Positions 1-64,000 of a stretch of DNA of 64,000 nucleotides are shown one piece after another; position 1 is the first letter of the stretch; every line of letters starts with the position of its first letter. The notes under the pieces are model-generated. The model was not told the DNA's origin and ran no database searches. It saw nothing but the letters and a program-made list of their open reading frames with translations. The stretch is from Hexactinellida sp. DTS-2022 (Eukaryota > Porifera > Hexactinellida). Made by a program: the position numbers and the translations under genes. The stretch covers positions 3,596,001-3,660,000 of the forward strand of contig JAPNXP010000014.1 of assembly GCA_028753945.1 (NCBI GenBank), written 5' to 3'.

Positions 1-140
1 TTAACAGTAAATATTGTAGAACAGATATTTGAATATTAATTAGATACATACTCTGTTTGTGAATAATCTAACTAGCATTAATTAAATAACAACAAATAAA
101 AAGAAATAAGGTTAGAAACTCGAATGGCGTATATAAACAC

Positions 141-186
141 GCCAAACGCGTTTGGCTGAATTAAAATGCGCCAAACGCGTTTGGCG
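141..186. repeat. Pair of perfect palindromes
   Basis: Two copies of the 16-bp palindrome gccaaacgcgtttggc lie at 141-156 and 170-185, the second extended by a base pair on each side. They are 13 bp apart in otherwise AT-rich sequence. Function unknown; they could be operator-like sites or the remains of an inverted-repeat element. Confidence 0.6.
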
Positions 187-261
187 TTGAAACGCACTTG
201 GACTGCAACATATACAAATACAAGTATTTGCTTCACCTGATAATGATATTTTGTTGAATAT

Positions 262-498
262 ATGTTAGTATTCGGTTGACAAATTGTACTATTAAGTCAA
301 CCGAATAATACTATTTGGTCAACCGAATACCAATATTAGATCAGCAAAATATTATCTTCAGGTAAGCCAAATCCTTTTATTTGATGAGCTATATAGATTA
401 GGGTTCATAAAAAACCAATAAACCTGAATTTAGGTAAGCGAACGATTCTTAGCTAATCGGCAATCAACTATTCGGTCAACTATTCGGTTGCAACCTTG
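262..498. repeat. ACCGAATA-motif tract with hAT-type right end
   Basis: The motif attcggtt/gaccgaat recurs in both orientations, and the tract ends in cggttgcaaccttg. That end matches the terminus of the complete element at 60995-61362. The matching left end (caaggttg) is not seen, so this is a partial or diverged copy. Confidence 0.5.
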
Positions 499-960
499 GT
501 ATAGAGTTATAATTTCCATATATGGGTATGTATATTTTATTACGTCATTGTTGTTAAATCCGATGTGAAATCATTCTCAAAACTCAAAAGTATTTTAGAT
601 ATTTCTAGCGTATTTGAAAACCTAAATTTAGTTTATTCCATGACAATATGTCATTCATTTAACGAGCAATTGAAAGTAAACACTGGCCTGCAAATGAAAT
701 TAGCAAATACTTGACTTATCTAGCCGTATAATATAGTAGGCCATGAACTGTGTATACTTTTATAAATGCTTAAAATAAAAATCTTGCTTTTATCATCCCT
801 GTCAAATGGTTGTATGCCTAATGCACCGTATTCGTGCTACCAGCAAAGGTTCTTTGAGTTGCCAACCGGTGAAAATTTCGAGAAATTTCGGCAACCCAGT
901 CACCCATTATACCAGTACCGATTTCAGACACTGTCCCAAAGTTCACGACAATTACAGTGG

Positions 961-1105
961 TGTTCGCCTAATAGCAAGTCGCATTTTGCACGAAATTTCC
1001 TTGCTAATAGGCGAACTTGATATTAGAGGAACAAATTTAGCATTAAATGCTCGCTTGGGGACAAAAAGTAACTTGCTAATGGAGCAATATTGCTATTAGG
1101 CGAAC
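961..1105. repeat. Three-copy inverted motif cluster
   Basis: gttcgcctaatagcaag (962-978) is followed by its inverse with one mismatch (1000-1016) and by a shorter inverse copy (1091-1105). It looks like a small hairpin-forming repeat. No gene seen. Confidence 0.5.
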
Positions 1106-1559
1106 ACTACCGTACTCTCACTTCTCACGTGGGCCCATTTCTAAATAGTAAGATATTAAAGATGTCCTACAACAAATGCTACGCCAATCTTATTGATGAG
1201 CTAAAAGTTACTGAAATATGTTCCAGGTGGTCTCACATTCATAACCTCACAAAATCTTAAAAAGTTCGAATTATCTTCTCACGGAGGTTACTTTCCGATT
1301 ACCACGATTCGGATCCTAAAAGGTTTTGGAATGGATATTATATCATGAACCTCTATCCACGGAAAAAGGTGAGGTATAGGGAGAAGGCCACCAGTTAATC
1401 CGAGTCCATATTTCAGGGATTAGCAGGTCGAATGCTCAATTTTCTTTGATGGACATGTTCTAATTGACAATTAATTATTCCCAAAAGGAAGCACAATAAC
1501 TGTGTGCTTTACGTCAATATTTGCTTATCTGAGGTTGAAAACACTATTGCGAGCAGAAT

Positions 1560-1577
1560 CACAGTGGCACGAAGTGT
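1560..1577 (+). repeat. Isolated CACAGTGGCACGA end
   Basis: The sequence starting at 1560 is identical over 13 bp to the left terminus of the RAG1/Transib-type element at 30960. No partner end (CGTGCCAYTGTG) was found nearby. It is either a solo terminus of a deleted copy or chance. Confidence 0.3.
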
Positions 1578-1721
1578 TCTTATCCTGGAAGTAGCTATTT
1601 AGGTGTAAGATAGCGCATTAAATTACGTATATTATCTACCTATGGGAAATCGAATTCATAGAATCCATTGGTAAAATTTGATTTTACTATTACTTCAGAT
1701 GTGAAAGTTATGACGTAATTG

Positions 1722-2027
1722 CAGGGGCGGCGCAGATCAGCCCACTTGGGGGGCGTTAGGGGGGCGGACCAATGCACTGGAGGGGGAAACCCAATAGTTG
1801 TAGACATTCCAAATTTCACATTCAAACTAAAATCGATATTTTTAATGACAAATTTATTTAAATGATCTGTCCTATAATAATATACTGTGGGTAATCTCAG
1901 CAAAACATCTAATTATGGACTCCCTGTCCAGGGCGTATAGCATTTCCAAATTAACATCAAGTACTCCTATATTAGACAAGCGAGTGCCCACCCACCCCCC
2001 CTCGCGCCCTCCCTCGCGCCGCCACTG
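1722..2027. mobile_element. Non-autonomous hAT-type element, 306 bp
   Basis: The ends are caggggcggcgc and gcgccgccactg, inverted with one mismatch in 12. The flanks are cgtaattg (1714-1721) and cgttattg (2028-2035), an 8-bp target-site duplication with one change. CAG-type ends and an 8-bp duplication are hAT hallmarks. Its TIR matches the perfect TIR of the element at 28431-28588, so the two are related. There is no ORF. Confidence 0.75.
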
Positions 2028-3295
2028 CGTTATTGTCACATTTTTGAAAGTGTTAAAATGCACCTAATTGCTCACAACTCACATTTCATATCAGTTAGAA
2101 ACGTGAAAATTAATAGACAATACTTGTGTTTGGAATAAATTTTATTACAATCAATAGCAAGATATTATCAAGTAGGATTACCCAATTCTAGGAATTATTC
2201 TTAAAATTGGGTAATTCTAAGAATTAATCCTAGAATCCATTAAGTATAGCCAAGTTAATAATTCTTAATGAAGACTGAGAATATTACATGAATTCTTAGA
2301 TATACACTTATGATTAAGTTACGAATAATTCTTAAAGTTTTAGTTAATAAGGCCCAGCGCTCGACAAAATGAATTTTGATGTTGGCTGATTAAGCCACCA
2401 CCTCACTTTTTCTGGTGACTAAAGAATAATCAACGGCCGGTTTAACAAACCACTGATGGCTTGACAAACTTCTGATTTGTAAAATAACACTAAAATCCAT
2501 ATCCAATAATGCAACGAACAATATAATCAACACAACATCTAATTATTCTACAATTAATGGTGGATTAGTTAAGCCACCAATGTTAGAATTTGGTGGCTTT
2601 TGAAAAGATTTTGGTGGCTAACGCCACCAAACCCCAGGCTTGATTTTGCAAAATTATTGTAAACCAATGGCTATAATATCTCTCTAACGAATATCTAGAA
2701 TGTTACGAACTCTAATAAATTAATTAACTCATTGCATGAAGAAAAGTAGAACTCAACTCTTTTTCCGAACATGAGGTTTTAAATGGCGATTTTCTTCAGA
2801 GAAGGAGACCCTAAAATTATTCAGTGCATAATAGGTTGTGTATTAGCCATCTTATGGTAAAGCTTTGAGGATATATCAGAAATCGAATTAAATTCTCTAT
2901 CCATGCATCTAAATTTGAACAAGTTAGCTATCAATTTTTTTAACTTTTGAAAATTATTGAGTACTAGAAAAATTGTCATATTTGAACAACAGGTTTTCTA
3001 ATACTGACACAATATTGGCATTATAGCTTGTTAATGGTTGTTTAAACTACACTGAAGTGACTAAAAATATCTTACTATTGTTAAAAATGAAAGAATGTGT
3101 GATTTCAAGACATATTAGCCAATATCCATCAAGTGACATAAGTGTCTCTTCCATGTGGCACTAGTGGCACTAATGGGTCTTGTTTGCATGTCAGTGAACA
3201 TTATCGTGCTGATTTGAAATTAAGCACCTACAGTAATTCGGTTATGTCGCATTCAAATGTGAAATCAGAATTTGTATATTTTATTTGACTCATAA

Positions 3296-3750
3296 TAATC
3301 AGAAATTCTTTATTTAATTAGCTCATTTTATAGTTAATTAGTTTAACACCGGCTTAAAAACTGTAAATTCAAAATTTTGATATTTTTTATACTTTACTTT
3401 TATACTTCATATCAACATCCATATTTAAGCATCTACAAATGTTATTATGCCTCTAGAAACTGAAATGTTTAATACAAATTATTGTTGTTTAAAATTAAAT
3501 ACTTTTGGCCGGGTAGTGTTATATATTATAACCAGACTACTTGTATTAACGACTGTATACTGCCAGCTCGGGTCCTGGAAACTGTGTCCATGTGTACTTA
3601 TTGATATCTCGTAATCTGCTGATGCTAGACACATGTAATGTATTATTATCATATAGGAAATATTAATTGGGAGTCCATTGTTCATATTGCATTATCTCAA
3701 ATATTTGTGGGATGTGATTTTTTACGGTTTTCACACCTTTTACATTTATG
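3296..3750. repeat. Dispersed repeat, copy 1 (two blocks)
   Basis: Block B (3296-3520, + orientation) resembles 14860-15050. Block A (3525-3750, - orientation) resembles 14170-14410 and 41390-41560. The blocks have different relative orientations in the different copies, suggesting a compound or rearranged element. No coding capacity seen. Confidence 0.55.
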
Positions 3751-3966
3751 GTAATAATCTCAAATTCTCTACTTCAGTTATGGAAATGGTTATTTTTAAT
3801 AGGAAGTCATATGTAAGGAGTCATTTAGTCAATATTGGTTAGTCACTCAGCTCTGAGCAAGAGGAACATCCACAAATGGAAGAATTTTAATTATATACAC
3901 TCGACATTTATTTTGGGCCTAGGATGCTTATTTGGGGCTTTTGAAGCCATTGCATTGACGAATTAG

Positions 3967-5067
3967 AGCATACAGCATGTATGTGACGCTAAATGGCGTC
4001 CTGGTGTGCAACTTGTGGATTTTTTCTATGGAGTAGTGCGTGATGTGAAACGAGCCAAACTAAACCCTAGACATGCATGTGTCCTCCTCACCACACAACT
4101 TCCCAAAGAGGTCCAGTGTAAAGCGAAAGCTGGGTTGGTTGACACAGAATTGCTGTCGGAGGAACAGGCGGGCAACTTCCTAGTTAAGGTGAAGGAATTT
4201 ATGACGCAAAGAGGAATAAGCTTAAGTATAGGTTTTCGTAATTTTGAAAAAATAGCCGTGGTGACGGAGGAACCTGACAATACGCAGTCAGATGAAGCAG
4301 TGCTTGCGAACGTCATTGTGGTGAGACAAAAGTACTATAGAGGTTCAAACAGGGCGAGTGGATACAGAAGAGGGACGCATCCCTCTTACGAGTGTTACAC
4401 GTGTAAGGAGAAAGGACATGGATGGAGAACCTGCCCAAAGAGGAGGCCTACGACCTGGGATGGTACGGGACACGATTACAGGGGATGTCCAAACAGCTCA
4501 AGCAGTGTGCCCATAGGGGACCATGTCAATATAATCACCTCTCCGATGGATGTGAAGAAAGAGGATGCAGTTACACTCCCAATACTTATCCAAGGGATAG
4601 AATTACAAGCCCTGGTAGATACTGGGGCGAGCCAATCGGTGATTGATCAGACATCATTGGAAAAGTTAGATGTAATGTGGACACTAGTAAGCGAGGCCAA
4701 TCAGGTTTATGGTCTAGGTGGAACTCCAGTCCAAGTCAAGGGACAAGTCAAGTTAAAAATAGACCTAGGAGACGAACAAATTTGCAGTCAGGATTTCAAG
4801 GTCCTCGAATTAAAGCAGCAGATTTTAATTTTAGGAAGAGACTTGTTAGCGAACTTCGGTTCTGTGGAATTCAATTTCGGAAACTTGTGGAATCCGTTTG
4901 GGGAACGTCTGGAAGAGGCCAACATCCTTCTACAGAGGGGGGACAGCGGCGTAGGCCGTGTTATTATTGCACAGTGTGCGGAGACAGTCGAAACGAAGGA
5001 ACAGGCGGCATTTGATATTTACCCCGAACTTTTAACTGGTCAGCGGGAAGCTCTTAGTGGAGTTTGA
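3967..5067 (+). pseudogene. Gag C-terminus and aspartic protease (Gypsy 1)
   Basis: One open frame of about 366 codons lacks a proper start. The N-terminal two thirds is capsid-like and helical. A CCHC zinc knuckle (CYTCKEKGHGWRTC) at about 4393-4434 marks nucleocapsid. A retroviral-type protease follows, with LVDTGAS at about 4612-4632 (the catalytic Asp is kept) and the second conserved motif ILGRDLL near 4830. The frame ends in TGA at 5065-5067, overlapping the RT frame (which starts by 5057) in another phase. That could be an old frameshift site or decay. A relative of Gypsy 3 on the - strand. Confidence 0.8.
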
Positions 5068-6410
5068 GAGTGTATTCGCCATTGACCCAAATAAGCCCAC
5101 ACAAACGAATCTCGGAGAGCATGCAATTGACACGCAGGGAGCTCATCCACTGAAGCAGCCATCACTAAGGATGGCACCTAAATGGGAAGTGGAAGCCAAC
5201 CGGAAAGTGGAAGAGATGTTACCAAATGGAATATGCCTCCCATTTAAATCACCATGGAATAGTTCGGTTGTTCTGGTGAAGAATCGAGATGGACGATTTG
5301 GTTAGTGATCGACTACAGGGCACTCAACGATGTTACGAAAAAATACTCTTATTCCATGCCAGACCCACGCACTATTCTGGATAAGTTGCGAGGTAGCAGT
5401 ATATTTTCATTCTTAGATGCCCCGTCGGCCTATTGGTATGTGAAAGTTAAGAATGAGGATATCGAGAAGACAGCATTCAGTATACCTAGGGGGCATTACG
5501 AAATGAATGTTATGCCTTTCGGTCTATGTAATTCCCAGAGTACTTTTCAAAGAATCCTGGACCCCGCCTTAGAATCTGCACGGAATACAGAATCATGTGT
5601 GGATTACTGCATAACACATTCTAGAGGATTTTAGGAACATTTAGACAATTTGCATGAGGCACTCCGGGGCTTCCATGACGCTAGAATCCAGCTAAGAAAT
5701 GATAAAGGCCGTTTTGGATATGTATTAGGCGAGTTTTTAGACACATAGTAGCACGAGAGGGACGTTGGCCTAATCCAGAGTTGACGCAGAAGATAAGTGC
5801 GTTCCACCCTCAAGTTCAGTTATGGAGCTACAGAGGTTTCTTGGAATTCTAAATTTTTACCGTGATTATATACCAAATTTGGCGAGTATGGCCGAGCCGC
5901 TCTATCAACTCACTAGAAATAGTCAGGAATGGGTATGAAATGAGAAGGAGCAAAAATGTTGTGAGCATTTGAGGGACCTGTTGGTCATAGATCCGGTTTA
6001 CTTTAATTTCCGAATTGGGATGATGCATTTTACATCGAATCTGATTCGAGCGACACGGCTATAGGCGAGTGTTATCACAGAAAGAGGAGGGATTTAGAGT
6101 ACGCAGATCAATTAGTCATTTTTCATCATCGCTTAACGATACGCAAAGGAAATATGGCGCAGGCCAAAAAGAAGCGTGGGCGCTGGTTGCAGTGACCCGA
6201 CACTGGTCTCAGTATCTAAGGGCATCTTCACACATATATCTACTTAGCGACCATAATCTTCTTGTTGGTTGCGCAAGCAGAGAGACCTCCGCCATACATA
6301 CGCGAGGTGGCTGATGGAACTAGAAGAGTGGGAGTACTTGATTGTTCACCAAAAGTGTGAAGAGAATGTAGTCGCTGATTGTTTAAGTAGGGACACACAG
6401 CAATGGACAA
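5057..6410 (+). pseudogene. Reverse transcriptase and RNase H (Gypsy 1)
   Basis: RT fingers and palm run across 5057-5305 and 5305-5634 in two frames. FSFLDAPSAYW (about 5404) keeps the first catalytic Asp. The active-site box normally YxDD reads CVDY (about 5596-5607), so one of the two essential aspartates is lost. After a TAG at 5632 the thumb region continues in other frames to about 5950. RNase H follows, with a LLSDHNLL segment near 6240 and a chromatin-of-RNase-H-typical VVADCLSRD end near 6370. Multiple frameshifts and stops show it is inactive. Confidence 0.8.
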
Positions 6411-7906
6411 TGAGGTAAACGATGAGGCAAGATTCTTCGAGGACAAGGTATATCGAATTACGGGTGATCAAGAATGGGTTGCTCGTATTAGGTCGGGACA
6501 GAGTACGGGCGAAGGTATGTCTTTTTCAATATCACAATTGAACAGGGAGGGCGAAGTTACCAGTAGAAGATACAAGCGATACAGGGATATGAACCTTTCT
6601 GATGGAATATTGTGTCGCAGCCGAAAGACAGTAATATCCCCCACACTATGTCATCAGGTATGCAAAATATTTCATGATCAAGGACATGCAGGATACTCAA
6701 GAACAGTCGAGCTATTGATACGTAAATACTTCTGGAGAGGCATGGATCGTGACGTTAATAGAATATGTTATGAATGCCTAGTTTGCCACAAAGCAAAGTA
6801 TCGTACTCAACCCGGTGAATCATTACAGCCATATGACTTTTTGGAAAACTTCGTCCAAGGAGCGCCATCGCGTTAGATATCGCCACGCTTCCGTGGCAGA
6901 TAATGGGAACAGATACTTCTTACTCGTTGTTGATATGTTCACGCCTGATAGAACTGATTGCAATGAGTGATCAGAGAACAGAAACGGTTATCGAAGCATT
7001 AAAGTCGGGGTGGCTATACAGGCATAGACTTCCGAGAATCATAGTGAGTGACCAGGGAAAAAATGTAGATAGTTCAGCAGTAAACACGTGTGCAGAATTG
7101 GGGATCCAAAATATACGTTCATCACCTTATCACCCAGAAGGAGACGGGTTGGCAGAAAGGTCTGGAACCGTGAAACAAGTAATGCGTTGCCTGCTGGAGG
7201 ACCGCCAGATGGAGCAGAAGATTGGCCTAGCTTGCTCGCAGAAATATCTTTTACCTGTAACTCCTTGAAGAATAGCAGTACTGGCAGAACCCCACACGAA
7301 ATATTTTTCGGAGAGTAGTTACGTAATAGCTTGGATACGAAATTAGAATCTTTGTGGAGACAAGCTATCGGCGGTGTAGAATATTATGAAGAACTGCACT
7401 CCAAACGAAAGGAGCTGGCTATAACAGCAGAGAATACTACCGCAGCGCATAGCACTCATAAAAAGTATTATGACCGAGGCAAGACTAGTTCCCATGTGAT
7501 AGAAGCTAGAAGGAGATCAAGTTTTACTTAGGGATGAAGCAAGAGCTAGTTCTTTGGACCCAATATTTGTTGGGCCCTACTTTGTAGTCGCGAGAAAGGA
7601 AGCAAACGTTCATTTACAGGATCCTCATAGTTGAAACACAAATGCGTTCATCGGTGTAAACTTTCTAAAAGTTTTGTGGGAAACTCGCTAAAGCCGTTAG
7701 AGGGACGTTACTCAGTGCTGGCATGTTCAGAAGACGAAGTGGTAGCAGAGGCGGTCAGCGACAGCGGTCCAAACAATGAAGCGCCGGAGGGAGCTCCGGG
7801 AGAGGCGGAGAACAATACGGTTTCGTTCTCAAGATATGGGCGTGCCAGAAAGAATACTGAGTTCTTCGGAGAGCCAGTTCCTGGGATACCGGGGAGAAGC
7901 CTTTAG
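6403..7906 (+). pseudogene. Integrase (Gypsy 1)
   Basis: The H2C2 zinc-binding domain is clear at 6403-6876: HQVCKIFHDQGHAG followed by CYECLVCHKAK. The first catalytic Asp is in LDIATLPW (about 6870), the second in VSDQGKNVD (about 7045) and the Glu in GDGLAERS (about 7145), so D, D and E survive although frames change at about 6877 and 7268. The C-terminal part continues at 7331-7531 and 7631-7906. Family and order match the integrase of Gypsy 3. No envelope-like gene follows. Confidence 0.8.
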
Positions 7907-7936
7907 CCAACCGGAAGTAGTTTGAAAAGGGAGTGA

Positions 7937-8110
7937 TGTCATAGAACTTACCCATAAGTAGTGGATTATCTTAGGTTATTAGAGACTTAGTTGGTATACA
8001 GTCTGTAGTATACCATTGTTATTATTGTGTAATTTCTCTTACATTATCCTCCTCAATTTGCTCTCGCAGTTTAGGTATCAATTGTTCTGATAGAGTTAAC
8101 ATCTACTTCA
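7937..8110 (+). repeat. Probable 3' LTR of Gypsy 1
   Basis: It starts after a polypurine stretch with TGTCATAG, matching the TGTTATG start of the Gypsy 3 LTR. The right boundary is a guess, based on the roughly 180-bp LTR length in Gypsy 3. Confidence 0.4.
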
Positions 8111-8470
8111 ATATAAAAGTTACCACCATGTCGCTGCATGGCTTGTCTGAAAAACTTTTCCAGAGGATCCTGTGAGAAAACTACAAGAAGGACAAACTCG
8201 AAGTGGTGATACGTGGCTTGGTGGCAAACATTTCAGTACTAAGGGCCGAGGTGGCTTGTTCACTTAGTTCATTATTGGCATGGGCAATTATATGACCTGC
8301 ACTGAAGCGTGTTTTATAATTAGTTAACTTCACAGAATGTTGACAAAACTTTGCTCTGCTCTGAGGGCTAGAAATATAAGCTGCAGTTCGTTCTTCAAAA
8401 GCTGCGGAACATCAAATCTCGAATTAATCTCTCCATTGGATGGATAAATGCTCTTGAATTTCTAAACTTC

Positions 8471-9240
8471 CTACATGTTGCTGGAGAGATATAGACGAGT
8501 TCTCCAACTAACATTCTTATCCAATTCATCTAGATATTCCCTTTGTAATTGATGACGTACTGCGGAAGTAGCCCACTTTGTTGGCTTTGCATACGTCAAA
8601 GATTGCTTCCTACAAGCAAGGGTGGGGTTGGTTAACCGATCTGAGGCTACGGTTACAATTGGATTTCTCGTCACGGTTAACCGGTCAACCGCCCATCCTA
8701 CTCAATACAATAAATCCTTTATAAAAAATTGATTATACTACAGTATAAGACACAGCTGTATAAAGTATAACCGCATAAGTATATTAGCAGATACATTTCG
8801 TGATTTAGGTAAATTTAAATAAATGTGCCAAAGAAAATTTATTAAGTGGTGATGAGAAATGGATTTAGGACTAGCATATTCTGATAAAATTCAAAGATTT
8901 TTATTACTTTATACATTAATTTCCCAAAACTCTGCTGATATTCAACAGACCGGCTAACTGGTTAATAAAATCTTTATCCGTTAACCGATGTCAGCAACGG
9001 TTAACCGGTTAGCCGGTTAACCGAATCCAGCCTTGCTACAAGATTTGGCTATGTCTTTTAAATCGGTATTGGTGGCTTTCCAATTTTTACTCAGTCGCCC
9101 AAACACATTCAAAATGTGATTCACGCACAAATCTCTCTCTTCGATCCTTGTGACTCCCTGGGTTCTATATATAACATCTTTCCAATATCAGCTTCCCTCT
9201 CCAACTCGTCTACTTTGTACTAGTCTACTCTAATATTCTA
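8471..9240 (-). pseudogene. Unrecognised coding remnant
   Basis: Outside the small element at 8617-9035, the - strand reads as plausible protein on both sides. Upstream is a charged helical stretch containing LCVNHILNVFGRLSKNWKA. It then reads in frame across the duplicated ctacaag into KQSLTYAKPTKWATSAVRHQ and stops at a TAG near 8471. Removing the insertion and one duplication copy joins the two sides in the same frame, which argues the original was coding. Further 5' (9100-9240) the frame shifts. I do not recognise the family. It may belong to a transposon lying between Gypsy 1 and P-like copy A. Confidence 0.4.
8617..9035. mobile_element. Small TIR element with GGTTAACC motifs, 419 bp
   Basis: The ends are caagggtggggttggttaacc and its inverse ggttaaccgaatccagccttg. 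Direct repeats ctacaag flank both sides (8610-8616 and 9036-9042), only 7 bp long. Subterminal sequence is a reiterated ggttaaccgg motif. There is no ORF. Confidence 0.7.
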
Positions 9241-9259
9241 TTATGAAGATAAACATGAA

Positions 9260-9870
9260 TCAAAAAGCATAAACAAAGGAACGGCATAATATACACAAAG
9301 AATAGTATTCAGAATACATGATGTCAGTGTAATTATTTAATTTTCGCTTCTCCGTTGCTCTGAAAATTACCATTGAGTTGAAATCTTTAACCATATTAGC
9401 TAAAATACAATTCCCAGCTACAAATATAAGCTTCTGATGAATATAGAAAACACTTACGGTACAAGATGGACATTCCTTTGTCCACGATTGGCAATAATCG
9501 GCTTCTAAAATTACATTCAAGGTTAGATTAACTATGATTTTCCTTGATGGACTTTTGACAAACGCCGGCATGAGCTCGCTATCATTTTCTATGCAGATTA
9601 GGATCTTCCAAGCATTACAATGGATTCTAGGACTCCCTCAGATGGGTATTTAAATCCTCCGTGATCGGAGAGTTCTAATAGTTTGAATTGAGATAGAGTA
9701 GAGGGTTCATCGACAAGTAGATCCCTATCAAAAGTTAAGATATCCCGACAAATACTACAAGGCTGACTATGTTTTAAGTATTGGTGTACTGAGTAGCCAG
9801 CAATAAAGGTTAAGGATTGAAGTACCTGTATATTACACTCAATAGCAGAAAGATCTAAAATTGCATGCAA
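9260..9870 (-). pseudogene. C-terminal region of P-like transposase A
   Basis: Two frames. The first (9598-9870) has the motif IAGYSVHQYLK followed by CSICRDIL and GGFKYPSEG, which is the THAP9/P-type C-terminal signature. The second (9260-9571) carries a Cys-containing tail (CPSCTVSV) and ends near the element's left part. The equivalent region of copy B is at 15773-16480. Confidence 0.7.
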
Positions 9871-10253
9871 GAATGGATCTAGGTCAAATCGTTATTAGAA
9901 TCTGCACTTTCCTAAGATGAAAAAGAGTGAATGAACTCTTGAAAAGAAGATGTGCTATAAACAGTTTGACTGGAAAACATGCTTAGGATGTTAGATACTT
10001 TAAGACGGCGCTCTGATTCTAAGATTTGCAGATAGGAAACATGGTAATTTGTTCCTGACATCATACGATACAGCCCAAAATGGTGTTCTAATGGGTCTGT
10101 CTGTAAGAATGATGTTAATAAGTAGTGTTGTGAAGTATATCAGTTATATATAATTAACTAAATATACAAGTACAGAGAAGTATTTAGTATACGAAGTAAC
10201 CTCACATAATGATAATCTCTATTCAGTAGTTAACTATTAATCGTTTAACTCAT

Positions 10254-11370
10254 TCATGGTTCACTAATAATTATCTTTGCAGAATCGCATAACAGTAGGA
10301 ATAACCACAGGTCTCTGCAGAAATTTGTTATCTGGGGTAACACAAGACATGCATGTTTTAAGCTTGTAAATGTCTGTTTGCTCAATTTACCACCTTTCTC
10401 GGGCAGTGACTGCCAAGCATCTAACCAATAAACAATTCGTGTCAGAAAGATAAATCGCTCATCATTAAATGTTAGAGGTCTATACATAGGATAATTCAAA
10501 CGAACATGTTTATCTGGCATGTTAACGTTGAAGATTTTCCAAATAGATAAGAGAATCCCAACAAAGTCAGAATTGTTGGATATAAATTCTGGAGATCGTT
10601 GTTCATTCTGTATGGCTAAACTAGCAATGGTGGATTCATGAACTACTTTCAAAACCAACTTAACATTCTGACGTTCAAGGCTGGATGGATAACAAGATTT
10701 AGCTGTCAAACGCGGAGCGAGTTTTGCAAAGCTATCTCTCTTATACGTATAGCATACGGATGTCACGGAAAGAAGCATGACATATTTTTAATGTATAGGT
10801 CACTGGTCAATAGAAATACAATTCAAATCCTGATAAGAAAACAGTTTACCACCAGATTGCTGATTTAACCAATTATTTCGAACACTTTTAAGAATATGTA
10901 CAAAGTCAAACGTGAGGAAAAGATTTCTATTGATATCACAAGGATGTGGTACTTTTGCATCCAGTTTGCCAATAGGGGAAAACAATTTAAAAAGGTAAAA
11001 AATCGGTAGAGATGATTTGAACGAATAAGCCACATTCTTCGACATCACGAATACAAGATTTGATAGTCTCGAATATATTTTCAGCTGTTATAGAAGCACA
11101 TGGAAAAAGACGAACAATAGAAGACCATTTCTTATACAAGCTGGAGACCATAATCGCGAAAACAGTCTTGGTAGGATTATCTGGACCAAGGTTAAAACAA
11201 AGTATTTTACCCCTTTTATATGAAATATCGGATTTGACATGAATCTCACCCATTTGAAAAATAACATGTCTTTGTTCCGGAGAGAAAGATTGTGTGGCTT
11301 GTTTAACGGTATTCACGGAAGTAATATTTACATTCCTATGGATATCTTCTATTGAGTATATATTTAGCAC
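10254..11370 (-). pseudogene. RNase H-like core of P-like transposase A
   Basis: Three overlapping frames (10987-11370, 10800-11048, 10254-10778) together read through the P-transposase core. EIHVKSDISYKRGK and FAIMVSSLYKKW mark the start, STDFLPF the second acidic block, FDFVHILKSVRNNW the DNA/GTP-binding region, and KLAPRLTAKSCYPSS the following helix. The Asp of the DEIHVK-type motif is Gly here (MGEIHVK), so the likely first catalytic acid is lost; copy C keeps it. Frameshifts separate the segments. Confidence 0.75.
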
Positions 11371-12643
11371 TCCTACTCCTGTGGTCTGGCATTGATATTG
11401 GAATTTAGAAATATTGTAATTTCATTGTGAAAGTAAATTCTTTGTGATTAGATTGATTATTTTAAAAATAGAATTATTTCGTTAATCCTATATAACAGTG
11501 TTAAGAAAAATTTTCTAACTAGTTAAAACTTGTTCTAGAATGTTCTAATTCACTACAGTTCTTCTACTATATCTATTTTAAAAGTGTAAGGTCGCAGAAT
11601 TGTGATATTTTGCTACTGAGTGCAAATTTATATTATTGAAGGGACTGGAGACCGAAAAGGTTTCAATTTTCCACAACCTGAACACATTTGACTCATTATC
11701 TCACAAAATTGAGCAGAATTAGGTTAAATGGTCTTACGACTTTTAAAGTAAGTATCATTTGTTGGGCATAAATTTTTTTGAGTCTTAATCTCTTGTATTA
11801 TTTAAAAAATCTTTGGGCATAGACCCCGGCATCTGGTCAATCCAAATATTCCTAGAAAATGGGTACAGAGCGGTTGCAATCATGTGGAAATTATTTTTAT
11901 ACCATATTAAACTTTACCTACTAACATGAAATGGAAAGTTGATATGTCTAGGAATTTAGAGCTAAGCTATCGCATATTTATTAGTTTCAAGGTTTATGGT
12001 GACATCACTGAAATGACACCACCATATATGGGTATGTGAATTTATAGGACTGTAACCATTTGGATAATGGTCTCATTTGTTCTTCCAATGAGTTTGTAAT
12101 GGGATATTGATGTGATTAGATGGTTAGAGCTAAACTCTAGAGTCTATATAGTGGGAGAGAGGAAATTTGCTGCGTCATCAAAAATGGGCACATTACATGC
12201 CCATATATGGATCATTTTGAAAACTGTGCGTGTTAGGGTCACAAAATGTATTATTGACGGATAGGAAGTCGGGTATTGCGAGTATTTTGAGACGTAGGTT
12301 TTGTTTTTAGCACCTCGGGTGTCTGAGAAAAAAAATGGAGCAGAAAACGTACCCTCGAATGAGATAATAGGCCATAAAGGTTCAGATTTTCACTTTCTAA
12401 TTATTTTTTTTGATCAATTGTTAATTATTTTCGTCAGTTATTACTTGTATAGAGTAATGATACCACCAGTCATACCATTGTTGAGGTAAAGAGTGCTTAG
12501 AATCGATCTAAGGGGTAAAACCAGTGAACCGCTGTACAAAATTGATCATAACCATGAAAATACGCTTGTAAAAGACTCAAAACCATGTACAAACGTTAGA
12601 TATGATCGTTTAGTCTTGCTAGGCACAAAAAAGAAAAATCGGG
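11371..12643. other. 1.27-kb segment interrupting P-like A
   Basis: In copy C the linker and the catalytic domain are separated by only a few bases. Here they are about 1.27 kb apart with no coding sequence between. It could be an intron kept in the longer copy or a later insertion. I found no clear TIR or duplication. Confidence 0.5.
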
Positions 12644-13117
12644 TTATGTTATGTTTTTCAGGTAATTTCTGATATATTTCCATGCGTGGACACCCTTAAG
12701 GAATATAAAGAACTCGTTTTCAAGACCAAAGGATGAATACAACTTTTGTAATGTACTGGGGTGCGGAAGAGATAGACAGGGCATACTCTGAAGATACTGG
12801 TATGATACAGGTGAAATCATATGTGTTTTCTGAGATATAATTTGGGTTAATACGTTATATCTTCGCCTATTTTTCGGGACAAGACTGTTTTCAAGTTGGC
12901 AAATAATAAATTGGAGTCTAGAAACCTCTGGATAAGGAATCAGTTCGTCATCGGATTTGGTTTCATGCATATTATCAATAATTTGTTGGAGATGACGTTC
13001 TGCCGAAGCGATATGAGATGCATTATTAGAACTAGTGGGAAAAGTTTCACTTTCTATAGAAGGTGGTGGATTGGAAATTTCATCAAGGATAGATACAAGT
13101 TGACGAATATCACTCAA
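12644..13117 (-). pseudogene. Linker/helix-turn-helix part of P-like transposase A
   Basis: 157 codons, with a Ser-rich stretch, an amphipathic helical segment and the motif LPHPSTLQKLYSSFG. It corresponds to the conserved segment preceding the catalytic domain of P-type transposases. The same segment follows the THAP part in copy C (about 34500-34920). It ends in a stop just after the point where copy A diverges from C. Confidence 0.65.
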
Positions 13118-13159
13118 AGTTACTTGAGAATTGAAAACATTTCACCTTTAAAATAAGCT

Positions 13160-13758
13160 TTACGGTACGGATAAATCAAATTCGACTGACAAGTACGTAT
13201 CAACTTCAATTTTTCGATTATGAAAACCAGGACGCATATTAATTAAAGTAAATTCATCAGGGTACCATAAGGACCACGTTTTATGTACAGAGAGAAAAGG
13301 TAACTTATCTTGTAACTCCTGAAAACTTTGGATCTTAAATCTTTCATTTTCTTCAACTTCTGACTTGAGACTAAGTGTCACCGCTTGATTGAGGAGCTCG
13401 TCATCCTTGTATTCTCGAGAGAGACGGCTACGTTTGTTGGTAGAGTGAGATGAATAATATTGTGGCATCCTGGTAGTATAGCTGGCACTGCTCCCTCTTT
13501 CAGCTTAGGACGACTTCTTGGCATCTCTCGATAACTCCCGTCTCCATTCGGGACTCTATGCATATATTCGATATCTTCCTCTCTAAAATGCTTCGAGCAT
13601 ACATATACGACTTTCAGCTCATCAACATCTTCTCTGTGTAGAGCTCGCAGTTCAGCGTGTTTCAGTTCATCTGGCTCAAGTGGCATGTTGAAAACTGGAA
13701 TTCTGTTATTCGGGTCGTAATTGCTCCTGCAGCTTGGGGCAGAACAATTGTTCGGCAT
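13160..13758 (-). pseudogene. THAP domain of P-like transposase A
   Basis: From the ATG at 13758 the frame begins MPNNCSAPSCRSNY and continues to CSKHFREEDIEY and an AVPAIL motif. This is a C2CH THAP zinc finger, the sequence-specific DNA-binding module shared by P-element transposase and THAP9. A frameshift near 13470 moves to the second frame (13160-13468), which carries a charged linker. Copies B and C encode the same segments, and the context is a transposase. Confidence 0.85.
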
Positions 13759-14169
13759 TCGAAAATATTAGCAGCTAGCAAAATTTAGATAGCAGGAATG
13801 TTAGAAATATGCTCAAAATAAAGTAGAAATATAATATAAATAAAGTTATCTAGAAAATCTATCAAAAACATCTATTACTCAATTGTATTAGTACATAATA
13901 GTCAAATTTAATACATTATGGGTGATTAATAATTATATCGGCTAACGCATCCTTGGTCCAAAATCCACAAGTTACTCTTAGGCATTATGTATAGTAGGGA
14001 ATGCTTGTACCATATCTGGAGTTATAATATATGTAGGTAAACAATGATACTAGGAGTTATTAAACTAATTAGTGATAGTCAATATGCCAATATCTTCCTA
14101 CATATGACTTCCTATTTGTCAATATTACATTTATAATGTCTAACTATAACTGTAGTCGAGAATTTGAGA

Positions 14170-15050
14170 TATGGAAAGGTGTGAAAACCGAAAAACTCAC
14201 ATTCCACAAATACTTTAGATGATGCAATATGACCAATGGACCCCCAAAATATGACTTCCTATACGATAATAATAAATTTCCTGTGTCTAGCATTAGCGAA
14301 TTACGAGACATCAATAAGTACACAGTGTATCCAAGTTCCAGAACCCTGGCTGGCAGTCTACAGCCCTCTATTAATGTAGTCTATGATTATAACCTACCAT
14401 TAGTATTTGAACAACAGCAGGGTTCTTGCTAGGCCTCTATCAAAAGGTACATGCCCTTCTTGAAAGCTATTGTACCCTTTATTCACATGTTGTGAGTGGG
14501 CATGTACCCTTTGAGTCAATATTATTATTTGAAGGTTTCATTAAATCATTGACATTAAGTAATATCTCACTCTCATGTACCCTTACAACGAAAAATCCTG
14601 CCGAGAATCCTGAACAACAGGATTTTATTTCATACACTATAGATTCTTACAGTGTATTACCGGCTGTTTAACTACTCTGAAATTACTTTAAATATGTTGC
14701 TATAGTTATAAATTTCATAACATTGTGATTTTAATCATTTTATCCAAATTCCATGATGTGGAATAAGTTGTCACAGCCACGAGCCACTTGTGGTAAAAGT
14801 TAAACAAACTTGATGTAGCTGTAACTCAGTGGAAAATAGTCGTAAAGGTTAGAAATTAACTATTTAATTAGCTAATTACATAGTTAATGAGTTTAAAATC
14901 TCTATAAAAATGTAAATTCAATTCAAATATATTTTATTTTGGTAAAGCCTATCGTTGTATTTCTTAAGCATAGACAAGTGTTATTATACTGCTAGATTCT
15001 TGATGTATTAATATAAATTATTGGTGTTCAAATACTTTTGGCCTGTTGGT
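14170..15050. repeat. Dispersed repeat, copy 2
   Basis: Block A (14170-14410) is the inverse of 3525-3750. A middle block (14700-14890) resembles 62010-62230, and block B (14860-15050) resembles 3296-3520. This is the longest copy in the window and best defines the family. No convincing gene. Confidence 0.55.
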
Positions 15051-15772
15051 GTAGGTACTAATTTCACCACTATCCCACTACATTATTGTCCTCCTTTTGA
15101 AAAGAACTACCTTATTATAGGAAATTAACGCGCCATGATATTAACGCGAATTGGAGCTGAACATTTTCAAATACATGAAATTAACGCGAGTAAATTTTAT
15201 AAAAAATTTCAGGATTATTATTCTCCTGATTGATATCCATTATTTGCCCAAATCGGCTTCCAATCTACTTGATAGACATGGTATATCCTCTCAAACTAGT
15301 TGCACATCTTAACATATGTAGCTCGGAAGTTTGTCCATCCATTGTATAATTTTGCTAAATAGCAGGAAATTATGGTCATGGAAATTAACGCTCCATGAAA
15401 TTAACGCGAAGCATAGCCTACTCTATATATGGCCTGACAGTAGATGTACCAGGGATGCACAAGAAGATGGGAAATTATAATTTATGTTTCCTATATTGAA
15501 CTACTAAGTTCTTTATACGTCTCTCGGTCGTAAACATAACTCAGCCCTGCTAGCCCGTGATTAGTATTAGCTGTAATGACAACGGTGATTGGATTTTCAT
15601 AATTTAATAGTAATAATAAACACAAACAGTACAATTTCTAATATTAATTTACAGCAGATAATACACAATTATTTGCTTTCTTTCCTCTCTCCTCTTTCTC
15701 TCTCTGGCTCTAGCAGTGACACACGACACACTTAACTACATAATAGAGACAAGAATAACAGAGTAATACAAA

Positions 15773-16480
15773 TCATGTTAAATACAAATAAGTAGACACA
15801 TAATTAAGAGAATTTCTTAAATTTACGCTTTCTATACTTTTTGAAAGATCCAGCGAGTTATAATTCTTAACTTTGTTTGCAAGAAAGCAAATCGCTGCAG
15901 TAAAGACGAGCTTCGATAAGATGTTCCAACCAAACACACCACAGCTAATACAAGTAGACTTCCAAATGCTTGGATCACGATTATCACTATCTTCCAAATA
16001 CACCAACGTGAGTCAACTAGTATTGTTCTAGAAGGTCCACTTACAAACTTCACCATCAGCTCTTTATTGTTTTCGATGTCACTAAAGGTCTTCCATATAA
16101 CAAATATGGATTTTTTAACTGGCTCAGATGGATATTTAAGTCCGCCACGGTCCGTTAGCTGCAGAAGTTTATACTGAGAGTCCAGGTCTAAATCAAGGGG
16201 AAATTATATATCAACCATTAGAATATGTCGACAGACATGACACGGTTTTGTTTGTTTCAGGTACTGATGGACAGAATAGCCGTCAATAAAGGCTAATGAT
16301 TGAAGCAACTGTGAACCACAATCAATTGTTGATAGATCATTAATTTCATCAAGAAATGGCTCCAAATTGAACTCACCAGTAGTGGAATACGCTATACGGA
16401 GAAGAAAATGACTTAACAAATGACTGAATAGATTGAAAGGAAGTGTCTTGTTGGTCAGTAAATATGTTTCATTATGCTAG
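15773..16480 (-). pseudogene. C-terminal region of transposase B
   Basis: IDGYSVHQYLKQTKPCHVC (16204-16419) matches the IAGYSVHQYLK motif of copy A. The tail continues in another frame at 15773-16056. The upstream part of this region is separated by the hAT-type insertion at 16548. Confidence 0.65.
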
Positions 16481-16547
16481 AAAGTTTAAGTCGACGCTCG
16501 GTTCAAGGATTTGGAGACAGTAGATGTGATAATTAGAACCCGACATC

Positions 16548-17494
16548 CATAGGCGTCGTAAATGCAAAGGTCAATCCTTCGGGCCGCCCTGAAATTCCGG
16601 GTAATGTCCGGGTAAACTCCGGGTATAGTATTAGTAGCATAGGGGCAACCATGGCCTACTATATATACGGCTACACATGCTGCCGAATCATAAGAAAAAA
16701 TAAGAGTCCAGTTTTGTAATTTTATTCTAAGCTAAACTAAGCTTCCTATTGGCATAATTTGCATTTTATATGGGGTAATCAACCATTGCGAGTCCAATGG
16801 AACCACTTTTGAGAATCTGAGATTTGTGGTTAAGGTGTTTAGGCGCCATTTAATGATGACACCACAAATATACTATATATACAATTCGAGTCCAAAATAA
16901 CTACGAGAAAATGAAAATATTTACTAATATACTTTGTATATATTTTTCGAATATATAATGAGAATGAATATAGATAAACCAGTAATTATATACGTTTTAT
17001 ATAGAAAATAGTAAGTTGTAACTCGGATACTACTTGTATTTTAGCATGTGGTTGGTTTACAAATTTTTAGAATTTTTTGAATGTGCCATTTTGTGATTTA
17101 GTAGCCTTTGGGGTATTAAATAAATTCCTATTTTAGAATTCCTGTTTAAATTATTAAAAAGTAGGAAGAAAATGAAATTTATGATATTTGAAATTTTTTG
17201 CATTTTAGCATAAATCACTACCGTCACCATTAAATGGCGCCTAAACACCTTAACCACAGATCTCAGATTCTCAAAAGTCGTTCCATTGGACTCGCAATGG
17301 TTGATTACCCCATATACAATGCAAATTATGCCAATAGGAAGCATAGTTTAGCTTAGAATAAAATTACAAAACTGGACTCTTATTTTTTCTTATGATTCGG
17401 CAGCATGTGTAGCCGTATATATAGTAGGCCATGGGGCAACCTTTCCGGGCCGCCCGGACATTTCCGGGCACCCGGGCGGGTTAAGACGCCTATG
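16548..17494. mobile_element. hAT-type element (CATAGGCGT family) with an insertion
   Basis: The ends cataggcgtcgta / gacgcctatg are flanked by an exact 8-bp duplication ccgacatc (16540-16547, 17495-17502). The uninterrupted relative at 58849-59009 is 161 bp. The extra length here is the fold-back element at 16651-17432. Confidence 0.85.
16651..17432. mobile_element. Fold-back element with about 205-bp inverted arms
   Basis: The left arm (16651-16858) and right arm (about 17228-17432) are almost identical inverted copies starting atggcctactatatatacgg. A 9-bp direct repeat ggggcaacc flanks it (642-650 and 433-441 within 16-17 kb). A 9-bp duplication and long TIRs suggest a Mutator-like (MULE) MITE. 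No ORF. The near-identity of the arms implies recent insertion. Confidence 0.75.
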
Positions 17495-17579
17495 CCGACA
17501 TCATACGGTATAGACCGAAATGGTTTTCCAATGATCCGTCTGTAGAAAGGAGGACAACACATACTATGTAAAGCCACAA

Positions 17580-18300
17580 GATTGAGTCAAATGATTGGTA
17601 ATTTGTGGTAAGGCAATACAAGCATGTCTAAAACTGGTGTATGTTTGTTCACTCAGTTTGCCAATTTTTTCTTGTAAGTTTGCCAAGCATCTAACCAAAA
17701 CTACACGAGTCAAAAATAGAAATCGCTAGTCATAAAAAGTCAAAGGTCTAGGTCTAGAGAAATTATCGTTCAAACGTATTCCTTTATAATGTGTGTTCAC
17801 GTTGAATAATTTCCAAACAGTTAGAAGGGTATCAACAAACTCAGGAGTATTCTTTCTATATTCTGGATAACGCAATTCATTCTGAATAGTTAGCGCAGAT
17901 ATTGTTAATTCGTTAACGACTTTCAAAACCATTTTGACATTTTACGCTCATTGCTAGACGGAAAACATGACTCCATAGTCAAATGAGGAGCTAACTTGGC
18001 TAAACTTGTTCTTTCTGAATTATATAATTGACGTACTTCTTCAAAGGATGCACAACCGAACTTAAGGGGATAATCACAATAAGAACTAGAGTTGTATTAT
18101 AAAGCAAGTTCCTGCAAAACAGATTCAATTTCTCGGATGTCACTAATTGCAGCAATGGAAACGGATATACTCTGTCCATTAAAATAGGCTGAGGTGGATA
18201 AATAAGCATTGATTTCAAGGTACAAATCTACTGAGATATTTTTTTCAGCCATTTTAGCGAGAACAAACGTTATGTTACTCTCATTACTGAACCACACCAA
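17580..18300 (-). pseudogene. Joined N-terminal and post-core segments of transposase B
   Basis: After a degraded linker (18000-18300) the sequence jumps to a segment matching the post-core part of copy A (KLAPHLTMESCFPSS near 17960-18010) and then VVNELTISALTIQNE (17726-17932). The RNase H-like catalytic core present in copies A and C (about 11370-10800) is absent. Stops and frameshifts add to the loss. Confidence 0.6.
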
Positions 18301-18304
18301 CCAA

Positions 18305-18756
18305 CTACGTATTAGGTAAATAAATCAAGGTTAACCTATCTTTCAAGTCCTGTAGAGAGTTGACCACAAACTTCTCTTTCTCTTGACTCTCGGATCTCAA
18401 GCTGAGTTGTAGTGTTTGGTTCATCAAGTCTTCCTCTTTTGTATCGTATGACAGCGATTCCGTTTGGTAGGTTTGGATGAATAATATACTGGGCAGCCCC
18501 GCGCCTTTCTTTAGCTTTGGCTTCGCCTGCGGTACTTGAGTAAAAGTACCATATCCTTTAGGGACTTTGAAAGCGTGTCTATGTCTTCTTTCTGAAAATG
18601 GTTGATACATACATAGAACACCTTCAAGTCACCAATATCTTCGCGACGAAGAGCGCATGTCCAGGCATGATTCAGGGTTGGTGGATTTTGAGGCATCTTG
18701 AACACAGGAACATGGTCATCTGGGTTGTAGTTGCTCTTGCTCCTGGGACAGAACAT
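18305..18756 (-). pseudogene. THAP domain of P-like transposase B
   Basis: Frames 18511-18756 and 18305-18610 overlap. CPRSKSNYNPDDHVPVFKMP and YVCINHFQKEDID are THAP signatures, and the second frame carries the linker ending with NQTLQLSLRSE, closely parallel to copy A. The first Cys region lies just upstream and the frame is shifted. Confidence 0.75.
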
Positions 18757-19354
18757 GAGTTAGGCATGAATAGAAGCTAATATGAATAAAATACCAAAGC
18801 GAAATTAAAAGGATGAGATTTACGTCATAGAAGAGTTTGGTGTAAATCTGATCAATAATTGTATATATTTCAAGAATATTTCTAATTAATGTGGTTGATT
18901 ATGATTATTATTTTTTAAATTAAATATTGTGGTTGGATAAATATTACCATTTTCTCCTTCATCCTTGGTCCACATTTTCTAGGTTACTGTCAGGCCATAT
19001 ATAGAGTAGGCTATGCGCGAAGGAAATTAACGCGATTTGGACAAATTCGCGATGATTTCATGGCGCGTTGATTTCCTATAATAAGGTGATCTCGAGGATC
19101 AATAGTTTCTGGAATGACTGTTTTTGATGTTCTCTCCCTAATTAACTTTTGTACTAATTTTGCTCTGAATTACTCTTTTTTCTATGAATATCGCTCATTA
19201 AATCGATAAAAAAGTAACAATATAGAGGTTATTGTATCTAATGGAATTGATAATTATCCCATAAATACATCAAATAATTATCTATCTAAATGCTTAGTCG
19301 AATACCTTACTATCAAAATCAAAATGAATTGATTATTTTGAGTTGATTTTATCA

Positions 19355-19456
19355 CAGTCAACTCCGCTTAATAGAGCCACCGGTTAATCGGTTTCTCCGC
19401 TTAATCCGGTCAAAACAACCTGGTCCCGAGGTGGCTCTATTAAGCGGAGTTTATTG
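19355..19456. mobile_element. pogo-type MITE, copy 1
   Basis: cagtcaactccgcttaatag at one end and its degenerate inverse (gcggagtttattg) followed by TA at the other. Same family as 49121-49305 and 49549-49716. Confidence 0.65.
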
Positions 19457-19783
19457 TATTTGATTAGTGCGAAATCTATTTCAGTCCTTAGTAATTCCGG
19501 GGTATAATGCAAATTTTGTTTACTATTCAAATTGCAATATAATTCTTAAATGAAATTTAGTTATGTTAATTCTTATAATTGATTTATATTTCTCAAAAAA
19601 ATCAATTAAATCATTAATTTTCTCGTTTCCTGTATGTGTGTATTATAGATCGATATATTTCCATACATGAGTCTTCAACTATTTTGAACGTAACGGATGA
19701 ACCATTTTATAATTGTCACTTGTTTTTGTTTAAAACTAATAGTAGTCTGATCGTTGAAGACCAAAAATAGGTCACTCCTAGAC

Positions 19784-20521
19784 CAGGGTTGGGGTCAAAT
19801 ACAAATGTATTTTGTATTTGATGTATTTTAAATACATTTCCCATGTATTTGAGATGTATTTAAATACTTTTTATATTTTTGTGAAAGTATTTGTATTGTA
19901 ATTAAATACTTTTGAAATGTATTTGTATTTTGTTCAAATACATTCAAATACTTTATTTTCAACAACACTAGGCAGTCGGCATAGTATTAGGAAATAATAT
20001 TGAACTTGTATTAGTTACTAGTAGTGCACTTCCATCTATTCTACCGTGTAGGTCAGGGGTGCCCAACATACGGCCCACGTAAAATTTTAATCTGGTTAAT
20101 ATTTTGATCATTTTATGTAGTCTGTCATGATTTTAGATGTGTTTCTTAACCATTTCTGTTCCATTTTCGTTTTGGATACCCCAACCTATCTCTCCCTAAA
20201 TATATCTGAAATTTAGCAATTGGCCTTTTTGGACCACCTAAATATTTGAGGAAACCAATGTGTCCCGAAATTAAAATCGATTTGGGCACGCCTGGTGTTG
20301 GTAAACTACATATAGCTATCCCTATTTAATTTTTTACTGCATTTAGAACTTGATTGTTTGTAGTAGTATTTGTAAAGTATTTAAATACTTTCGGAAAGTA
20401 TTTGTAAGTATTTAAATACTTTTGTAATTATTTCCAAAGTAATTGTATTGTATTTAAATACATTTTGAAAAGTATTTGTATTGTATTTAAATACATTTGA
20501 ATGTATTTGACCCCAAGCCTG
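19784..20521. mobile_element. hAT-type element of TATTT(G)TA motifs, 738 bp
   Basis: The TIR is cagggttggggtcaaatac / gtatttgaccccaagcctg, with an exact 8-bp duplication tcctagac (19776-19783, 20522-20529). The interior is almost entirely reiterated aaatacattt/aagtatttgta motifs in both orientations. A second element is inserted at 20054. Confidence 0.85.
20054..20294. mobile_element. Nested hAT-type MITE, 241 bp
   Basis: The ends caggggtgcccaa / tttgggcacgcctg and the flanks gtgtaggt / gtgttggt (8 bp, one mismatch) place it inside the 19784-20521 element. Charlie-like termini, no ORF. Confidence 0.75.
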
Positions 20522-20744
20522 TCCTAGACATATTTTCATACAAAGCAGATTTCAGTGTCATTTGAAGCGCACCTTTTCGTAGAATAACATGCAAATTCGC
20601 TAAAATTTGTTTGGGGAAACTTTTTATACTGGTGATAGTGTCTTCTTTACTTTGTAAATCGCAGACATTCCCCAGAACTAACATATCGACATCCAAAATG
20701 TGATGTTTCAAATCACGTTTTAGAGGACCGGTATATGTATAATT

Positions 20745-20915
20745 ATACTATTGGAGTAGAAAGATAGGTCACTCGATTGGGGAGGGACACAATTTGAGAT
20801 TGGAACGTTGACATATTGCAGCGTTACTATGGAAATTATTCCAGATAGGGTAATGTGATATATCAAATTGATGGAAATTTGTAATATGGAGATTATAGGT
20901 TGATTAGATCTTTTT
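20745..20915. repeat. Diverged relative of the 59.4-59.6 kb TIR arm
   Basis: It shares the order of motifs ggtcactcgattgggg, a block ending in a gattataggttgattaga-like sequence, and the spacing of the arm at 59411-59637. It is much diverged and the boundaries are uncertain. Confidence 0.4.
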
Positions 20916-21268
20916 TTGATTAAATTAGTTCCTGGCAATGTCGGCTGTTTACCATCGAAAGGTAGCACCGCACCCGTATAAAAAAAAACGGATTTAGCAG
21001 ATTTTGGATTTGTTGTTCTACAAAAAATATTTACATTATATGATTAAAATACAGTAATTATCCTTCTAAATTGGCCAACAAACATTATTGGAAATCTATA
21101 AAATTATGGATTGAAAATTTATCGAGTTTATTAATATTTTTCTTGGAATTGTTAACCACTCAAACACTCAATTGAATATCCTGCAATTATATCTTTTCAT
21201 AATTTAGCATCGTGCCACAAATAAAAGGGAGGTATTATAGTATATTATAATCTTTATATTTTATTCAG

Positions 21269-21568
21269 GCAACTGTGTGTACTGATATTATTGGTTGGAG
21301 ACAGAGAGCAAGACATCTTCTATTGATGGCTACAGATGCCGATTTTCATGGTGCTGGCGATGGAAAACTTGGAGGAATTGTTCGTCCACATGACGGTGAG
21401 TGTCATTTATCTAGAGAAATGGATCAACTGTTTACATATACAAAAGCTGGCGAGTTTGATTATCCAAGTGTTTACCAAATTAACGACAACCTTGTAAAAA
21501 ATGATATTGTACCATTATTCGCTGTAACCAGTAGAGAAGAGTATGACAGATTAGTTTCCAATGACACT
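21269..21568 (+). CDS. Integrin beta subunit, exon encoding part of the vWA domain
   Basis: The exon is 300 bp, phase 0 at both ends, after a ttattcag acceptor and before a GTAAGT donor. It encodes ATVCTDIIGWRQRARHLLL, the invariant beta-integrin block GDGKLGGIV, CHLSREM, DYPSV and FAVTSREEYDRL. These are the second half of the I-like (von Willebrand A) domain of an integrin beta subunit, the ligand-binding, cation-dependent head of a cell-surface adhesion receptor. It joins directly to the exon at 50564. The frame is intact, with conserved residues in place, so this looks like a live host gene. The preceding exon, with the DxSxS MIDAS motif, is not in the window. The paralogue cannot be named. 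Confidence 0.95.
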
Positions 21569-22289
21569 GTAAGTTGTTTTATTAAATTGTTTTTGTCCAT
21601 TTTTTATACTATTTTTATCTGATAGTATGTTCATGTATAGTTATGTTTACTTAGAAGAATTTATAATACTAGTTTATTCCTTACTTGAAATTCCCAATAT
21701 CTCATGTGCAAGACACGTGTAATCTAAAAACAAATACGTTATATTGGCCTCTTTCTAGAACCCTACAGCCACATTCCAATTCTCTCCATTTATAAATAGG
21801 ATTTATAATTTTTAAAACTCAATGAATGGGATTGGGACTTAAATCCCAAATTTATAATAAGGAATGATAATTAAGGATTTTAATTCGAATTGAACCCATC
21901 TCTGGATTCAAGATGTATCCTCACTATCACATTAATTTTCAGAAGTTACTTGTACACAGTCAATTTGGCCTGCTGTGAAACATCTGCCTATTATAGTTGT
22001 CTGTTGTGCATGTTCCAATCTACAAATTTAAATGTTCAAATTAGTAGAACTATATTTTTAATGCTGACTGAAGATCGGGCAATTGCAATTTTGACAATTT
22101 AATAGTTGCAGGGAAAAACACTATGATTAAACGACGTTGGGTTAGCTGTGGATGGAACTTTTAAATATTTAAATACTGAATTATTACAAAGAAATCGCAC
22201 AGGAATGGCTGCATGACCTGCATATAGTAGATATTTAATATCTGAAAGTGTGTATTGTATGTGCTAAATACTCGACCTGAGGACGTCAT

Positions 22290-23880
22290 TTGATGTTGAT
22301 ATACCACAAACTGATGGATCTATCACTAAAGTGAAGCGTGGTCCAATACTTCGTGATAATGCTTGTCCTTGCTTCTTACTCATCTGCCCTACATACGGTT
22401 ATTCATGTCCAGCCTCTACCAAGCCTAAACGTTGAATCTAGAACAAATATACCTCACACATTTCACTCCCTCCTTCCAAAACAACTAGGAGGATTGTAAT
22501 AAGGAACTTCAAGTCCTTTGATGAAGTCAAATCCATGTTGATTAACCATTATTTATGGCCTAATTGGTAATTTGGTTTCTAACCCCACCATTCAACTTCT
22601 GGACTCTGGAGACGCTATTTCTATCATTAGTTCTATTAATATAGACAGTCCGCTAGATGTCAAATGATTTGTTCATGGCTCACAGATTCCTCTTTCAATC
22701 AGAAAACTAAGTGATGTTAGCCAAGTGTCTGGGTTATCTAAGTTGACGAGTCTAAACGCATTCTTTTGAATATGATTTCTTTGGCGTTATTTACTGTTCA
22801 AGAGACATGAAACTAAAATTTGTAATGCTCAACGAAATATCTGATAAATTTTCCCGTTTTTGTTCTATGTCAACTTGATAATCTACTCTTCTCCAAGCAT
22901 GTCAAAGATCAGTTAAATATATGTCCTCTTAACAATGGTTTTCTCTTTGAAATGTCAAAACTCTTTCTAAGCTGGATTTTTCGTAGATGTAAAACTCTTA
23001 TTTCGAGCAGAACAACGCAGCGTAGATAGGTCGGCACATCGCTAAAAGTGAGATCGATTCTGCCCTCTAATCTTCAGCGAAAAATGTTTGTTTGGCTTTG
23101 AGAGTATTTGATATCTCTAATATGGCTGATCTCCAAACCTCATGCTTCCAGAGAAAACCTTTCTTCCCAGCATCAGATTTTATTTCTTTAATCACAGATA
23201 TCTCACAGTATTCAATGTTAATTCCTCAAACACAGGTTATCGTCTCAATGATATTTTTTCTATGCCATTTTTGGAAGGCTAGTACGAGTCTGAATGCTTA
23301 GTTTGGTAAACTAAGCAATCAGACGATCACTAGTTTTCGTCACTCATGCATTGTTATTCAAGATATCGTTGATATTCTCACTGGATCTGCTGACTTTTCC
23401 TTTCCTTCTTTATTGAATTATATTAGGAGCTCAATGTAATGTCACACTGCCAAATTTTGGACACCGAGAGGCAGCTAAAATTATCTGGCATACTAAACAA
23501 TTCTGCAAACCATTCCAGCAAACCGCCCAAACTCTTTTAAATAGTTTTTCAATTTACCTCACCAAGACTATGTTCCCATGATTAATTGACGGAATTGATT
23601 CCAGTTCTTACAAAAGTCAAATAATTTGAATTCGAAGACTCTTATTTCACTTCTGCTTTTATACAATTGCAAGATATTGGAGGACTTAAATGCCATTCAC
23701 TTCCTGTATTCGAAGCTGTATGTACATTTTTGAAATTATTTATGAAGGTTAAAGAGGATCCTAATCTATTTACTATTTACTCAATTTGTAAGAGGACATT
23801 CGCGTTCGTTTTATAAGACTTCTGGTTGGGAATATCTCGGGTCATTATACGAATTTGTGCTAATTGTATTTTGTCTAATA
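22290..23880 (+). pseudogene. Degraded coding-like DNA, unidentified
   Basis: Several + strand stretches of 30-60 codons read as protein between stops (for example around 22490-22560, 22590-22660 and 22860-23010), suggesting an ancient retroelement or transposon. No diagnostic motif of RT, endonuclease or transposase could be recognised, and the call could be wrong. Confidence 0.25.
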
Positions 23881-23952
23881 AACTGAAGAACTCAAAGACT
23901 CCTAAATGTGACACATCACGAAGATTTAAAAAAATTAAGTCAACATAGTATT

Positions 23953-24127
23953 CAGTAGAACCTCGTTAATACGAATACCAATGGACAGTAAAAATATCCG
24001 GAGTTCGTATTTGCCGGAGTTATAACCATTGAATAGCCATTATATAGAGACGTGATTTTTATAATATCTGTTGTTCCTCTTATCCAGGAATTGGTATTAA
24101 CTACTAACTACTAACGAGGTTCTACTG
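23953..24127. mobile_element. MITE with cagtagaacctcgtta ends, 175 bp
   Basis: Inverted ends cagtagaacctcgtta / taacgaggttctactg resemble pogo-type termini. The flanks are att/aat rather than a clean TA, so the superfamily is uncertain. No ORF. Confidence 0.55.
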
Positions 24128-24392
24128 AATATCATTAAAGTTATCTATACCTGTATTTACTATTGTATCCCTTAATATATTTACGAGGTCTTATATTTGC
24201 TCAACATGCAAGTGATTAATGAATATCATTTATGTGATTTGTATGGTAGAGAACATCTTTTAATTGGTAGGGACACAATGCTTTAAATTTTTGCTAAATA
24301 CAAACTTCAGCCTTTAAGTAATCCATGGTTCAAGTTAGTAATAGATCTATGTTTTAGATAAATAATATCCTCCCGCTAATTGAAATAATAAC

Positions 24393-24895
24393 CAAGGTTG
24401 GGCCGATTACTTTACGATTACAAATACGATTACGATTACGATCTATATTTTTTAAACTATTATGATTATGATTACGAATTCGATCTATAATTTTGAAGCG
24501 ATCACGATTACGATTGCAATCAACTTGTATATGATTACGATAATGAAAACAACCCAAATTGTATACTAAATGCTGTCTGGCTAAGTGTGATAAATTCGAA
24601 TCTAAAGTACTAACAACAAGGAAAAGTGTCAATATCAATAAACTAACTGTTACTGTATATCCTAGGGTGGAATTCATATTAATGTGACTGTTATTGAATA
24701 AAAACACTTTCGTAGGTGCAATCCTTCGAATTGATAATATATCCTTAATTTCAAAGATAAATACGCTAATATAATAGGATGATTACGTTTACGATACGAT
24801 TACAGTATAATAGAATGATCTGATTACGATTACGATTATGATTACTGCGAAATGTGTAATCGATTACGATTGTAATCGTAATCGGCCCCAACCCT
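24393..24895. mobile_element. hAT-type element of ATTACG motifs, 503 bp
   Basis: Ends caaggttgggccgattac / gtaatcggccccaaccct with an exact 8-bp duplication ataataac (24385-24392, 24896-24903). The interior consists of reiterated gattacgattac in both orientations at the two ends. No ORF of its own; a 117-codon frame across it is low-complexity translation of the motif. Confidence 0.8.
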
Positions 24896-24903
24896 ATAAT
24901 AAC

Positions 24904-26835
24904 TTTGCCTAACCCGGTCAATATAGGAAGTTAAAAAGGGTGTTTCAGGAAATTCCTTTTTTTGAAACTGCATTGGGAGTATTTATATAATAGTTTATTA
25001 TCCTGACACCTGCATTGAGAATGACTATTCAGCGTAAGTAACATAATTTTATTATGATATTCGGCGGTTTTTCTGGCTTTTATAGATATATACACAAGTA
25101 TTTTCTCTTAACAATAGATCATTATTTCATTAGTCGAATAACTCCGTCCACTTGGAATAATGTATTTGGCCTCATTCAATGAGATTAAGTGAATTACATT
25201 GCATTGAACTCAACGTAACTTCATGCACTAGAATGTGACGAGTCCGTACGGTATGCAATAATTCGTTGTTAATGATTAGCTATAAATGAACTTTTTAATT
25301 ATGAATCAATATGTACAAATTCCTAATAACTAAGTAATAATTAATAGGAAATAGTACAGCATGTGTCAGAAAGTTGAATTTATTTACACCAACAGTAGTT
25401 TAACGCAGTACTATTACTAGTGAAATTATTCTTCGAAAAGATTGTTTTGTGTATTCAATTTATTTCTGGATTATTTTCTGAATCCAATCGAGTTCGTACT
25501 GAGTCCGTATTGATTATTTACGAAGTGCGTTAATACGGTACTGAAAGGAGCTTTCCGTACTAAGTCTAGACGCGTAGCTACGTCTGCATGAAGACAGTGG
25601 TAAATTTGGGTGCGGCATTTCCGCACGATAGTGTTATACTATTGGGCATTTGGTGGCCACAAATTCTTCGGCGCGGCATATGCTCCAAGTGCCTTACGCC
25701 TCTGACTAAGGCCATATTATTCCGTACTGTACTCCTTACTAGGCTACTATGACAATACTGACCTGTAAATGATCTGCTAGATCCCAACAAGTTATGGAAA
25801 TGTTGCTAAATTTTATTGAAAAATGTCTTTGGTCGTGAGAGCATGATAAATACTTGTCCACTGCATTATTAAAAATTTAGCCTCATTCTTGGATTAACCA
25901 ATGGGTTTTCCACTCATTTAAATTGATATTGACAAATAACAAATTTGGGTAGAGAAATACTCTGGTCCTCTCATTAGGGCTACAGCTAGGATTTATCTAT
26001 TGGTGTGGCATAAATTGTCAAAAGGAACCCGATAGTAACTAGACTACCATTATTTGATATATTTATAATTAGATTTAAATATTTATTAACACATTATTCT
26101 CAAAGACATAATCTACAATAATAGGTGGCGGATGCACAATTTCAAATCTATTATGGACCTGTGGGTTTTCTGCAAATGTGTATCTTGTCTGCCAATCGTT
26201 TACTAAATTTCTGGATTAGATTGGAGCCTTCCGAACCACTCCTTGTCACACCGTGCTACATCCTTCCTAGTCTTCTGCCTTTGAGTTTATCAACGTTCTC
26301 TTTTTGAAAGTTGATGACCTTAGGGAAATTATTATTTTTATCATTTCGTTTTTACTGTGCCGATTAATATGTAGTATTCGATGGAGAATTGAATTCTGCA
26401 CATTTTCACAGTGCTCGAATTTCAAACGAATTTCGTTTACTAACACTTAGTTCAATTAAAAGTGTTAAGTACAATTTTATCATTTCTACTTCTGATAATT
26501 ATATTTTTTCAACCTATGAGATTGTGTAGGCTTCTATTTCCGAATTTAAAATTAATATTATTTTTTCTATAACAACGACAGATTATGTTAGTATATTTCC
26601 TTATGCGATTCTACTCACAGTGGGGGAGATGACAATTTGGGAAAATTGGCATTTTAATAGCCATGAACTATTATTGGCATATTTTATTGATAGCTAGGAT
26701 CTGAATGGTATGGTAGAAAATGATGTATCTAATCTCCTAAATATTAATTACTCATGATCATTGGTAAAGTATTTACCTTGGGAAAATAACTAAAAACCTA
26801 GTCTTACACAAGGAAATTTAATATTGCAACGAATG
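24904..26835. other. AT-rich intron, no gene or element resolved
   Basis: Scattered short frames only. A GC-richer patch at about 25500-25790 contains no recognisable protein on either strand. Confidence 0.4.
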
Positions 26836-26839
26836 TAAG

Positions 26840-26992
26840 TATAGTATAAGTTAAAGTCAGAGATTATAAAGTAACCAAAAGAATTTTCTAAGCACTTTGT
26901 GTAAATTTAGAAACTTAAGTTAGTAGGAACTTCTGGACATATACTTATCTTTTGAGATTAATAAGTTACATCATTAGTTTACTCTTGTTATA
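26840..26992 (+). repeat. 5' LTR of Gypsy 2
   Basis: Begins tatagtataagttaaag and ends ttgttata. It matches the 3' LTR along its whole length with a small number of substitutions and indels, so the insertion is moderately old. It does not begin with TG or end with CA, which is atypical. Confidence 0.85.
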
Positions 26993-26993
26993 T

Positions 26994-27004
26994 TGGTAGC
27001 AGAG
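26994..27004 (+). promoter_or_regulatory. Primer-binding site, initiator tRNA-Met
   Basis: tggtagcagag, one base after the 5' LTR, is the complement of the 3' end of animal initiator tRNA-Met over 11 bases. It is the usual site for minus-strand priming. Confidence 0.75.
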
Positions 27005-27027
27005 ACTGGTTGAAAACGACTACCCAG

Positions 27028-27660
27028 ATGGCGAACTACGTACAAGTGGATAAGTTCGAAAGTGGTGACATCGATGATTTTTTGCATCATTACGAAATTT
27101 GCTCATTTTCTAATGAATGGTCAAATGAAGAGAAAGCTCTAATGATTGGTACTTGCCTAAAGGGCGAAGCTCTCGAGGTATACAAGTCCCTGAACTTGGA
27201 TGATAGGGAAGTGTACAATACTGTCAAGACAACGTTGCAAAATGCCTTAAAACCGGAGGATATTAAGTTCACTTCCTTAAGCTAATTTCATGAGCGTTCG
27301 ATCTATCCGGCTGAGACCCCTCAGAGGTATCTGTATGAACTTAAACGCCTTCTCAAGAGAGTGTTTCCAGAAATGGAGGAATGAGCGAAGGAACAACTAC
27401 TCTTTGAACAATATATACGGGGGCTTCCAAAATTAGTTTACGAAAATATTCGTTTATCATCTGATGTTAAGACGACAGAGGAAGCTATGATGAGGGCTCA
27501 AGTGGTTATACGCATGCATGAAGTCTTACACCCGACTTCAGAGAACGTGGCTACAATTAAAACAGTAATAGACACCTCTCTAATGGAAAATACGCAAAGT
27601 GGGACGAACGAGAATATCTTGCTCAAGATGCAATTGATGAAGCTGTCAAGGTAATAACAG
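27028..27660 (+). pseudogene. Gag of Gypsy 2
   Basis: ATG at 27028 starts MANYVQVDKFESGDIDDF, a Ty3-type capsid start, soon after the LTR. The frame is cut by TAA at 27283-27285 and TGA at 27382, while the protein similarity reads on (RGLPKLVYENIRLSSD near 27415-27470). No function in the present state. Confidence 0.75.
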
Positions 27661-27739
27661 AAAAGATTTCCAAACCGAATTTCGCAGACAATCAGGATTA
27701 TGTCTGCTCGATAAAAAGTCGTCGTGGTCGTTATTCAGA

Positions 27740-28430
27740 AGGAGGGAAACCCAGGGAGTTCAAATGTTTCGTATGTGGAGGAAGAGGGCATACCGCACAA
27801 ATTGTCCTAGTTCTCGGACATTTAATTCGAATCCAGTTCGACAAGTGCGATTTTATAATTGTAGACAAACAGGACATATAATGAGGAATTGCCCGGAACC
27901 ACCCGTGGGACAAAATTTAAACATCAAGGGACTTGTTGGGAGAGCCGAAACAAGGTCCAGCTTCTAAATATGGCTCGATTTGACCGATATCCTGAGAGAG
28001 ATATCGTAGCTCTTTGCAAACCTGTGAAACATATGTACATTGTAGCAGAAATTGATGGTGTAGCGTGCAAAATCATGCTAGATAGTGGATCTTCCATTAG
28101 TCTTATTTCAAATACCATATTTAGAAGAGTAAAGGATATCATCCCTACACCAGCAGAACAACTGTTATTAACAGCAACCGGGAATAAGATGCAATCTCTG
28201 GGCGAGGCAGAGTTGGAAATGACGATTGGCAAATTTCGATCACTTCAAAAATTCATTATAGCATCTTCTCTTATTACAGATTGTATTCTAGGGATTTACT
28301 TTTTGGCAAATCATCGAATCAGCCTTGACTTTGTTAATAGAGTAGCTATTGGACCTACAATTGGGAGAATAACTACCTTAGATCTTCAAAATGATTCAGA
28401 GAACATACAACATTCATGTCCCGTTCACAC
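27740..28430 (+). pseudogene. Nucleocapsid and protease of Gypsy 2
   Basis: Two CCHC knuckles lie at about 27765-27900. The second reads FYNCRQTGHIMRNC, with the first Cys replaced by Phe-Tyr, and a frameshift separates the first. The protease has MLDSGSSISLIS (about 28075-28110), with its catalytic Asp intact, and CILGIYFL near 28285. The frame runs straight into the MITE at 28431 and picks up 41 foreign codons before stopping at 28554. Confidence 0.8.
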
Positions 28431-28588
28431 CAGTGGCGGCGCTAGCATGGGGCTGGATGGGGCGCTAGCCCCATCACATTTTTTCTTAGCCCCATCAGTT
28501 GATGGGAAACTGATGGGGCAAGGTTGGCTTAGCCCCATCAAGAACCCGGGTTAGCCCCATTCAATACGCAGGGCTAGCGCCGCCACTG
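28431..28588. mobile_element. hAT-type MITE inside Gypsy 2, 158 bp
   Basis: A perfect 16-bp TIR cagtggcggcgctagc, with an exact 8-bp duplication gttcacac (28423-28430, 28589-28596). The interior repeats the motif tagccccatca in both orientations. Together with one duplication copy it adds 166 bp (not a multiple of 3) to the Gypsy reading frame. Same TIR type as 1722-2027. Confidence 0.92.
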
Positions 28589-30102
28589 GTTCACACGTTA
28601 AATTTCCCGGAAGCTTATTCAGCTTCTAATTCAATGGATCAATTAGAGGAAGATTGGGATTGTCTAGTAGCCGTTCCTAAGTACGACAATTCATATAGCA
28701 TTGAATATCCCGATCCCAATGTTAAGGACTTTCAGGAGCTTTTTTTTATATACCTGGGGTGGCAAACCTTGAACCATTCCCGTTCCATACGAGGAACGCA
28801 CCACATATCAAGCTGCCGCCTAGAATGATACCACAAGCCTATGAGCAAGAAATATATTCACAAATTGAGGAAATGCTTAGCAAGGGCGTTATAAAGGTTT
28901 CAAATAGTCCATGGCTGGCTCCCCCAGTGCTTGTCAAGAAGAAAGATGCAGTCTTTGATTTTGTATTAATTATCGGAGTTTAAATAAAGTCACGCAAAAA
29001 GATGCGTCTCCACTACCTCTTCCCGATCATGTTCAGGACAAACTGAGTGGCATGAAATTTTTTACAAAACTGGACCTGAACTCAGGCTACTGGCAGATAC
29101 CAGTAGTAGATTTAGATCGCGAGAAAACTGCCTTTTCTCCAGGTCCCGGAATGGGACTCTATGAATTCAACGTCCTTCCCTTCGGACTTACCGGTGGACC
29201 CAGTTTCTTTCAAAGAATAATTAGTCAAGTTTTGAGTGGACTGGATGACTGCAAAGAGAATTTCACCGATGATATTTTAGTATTTTCTCCAGATATGGAA
29301 TCACATCGGAATGATCTAAAGGATTATTTCAACGGCTTCGAAAACACAAATTGACGTTACGTGGACGAAAATGTGAGGTCGGAAACAATCGATCAATTAT
29401 TTGGGTCATACCTTTTCTGAGTTGGGGATGTCACCCGAGAATTGTAAGGTGGAATCTATCGTAAACTGGCAGCAACCCACGAATAATTTTTTTTATGGGG
29501 CTAGCTAATTATTACAGAAGATATATCAACAAATATGCTTCAATTTCACAACCGTTAATTTCCCTGTTAGTTACAGATACCGCATTCACGTGGATTGAAG
29601 ACGTGGATGTTGCATTTAAGAAACTTAAAAGAATTATTGGCATCCTATCCAGAAGAAATTTACTTTATGCACAGCTTCAAGTGGAACCAGTTTGGGAGGA
29701 GTGTTAGAACAGGACGGACAAGTGATTGCTTACTACAGCAGAGCGTTAAGGAAGCCTGAGAAAAATTATAGCACGATAGAATTGGAATGTTTTGCGGTTG
29801 TGGAATCGGTGAAACGCTTCCGGCACTATCTCTTAGGGCGAGAGTTTGAGATTCTGACTGATCATAAACCATTAGGATGGTTAGCTAATCAAAAATGTGT
29901 TGGACTTCTTTGGCGTTGGGCTGTTGTATTACAAGAATACGACTTTATAATTACATATCGTAAGGGGACTGAGAATGATAATGCAGATGCTCTTTCGCGT
30001 TTTACATATGAAGATAGTGTAACTGAATTAACCGTGCAGAAATCACCTGATAACGAACTTTGTGCACTTAGTACTGAACTTTCACAATTACCTCCTATGT
30101 AA
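28589..30102 (+). pseudogene. Reverse transcriptase and RNase H of Gypsy 2
   Basis: Spacer protein resumes after the MITE (ORF from 28634). RT begins at about 28759 ([17 protein letters not shown]), shifts frame near 28970, then FFTKLDLNSGYWQIP carries the first catalytic Asp (about 29060). The palm box is FTDDILVF (about 29266), where both aspartates remain. RNase H occupies 29692-30102, with YYSRALRKPEKNYSTIELE, LTDHKPL and NADALSRF. Frames break at about 29354-29495 as well. Confidence 0.85.
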
Positions 30103-30319
30103 GAAGTTAGACGTAAAGAGCTCAACGATCTTGTTTTGGAGAAGTGTTGTGTGAATTAGAGATGATGCCAGTTCAATGCTTTTTTATGGTCTCGAGTGTA
30201 ATCAACCCTCTTTAAAACGTTATAAGCAAATCCCATCACAACTCCAATTGATAAATGGGTACTTGTTCGTAACTATAGGGTTAAAGCTTTCTCCAACCTT
30301 CCCAGCGTCATTGTTGCTC

Positions 30320-30959
30320 CTGACACAATGAAAATAGATCTTCTCCGTCAGGATCACGATAATGCTGGTCAACAGGGTATTGAACATACTCTCAGTCGTC
30401 TCAAGTATCTGGCGTATTGGGTTCGGATGGCTTCCGATGTCAGCGATTTTGTTAACTCATGTGAAATTTGTCAATAGTCTAAATTACCCTTACCAACTCA
30501 GGCCCCATTATTAAATGCTCCTATCGGCAGGCCCATGCAACTTGTGCATGTTGATGTCCTGGAGGTTCCAGTTAGTCTAAAAGGACACAGAAATATTCAA
30601 GTAATCGAATATTCTTTACAAAATGCTAGAGTGCTTTCCAATGATAAATCAAAAGACGGAAACAATAACTGAGTTATTAGTCGAAACGTTCTCCAGAATT
30701 GGTATACCTGAATTTCTACACTCAGTTCAAGGGAGAAACTTTGAGTCACATCTCTTAAGAGAGACATGTAATTCATTGCAGAGACATGTAATTCATTGCA
30801 TTAAGAAAACACACACAACATCATGCCACCCACAAGGTAATTCATTAGTAGAAAGAAGCAATAGAACAATTCTCCAATTGCTTCGGTGCTATGTTGATAA
30901 AAACGAAGATTTGGGAGAGATATCTGTATTTGGTTTTGTTTCCATATTGAACGTCAAAC
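30320..30959 (+). pseudogene. Integrase zinc finger and core, Gypsy 2
   Basis: An H2C2 domain (GQQGIEHTLSRLKYLAYW, then CEIC followed by TAG) lies at 30360-30480. The core starts with VHVDVLEV (first Asp, near 30545). The second acidic block reads LHSVQGRNFES near 30718, where the usual Asp before Gln is Val. The Glu is kept in SLVERSNR (about 30845). A 20-bp tandem duplication sits at 30761-30800. The frame is then cut at 30960 by the RAG1/Transib-type element. Confidence 0.8.
30761..30800 (+). repeat. 20-bp tandem duplication in integrase
   Basis: gagacatgtaattcattgca occurs twice head to tail, adding 20 bp (a frameshift) to the Gypsy 2 integrase. Confidence 0.95.
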
Positions 30960-31174
30960 CACAGTGGCACGAAATGGCAATTTGGTGGAAATACCAATTA
31001 ATATGGGAGATAGGACTAAGAAATGTATTATTGTTATATAGGTTATCGACCCAAGGAAACACTTTTGTGTGATCAGATGTTATGTAGGACTTCAGGGTGA
31101 CAGATTATGACGTCATTGGAATTCTCATAAATTTATTAATATATACAAAAATGAAATATTTTGTAAAATTCAAG

Positions 31175-32259
31175 TTATTCTTCTAGGATAAGGGAATTAA
31201 CCATAATATCTTGCTTACTAATTTCTTCTTTGTTAATCTTAAGGGGTAATTTCTTATTTTCTCTATATAGTAAGAGTCCTGGATCACTCTGACACATGAT
31301 ACGATTAAACACATCTCTTATATTATCTTCGAATGAAAACTTACGTGACAAACGCTCCCTAAATCTTCGAATCAACTTGTTTGTTGACTCAAGCCCCTCC
31401 TCGGATAATTGTTCCAAGCCATATCCGTTGTTTATATCAGATATTATGTGTGATGCATGGGCTAATACCCTATGTAATGTAGGTGTTATATTAGCCCAAG
31501 GGAAACGTGTCAAAATCAGCTGATACAGTTCACGACACACAACTGTTAGTTCAACTGTGTCTATTCTCTTATCGCTTTTATATAATCGTAGAATGGCTCC
31601 AAGGGAAATGTGGATATCGGTTATTACTTGTTTGTATTCTGATGTTATCACTGATAAAACCCAAAATAGAAAGTCCCTCTGAGAATCATCTCTTCTTACT
31701 AAACATCGCCTAACTACATTTCCCGTTGTAGATGTACCACCTTGTGTAGAAGGACAATCGATCTTTATGTTCAACTTTTCTTCGATTAAATTACAAATAA
31801 AACTTTTCGCATTTTTACTTTCGATGAAGTTGGAGACCATTTTCTCACTCCGGCATTCAAATGGCTAATAATTAACATGAACCAACTGAAACATCTAAGG
31901 TATGAGTGCAGGGGTGAACTAGGAATTATTTCAATATCAGATAATGGGACATGTGTAAGATTAAATCGTTTGTCAGAACTTAGTGAGAGGAATTCTTCAT
32001 CATTAACCTCTTCGAAGATTGCTTTGGCATCACTGATAAATCTGTTTATTGGAAAGCCATCCTGGACAAGATCCAAGTCGTGTATCTGTCTAAAGGATGC
32101 AGTACAGAACTGACAGCAAGCCCCTCCAGCTCCACTTAAAATTTGAGCCATTTTACCATCAATTTGCGAACGCAAAACTTCGACACTTGCAGTAATACCA
32201 TTGATCAAAGTGAGACCGTTGTTTTCAATGTAAGCAGTTTCTTTATTAATTGTCGACAT
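31175..32259 (-). pseudogene. RAG1/Transib-like transposase, C-terminal part
   Basis: Two overlapping frames (31786-32259, then 31175-31840) are separated by one frameshift. The first has a zinc-binding CCQFCTAS after DGKMAQILSGAGG, as at the equivalent point in Transib and RAG1, and then SPLHSYLRCFSWF, where family members have an acidic residue after LHx (RAG1 Asp708 region); here it is Tyr. The second has STTGNVVRRCL, then HRVLAHASHII and LSEEGLESTNKLIRRFRERL, matching RAG1's His-rich and SEGNESGNKLFRRFR segment with the catalytic Glu. The N-terminal half, including the first catalytic Asp, is missing. It is thus a deleted, inactive copy. Confidence 0.85.
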
Positions 32260-32759
32260 CAGAAAGCGTTTTTTTGGGCTAACTCCGGGTAACCTAGGAA
32301 TTGTTTTATTATGTTATAAATACAATTTACTTTAAAATACTTCTTAATTTACAACGGGCAACAACAGGCAAAATTAGTTGCATCAGTTTCAGCACGTAAA
32401 GCTATCAATACTTAATAGAGAAATTATATCTTGTTTTGAAATGAGAATATAATAAATTACTCAGAAGATACGTTAATTATAATCTTACCATTAGAAAGAG
32501 CTCTAAAAATACTCCCTATTCATAACTTACGCACATGCCTATTAATATAGAAATGAAATGCATGCATGAATTCCTAAACTACTAATATGAAACCTTGAAA
32601 AATCATATTTTATAATTTTGTGGTTGTCTACTCTTGATTAGCAAAGTTCAAGAGATATCACTTGTGTTGCTTTATAATTCGCATTTACTTATAGGTTTAC
32701 GAGTATGGAGAATACGTTATAACTAATTATAGATAGATTTTAAGTTACACAATTATTCG
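32260..32759. other. Non-coding 5' part of the RAG1/Transib-type element
   Basis: AT-rich, no coding sequence. It probably spans an internal deletion that removed the N-terminal transposase. Confidence 0.5.
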
Positions 32760-32790
32760 ATATTTCCACCTATCGTGCCATTGTGCAAAC

Positions 32791-33294
32791 ATTCTACTAC
32801 CGGAGTCTCCCCATTTCAGCTTATGTATGGGCGAGATTCTCCCAGTATTGGTCAGTTATTCCCCCAAACTGGACATGATCCAACTTCTTGTGAGAAGTTT
32901 CTGCGTCGGAAATTGATTGAAATTCAGGAATTTGAGAAGGCCAATTAATACATGCACAAAAACGGGAAAAAGAGTACTACGATTCACACTGTAATGCATC
33001 AGTAAGATTTAAGGTGGGTGATTGTGCTGGCTGTCTATCCCGCATGTTGGTGTGTCGAAAAAATTTGACTCTGAGATAACTGGTCCTGTAAATGTCAAAA
33101 TTGAAAGTTCGGATGGGAGGATTAGAATTGTTCACTTTAACCGACTTCTACCGAATATCATACGTCAGGATGTTGGTGCGGAGGATGTAATTAGATATGG
33201 GAAAAGTAATACAACGAACCGTAGTATGATGGCGCGAGAACATGCGATTACGCAGAACGATAGTTTATCTGAAGGTAAACAGAAGCCGATATAA
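32791..33294 (+). pseudogene. Integrase C-terminal region, Gypsy 2
   Basis: The integrase resumes after the RAG1/Transib-type insertion with STTGVSPFQLMYGRD (about 32790-32840). It continues in shifted frames to GPVNVKIESSDGRIRIVHFN (about 33085-33145), a GPY/F-type module, and ends at a stop at 33292. Confidence 0.75.
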
Positions 33295-33570
33295 CATTCC
33301 AGGGAGATCGAAATAAAATTCAATTGACACTAGTTTTCGGATGGATACCTCATACCCTATGCTTCCTTCAACGACTCAATTCTGGTTGATTCAAGATTAC
33401 AGGCATCGTGTGATAGAAATTATAGCATTCCAAGTTCAACTCCGATGAAGTCAACTGAGACTATGGACTTGAATAGCGCTAACGATGTATTGGCTAAAGG
33501 TTGTAAGCGTTCTCAACCCCAACGTCGTCAACAGAAATATCTGGAAGATTATCAGTTATGTCTCCGCTTT

Positions 33571-33589
33571 AATTTGAAGGAGGGAGAAG
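33571..33589 (+). promoter_or_regulatory. Polypurine tract of Gypsy 2
   Basis: gaaggagggagaag immediately precedes the 3' LTR: the plus-strand primer site. Confidence 0.7.
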
Positions 33590-33742
33590 TATAGTAGAAG
33601 TTAAAGTCAGAGATTACAAAGTAACCAAAATAATTATCTAAGAACTTTGTGTAAATTTAGAAACTTATGTTAGTAGGAACTTCTGGACATATACTTATCT
33701 TTTGAGATTAATTAAATACATCGTTAGTTTACTCTTGTTATA
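33590..33742 (+). repeat. 3' LTR of Gypsy 2
   Basis: Aligns end to end with 26840-26992 and is followed by the duplicated taag. Confidence 0.88.
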
Positions 33743-33876
33743 TAAGCAAGCTGGATCATAGCCTACTATTTATAAGGCCTAACATCAAAATGTGTATTTT
33801 GGACCAGGGATGTGTTAGCCGATATAAACGATAAAATACAGGCAATTTCAAATTTATAGAAGATGTATATTTTTAA

Positions 33877-34495
33877 TCAGTTAAACCTTTCTAATAGCTT
33901 TAGAACCATCATATCACTGATAACACGGTTTCTACCCCATAAGCATACTAAAATTGAAGCGCATCGGTCAATAGAAAAACAGTTCAAATCAGGATAAGAA
34001 AAGAACTTATTATCAGTTTGTTGATTTAACCACTTATTGCGAATAGTCTTCAGAATAAGTACGAAGCCAAATGTATTGAAATACCTCTGCGTATACCACA
34101 AGGGTGTGGTATTCGATTCTCCAGCTTTCTATTAGGGGAAAACAATTTGAAAAGTTCACATTACGGGGATAGTTGTCAGTGGAGATGATTTCAACGAACA
34201 AGCCACAATCTTCAACATCATGAATACAAGATTTGATAGTGTTGAATAACTTTTCAACTTTTACAGAAGCACATGGGAGTAGACGGACAACACAAGACCA
34301 TTTCTTATACAGACTCGACACCATGATAGCTAAAACTGTCTTCCTAGGAAAATTATCTGAATCGAGGTTTGAAGCGAACAATTTGCCTCCTTTATAAGAA
34401 ATATCAGATTTCACGTGAATTTCATCCATTTGAATAATGACATGCCTCTGTTCCTGAGAAAAGCAATGTGTGGATTCCTTAATAAAAATAAGCAA
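33877..34495 (-). pseudogene. RNase H-like core of P-like transposase C
   Basis: The frame 34034-34495 has QMDEIHVKSDISYKGGKLF, LAIMVSSLYKKWS, then STDNYPRNVNF. The Asp of DEIHVK and the later acidic STDNYP are both kept, unlike copy A. A second frame (33877-34101) holds FVLILKTIRNKWLNQQ. The transposase then stops: the post-core and C-terminal domains of copies A and B are missing. Confidence 0.75.
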
Positions 34496-34499
34496 TTAA

Positions 34500-34940
34500 T
34501 TTTCAAGTCCAAAGGATGAATTCAATTTTTGTAAGGTATTGGAATGGGGAAGAGAAATGCAAGACATGCTCTGTAGATAGTGTTAAGAAGCAGGAGAAAT
34601 GAGATGTGTTTTAAGAGCTAAGATCTGCGTCAATACGCATACCTCCGCCTCTTTTTGGAACAAGACTATTTCGAAGCTGACAAAGAACAAACTGGAGCCT
34701 TGAAACTTCAGGACAAGGAACCAAGTCATCATCAGATTTACCGTCGTACATGTTATCAATAACTTGTTGGATATGACTTTCCGCAGATGCGATATGAGAT
34801 GTGTTATCAAAATTAGTGGAAATATTCTCAGAGATTTTGGGTGCAGATGGCGGAATAGAAATTTCAATTAGAAGCGAATCAATTTGTCGAACATCACATA
34901 GCGTTACGATAGAAATTGGAAGTTTACACCATTATTATTT
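34500..34940 (-). pseudogene. Linker/helix region of P-like transposase C
   Basis: Nucleotide similarity to 12644-13117 is clear (for example tcaagtccaaaggatgaatt against tcaagaccaaaggatgaata), but the frame is shifted several times. It connects directly to the catalytic core without the 1.27-kb segment of copy A. Confidence 0.6.
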
Positions 34941-34952
34941 CCTTGACGGACA

Positions 34953-35103
34953 CAGGGGCGTGCTGGCCATACATGGCAGGCGGGAATCCCGCCCGGATCA
35001 TCCGAAAAGTTGCTTTCCGTGGGCCCGTAGGGCCCCAGAAAAAAATCGGAGTAGTAGTAAGGCCTTAATCCCGCCTGGGCCCCTTGGACCCAGCACGCCT
35101 CTG
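34953..35103. mobile_element. hAT-type MITE (GGCGTGCTGG family), copy 1
   Basis: Ends caggggcgtgctggc / cagcacgcctctg, with an exact 8-bp duplication gacggaca (34945-34952, 35104-35111). GC-rich, 151 bp, related to 51581-51734 and 61634-61797. Confidence 0.9.
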
Positions 35104-35124
35104 GACGGACAAGTCAAAATTTAC

Positions 35125-35483
35125 TTATAAGTACGTATTAAATTCTATCTTACAACTATCTATACGAGGACGCATAAAAATTAATGTATATTCGTCGGGA
35201 TACCACGTAGACCAAATACTAGCAATTGAGAGTAAGGGTAACTTAGCTTGTAATTCATGGAAACTGTGGGTCTTAAACTTTTCATTCACTTCGACATCTG
35301 ACTCTAAACTTAGTTTAACTGCTTGATAGAGAAGTTCGTCATCCCTGTCCTCTAGAGATAGACGTGAGCGTTTGGTGGCAGTATGAGATGAGTAGTACCG
35401 TGGACATCCTGGTAAAATAGTTGGCACAACTCCATCTTTCAGCTTAGGACCGTTTCTTGGTATTTCTCGATAACTTCCGCAGG
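35125..35483 (-). pseudogene. THAP C-terminal linker, P-like transposase C (part 1)
   Basis: The frame contains ATKRSRLSLEDRDDELL and LYQAVKLSLESDVEVNE, parallel to the linker of copies A and B. The THAP domain itself lies beyond two insertions (35484-36322). Confidence 0.65.
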
Positions 35484-36078
35484 CAGAGGGACCGAATGGA
35501 TCGGAACCCGTACCCATATCCGCTCCATAATCCATCTCATCTAGAATAAAAATTCCAAATCCGTTCCATATCCGTAAATTACGGGTTTGAAATCCGTAAA
35601 ACCGTAATCCATACGGACCCTCTCTTCATTGCTGATTTTTAAATTCTAATAAAATCTTAATAGATTCCAAATCCATACGGATTTCCTAATCCAGAAGAAC
35701 TTGCAAATTCCTATGGGTTTCCGAATTCCATTCGAATTTCTAAAATTGATACGTTTGCCCAATTCATTTTTAATTGCATATACATACAGATATTTAGATG
35801 CAGATGGTTGGTTTAGAAGTCTCTCTAGTATTTATCATGTGTATATTTGTCAAATTTAGGAGGTACAAAGTACATTCTCAATCCCAAAATCCATTATAAC
35901 ATATCACCATGAAGGATTTTTGATAGTTTTGAGAATAATTTCAAAATCAATTAAAAATCCAATATTTACGGATTTTGGACCGGATTTGAGATTTTTTCCA
36001 AATCCGTCCCAAAATCCGTAAATTACGGATTTTGATGGATTCCAAATCCGTAGATCCGTAATCCATCCGGACCCTCTG
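35484..36078. mobile_element. hAT-type element of AAATCCGTA motifs, 595 bp
   Basis: Ends cagagggaccgaatggat / atccatccggaccctctg, with an exact 8-bp duplication tccgcagg (35476-35483, 36079-36086). The interior reiterates aatccgtaaattacggattt. The right duplication overlaps the first bases of the neighbouring element at 36083, so this element jumped into that element's end. Confidence 0.85.
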
Positions 36079-36082
36079 TCCG

Positions 36083-36322
36083 CAGGGTTGTTTGATTTTA
36101 ATCAAGTGATTTAATCAGATTTTTATGTCTATTGTTTTTTGCGAAAAGAAAAGAAATACATTGATAATGAGTCATTATCAATGTAATTAATCTATTAGCC
36201 AAATAATTTACTCCAGTTTGATGTAGATTGAGAAAAAACAATTAAAATCAAAATTCTGATTTAAATATAAAAAGTAGGACTTTTTTGATTTCTTAAAAAA
36301 TCAATGATTTTTGTCAACCCTG
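36083..36322. mobile_element. MITE of TTTAATCA motifs, 240 bp
   Basis: Ends cagggttgtttgatttt / gtcaaccctg with an interior of reiterated tttaatca/tgatttt. Its flanks align only loosely as a duplicated target (aacttccg against tactcgcg), consistent with an older event. Confidence 0.65.
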
Positions 36323-36339
36323 AAAAAATTACTCGCGTC

Positions 36340-36555
36340 TCCATTTGGGAACTTTGTGTGTTGTTTCGACTTCATGTTCTCTGAAATGTTTTGAGCACAC
36401 GTACACTACTTTCAGTTTATCTATATCATCTCTGTGTAGCGCTCGTAACCAAGCATGTCTCAGCTCATCTGGCTTCTGTGGCATCTTGAACACAGGTATT
36501 CTTTCGGTTGGGTCATAATTGCATTTACAACCTGGTCAGAACAGTTGTTGCGCAT
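36340..36555 (-). pseudogene. THAP domain of P-like transposase C (part 2)
   Basis: After a frameshift near the start (the first Cys pair is out of phase), the frame reads NYDPTERIPVFKMPQKPDE, then LKVVYVCSKHFREHEVE: a C2CH THAP finger with conserved FxMP and CxxHF. Start near 36555. Confidence 0.7.
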
Positions 36556-36793
36556 GATTATAGCTATGTAAACGGAAACAGATTGGAAAGTATCAGTAAA
36601 GTGGATTAATAATGAGAAATAGTGAGAAATAACGAGATATTAGTGGAAATACAAATTTTTAGATAAATGTTTATTATGTACATTAGTGAATATATATACA
36701 TTATGGGTTATTTATAATTTCATCTTCAAAACCAACCTTGGTTCCAAATTGACCAATTTTATGGTTGGTTTGCCATTTTATAGACTACACGTA

Positions 36794-37390
36794 CTAGTCA
36801 ATTGTCCGTCGCTTTGCTGACGTAATATGGAAATATTTTCATGATACTTTTGATATGGATATTATATTGCGGGTATATATACTAAGAGGTGGCTATGTAC
36901 AGATTACTGATAATTTATATATATATATATCAGTCATTATAGCAAGCCCACCTACAAAACCTCTTTGTATACTAAATTTCGGGTGTATTTTACATTACTG
37001 CTCCCTATCTGAGCCATTTTCAGCTGCGCGAACTTCAGGATTAAGGCGTCTCCTTTTCTGATTATTTCTATTGGAGGTATTATCAGCTCGCGAACTTCGG
37101 GATTAAGGCGTTTTTTCTTTTCAACATTTTATTGCCCCATAAACGCTTTATGGCACACATTTCCTTAGGTCTATGAGGTATTTTCGATGAGTTGCCCGGG
37201 TTTGTAAAAACTTCCATTAATATTTAACAAAATGATTTTGTTTCCATATGTGGTATTTATTCAAAAAATGAATGTCAACAATGCATATTGAGAGATAAAT
37301 ATTAGTGGTTGAATTGGGCCAATCAAAATTTGATTTGAGATCGGTTGCGGACACAGACACACACAGACACTGCTCTATTAATAGTATAGA
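36794..37390 (-). mobile_element. Helitron, 597 bp, - strand
   Basis: The - strand 5' end TCTATACTATTAATAGAGC, preceded by A, and the 3' end CTAG, followed by T, are Helitron termini in an AT target. A short stem (cgtc/gacg) lies just before CTAG. Non-autonomous: no Rep/helicase. Confidence 0.75.
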
Positions 37391-37484
37391 TTTAGTATCA
37401 AAAATAGTCAATAAATGATATTCCCTTCGCAATCAATTCGAGGTGCCTGCACATGTCAGAATTTATTGTTCTGATTTTGTAAGA

Positions 37485-38440
37485 ATAATCAGTTCTGCAC
37501 ATGTCAGAATGGGAATTCTAGAGTTCTGCACATGTCAGAATGGGAATTCTAGAGTTCTGCACAAGTCAGAATGGGAATTCTAGAGTTCTGCACATGTCAG
37601 AATTGGATTTCTAGAGTTCTGCACATGTCAGAATGGGATTTCTAGAGTTCTGCACATGTCAGAATGGGAATTCTAGAGTTCTGCACATGTCAGAATGGGA
37701 ATTCTAGAGTTCTGCACATGTCAGAATGGGAATTCTAGAGTTCTGCACATGTCAGAATGGGAATTCTAGAGTTCTGCACATGTCAGAATGGGATTTCTAG
37801 AGTTCTGCACATGTCAGAATGGGAATTCTAGAGTTCTGCACATGTCAAAATGGGATTTCTAGAGTTCTGCACATGTCAGAATGGGAATTCTAGAGTTCTG
37901 CACATGTCAGAATTGGATTTCTAGAGTTCTGCACATGTCAGAATTGGATTTCTAGAGTTCTGCACATGTCAGAATGGGATTTCTAGAGTTCTGCACATGT
38001 CAGAATGGGAATTCTAGAGTTCTGCACATGTCAGAATGGGAATTCTAGAGTTCTGCACATGTCAGAATGGGATTTCTAGAGTTCTGCACATGTCAGAATG
38101 GGAATTCTAGAGTTCTGCACATGTCAAAATGGGATTTCTAGAGTTCTGCACATGTCAGAATGGGATTTCTAGAGTTCTGCACATGTCAGAATGGGAATTC
38201 TAGAGTTCTGCACATGTCAGAATGGGATTTCTAGAGTTCTGCACATGTCAGAATGGGAATTCTAGAGTTCTGCACATGTCAAAATGGGATTTCTAGAGTT
38301 CTGCACATGTCAGAATGGGAATTCTAGAGTTCTGCACATGTCAAAATGGGATTTCTAGAGTTCTGCAAATGTCAGAATGGGAATTCTAGAGTTCTGCACA
38401 TGTCAAAATGGGATTTCTAGAGTTCTGCAGATGTCAGAAC
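37485..38440 (+). repeat. 31-bp tandem repeat array, about 30 copies
   Basis: The unit gttctgcacatgtcagaatgggaattctaga is repeated nearly perfectly. Variants (gggaattctaga, gggatttctaga, ttggatttctaga, catgtcaaaa) are interspersed. It is the left subterminal region of the Mutator-like element; the inverted short array at 39600-39770 is its partner. Confidence 0.97.
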
Positions 38441-38542
38441 GCTATATTATTATTTGCATAATTATTAAAATCTCTAGATTATTATGTTGATTTAATCGTA
38501 ATTGAAATAAGCTAAATATGTTGTATTAGTATCATAACAAAA

Positions 38543-39180
38543 TTAATTAGTAAATATCTGAAACCTATTGTCTATTTCTGTACGGCACACAGGGCAGGGC
38601 TGACCTAACTCTAAAATTCTTTCACTACACTCTGTACAACAGTTTGCATGCCTACAAGGCATGAAAATCCAGGTTGTCGTAGGTAGTGAAAGGCAAACAG
38701 CGCAAACATTCCCAGCAGATACTATTTCTTCATTCTCATCTTCAGAATCGTTAGATGATTCAGCATTGTCTGCACTAATTTGACCAATAGTATGGCTGAT
38801 AGCTTGAATAAATTCCCATGGGGAGAAAGTTCCATCACGTAAATTTTCTTTACATCTACTCCGTCGTACATCGTTTTCTATATCTACTTTCTTCCTCGGC
38901 CTACTTATTTTTCTACCAAGTTGCAAGCGCCCAACATCATTTTCTATATCCCTTATAATATTGTTTAGAGACGCCATAAATGCCATATTCTCGGATGTGT
39001 ATTTCTTATAATAGATTTCAGTTTTGAATGGTAGCTCTCAGCTCCATTGTTAGTAGCGAAATTAATCTCATTAATGGATAATTCAGCGGGTGTAATTTGT
39101 CTTATCCAATGCTGTATAGTTGAAAAGACTTTTCCCATAAAACTTTTGTACTCGTCCAAAGTGTATTCCATTTGTTGCAT
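38543..39180 (-). pseudogene. MULE transposase C-terminus with RING finger
   Basis: The first frame (38965-39180) ends in NNGAESYHSKLKSIIRNTHP, a signature seen near the C-terminus of MULE-type transposases. After a one-base frameshift at about 38985, the second frame (38543-38986) continues with a duplicated DIENDVGR/DIENDVRR motif, a short acidic stretch and a C3HC4 RING (CAVC, CRHANCCTEC, CPVC), close to the IAP/MEX-type RINGs that act as E3 ubiquitin ligases. The upstream catalytic part of the transposase is missing. The RING is fused or read in tandem with the transposase; that is inference from continuity. Confidence 0.75.
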
Positions 39181-39607
39181 GATTACTAGTTGGCAACATG
39201 TCGCTATTTACATAGACTTAATTATTTGTCGAGGCAACACTATCGAATAGATAATGTGATGAATAAACACTAATAACTGGCGTTAACTAATAATATATTC
39301 TTATAGTGACAATGCATAACTAACCACAAACCCCATTATGAAATTTTGACAAATGTAAATAGTCTATAAAAAGATTCTGACCAAGGTTGAGTTCTGTCCA
39401 GTCCATAGCCAATTTTGGACGGACAGTGAACAAAGTCCGATTAAAAGTGGACGAAATCTCAACTTTGACATAGTTTTGAAGAAATAATATAGGCGTTTTT
39501 AATTTGATTAAACATTAGTATGGCTTATGGATTAATTAAATTAAAATTAAGCTTGTATTCTGATTTAGGGAATTAAGAGGGTGTCAGGAGCTAAAATGGT
39601 AATATTA

Positions 39608-39770
39608 TCAATCCCATTCTGACATGTGCAGAACTCTAGAAATCCCATTCTGACTTGTGCAGAACTCTAGAAATCCCATTCTGACATGTGCAGAACTCTA
39701 GAATTCCCATTCTGACATGTGCAGAACTGATTATTCTGACAAATGAGAGCAATAAATTCTGACATGTGCA
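39608..39770 (-). repeat. Right subterminal repeat array of the MULE
   Basis: About four inverted copies of the 31-bp unit, then aattctgacatgtgcag at the end. It forms the right TIR with 37440-37600. Confidence 0.9.
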
Positions 39771-39934
39771 GCTCCCCCATTAATTCATATCGGCTATCCC
39801 ATCCCTGGTCCAAAATCCACATTTTGATGTGTGGCCTTATGTATTGTAGGCTATGGCTGGATGTAAATTGAGTGAGATTCTCGCAAGTATAATACTCTTG
39901 ACAATCTTAGACCGTTTTTTTTCTAAAATAGTTA

Positions 39935-41270
39935 TGGTTTCATTTAGAGGGAGGGGGCGCATTTCCCTTCACCCCTTGGGATTTGAAAAATTAATTGATC
40001 AAAGCTGTATCTGCCCCCCTCCTCACATTCCCAAAACTCTACTCCTCAGTTTTGTATCATAGCTAGCTTGCTAAATATCCTGCCAAGCATATAGGATCCA
40101 CTTAATAAAATTAAGAGAGCCTATTTGTGTTCACATGGTGTTAGCCTATATTATTATTTTGGCACTCTCCAATGGAAGATTGCCGACCCCTGTTTTGTAG
40201 TTTGGCTAATTCTTACCTCCAGTAGGAAACGACCGGGATCCTTGTCAATCCCGGCTATTTTTAGAGTCCCGGTACCGGTATATTCGTTTTTTCACCTGAT
40301 ACCCTAAGTGGGGATATGCTATTCAAATTTCTTAATTGAATGAATGAACGCTTTATCTTTAATTACTGTACTTGGTAATTTATTAGGAAGATGGTATACA
40401 TTAAAAAAATTTCTAACATGAAACGATACATTCGTTCTTGGAGAGTCAAGAAGCAAAGCAAATTACTATAATATATAACAGATGTAAATGTGATTAATGG
40501 AATTCACTATATACTACATCATAAATACTCACTTATGAAATTAATATTACTTTATATTGTTTGGAACCCATTCAATTAAAAGTTTGGAAATATATACAAT
40601 AAAATTGGTAGAATCTAATTGGAAAACGACAAGTTCTCGATTGTAGGAATTGATGTTTCAAACAACAATTACTATGTAATTCGACACGTATTGAAATTAT
40701 AACTTAATAAATTGCCTCCTGAAGAAATCCTGGTCCCGGTAAAAAAATTTGTCCTGTTCGCTCACTACCTCTCTGATATCTGTAATGCCATATTATATAT
40801 TTAAAAAATCTTGATAAGTTTCTTTCAATTATATTCCTTTTTATTCTGACTAATCTTAATGATTATGATAAATAATCAGAGTATGGGATTATGTATGGTA
40901 TTATTTATTATCTGAATTTATTTATCTGAATTTATTTATCATATCATTAGGATTAGTCAGAATAAATAGGAATATAATTGAAAGACACTTATCAATATTT
41001 TTTAAATATACACATAATTGCAGATATATGAGAGGTAGGATTTAGCTAAACTACAAAACAAGCAGGGTTTCATTTAGGGGCGAGGGGGGGCATTTCTCCC
41101 CCCCTTTGGTTTGAAAAATGCATTGATCAGAGCTGAATCCGCCCTTCCCCTCACATTCCCAAAACTCTACCTTGCCCCCCTTGCCTAAATGTCTGGATGA
41201 AACACTGACAGGGGTCGGCAATCTTCCTGTGGAGAGTGCCAAAATATTAATATAGGCTAAGGGAACGCCT
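39935..41270. repeat. Region of direct and inverted repeats
   Basis: Two direct copies of a polyC/polyG-rich block (39940-40050, 41070-41180). Inverted arms ending in ttgccgacccctg (40192) and starting caggggtcggcaa (41209). Inner inverted arms of about 80 bp at 40790-40860 and 40955-41020. Terminal sequences look hAT/Charlie-like. The arrangement is a fold-back or compound element without a clear duplication. Confidence 0.5.
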
Positions 41271-41389
41271 TAGGTAAATCAATGTGATCTACTGAGTCCC
41301 TAATATGAATTCCCATTATCCAATCGCCAATAATAAATTTCATATGCATAAAGTTTACTAATATCGAGATTTTAACAATATTACCATAT

Positions 41390-41560
41390 ATGGAAAGGTG
41401 TGAACATCGCATAATTTACATTCCACAAATATTTTCAATATACCAATATGACCGTTGGACTCCCAAAATATGACTTCCTATACGACAATAATACATTTCC
41501 TGTTTCTAGCATTAGCGGATTACGGGATATCATTAAGTACACTACGCTAATTTACCGTAA
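41390..41560 (+). repeat. Dispersed repeat, copy 3 (truncated)
   Basis: Similar over block A of the family at 14170-14410 (ggtgtgaac, attccacaaatatttt, caaaatatgacttcctatacg). Ends abruptly. Confidence 0.55.
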
Positions 41561-41701
41561 ACTAAGTTCACAGTCCCTATATTAAAGAAGTCCCTGATTT
41601 TACATAATCGCTAATGGATTCCTCTAACTATTGGAATTTGAAAAAGATCTGGCCACTACTGGCCATTTTGTGTTTATGTTCTTTACAATTTGTACCTAGG
41701 T

Positions 41702-41889
41702 TGTCCGAATTAGTAATTAAGTAATAAAGTTGAAGGTGTTGCGACTTAAATAAAAGGTAATTAAATATATTGTAATGAAAACTAATTAAGTTCGATTACT
41801 ATACTTCAAGAGTACCATAACCAGTAGCGACTAAGTAGTAAATTTGTTCGCTATGGTTGGCTAATATAAGACTGTTACTTATCATAACA
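41702..41889 (-). repeat. 3' LTR of Gypsy 3
   Basis: Shares the segment taagttcgattactatacttc and gtagcgactaagtagtaaat with the copy at 48415-48591. The - strand start is TGTTATG after a polypurine tract (gaggatggagaaac, gaggaggaag). Confidence 0.85.
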
Positions 41890-41899
41890 TCACTTCCTC

Positions 41900-42665
41900 C
41901 TCGGAATTTGTTTCTCCATCCTCCCTGAATCTCCAAGGTTCGCGCTCGTACCTCTGGGACGGTCTCACCGTCATTGACGGTACTGGCAGTGGTAATGGTT
42001 CTGATTGAGTGCCATTTTCATCGTATTCCTGATGGATGAAGCAGTCATCTGGCTTTATGCTTTCCTCAGCTGTCGTTGGTTCGGGAGGTTGTTCCAGGGA
42101 GGGAGTATAGCTACCTGGTCCAACTCCATAGCTCCTGTCACTTTGTTCGGGCTATTTGAAGACTTTACAACGATTTAAGTGTACTAATTTCCGCTTCTCG
42201 TCAGTCTGTAGTTCCACGTTAACTCATCTACGGTGGATCACTTTAAAAGGGCCTACATAGCAAGGTTCGAAACCGCTTGTCCTCGGCTGATTTTCTACCA
42301 ACACTAGGTAACCGGTTTCCACGTTGGTAGTCATTTCCCCCATGTCATCCCCTTTTATTCATCAATTCCTGAGCATATTTGCGATTTGTTCTGGAATTTC
42401 TTAATGTCTCAGTCTGACGGTTACCCATCACTTCGCACCAGTCCTCGACAGACATATGTGACAGCTAGCTCTGTAGCCGAAGGCTAAAAATAGCAAGTTG
42501 CCTTGGATCGCTTGCATGCATGATTCTGAAAGGGGAGTATCCAGTACTTGCACAGTTCATTGAATTTATCTCATAGGAAACCTCTTGAAGAATGGATGGC
42601 CATGCATCCCTATTTAGATTTCCATCTTCAGCATAAATCGCATTACTTGCTTGACCGTCTGTATA
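41900..42665 (-). pseudogene. Integrase C-terminal region, Gypsy 3
   Basis: 42465-42665 continues the integrase (WPSILQEVSYEINSMN, TGYSPFRIM). 41900-42400 has YVGPFKVIHRR, then LVHLNRCKVFK, a GPF-type C-terminal module, interrupted by stops. It is separated from the core at 43802 by the inserted element. Confidence 0.75.
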
Positions 42666-43801
42666 CATAGTGGCTTAACACATGGAAATAGGAAAACATT
42701 TGTGATTATCAAAATGCCTCTAAATGGTGTTAAATTAAAGTTTTATAGTATACTAACATTCATATGAAATTTCTATTGATTTGAACACAAACTACGCTCA
42801 TAAATATATATTAGAATAATATCAAATGTATAGTTCCATTTGTGGTTTTCGGAATTCTAAAAATACAACATACATATTTCATTTCACTCTGAATTGCATT
42901 GTATAAGGAATCGTGGTTATTTTGTATTCAAATATAGTATACAAAATGACTAAGCTAAATATATATTTCTATACTGATTTACTGTTACACTGATGCAATT
43001 TAATTTTAACAGGGGATAAAAACTCCTATGTCCAAATTATTCAAAATTATTGAAATTGAAATCTCAGGTAAGAGGAAACAAAATGTTCATCAAACAACAA
43101 CGAGAAATTTTGACAGGTTATATATTAATGTTGTAAGAATTAATTATGGAAATCTTAGCTCCCGAACAGTGCGCAACTTTCTTGAATATTTTAGCGAATT
43201 TCATTGTCACTTTGTGTTGCTAGGAAAATTCAAATCTAATTATTCGCTACTATTCAGTAGTATATCTTATTGGTTACGCAAATGTATTGGCAGATACTGT
43301 ATAATGAGAACAACTGAGCACTTAAGGACAATTTCATCAATCCCCGCAACGCGCTATGAACCCATATTAGATTTTTGAAATTGAAGGAAGTTAGTTTTGT
43401 ACAATTCGGAGGTGATTTAGTGTGATGCACCAGAGACTGCTATGCTAGAAAATTGATCAAAGTGTTCTATGAGTTCTAGTACACATTATAATCACTTTTA
43501 GTAAACATATACCACCTTTGCACGAGTTTATAGATCATTTATTCCTTGGGAACTGGACTTTTCTGAAATCTTCACCATGTTCAAGATATATGAACAATAA
43601 TCATGGGTGAATATTAAAAGATTCTTAACAATTGATTTACAATAAATCACCCAGAACTAAACTTAAGAGACTGCATCCATCATTTTTGATGATGCCATTC
43701 AATTCCCAGCTATCAATAACCTATATGTCAATAATATAATACTTTTGAGTACCTGCAACCCAAATGCCTATTTCCTATAAACTGCAGTTTAAGCCACTGT
43801 G
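42666..43801. mobile_element. CAYAGTGG-ended TIR element, 1136 bp
   Basis: The left end catagtggcttaacac and right end (inverse) cacagtggcttaaactgc share the start CAYAGTGGCTTAA and a further ggaaatagg. No exact duplication was found (candidate flanks do not match). The 116-codon + frame at 43028-43378 resembles nothing known. The CACAGTG start is the same as at 30960. Confidence 0.55.
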
Positions 43802-44239
43802 CTGTGTTCCCCTCTCTGCTTGCCAATCTCCCTCTGGATGGTAGCGTGTACTGTGTCTTTTCTCTATTCCGTAATCATGCAGTAGCGCCCTGACTTCTGC
43901 GCCATCCACATTAGGCCCTTGATCACTAAGCATAATGTGGGGTGGCCCGTGCTTAAAAAACAATTCATCTAGGCGACCACGGCAGATGCTACTCGCCAGT
44001 TGATTTTTCAGAGCAATCAACTCTATTTAGAGCACAAATCCGTGGCTATCAAAAAAATATCTTTGCTGCGAGCTAGACCAGGGAAGCGTAGCGATGTCGA
44101 AAGCGACCATGTGGTTTGGTTCGCAGGGATCTTCTATCGGAATTAGCTCTTCTTTAGGAGAACACCATCGTTTGTTATGGTGGCAGGCTAGACATTCTTC
44201 ACAAAAATCATGTTGTATATATATATATATATTTATCAT
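43802..44239 (-). pseudogene. Integrase core, Gypsy 3
   Basis: The zinc-finger tail CEECLACHHNKRW is followed by AFDIATLPW (first Asp) at 44027-44239. Then, in a second frame, LSDQGPNVDG (second Asp) and WQAERG (Glu) at 43802-44020. All three acids are kept; the stop between the frames is at about 44024. The segment ends at the CAYAGTGG-ended insertion. Confidence 0.8.
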
Positions 44240-44456
44240 TCTCTTCCAGTAAACCAGCTCACCAGCTCACAGGTTTTGGTCACTCAGGGTGGGCAGCGTT
44301 GTGAACCATAGTGAGAATTTCTCGTTTTACCGAGTTGGGCACCACGAGTTTACTGCCCCTATAGAGGAGCCCCTTCTCAAGTGCATGCCCCTCTGAATCT
44401 TAAAGCGACCATGCAAGATAAAGCCATTTTCTTCCAGCTGTCGTACAGCGAAGGAG

Positions 44457-45068
44457 GTGCAGGGTCCGAATATTGATCGTCACTTATCTTGCTCATGTCC
44501 AGTTTTCCATCAGAGATGGAGAAAATATTTCTTTCAATTTATTCAACTTCGTTATTTACATTCAGGTCAACTTCGGAGTCTAGACGTGAGAGGTAATCAG
44601 CAACGTTATTCGCAGTCCCCTGATCATATTGTACTTCGTAGTCGAACGATTCTAGTTTTTGAATCCACCTTGCGAACTTGTGTCTAGGATATTTTTGGCG
44701 GCGAAGCCAACGGAGGCGATTGTGATCAGAGATGAAATGCAATATTGCTAGCCTGGAGATACTTCCGAAATATGCGACTCGCCGCAATTAAGGCCCAGCA
44801 TTCTAGTTCGCCTGCACTATACTTATTTGGCTCTCTGTCTTCCCTGATGAGAAATATGCAATCGGTCTTAACCGCTCTCCTTCTCCTTGCAATAATATGG
44901 CGCCCACAGCAGTCCCCGATGCATCGGTTTATAGGTACAAATCTTTATCACAGTCAGGGAAGGCTAACGAGGCCGGATAATCTACCAGACACAGTTTTTA
45001 TTTATGAAAGCTGTCTCGGCTTCATTGTTCCATATCCAGTCACTGTCCTTTCTTGTCAATTCGTATAA
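44457..45068 (-). pseudogene. RNase H, Gypsy 3
   Basis: FISDHNRLRWL and NNVADYLSRLDSEVD (44539-44787) are the C-terminal RNase H motifs. The N-terminal part (about 44790-45068) is broken by stops. Confidence 0.75.
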
Positions 45069-45125
45069 TGGTTCTGCTATCTTCGCCATCTGAGGAATGT
45101 ATTCACGATAATTGTTGACCATGCC

Positions 45126-45617
45126 TTAAAAGCGTTGTAACTCTCTTCTACATTTAGGCGTCGGAGTTTCGGAGATTCTAGTGACTGTCGCTGGTGCCGG
45201 ACGATGACCTTCTGCTGAGATGATGTGACCCACGAACTCGCCAACCTGGTACCCAAATCTGCATTTATCCCGTCGTAATTGGATCCTTGCCTCTCTATAC
45301 GCCTCCAGAGTACTACGTAGGTCGATCATATGATCTTCAAAGCCTCGCGAATGAACGCATGTATCATCAATATATGGATCGGCTGCATCAATACCTTCCA
45401 TAGTGTTATTCATCAGTCTTTGGTCCGTAGCCTGGCTATTAAACAGACCTAAAGGCATTCTAATCATTTCGAATGACCGCGTTGAGTGTGAAAAGCTGTA
45501 TTTTGCCTGTCGTCTTCATCCATCTCAATAACCCAGTATGCACTGGTCCCGTCAAGGAATGAGAAGTAATTATCACAGTGCATTTTATCAAGAATATCTT
45601 TCGGAGTTGGCCTAGGG
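45126..45617 (-). pseudogene. Reverse transcriptase palm and thumb, Gypsy 3
   Basis: Begins at the hAT boundary. DNYFSFLDGTSAYW keeps the first catalytic Asp; after a frameshift near 45465, DPYIDDTCVHSRGF keeps both Asp of the YIDD box, then GFEDHMIDLRSTLEAY and FGYQVGEFVGH. The two RT catalytic motifs are intact, but the gene is split by the hAT element to the right. Confidence 0.8.
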
Positions 45618-45904
45618 CAGGGGTGGGCAAACTTTTTTTTCCCGCGGGCCAAAATAGATAAATGTCATAGTGTTGCGGGCCTGAGAGTGAACATTTCCTA
45701 TTTAACACATTTTTTATTTTATTTGCAGTAGCATTAATGGGAAATAAACTATGATACTGAGGAAGTATAAACTAATTTAATGACATATTAGGAAGTATAA
45801 AGAACTAGTGGGAGTGTTGCAGTTGATCCAGCGTTTTTATTAGTTTATCAAAATTTGGTTCTCTGGCTGAAGTAGCAATACACATAAGCTGAGAAAGGTA
45901 TTCA

Positions 45905-46643
45905 TCTATATATATAAAGTTGTTTGTGTGTGTGTGTGTGTGTGTGTGTTTGTCCTCACATCTCCTCTGAGAGTTCTCAACAGATCTGAACCAAATTTTG
46001 TATGTCACTTAGGGGCTATCCCACTACCCCATTTTTAAGAGATATTTACATTTCTCGCGGAGTTAACTCAAAATATGTGATATTTTTGGCATCTTCCCAT
46101 ACATTTCAATGGGAATTATCAAAAGTTCACAGTGCTGCTAGAAAAACATTTCAAACTTGCAATCTAGGTTTTAGTGTATGAGGAATCCAAATATGATATT
46201 TTAAAAGCAATTGAATGCATAATTTGCAATTTACCACATGCATATTTTTCACACTGCGAGGGTACCGACTTTGACCTATCAGATTGCAGAGTTCTCACAT
46301 TATTCTGACTCGAGTTTTATTGGTCTATAATTCAATGGGTCAATTGTGTATGAAAGAAAACAACAATTGAATGTCCCTTGCTATAGCTGTCATGATTTTA
46401 CCAATAAAATTTCAGCTTGCAATGAGTTGTCAATACTCAATAGTCTCATTCCTATGGTCCCCGTAATATTAATACAACTGTTACAATATTGTTAACTTCT
46501 GTCATATCCGTCATATTTCACATTTCACATCCGTCATATTACACATCCCTCATTTTAGATATCCGTCATATTTCAAATCATAAACTCATTATAAGACATC
46601 CCGTGAATTTGAATACCGCGGCGAAGCGCGGGCACCCGGCTAG
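45905..46643 (+). mobile_element. Helitron, 739 bp
   Basis: 5' end TCTATATATATAAAG, preceded by A. 3' end: hairpin ccgcggcgaagcgcggg, then CACCCGGCTAG followed by T. Classic Helitron ends. Non-autonomous, with a GT-dinucleotide run near the start. Confidence 0.88.
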
Positions 46644-46687
46644 TCTGTCAATATTGATCTTGACATATTTTTGATAAACTTTATCAT

Positions 46688-47010
46688 ACCTGCCAATCGT
46701 ACAGGGAGTAAAATAATTTTAATCATTTTGGCCATTCTGTACAGGCGTACAGGGATTTATTCCATTTATATAGGGATTTTTAATTTACTAATTGTGAGTA
46801 AATAATGCCTAAAAATGTCTACAGATGTGATATTATATCCTACCATGCATTCTGCATTGACTACATTAAGGCACAACGTTGTTTCTATCTTTATTCAAGT
46901 ATAAAGTAATTCCCAAACGAGCGAGCGCAGCGAGCGAGATATTTTTTGGGAGGTGTACAGGGGGAAATTGGAGCCCTGTACAGGGATATGATTCAAATAG
47001 GTTGGCAGGT
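46688..47010. repeat. Inverted-repeat unit, acctgccaa ends
   Basis: acctgccaatcgtacaggg and its inverse cctgtaca...ttggcaggt bracket about 320 bp containing repeated gtacaggg motifs. No clear duplication. Confidence 0.5.
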
Positions 47011-47116
47011 ATGATTTATGTGGCCTAGACTACCAAAAATATGGACTTCTGTTGAGGTCAATCGGGCCGGTTAAATATCGCAGGTGGGCCGTAGTTTGCC
47101 CACCCCTGGCCTAGGG

Positions 47117-47399
47117 TATGCGTCTTTGCGAGTGATTTCATTTAGGCTTCTGTAATCATTGCAGAAGCGTATACATCCATCTTTCTTTGTGACAAGAATT
47201 ACCCTGCTTGACCATGGGGTTGTTGAAGTTTTCCAAATTCCACTGTCCAGCATTTCACGCACATGTGCAATTGATTTCTCGTTCGACTACAGGAGCGACT
47301 CTCAGAGATTTGCATTTGACCGGTTGGGAATTTCGAGTATCTATTTGTGTTGTATCTTGTTTGTAACAGCCGGTTTCTTCTGAATAATGGCGAAGACAT
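47117..47399 (-). pseudogene. Reverse transcriptase N-terminal part, Gypsy 3
   Basis: MLDSGIWKTSTTPWSSRVIL, then CIRFCNDYRSLNEITRKDAY are conserved RT motifs. The frame runs into the hAT element at 47108. The upstream part is frameshifted (47199-47399). Confidence 0.75.
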
Positions 47400-47594
47400 C
47401 CTGTTATTGGTTTAGTAATCCAGTCGATCTTCTCTTTGTGACTGATGGGTAGAGATGTGTTGACTAACGGATGTTTACAAGAGGCTTCCTCAGATAGGTT
47501 GACTACTAAGAGCCCAATAGTGGCGCGGGACAGTGGTTTGCCTCCTTCGATCGCAGCTCTCGTTTCTTTCCACCTCACGCGCCGCGTCTCCCAG

Positions 47595-48098
47595 TCAAAT
47601 TCTGTAGTTCCCAAATTTTCTCAACAAGTCTCTCCCTAAGATGCGTGTTGAGCCGGTTTCGGTTTTTTGGAATCTCTGCACCGTGACCTGGTTGTCCCCA
47701 AGATCTACAGTTAAGTCAGCTCTCCCAATTACGGTTACTGGTGCTTTTGAGAGTCCATATATTTGACTAGAATTATCCTGTGCATATTTCGTCTTTCCCA
47801 CTCGCTCGAGGTTTCGTATTCCAAAACAGATTCGGCCTGCTCCCGAACCTAATATAACTGTGACTGGGTTACCGTTAATCTTCACAGAAAGTACAACAGA
47901 CAGTTCGGGTATACTCTGATCTGTTCCTGCTACGAACCCCTCCCGACTTGCTCGATTTACATTCCTGTAATTTATGCCCCTTTTGACCACATGCGGGACA
48001 TCTCTTCTGGGAGCAGTATTTGGTTGTCTCCGCAGATATAACAGCCTTCTTTTCGCTCTGGAGACCTTGCCCCTTCTACAACCCCTTGAATAGGACAC
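47595..48098 (-). pseudogene. Protease, Gypsy 3
   Basis: The motif at about 47820-47850 reads ILGSGAG where an active protease has DSGA/DTGA, so the catalytic Asp is Gly. The second motif STRILGRDLL is normal. The zinc knuckle preceding it is out of frame. Confidence 0.7.
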
Positions 48099-48176
48099 AT
48101 TGTTACGTATATTAGGTGTTATGTTGCATAGATATTAATGCATCGACAGGTGGGTCGAGTGTATTTTCTAGACAGT

Positions 48177-48392
48177 CTAGTGCGATATCCAGTTATCAGC
48201 ATTCTTGACAAAATCCTTTATAAACTCCCTTTCAGCCGGTCTCCTCTTGATATACGCAGGGAGTAGTTTAATTGATCTTATTTGTCCATTTTCTTCTGCT
48301 AATAAGTTAGTGACCGCTGCTTTAAAAAGGTGCTTCCAGTCTCCGATACGTTCACCTTCGTGGAGGAGGGGAATAGACAACTGTCCAGCCAT
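48177..48392 (-). pseudogene. Gag N-terminus, Gypsy 3
   Basis: ATG at 48392, just inside the 5' LTR. 71 codons: MAGQLSIPLLHEGERIGDW. It continues past a stop at about 48176 to DALISMQ. The first ORF of the element, truncated. Confidence 0.65.
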
Positions 48393-48414
48393 TGAGCAAT
48401 CAGTAGTATTACGG

Positions 48415-48591
48415 ATAGTCGAGTTAATTAGTATTTAATGTTACTAACTAAGTAAAAGGTAATTAAGTAAATTGTAATGAAATACTAATTAAGTTCGATT
48501 ACTATACTTCAAGAGTACCCTAACCAGTAGCGACTAAGTAGTAAATATGTTCGCTATGGTTGGCTAATAATAAGACTTACTAATCATAACA
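48415..48591 (-). repeat. 5' LTR of Gypsy 3
   Basis: Aligned with 41702-41889 from the inner segment (gtagcgactaagtag, tggttggctaata) to the shared TGTTATG start. The inner boundary is fuzzy. Confidence 0.75.
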
Positions 48592-49120
48592 AAAATTTTA
48601 CTATAGGAAACTATATTTCAAATGTCTTCGAACTAGGGGAATTTTTAATAAAGAACATCTTATATAAAATTTCCGGAAATCTTAGAAGAATAACTCTCAT
48701 GATAAATGCGTTAGGAAATAAGAAATCAGGAGTTGAATTTGGCCACTAATATCTAACAGTTTAATATTATTACATCAATCTATGAGAATTCAACAAAGTG
48801 TTTAATAATTCGATGTTAGCATCAATTGCTCATTTTTCTATATTTTAGAATTGTCTTGTTACGATGATCTTACTACTTAAAAATAGACTATAATTCCCGT
48901 GACTTCCCACTGTACTACTCTTGCAATATAAATATACTGACATGTTTATTTCTAATTAATTCAGTTTGTAATTATTATCGAGAGACAATTGTTTATATGA
49001 GTTGTTGATGTGCTGAATTGAATAATTGTAGGGAATTCATTTTAACTTGATAATTATCCTAAATTAACTCGACATTAACAGTGGTGTTGAATTATTCATA
49101 AATTTAACAATTACGTATTA
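48592..49120. other. AT-rich intron, nothing recognised
   Basis: No ORF or repeat structure seen. Confidence 0.4.
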
Positions 49121-49305
49121 CATTCAACTCCGCTTAACAGAGCCACCGGTTAATCGGTTTCTCCGCTTAATCGGGTCAAAATTTCACAGGATTTATAGGA
49201 CAGAATGACAGTTTGGCTTACAATATTTTCGGTTAAGCGGTTTCTCCGCTTAATCGGGTCAAAACAACCTGGTCCCGAGGTGGCTCTATTAAGCGGAGTT
49301 GACTG
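49121..49305. mobile_element. pogo-type MITE, copy 2, 185 bp
   Basis: TA-flanked ends cattcaactccgctta / taagcggagttgactg. The internal segment tctccgcttaatcgggtc is repeated. Confidence 0.8.
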
Positions 49306-49531
49306 TATACTAATTATTTTAATGTGATTAATCTCAGAGATGAACAAGATAGATGTAATAATAATATGCGTTTAACACCTACAAATGAGTCTTAATACCT
49401 AGAGGTGATAATGACAGGTTCCAAAACATTTGTTTACTATTTTGTGTATTCGATATTTCGAGTGTTTTGGTTTGGCGTTGGGCAAACACCCAACTACCAC
49501 ATAAAATTGCTGACTTATCGGCTATTTTATT

Positions 49532-50005
49532 TAGGGCTGAAACGAATACAGTCAACTCCGCTTAATAGAGCCACCGGTTAATCGGTTTCTCCGCTTAATC
49601 GGTTCAAAATTTCTCACCATTTATGGGACAGAATTACAGTTTGGCTTAAAATATTTTCAGTTAATCAGTTTCTCCGCTTATTCGGGTCAAAACAACCTGT
49701 CAAGCAGAGTCGACCGTATACCGAATATTCGAATATTCGTTCGAAATGATTGTACGAATATTAGATTGAAACAGAATTTCTTTGTCTACTTTTCTACAAC
49801 AACATTACTTTTGTTTAGCTTGGAGAGATCGTAAATATAAATTCCTACCAAACTAGCTTATAATTAGTTAACTTGTGTAACATATACATTTTAACTATTA
49901 TTAAATTCTTGTGTCATGAAAATTGTTTAATGCTTAGTCATCCAAACGAACGAATATTCGAATATTCGTAATTTCTTTACATTTGGAATATTCGTTTCAG
50001 CCAGA
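49532..50005. mobile_element. hAT-type element of GAATATTCG motifs, 474 bp
   Basis: Ends tagggctgaaacgaat / attcgtttcagccaga, with an exact 8-bp duplication attttatt (49524-49531, 50006-50013). The interior repeats gaatattcg. A pogo-type MITE is inserted near its left end. Confidence 0.85.
49549..49716. mobile_element. pogo-type MITE, copy 3, 168 bp, nested
   Basis: TA at both flanks (49547-49548, 49717-49718). Ends cagtcaactccgc / gcagagtcgaccg. Lies inside the 49532-50005 element. Confidence 0.8.
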
Positions 50006-50563
50006 ATTTTATTCATACTGAAATTATAATATCTCTGAACAAAGTGAGTTAAAAGGAAAGTTCCAACCACAAAGGATCCTTACGTTCCGAAACACTTTCA
50101 GAAATTATTTAACACCTTTATGCTGATGATGACATGACAAAAAATTAGAAATTACAGCTGTGCCCCCCTCAATAGTTGTAGACGCACTATCAATCGACCA
50201 ACTAGTAAAATATAATGCCTCCAAAGGAACAAAGCTGTCGCCACAGCTGCTATTTAGATTTTTTAATTTTGGAAACTGAATTAGAATGCACAATATCTTA
50301 AGGTTGAAACTATCATAATGGTCTGTGAAATTATGTGAAATCTGTGTTTTATTTTGTATTTTTGTTGAATGTTTATTTCTTTTACATCTATTACGTTTAA
50401 TTATATATGCATTCAAGAATATCATATGTTGATTTTGTAAATTCACAAACTTAAATTCCTAAGTACTTAAGTGAGTACACAATATCCGTTTAACATGAGC
50501 CAAATTGTACATTATTTTCTATCATTTTTGTCACCATTATTGATAAACTACTTTTTTATCTAG

Positions 50564-51058
50564 CAACAAGGTCCTATCGATAATCTCTATATTGGTTTGT
50601 TAGCAGAAGATAGTGGAAACGTCGTGGAGTTAATTGAAAATGCGTATCGTTCAATTGCTGAAACCATTCAAGTCAGAAATGGTACCACAGGTACTCTTAG
50701 AATAATTGCTAATCCTACTTGTTCTCAGCAAACTCAGGATGGTCAGTGTACAGGTGTTACAATTGGTACCGAAGCTACATATGATATTTCAGTTGAATTA
50801 TTGGATTGCACTCCTATAACTAATGATCAAAACCTGCGTTTTATCTTTTATGGTGATATCTTGATCGAAATTGAAACTGTGTGTTCTTGTGAATGTAGTT
50901 CACTTCCAAGTATGTCTAATTCTTTTTGCAATAATGAAACTCTTGTGTGTGGTCAATGTTTTTGTAATGGACGGCAAGGCAACAGATGTGAATGTCCATC
51001 TTCTCAGAACACTTTCGCCAACAACGAATTATGCCTGAGGAGTAATAGTAGTGAAGTG
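50564..51058 (+). CDS. Integrin beta subunit, exon encoding vWA end, hybrid and I-EGF1
   Basis: 495 bp, phase 0, between the ttttttatctag acceptor and a GTATGT donor at 51059. The first 30 codons (GLLAEDSGNVVELIENAYRSI) are the last helix of the I-like domain. The next about 80 are the hybrid domain (TYDISVELLDC). From about 50880 the Cys-rich CSCECSS, LVCGQCFCNGRQGNRCEC and CLRSNSSE are the start of the I-EGF repeats that transmit activation to the stalk. Cysteine spacing is intact. The next I-EGF exon was not found in the remaining 13 kb. Confidence 0.95.
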
Positions 51059-51580
51059 GTATGTTCCTCTCATTTTTTGTTATAACTCCTTATTTATTAC
51101 TTTTTGATTTATTTTATTGTTCTCAGTTTGACTATTTCATATTCACTATTTGTTATTCTAACACCATCGTAGTACAGAGTTTGATCCAACTCAATTTGTA
51201 AAGACACGCCAATGTAAAACTGGAGATCGTGCTCATAGGTGGTCACAGGATTTTGACAGCCCGGGGCACGGGTATGTCTCTCCTGGGTTCAGGTTTTGCT
51301 TTACTTTCACTACAAGAATAGACGTATACGTTACCAAATTCCAATTAAATAGAATACAATTTCTAATTACTATAAGATGCAATTCAATACTATAAAATGC
51401 AAAACAATCAATGGCTATTGACTAGGGCTCATTCAAGATTTAAAAAACTATTTAAAATAGTTTTTTCTAATTGCAGTATTGTCATAGTTACAGTGTATTA
51501 GATACGGATAATGTATTAATCAGCTACTTTAAGTAGAAATTTATTTTCACAATATCTCCAATCTTAACTAAACCCATGAT
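51059..51580. other. Intron start after integrin exon 2
   Basis: No coding sequence on the + strand with I-EGF cysteine spacing. Confidence 0.5.
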
Positions 51581-51734
51581 CAGGGGCGTGCTGGCCATAC
51601 AACGTTTCGGGATTCCCGCTCGGGCCGCCCTTTGAAGGCCTCCATAGGGGCACACTTGTGGAAGCGCAGGCCCCACAGCGAATCCTTTCTGTATGGAATC
51701 CCGCATGGGCCCCCCCTACCCCAGCACGCCCCTG
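51581..51734. mobile_element. hAT-type MITE (GGCGTGCTGG family), copy 2
   Basis: Ends caggggcgtgctgg / ccagcacgcccctg. Flanks cccatgat / cccatcat (8 bp, one mismatch). 154 bp. Confidence 0.85.
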
Positions 51735-52251
51735 CCCATCATGTTGTCCAAAAATTGTTAACTGTTATCCATTTCATATAAAATTCGTTCAATCATTTCG
51801 AAAGACTATTATTATATTCGGTACATTCGTTTCAGCCTTTTAAATACCCATGGACACGGATCCTATGGAGGAATTAGCCAAGTTAATAAAATTCATAATT
51901 ACAACTATATATCCTATTTATGTGATAATTTCACTCTTGCTTTTTATTTTCTCCAATTCATTGTATATGTATATTATTTATATACCTTGCCCTACCAAAA
52001 ATATTTGTTCGTATGAATATCTTCATAAAAATTTATGTATATGTGGGCACTGGGCAATCACTCCTTGTTAATAGTGGTTTCGGCCAGACTTTGGTAGTTC
52101 ATTAATGTTTATTTATGGCCTCTAGTGTATAGACGCTTTAATACTGAATAGAAGGTAGATCATAGAGTATGATACTAAAATATTGTATGCTAATTCATTT
52201 TTAATTAATAATTGATTGTGAATTATCTTTGTGAAACTGCTTCAAATAATG

Positions 52252-53062
52252 CAGTAAAACCTCGTTAGTACGACACGATTATGCGAAATTTCGGTTAACA
52301 CGAAATTGAGAACATTATTTCAGTTCCCTTCAAATCCTTTTCAATACAGATAATATTGGTATACAAATGACTGAAGTGACTGGAGAACGCATTTTACATC
52401 CCCCTAGTGTCCATACCAACGAGCTTTTACTATGCCTATTTTCCCAAATACAATTACCGTGAACAACAATAATTTGTATTCATTCATTCAAGCTTCTAGC
52501 AGCATAAAACATTTGTAGTTGCTTCAATAATGACATAAAACGAAAGTTAATAAATATAATTAACATTATTTTATAATTTATAATTTATGGAGATGATGAA
52601 TTCATTTATGAAATAATTAGCTAATTTTACTATTAAAACAAAATATTTAGATTTGTGTGTACATATTCTTTGGATGTTCCGAGTTGATTGAAATACTGGA
52701 CGGTTTCGACTTATGATTTTTGGCATATAGGGGTAACTTTTGTCAACAAATTATTATAAACGATCTATTTTCCAAATATATTAAACGAAGTGCTCGAGAC
52801 CGTGGTAACATTTCGTTGTAAGCGGAAATTGTTATGACCGGGGTTCGATCTTAAAAGAGTTCATTACAGGTTGAATTTAGTTGTAAACGGAGTTTTGTAT
52901 AAACGGATTTCGTCTTAACCGGAGTAAATCAATAGTTTAGGGGCTATATGGGATTTAAATGACTTCGTTGTAACCGATTTTTTTATAATGCAATAAGTTT
53001 GAAGATTTCCGACCATTGAATAACTTCGTTATTTCCGACTTGGTTATAACGAGAGTTGACTA
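52252..53062. mobile_element. Possible pogo-type element, 811 bp
   Basis: cagtaaaacctcgttag at the left and an inverse of tagtcaactctcgttat at the right, followed by TA. The left flank is not TA. Interior has tttcgttgtaa/cgtcttaacc motifs but no ORF. It contains a fragment (about 52650-52760) similar to the Helitron at 55816. Confidence 0.45.
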
Positions 53063-53100
53063 TATCGTTCATAATAATGAAACAATTTACTTCATTTATC

Positions 53101-53672
53101 CGTGACCTTCGTTATTTAAGGCCAATTCACGACTTTTAAAAATTGGACCATGGATGAGTTCGAAGTCCATTGTAAAATAGAGAGTACTTTTTTATCTCGA
53201 TTATTAGTAATGGTAGACCTGAAATATAACTTGTAACTTTATGGGAACATCCGAAGTTTTGGAGTTATGGCTTATTTAGGTAATATACATTTGCCTCACA
53301 ACCGAGGAATGTGCCAACATTCCATTTCTAATTTCGATATATTCTATTTAACTAAATCTAGGTATCACTATGTACCAATGTTGAACATTTATAAAGCGTT
53401 TAACTATGTTAAAAGCAGGCTTTAAAAACATGATAATTCGCGCGAAAATTGACGATTACACCATCAGATGATGACATATTACAATTTTGAATGGTGCTAT
53501 GTATAGCTTGATATCATGTTCGGATGTTCCCATAAAGTTACAAGTTGTATTTCATGTTTACCATTACTAATAATCGAGATAAAAAAGTACTCTCTATTTT
53601 ACAATGGACTTCGAACTCATCCATGGTCCAATTTTTTAAGTTGTGAATTGGCCTTATATAACGAAGGTCACG
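53101..53672. repeat. Inverted repeat, 155-bp arms
   Basis: Arms 53101-53255 and 53519-53672 are near-identical inverted copies (cgtgaccttcgttat, ggcc, tggaccatggatgagttcg). The 263-bp spacer is AT-rich. A long-TIR MITE, or a hairpin source of small RNA; no ORF. Confidence 0.8.
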
Positions 53673-55815
53673 ATTTAGCTAAATTGGATCTGTACAAGTT
53701 TTTGGGTAATTTGGCTTAAACACAAAATTTAATATCCTATTATTCGGACCAATTTTCTGTTGTGTTAAATTTATCTGCAAAAGTATTTCTACTTCTTTTG
53801 TATTCAATACGCTAATACGTATTGATGTAGTTTTTTCCTACATAATTTATCTACTATGAATTGGTTATCCTCTTTACGGGTCATCTTTCCTCGTACTGAC
53901 CCGATTCAGCAGATTTGACTCAATATTTCAAATTGGTCACCCGAAAATAGGAATTTGTTATACAAATATCCATTTACAGTCTGTTCTCTCTAATTGTCCA
54001 CTTCTCTAATAGTCCACTCATTCAATTGTCCAAATCAGCTATTTATTTATCTGTAACTTTGGGCCAATTGCCCACTGGTGGACTATACTTTTTGGCTTGC
54101 AAGCTTGATTTTATTTAAATTAAATTTCATCTAAGGGTTGAACAATATGTTATTGGAGCTTTACTGACCACTGGCGCCCTAGTTTCCAAAATGTCGGGAT
54201 GTGGACTCACTGAATTTGAGCTATTACTTTAACTCATATTTAACATGCATTTTGGAGATTCTCATGATCATCTTTCTAAATAAATATAGGTGTGTTCTTT
54301 AAACGTGATTCTCTTGAGTATTTTTTATAATATTTTCATTATCGGATCCACGGCCAGGCCAATCTCTTCGTTTCCATGAACAGACAACTTTTTAATTGGT
54401 CGCACATGACTGGTTCTTCCAGACCCCAGCAATATTTATATGAATGCATAAATACTTTTTTAAGAATATTTGTCTTGCAATACTGTTAAATTTTGTTTGT
54501 TGAGTATGTACAGTTGTCCTCCATACTCCAAATTCTCGGCACTGGTCCAGTTAAATATTGCTCTTGACTGTATCTATATTTTCAAGCTATTTGATTTGAC
54601 TCACTGTTTTTTTTTAAATTTTGCACTACGATTTACCCCCATTATATACACTACTACAAATTAGATGTGGTTTATTTATTAATTCACTATTTTCATATTT
54701 TTTTTCTAAACTATACGTATACAATTACGATCACCTAGGTGTATTCAATTTTAACACAATCACTTTGACTAACAATGTTTCTCAAACCTTTAATTTTCCA
54801 CTCATCCTTAATTAATGCATGTTTCTAGTGCTGAATTGGAAGATCATTTGCTGCCGTGGAAAGCACTTCAATAATTTTTATTTTAACTCGTAGCTGCCCA
54901 GGAATGTTGAAGTGAAACTGAAAGTTAATTCACTTTCAATTGAAAATGAAGGTGAAAATGGGATTTTTCTATTTATACCTTTGACGCCAATGGAAACTAC
55001 GGGATTCTTAATTAATGAGAACATTAATAAGATAATATTATCATTATAATATTAGACATAGAAACTGTTCTATCAATGCGTTGGAATTACCTTTTCAAGA
55101 TATTATTACTACGTAGTGGCATATTTACATAACCTTGGTAGTTTTTATGTTTTAACTAATTTTATGTAACAGGCTTTTCCTTGGATTCTGTATTTGGATT
55201 CTATTATAGCACATTTATTCATGCTAATTTATTCAACTATGGGTATGCTCATATTCCAATTATAAACTTTTATATCGCCTTGGAAAATATAAAGAAGGAA
55301 ATAAATACAGGATAATTCTCACCAAAATAACCAAATCTCTTAAGATGATGGCATATTATATTCTGAAGGGTGATACGCATACCTTGCAACTTGTTTATTA
55401 TACAACGTTTGTAAATACGCTTCCTAATCCTGGTCTAATCCAATATTGATACGCCTAAATCACAAATTATTGTTACTGTATAGGAGAAGATTTCAAATTT
55501 TCGCGCTCATAAATTAAAATTTTCCAAAAATCATACTCCAAAAGGAGCGTCTCGCGCTCCTGGATAATTCTTTGCTTGCAACCATATTCCATATTCGTTA
55601 TAATATACACCTACTTTAATTACTAATTATTGAAATAATGTTACTTTATCAGTCATGGTAATTATTTTTTTATAATTTCTTCTTTACAAATTGGAATTTT
55701 TTTTGTACATCCTTTAATCCTACCTTATAATAAAATATTTCTGAATCCATCTCAAATATCCAACATTTGCACTTTTTTATTGCATTTTTCAGAATTTGGT
55801 GCAATCATCATATAA
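53673..55815. other. AT-rich intron, nothing recognised
   Basis: Low-complexity, short frames only; no terminal repeats seen. Confidence 0.4.
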
Positions 55816-56711
55816 TCTATACTATTAAAACATACGCCTGGGTGGGTGGGTGTATATGTGTATATATGTATGTTCTGAGTTGATTGAAGAAAGTGGACGG
55901 TTTCCAAATGTGATTTTTGGCTTATAGGGGTAACTTTTGGCCCCCGTCAACAAGTTGAGGTTTCCACTCAAAATTTCTCACACCTCGACAAGTTATGACG
56001 TCATTGTCACATTTCGAGAATCCTGAAAATTCAATTAATCGCACATAATTCGAGCCCTTTAAGAGATAAAAATCTGAAAATTTAATAGAACATTGACATT
56101 AATGATGCGGACACGTAGGTCAGATAAGATTACGAATATGCTAACTCATTGGCGCATGATGACGTCATCACAAAAATTTCACATTGTTAAATTACTATTT
56201 AGGCCATAGACTCCCTAAGTAAAGGACTGGAACTTCGCGATCTCGGGGGTTTTAACTTGAGTCTGAGAGGATCCAATTATAAAAAATGATAAAGCATTAA
56301 GTTTCCGGTCTCCAAATGTGATTTATGGCATATAGGGGTAACTTTTGGCACCCGTCAACAATTTGAGGTTTTCACTAAAAATTTCTCACACCTCGACAAG
56401 TTATGACGTCATTGTCACATTTCGAGAACCCTGAAAAGTCACTTAATCGCACATAATTCGCGCACTCTAAGAGATAAAAATCTGAAAATTTAATATAACA
56501 TGCACATTAATGATGCGGACACTTTGGTCACACCAGATTACCGATATGTTAACTTATTATCACATGATGACGTCATCACTAAAATTTCACATTTTTATAT
56601 TTGACTATTTAGGCCTATTTACGCTTTATAATCAATGTTAGAAGTGTATAAACCACACACCAACCTCGAAGCAGTTGGTGTGTGGTTGAGTTCTGCCGCC
56701 AAGCACGCTAG
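55816..56711 (+). mobile_element. Helitron, 896 bp
   Basis: Starts TCTATACTATTAAAACATAC after A and ends CTAG before T. The interior has two direct copies of an approximately 300-bp unit (55908 and 56312, about 404 bp apart) containing tgatgacgtcatca. A long near-palindromic segment precedes the 3' end. Confidence 0.75.
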
Positions 56712-56749
56712 TATCTATATAGATTGATGCAACAGTATATCTATATAGA

Positions 56750-56841
56750 CTAGGGCGCCTCGCTTGCTAGGTCGCTTTGCGGCAGAACCCAACCACACAC
56801 CAACTGCTTCGAGGTTGGTGTGTGGTTTATACACTTCTAAC
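56750..56841 (-). mobile_element. Truncated Helitron 3' end, - strand
   Basis: On the - strand the sequence matches the 3' part of the Helitron at 55816 and ends CTAG followed by T. It faces that copy tail to tail across 38 bp. Confidence 0.6.
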
Positions 56842-57346
56842 CTCGGACAAATTGCAACATAAAATGTATGACCAGTTTTAAGTTCCTAGGGGTATCCCAT
56901 TTAACATATAAAAACTATTAAGGAATCCAAGTAGGGGAAAGTAATAAAATTGAGGTCGCCGATTTTATTCCCCTTTTGAAATCGCCTAAAGTTCCCTGTT
57001 AGGTGAAATTTTAATTTCTTTTCTAATCTACTTATAATCACCAGATTTGAACTCAGCATTAAAATTTCAGTAATTTGATATTTCATGCGACCATATTTGG
57101 AGCCATATTTCCCTGGCACCCCAAATATCTTAGGAATGTAGCAACATCCCATTCCTTTTATAAAATTTCCTCCATTTGAGTGACACCTTTTTCTACTCCT
57201 CCCATTAATATGAGAATTGTGAATTGGTCATCTAGACTTGTGTATACACCTCTTTTGTTTCGCTAATCTGAGCCTTCTTTAAAAAAGTTACTTATTTAAA
57301 ATAGTATTAAGATACTCATTGTGCAGATTGTTATTAATCAGAAATT

Positions 57347-59300
57347 TTGCTAATTAGCATGGAAGGATGTTCGCTATGTATAATTTGTAGCAAACCTACA
57401 GAAGCAGGGCGGCCTTCAGTTACCATTGTTGAAAAGGCGAGTGTCAGCATCAACCGTGCAAGTGATGCTCGAAATGACCAAATTAACTCATTGCCCCGAC
57501 AACAAGTTCATGAAAATTGTCGAAAGGATTATTGTAATCCACAGCAAATAACTAGAGTATTCAAACAAAAGAAGCAAAAAGAACTTGAACCCACTACATT
57601 CCTTGACAACTATGTACTTCGTTCAGCATCGGGAGAAATCCACTTTGCTACTGACTGTCTATTCTGTGGGAATACAGTTAATTTGCGGGTAAGAGGAATA
57701 GTTGTGATGAAGTGTTTAGAGTAAGGACAATCGAATTGAAAGACACTGTTTTGAGTACCTGCCGTGAAAGAAGTGATGAATGGGCATCTACTGTACAGTC
57801 CAGTATTCTAAATGTGCATGACTTGCATGCTACAGCTTCATTATACCATCAGGTGTGCAGTATCAATTTCCTTACCGGGAACCAAATTCCTTCCATTCAT
57901 CAGATCACCTAATTCTAATCCAAAAAGACCCAAACTAGGAAGGCCACAAGACGATGTAAAATATAATGCATTTCTGAAAGTTGTCAACTTTCTTGAAGAA
58001 AATGATGATCAGGTCACAATTTTACATATAGAGAAATATGTAAATTGTACACCCAGTACGTCATAGTGAAGTATGGACTAGCAATTGTCGTGTTTGATGG
58101 TTATACGGATTATCAACAAAGGATATGACACATCAGAAAAGGAAAGGTGGGTGTAGTGGACTAACCGTGACGTTTAACGAAGATATGCACCTCACAATGA
58201 AGAAGGATCAATTTCTGGTAAACACAACTAACAAGCAACGATTCATCACACTACTTAGTAACTACCTACAAGAGGTGAATTGCCAGACATATCATGCAAC
58301 AGGTGATACAGATCTCCTCATCGTTCAGAAATCTGTGGAGTCTGCGATTACAACCACCATCGTTCTTATTGGGGATGACACGGATCTGATCATTCTACTT
58401 ATCTACCACACCAATCTTGAGTCACATGACATATTCTTCAGACCTGAACCTAAGAAGACTACAAATATTCCATGCGTATGGGATATGAAAGCTGTCAAAA
58501 AGCAATTACGACCTGATATATGTACTCACATCCTCAATCCTACATGATATCCTCGGTTGCGACACTACTTCCCACCTCTATGGCATAGGGAAGGGAGTTT
58601 CCCTTAAGCAATTTCACATCAACAGCAATTTTCGTGAACAAGCCAAGGTATTTGACACAGAGTCAGCATCCATAAAAGATGTCGTAAAGGCAGGAGAGAA
58701 TGCTCTGATGTGTCTTTACAAAGGTATCCATATGGAGGACCTCAACTCGTTCCGATATAAGCGATTCTGCGAGAATGCCGCAACTAGCACTTCACATGTG
58801 CAACCACAGAGTTTACCCCCTTCTTCATCAGCAGCTAAGTATCACAGCCATCGGCGTCGTAAATGCAAAGGTCAATCCTTCGGGTCGCCCGGAAATTCCG
58901 GGTAATGTCGGGGTAAACTCCGGGTATAGTATTAGTAGCATAGGCCATAGGGGCAACCCTCCCGGGGCTTCGGACATTTCCGTCACCCGGGCGGGTTACA
59001 ACGCCTATGATCACAGCCTTTGGGTTTATTACCAGATACAGGAGTGGAAGGGATTTGGCGCGACCAGAAGAATGGGGATGGATTAAGATGAAAAATTTGC
59101 TCCCGTATAAACTGACTTGGCACCAGCTCCTCAAGAACTCTTACGGGTAATCAGATGCAACTGCTAGTCAGAATGCTGTAATTTAAGGTGTACATGCAAA
59201 AAGCAATGAATGGAGTGCTCGGCAGCATGTGGGAATTGCAGAGGGGCAGGATGCATCAATTCTAATCTGATTGAATTAAATGAAGAAGTTTCGTTTGAAC
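57347..59300 (+). pseudogene. Uncharacterised protein with GDTDLLIV and GDDTDLIIL motifs
   Basis: Three reading-frame segments: 57347-57724 (CIICSKPTEAG, VHENCRKDYC), 57712-58066 and 58125-58547. The last has ATGDTDLLIVQKSVE and IGDDTDLIILLIYHTN, repeated acidic motifs reminiscent of PIN/FEN-like nucleases, then FFRPEPKK. It reads on in shifted frames (LGCDTTSHLYGIGKG, near 58555) to a Cys-rich end (ACGNCRGAGCINS, near 59225). Proteins of this pattern occur in large numbers in several invertebrate genomes. A hAT MITE is inserted at 58849. No function can be assigned. Confidence 0.6.
58849..59009. mobile_element. hAT-type MITE (CATAGGCGT family), 161 bp
   Basis: Ends catcggcgtcgtaa / ttacaacgcctatg. 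Exact 8-bp duplication atcacagc (58841-58848, 59010-59017). The interior repeats ccgggta. Same family as 16548-17494. Confidence 0.92.
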
Positions 59301-60077
59301 TATCAGAAGATTCCACGATTTAAGAGTTTGAATAAGTTTTATCCGTTAGAATACTTTTCACAAGAATATGACCAATTCACAATTCCGAAAGTTGTATTTT
59401 GTCTAGTTAGTCTCATATTGATTGGGAGGAGTCGAAAGAGGTGTCACTCGATTGGAGGAATTTTTATAAAAGGAATGGGATGTTGTTACATTGCTGAGAT
59501 ATTTGATGTTGCCAGGGAAATATGACTCCAAATATGGTCGGATGACATATTAAATTACTGAAATTTTTATGCTGAGTTCAAATCTGGTGATTATAAGTAG
59601 ATTAGATAAGTAATTAAAATTTCACCTAACAGGGAACTGTTGCATGATATTTTGAGACGCGTCAGATTTTGAGACATTAGTACTAGCAAACCATTGATGT
59701 GCTATTGGAAATTTACAGTGATATTTTGAGAAGCTATAAAATGAATTTTTGGCTTATTTTACTTTTTATTATGAATTTAAGAATAGTATTATTTTTTATC
59801 ATATTATAGATAAACCATGTATTATTATATACTTTACAATATAAGAAACTTAATATTTTCATTAAATGTCTAATAAACTTTAACTCTTATTCATTGACAA
59901 CAAACAAACAATAAATTATATTCTTATTTTAAATGAATCCAAATGAATGACGTAATCATTCTCTTTATTCGCGAAGAAAAATATCCCGAAGCACCTCAAG
60001 CTTCACGTCAGACAAAATGGAACTATAAAAGAAGATTGTCATCCTATTTTATTGGAGATACCGACAGACTTCTCAAG

Positions 60078-60148
60078 GTAATATTGACCTCCTTATTCCC
60101 CTAGACCATTTTTAAATATCCCATGGTTTAATTGAATTCTCCCTTTAG
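60078..60148 (+). other. 71-bp intron in the integrase gene
   Basis: GTAATA at 60078, ccctttag ending at 60148. Joining keeps the phase-0 frame. Confidence 0.65.
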
Positions 60149-60262
60149 AGGAGGCACAAAGACAGATTTGGCAGGTCCATTGCAGTCTGAGTTGGACAGC
60201 ATCTTGAGAAGTTTCATGACGAAGTCGGTCATCCCGGAATAAACACGACCCTACATTCAGTT

Positions 60263-60657
60263 CAGAGTGGACCATGGGTCAACATTGGTGACCCATGACC
60301 CATCTGACCCATCCCTTTTCTGACCCATGACCCATTGACCCATTGACCCATCACACAATTTTAAATATCTATATACTATACTATAACATTAACAGAATAA
60401 CAGAATAACAGTATAAATTACCTCAACAAACCTACTTGTTGCAATGTCGAATATGTTTAGTATTTCAATGCACATAAATGTTATAATAATAATGATGATG
60501 ATGAGTGATTCGTATTTTAACTGAAGATGACATTGAAATTCCTAATGGGTCATGGGTCATGGGTCACGGAGCCGTGACCCATGACCCATCTGACCCATCG
60601 ATTTAGGTGACCCATCTGACCCATGACCCATGACCCATCGACCCATGGTCCACTCTG
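60263..60657. mobile_element. hAT-type element of TGACCCA motifs, 395 bp
   Basis: Ends cagagtggaccatgggtc / gacccatggtccactctg. Exact 8-bp duplication attcagtt (60255-60262, 60658-60665). Interior is reiterated tgacccatgacccatc and inverse. It breaks exon b of the integrase gene. Confidence 0.92.
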
Positions 60658-60994
60658 ATTCAGTTCAGCAAAGATACACTGGGGCGGGCGTTTCCCAAGA
60701 CGTTAGAGAATATGTGAGTTTAATTATCCGGTATACTTTCCTAGGTAGCACGTGGCACAGTGGTTTATTTGGATCATTCACAGGAAGTAGGTATTTCCAG
60801 AGCAGATAGACCTATCAAATGTATTATATACCCATGGGTTATCTATACCTGTGAATCCATTTATGGATTCAGAAAATTATTACGGCTTCAAAAAAGATTT
60901 TACGTCATAGTGTTTTTATTTATTCCCATAATTCCACTAATATTTGCTAAATTTGTATTTTCAAATAAACTAAAGCTAATTCATTCATTTATAT

Positions 60995-61362
60995 CAAGGT
61001 TGAAACCGCTCGAACCGAATATCAGTATTCATGAATAGTTTCCCTACCGAATACTGATACTGATATTCGGGTGCTTCAACCGAATACTGATAATGATAAT
61101 AATTGGTTACGTCAACCAAATACTAATACTGATGATATACGGTTGGTAGAACGAATACGAATACCGATAACCTTTGGTTGCCCTAACCGAATAAGAATAC
61201 ACGTAATTAGAATATTCGGATGGAAAACTAATATGAATACTGATCATATTCGCTCGGGAGACCGTATATCGGATAATGATATTCTGTCGGGCAACCGAAT
61301 ATCAACTATTCGCGAATATTATTCGGTTCAACCTAATATATCAGTATTCGGTTGCAACCTTG
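60995..61362. mobile_element. hAT-type element of ACCGAATA motifs, 368 bp
   Basis: Ends caaggttgaaaccg / cggttgcaaccttg. Exact 8-bp duplication atttatat (60987-60994, 61363-61370). The interior is tandem accgaatactgatac-type motif. Confidence 0.88.
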
Positions 61363-61633
61363 ATTTATATGCATCTCTAAATAAATGCATGGTGTAGATA
61401 TAAATTAAGTTGATAATGTAATTCGAGAGCCAAGTCCAGTTAAATAACCAGCTTTTTGACATCAACGGTTCGACCAGTTTATCTTGTTCCAATTTTGGCA
61501 TTTGATCACCCTTGCATTTAGGTTCTCGATTATGCTGAACACGATAAAAACGTTTTTGAAGAGATCAGAATAGGTAAAAATTGTCCAACTCCCTGTCAAT
61601 AAACCACTGTGAGTGGTTCGGTCATGGCCGGAC

Positions 61634-61797
61634 CAGAGGCGTGCTGGGTCCAAGGGGCCCAGGCGGGATTAAGGCCTTACTACTACTCCGATTTTTTTCT
61701 GGGGCCCTACGGGCCCACGGAAAGCAACTTTTCGGATGATCCGGGCGGGGGGCCCGGGCGGGATTCCCGCCTGCCATGTATGGCCAGCACGCCCCTG
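61634..61797. mobile_element. hAT-type MITE (GGCGTGCTGG family), copy 3
   Basis: Ends cagaggcgtgctggg / ccagcacgcccctg. Exact 8-bp duplication ggccggac (61626-61633, 61798-61805). 164 bp, opposite orientation to 34953-35103. Confidence 0.92.
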
Positions 61798-62009
61798 GGC
61801 CGGACCACTTGCCATTTACAGTGACATTATTATAAAGGATAGTCCATCTTTGTCCGGACCACTTCTGTATTTTGTTCATACTTCATAAAATTTTCATACC
61901 TATCTCGTTTCATTTGAACATTCTAAACAACTGAATTTTTATTCCTGATACAATATACTTCTCGTTTGCGTAATAAAGCCTGCTGAATTTATCTACTCTC
62001 AAATGACTT

Positions 62010-62230
62010 TATCTTGTAATATAATTATAAATATCATAACATTCATGATTTTATGTCATGTTTATCCAATAATTATCCATATTGTGGCATCTGTGTCTAT
62101 GTCACGTGCTACTTGTGGGAAAAGTAGCACATAAGGAAATGTGACTGTATCTCAGTGGAAAATAATCGCATATTCATGATGATTAGAAACTATTCACTTA
62201 GCTTTGTAACATAGTAGTACATATTAAATT
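62010..62230 (+). repeat. Dispersed repeat, copy 4
   Basis: Similar to 14700-14890 (ataaatatcataacattcatgatttt against ataaatttcataacattgtgatttt, and ctcagtggaaaatagtcg). It lies in an intron of the integrase gene. Confidence 0.5.
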
Positions 62231-62550
62231 ATACAATGGTAATGGCTTTCTTATTTTATAATGGTAAAGACTTGCCATATATGACAGCGGCCTTGCCACC
62301 CCAACCGCAAAAGAAACTCCAACCATTACCACCTCATTTTGGAATGGACCTTATCTGCGACCTCCCTGAGAGGGAAGACGGCTATAAACACATTCTAGTC
62401 ACTGTATGCTACATGAGCAAATATGTTGCAGTACGCCCTCTCTAGACTAAGACTTCACAAGAAGTTATTCAGAATCTGAAGGACATCTATCTCGATATGG
62501 GATTGCCTGATATTATCCAGCACGACCAGAGCAAAGTGTTCACAAGCAAT

Positions 62551-62669
62551 GTGAGTAGTATAATGTAATACTGTTAGTTAGATTAGTGATAATTATTATA
62601 ATTATATAATATTACACACTAACATTATCGTATGTATTGTTATTTGTATTTATTGATTGTATTTAACAG
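62551..62669 (+). other. 119-bp intron in the integrase gene
   Basis: GTGAGTAG donor, ttgtatttaacag acceptor. Phase 0, restores the integrase core. Confidence 0.8.
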
Positions 62670-63277
62670 ATATTTAAGGAATTCAACCAGAAATTGGATA
62701 TCGACAATCGTAGCACTCGTGCTTACCACCCGATGGCTAACGGCTTAGTCGAAGCGCACAACAAGATTCTGAAACAGTTAGTATTTTGTAATATAATTTT
62801 AAGACCCATTTACGAATTATTCAAATAGAAAAATCATTAAAATGGGGAGCCAGATAGGGGATCATTGGTCCAAACTGCTGAAACAGGCTGTACTTGCAAT
62901 GAACTTTTGTAAGAAAAGATCCCTCGGACAAACTCCATTCAAAGTTATGTGGGGAAGAGAGTCCCGGCATCAAGATCTCTTGTCCACCATTAACGACCTG
63001 CATACCAACGATGAGGAAGACTTTGATTTGGAAGAATCGATTTTCTCGGAACTCACAGATCCACTAGATGATATCGAAGGTATAAACGACATTTTTTGCC
63101 CACCTCCTGCCTCCTGATAATTCCCTCGAAGCAGTTAGCAACATCGATGAATCTCGAACTTGTACACAGCAATCAGCTATGGACTGCATCAATTTTGAAC
63201 AATTCAAGCAGAAGATACAATATGATAAGAAAGTTAACACTAGTAGGTTAGTTGAACTGGTGACGATATTTAATTAA

Positions 63278-64000
63278 TAATAATAATAATAATAATGCAT
63301 TTCTAAAGCGCAAATTCCATAAAAATATGTTCAAATGCGCTGTACAGGAATCTATTAAAATCAATACAAATAAAAGTGCGTGTGCGTTTGCAATAGTGTA
63401 CTCAAGTATGATGTGGACTCAGTGGAGTATGTTAGCATTTCTTGAATGCTTCTAGAAAAAGATGGGTTTTTAATTGTTTTTTAAAGACTTCTAGGGAAGG
63501 GGAATTTCTGATGGCAGTAGGGAGGCGATTCCATTCTTTTGGTGCTGCGATGGTGAATGAGCGATCACCGAGAGTTTTGAATGAGTTGATTGCTGGTTGA
63601 TCAAGCGTAATTGCAGATCCCGACCTAAGAGAGCGGGTTGGGCGTTTCACTTTGAGGAGATCTGAGATGTATGCAGGTTCATTTGAATGGATTGCTTTGA
63701 AAGTGATCAAGAGGATTTTGAAGATGATTCGGTAATTGATGGGCAGCCAGTGGAGATCATATAGCAGTGGTATTGACTCAGAAAGTATAGATGATTGATG
63801 GATAAGTCTGGCTGCGCTATTCTGGACACGTTGGAGGCGAGAAAGTAGTTTGGAAGGATGTCCGTAGAGTAGGCCATTGCAATAATCCAAACGAGAGGTA
63901 ACAAGAGCGTTTACTAGGGTTTCACATACCTGTCGAGAGAGATATTTCCTAATTCTCCGGATATTATAGAGAAAGTAGAAGCAAGAGGATGCAACCTTGG
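63278..64000 (-). mobile_element. L2/CR1-type LINE, 3' end
   Basis: The - strand ORF at 63432 to the window end encodes the C-terminus of a non-LTR reverse transcriptase. After its stop comes a short 3' UTR (cagcgcatttgaac) that ends in a (TTA)n microsatellite at 63278-63297, as in the L2/CR1 group. Enters the window from the right. Confidence 0.85.
63432..64000 (-). CDS. L2/CR1 LINE reverse transcriptase, C-terminal part
   Basis: Open frame of 189 codons from the right edge to a stop at 63432. IRKYLSRQVCETLVNALVTS, LDYCNGLLYG, RLQRVQNSAARLI, LHWLPINYRIIFKILL, LGDRSFTIAAPKEWNRLP and FKKQLKTHLF are the conserved C-terminal (connection/thumb) blocks of L2/CR1-type ORF2. No stop or frameshift in the part seen, so it may be a relatively young copy. 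The catalytic RT core lies outside the window. Confidence 0.88.
   Translation of the reverse strand, partial: KVASSCFYFLYNIRRIRKYLSRQVCETLVNALVTSRLDYCNGLLYGHPSKLLSRLQRVQNSAARLIHQSSILSESIPLLYDLHWLPINYRIIFKILLITFKAIHSNEPAYISDLLKVKRPTRSLRSGSAITLDQPAINSFKTLGDRSFTIAAPKEWNRLPTAIRNSPSLEVFKKQLKTHLFLEAFKKC

Follow-up and report, generated by a model that had tools for sequence, protein, structure and literature searches.

A probable Transib-superfamily transposon with one short and one long end in the genome of a glass sponge

Structure of the transposon copy and its target site

The window, that is, the whole stretch of 64,000 nucleotides of Hexactinellida sp. DTS-2022 analysed here, has a mean GC content of about 36% and contains a transposon copy lodged in a Gypsy integrase sequence. 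The copy and its flanks comprise the following features.

30623..30959, plus strand: Gypsy integrase reading left of the insertion; its open frame continues into the element to 31072
30955..30959, no strand: left copy of the target-site duplication CAAAC, from the sequence and the empty sites
30960..32785, minus strand (orientation of the transposase gene): entire transposon copy of 1826 bp, defined by its ends, the 5-bp duplication, empty sites and a sister copy
30960..30995, plus strand: long-type end on the stop side of the gene, with CACAGTG at 30960-30966, a 20-bp spacer and GGAAATACC at 30987-30995; type matched in sister copies
31175..31840, minus strand: transposase fragment, open frame of 221 aa, with GGTSTTGNVVRR at 31741-31706 and the catalytic Glu block EEGLESTNK at 31402-31376, without the CCGHC tail
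31786..32259, minus strand: transposase fragment, open frame of 157 aa, with QIDGKM (second catalytic Asp) at 32166-32149, the zinc C-x2-C (CCQFC) at 32118-32104, an insert of RAG1 length (GFPINR at 32058-32041) and SPLHSY at 31917-31900
31804..31816, minus strand: frameshift between the two fragments (approximate position)
32267..32268, minus strand: internal-deletion junction; 1161 bp absent relative to the copy on contig C14
32759..32785, minus strand: short-type end on the start side of the gene, with CACAATG at 32785-32779, an 11-bp spacer and GGAAATATC at 32767-32759; type matched in sister copies
32786..32790, no strand: right copy of the duplication CAAAC, from the sequence and the empty sites
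32786..32944, plus strand: Gypsy integrase reading right of the insertion, beginning KHSTTGVSPFQLMYGR

The left terminus at 30960 is CACAGTGGCACGA (longer plus-strand reading, CACAGTGGCACGAAATGGCAATTTGGTGGAAATACC), and the right terminus, read on the minus strand from 32785, is CACAATGGCACGA (longer reading, CACAATGGCACGATAGGTGGAAATATC). With up to 2 mismatches, CACARTGGCACGA occurs five times in the 64-kb window, compared with a mean of 1.16 in shuffled sequences, and five occurrences were reached in 1 of 100 shuffles. Three of the five are exact, two of these being the two ends of the element. The heptamer is followed by GGAAATAnn after 20 bp at one end and after 11 bp at the other. The coordinates and the inverted CACAGTG-type ends reported in the initial annotation proved exact, the heptamer being CACAGTG on the left and CACAATG on the right.

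The exact 5-bp duplication and the location inside a Gypsy integrase, both claimed there as well, were also found. Both flanks read as integrase (the match of Pfam rve to the left part is weak, E 0.071), and the Gypsy stretch is uninterrupted at the insertion site in two places elsewhere, L062 (93% identity) and L063 (86%). The duplication and the uninterrupted Gypsy copies therefore demonstrate an insertion with a 5-bp duplication.

Other mobile sequences were observed in the window. Protease and RNase H domains upstream of the insertion are clear by Pfam (frames 27889-28554 and 29692-30102, plus strand), and retroelement frames were recognized by eye at 4006-7268 and in the rest of 27889-30102 (plus strand) and at 63432-63890 (minus strand). 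Further Transib-type ends or remnants appear as 82% matches to the F2 end at 1560-1721 and to the F5 end at 60756-60843 (both plus strand). Long-type heptamer-motif ends also lie at 26616 (plus) and 43801 (minus), and a piece at 61454-61555 resembles the C-terminal tail of F5. The minus-strand open frames 10987-11370, 13378-13758 and 34034-34495 resemble pieces of what we take to be P-element/THAP-type transposases.

The transposase remnant

The 221-aa frame matches HzTransib at 1.2e-11, ProtoRAG RAG1L at 1.7e-5 and RAG1 at 3.8e-4 at best, a positive outcome of the comparison that the initial annotation had proposed. Its match to Pfam RAG1 (2.7e-5, 23 bits) falls just below the 25-bit cut-off. 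The 157-aa frame gave no meaningful match when searched alone; with adjoining bases it aligns at 72% to an intact relative, L003. The zinc motif, the GGTSTTGNVVRR block and the Transib/RAG1-type protein described earlier on the minus strand were located in the two frames. The N-terminal loss was traced to the deletion junction, and the single frameshift to a point near 31.81 kb, where tblastn pieces in two frames meet.

One claim was not reproduced: a Tyr in place of an expected acid was not found, because both later acids of the triad, Asp in IDGK and Glu in GLES, are present. The first catalytic Asp lies inside the deleted 1161-bp part, and two of the three catalytic acids are kept. A complete transposase is thus beyond the coding capacity of the window copy, which would have moved with an enzyme made elsewhere.

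Sister copies in the same family

A sister copy on contig C14 (L002) is 3181 bp long, is flanked by the duplication TTATG and is 99.4-99.5% identical to the window copy over three shared blocks. It is interrupted at element positions 1869-2053 by a 185-bp insert with the ends CAGG.TTTCATCCAGG, the flanking matches overlapping by 8 bp; this insert is presumably a small hAT-type element.

Across the genome, 8 ends of the long type (92-100%) and 7 of the short type (88-100%) belong to this family, and further short copies measure 1436, 1455 and 1474 bp. Both ends were found in 7 copies. Four of these have an exact 5-bp duplication (window, C14, C1 and C5), one has complementary flanks with its ends facing the same way, and in two the flanks differ. 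The copy with same-facing ends (L072/L085, C11, 5751520 and 5754584) has the 5-bp flanks CAGCA/TGCTG, an arrangement that a later inversion of one of its ends would produce. When the other copies were checked for termini or duplications lying elsewhere, they were seen to share the termini and to have 5-bp duplications distinct from that of the window copy, and the boundaries in the initial annotation therefore hold.

Transib elements across the genome

The genome comprises 112.4 Mb in 18 contigs. In a protein search, 150 of 526 candidates were scored and all 150 were matches, so that at least 150 matches are present; 13 of the 150 have uninterrupted frames of at least 700 aa. Full-length copies, for which a search had been suggested, do exist. 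The intact relatives L003 and L029 have single frames of 716 and 710 aa, with 606/620 bp before and 218/325 bp after the frame, and L003 (family F7) is the closest intact relative. L009 has a frame of 719 aa with 609 bp before and an unexplained 1062 bp after it, and its same-end relative measures only 2890 bp overall. Two ends and an exact 5-bp duplication were found in 8 of 22 joined regions (4 of 10 in one set and 4 of 12 in the other); the remaining 14 either lacked a recognizable end or had unlike flanks.

Some relatives were probably mobile recently. Because copies are near-identical and frames are open, the family may be active now or may have been so until recently. Two further matches, L005 and L006 (C11, 4606700 and 4620596), lie 14 kb apart and agree in score, stops and flanks, which suggests a local duplication rather than two insertions.

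Asymmetry of the ends

The inner parts of the two ends were compared in seven families with the zero offset left out, and the best offset was +9 or +10 in six. In these six, the score was reached by 0, 8, 15, 20, 74 and 99 of 2000 shuffles. F7 (L003) has no clear offset motif, its score being reached by 1350 of 2000 shuffles. In F5, the zero offset scores 11 against 10 at +9, because the outer repeat of this family is longer; F6 has two clear ends with unmatched flanks. The short end always lies on the start side of the gene in the six families.

The pattern CACAGTG-N(6-18)-GGAAATAGG has 156 matches genome-wide and none in the control, and CAGTG-N(15-21)-GGAAATAGG has 285 matches against 3 in the control. 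The heptamer CACAGTG, which is the V(D)J consensus, occurs genome-wide. Spacers and pairings were counted among the matches listed on C1-C5, those of the long type to 4.38 Mb of C5. The 59 listed short spacers are 11 bp (47), 10 bp (8), 12 bp (2), 13 bp (1) and 15 bp (1) long; the 100 long ones are 21 bp (50) and 20 bp (47), with one each of 19, 16 and 15 bp. Spacers of 22 bp gave 6 matches (control 1) and those of 23 bp gave 23 (control 14); by eye, no more than one or two of all these looked Transib-like.

Of the 156 sites used on C1-C5, 58 can be joined into 29 pairs that face each other over no more than 5 kb; the other 98 have no partner with the exact motif. All 29 pairs join a short to a long end, which was reached in none of 20000 label shuffles; this figure and the 29 of 29 overstate independence because the pairs are copies within a few families. 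The agreement on lengths among families with different spacer sequences is a stronger point than the shuffle figure. The pairing of short with long ends is an observation on C1-C5, and it may reflect a functional pairing rule.

Comparison of the transposases

A profile of 55 relatives was compared with solved structures and matched HzTransib at 5.9e-89, BbRAG1L at 5.5e-49 and RAG1 at 8.8e-32 and weaker. The match to BbRAG1L extends over residues 10-624, with residues 10-137 at 1.6e-5, and the three catalytic acids are aligned in the intact relatives. Between C-x2-C and LH there are 64-66 residues in the sponge rows, 63 in mouse RAG1, 59 in BbRAG1L and 31 in P0068; the HzTransib pieces have 16, plus 13 chain residues that are not printed. 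In our reading of the alignment, the insert in the sponge zinc region, which the 55-row profile aligns with BbRAG1L, would be the equivalent of alpha11-alpha12. A CCGHC pattern near the C-terminus was found in 55 of 217 scanned sequences, many of which are fragments, and L029 and L030 are among the 55. The subfamily of the window copy is without this CCGHC (CTT1) tail. The tail of L029 and L030 is Cx2Cx3GHx5C, and that of RAG1L is Cx2Cx3GHx4C in the available text of PMC7204232.

A profile of the N-terminal segments matched 3gna, the structure of the RAG1 nonamer-binding domain, at 1.7e-4, and full RAG1 chains followed at 9.3e-4 or less well; all of these rank below a spurious chain built of repeats, and BbRAG1L reaches only E 1.3. 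By these scores, the intact relatives appear to have a stretch resembling the RAG1 nonamer-binding domain. By analogy with the nonamer contact made by RAG1, as given in the accessible part of PMC8289069, this region might read GGAAATA.

In the maximum-likelihood tree of 39 rows, which is unrooted, has few named references and is flagged for long branches (long branches meet), 5 rows from this genome, 4 from Oopsacas and 7 others form one clade (100/100), the rows of this genome and of Oopsacas being interleaved. Two separate pairs lie outside the sponge clade, HzTransib plus P0068 and BbRAG1L plus mouse RAG1 (100/100 each), and a row from the ctenophore Bolinopsis groups with environmental rows (98/97). 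Named relatives made up 22 of 68 rows in one search and 11 of 97 in another, all of them from the glass sponge Oopsacas minuta, which has a GC content of 36% (PMC10280926); a search with a non-sponge relative returned 1 named row of 64, the ctenophore Bolinopsis microptera. A relative with which to root the tree was sought with P0068 and HzTransib in genome contigs (179 pattern stretches) and with P0017 in viral contigs (3 stretches), and none was found in either.

The proteins P0134-P0167 are Transib-like and come mostly from short contigs. Many have exact Cx2Cx3GHx4C tails, the inserts are 68-70 residues long in the aligned rows, and in the tree they are neighbours of the ctenophore protein. 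Many relatives bear the precomputed domain PF26100, which the Pfam scans of this work did not report.

Identity of the element and alternative explanations

The sequence at 30960-32785 is very probably a non-autonomous, internally deleted transposon of the Transib superfamily, whose relatives encode, in a single frame, a DDE transposase with a RAG1-like core (about 710-750 aa) and have unlike ends. It is not a RAG1-RAG2 transposon (ProtoRAG/RAGL), because no RAG2-like gene was found and L003 and L029 leave little space outside the frame. A remnant of a true RAG1L-RAG2L transposon that has lost its RAG2-like gene could account for the insert of RAG1 length, the CCGHC tail of some subfamilies and the long profile match to BbRAG1L, but HzTransib scores far above RAG1L and the few hundred base pairs around the intact frames speak against it. 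The longer stretch after the frame of L009 is offset by its short same-end relative. The adjacent RAG2-like gene that the initial annotation suggested looking for was not found, Pfam RAG2 giving 0 matches, a count made uninformative by a control that likewise matched in none of the searched genomes. Moreover, the ends begin with CACARTGG and so depart from CACTWMCAAACKTYKBB, the consensus given for protostome RAGL ends in PMC7204232; such a remnant is quite improbable. An ordinary insect-type (Subgroup II) Transib without RAG1L-like traits is improbable as well. The best match among solved structures is HzTransib, which is of this type by its published description, but the sponge insert is far longer than that of P0068 or HzTransib, and these two group with each other (100/100), separately from the sponge clade (100/100). 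Domestication of a RAG1-like transposase as a host gene would explain the persistence of open frames, but the frame is broken, and terminal repeats, a duplication and empty sites are present; this origin can practically be dismissed.

A more serious alternative concerns the ends of the Transib element rather than its identity. The asymmetry may have been inherited without function, the spacers having come to differ by chance and then having been copied along. The paired ends come from a few families and are non-independent, and F7 has copies despite lacking a clear inner motif, as this explanation would allow. It does not readily explain why families with different spacer sequences all keep to lengths of 10-12 and 20-21 bp, or why no Transib-like peak is seen at 22 or 23 bp. 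Inheritance without function is considered rather unlikely, though far from negligible.

Proposed mechanism and evolutionary meaning

In the mechanism proposed here, the inner motif GGAAATAGG and its variants would be read by the RAG1-type nonamer-binding-like region and CAC by the transposase core. One short end (10-12 bp, start side of the gene) and one long end (20-21 bp, stop side) would then be synapsed, and the element would be excised by nick and hairpin. Excision of this kind is known for Transib and RAG. The excised element would be joined to a target with a 5-bp stagger, here the Gypsy integrase gene. Both the need for unlike ends and the hairpin route are thus predictions of this scheme.

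We advance only tentatively, as a possibility somewhat short of an even chance, that in an early-branching animal a RAG1-like transposase, working in the absence of RAG2, follows a rule of the 12/23 kind, short ends with long ones, by means of a nonamer-binding-like domain. At stake is the source of the 12/23 rule, which may have arisen with RAG2 or in vertebrates, or may go back to the ancestral transposon. If the proposal is true, the ordering rule of V(D)J recombination predates both the RAG2 partnership and the bilaterians, and it could be studied in a transposon system of high copy number that was apparently mobile until recently. Invertebrate RAGL complexes have been proposed to be relatively insensitive to end asymmetry (PMC7204232, available sections), and autonomous Transibs typically number one or few copies per animal genome (PMC4411706, in the part available). 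Many intact-looking Transibs, the heptamer CACAGTG and short/long pairs offer a direct test bed, and RAG1-like traits are placed in a sponge.

Comparison with known systems

The core of the initial annotation, a RAG1-related Transib transposon whose heptamer is of the V(D)J type and which has many relatives in its genome, is upheld by the ends, the duplication, the homologies and the copies. Elements of this kind are already known, since asymmetric Transib ends are in print (PMC9435367 and PMC8355894, as far as their accessible text goes). What the present analysis adds is the genome-wide extent of the short/long structure of the ends; the abundance of Transibs is unusual. Among the titles listed from the open literature, none dealt with Transibs in sponges, and the word Transib is absent from the main text of each of two papers on glass sponge genomes (PMC10280926, PMC10282587).

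Judged by its sequence, the element agrees in three of four traits with the Transib "Subgroup I" described by Tao et al. 2022. According to that paper (PMC9435367), bacterial Transibs, those of Subgroup I and RAG1L are characterized by an alpha11-alpha12-equivalent region, which Subgroup II has lost. The likeness consists of asymmetric ends, the zinc-region insert, the lack of RAG2 and, in some subfamilies here, a CTT1-type tail; the differences are the glass sponge host and the tail-less subfamily of the window copy. Drosophila Transib5, Anopheles Transib2 and N1-N3, with 12/23-like ends in the accessible text of PMC8355894, also combine one short and one long spacer, whereas here the lengths are 10-12 and 20-21 bp, the motif is GGAAATAGG and hundreds of such ends lie in this one genome. 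HzTransib (PDB 6pqn) shares the transposase core and, from what is in print for Transib, the CAC ends and 5-bp duplications, but it is without the long insert of the sponge relatives; most Transib families, HzTransib included, have symmetric ends (PMC8289069, available part).

ProtoRAG/RAGL (BbRAG1L, PDB 6b40) is alike in its RAG1-like core, an insert of similar length, the CCGHC tail of some subfamilies and asymmetric ends, which are 27/31 in ProtoRAG (PMC8289069, same part). It differs from the sponge elements, for which no RAG2-like gene was found and whose ends have another sequence and spacing. The V(D)J signals used with RAG1 share the heptamer CACAGTG and the presence of two spacer classes whose lengths differ by about one helical turn; the sponge ends have spacers of 10-12/20-21 and not 12/23, GGAAATAGG in place of ACAAAAACC, and belong to a transposon rather than to an immune locus.
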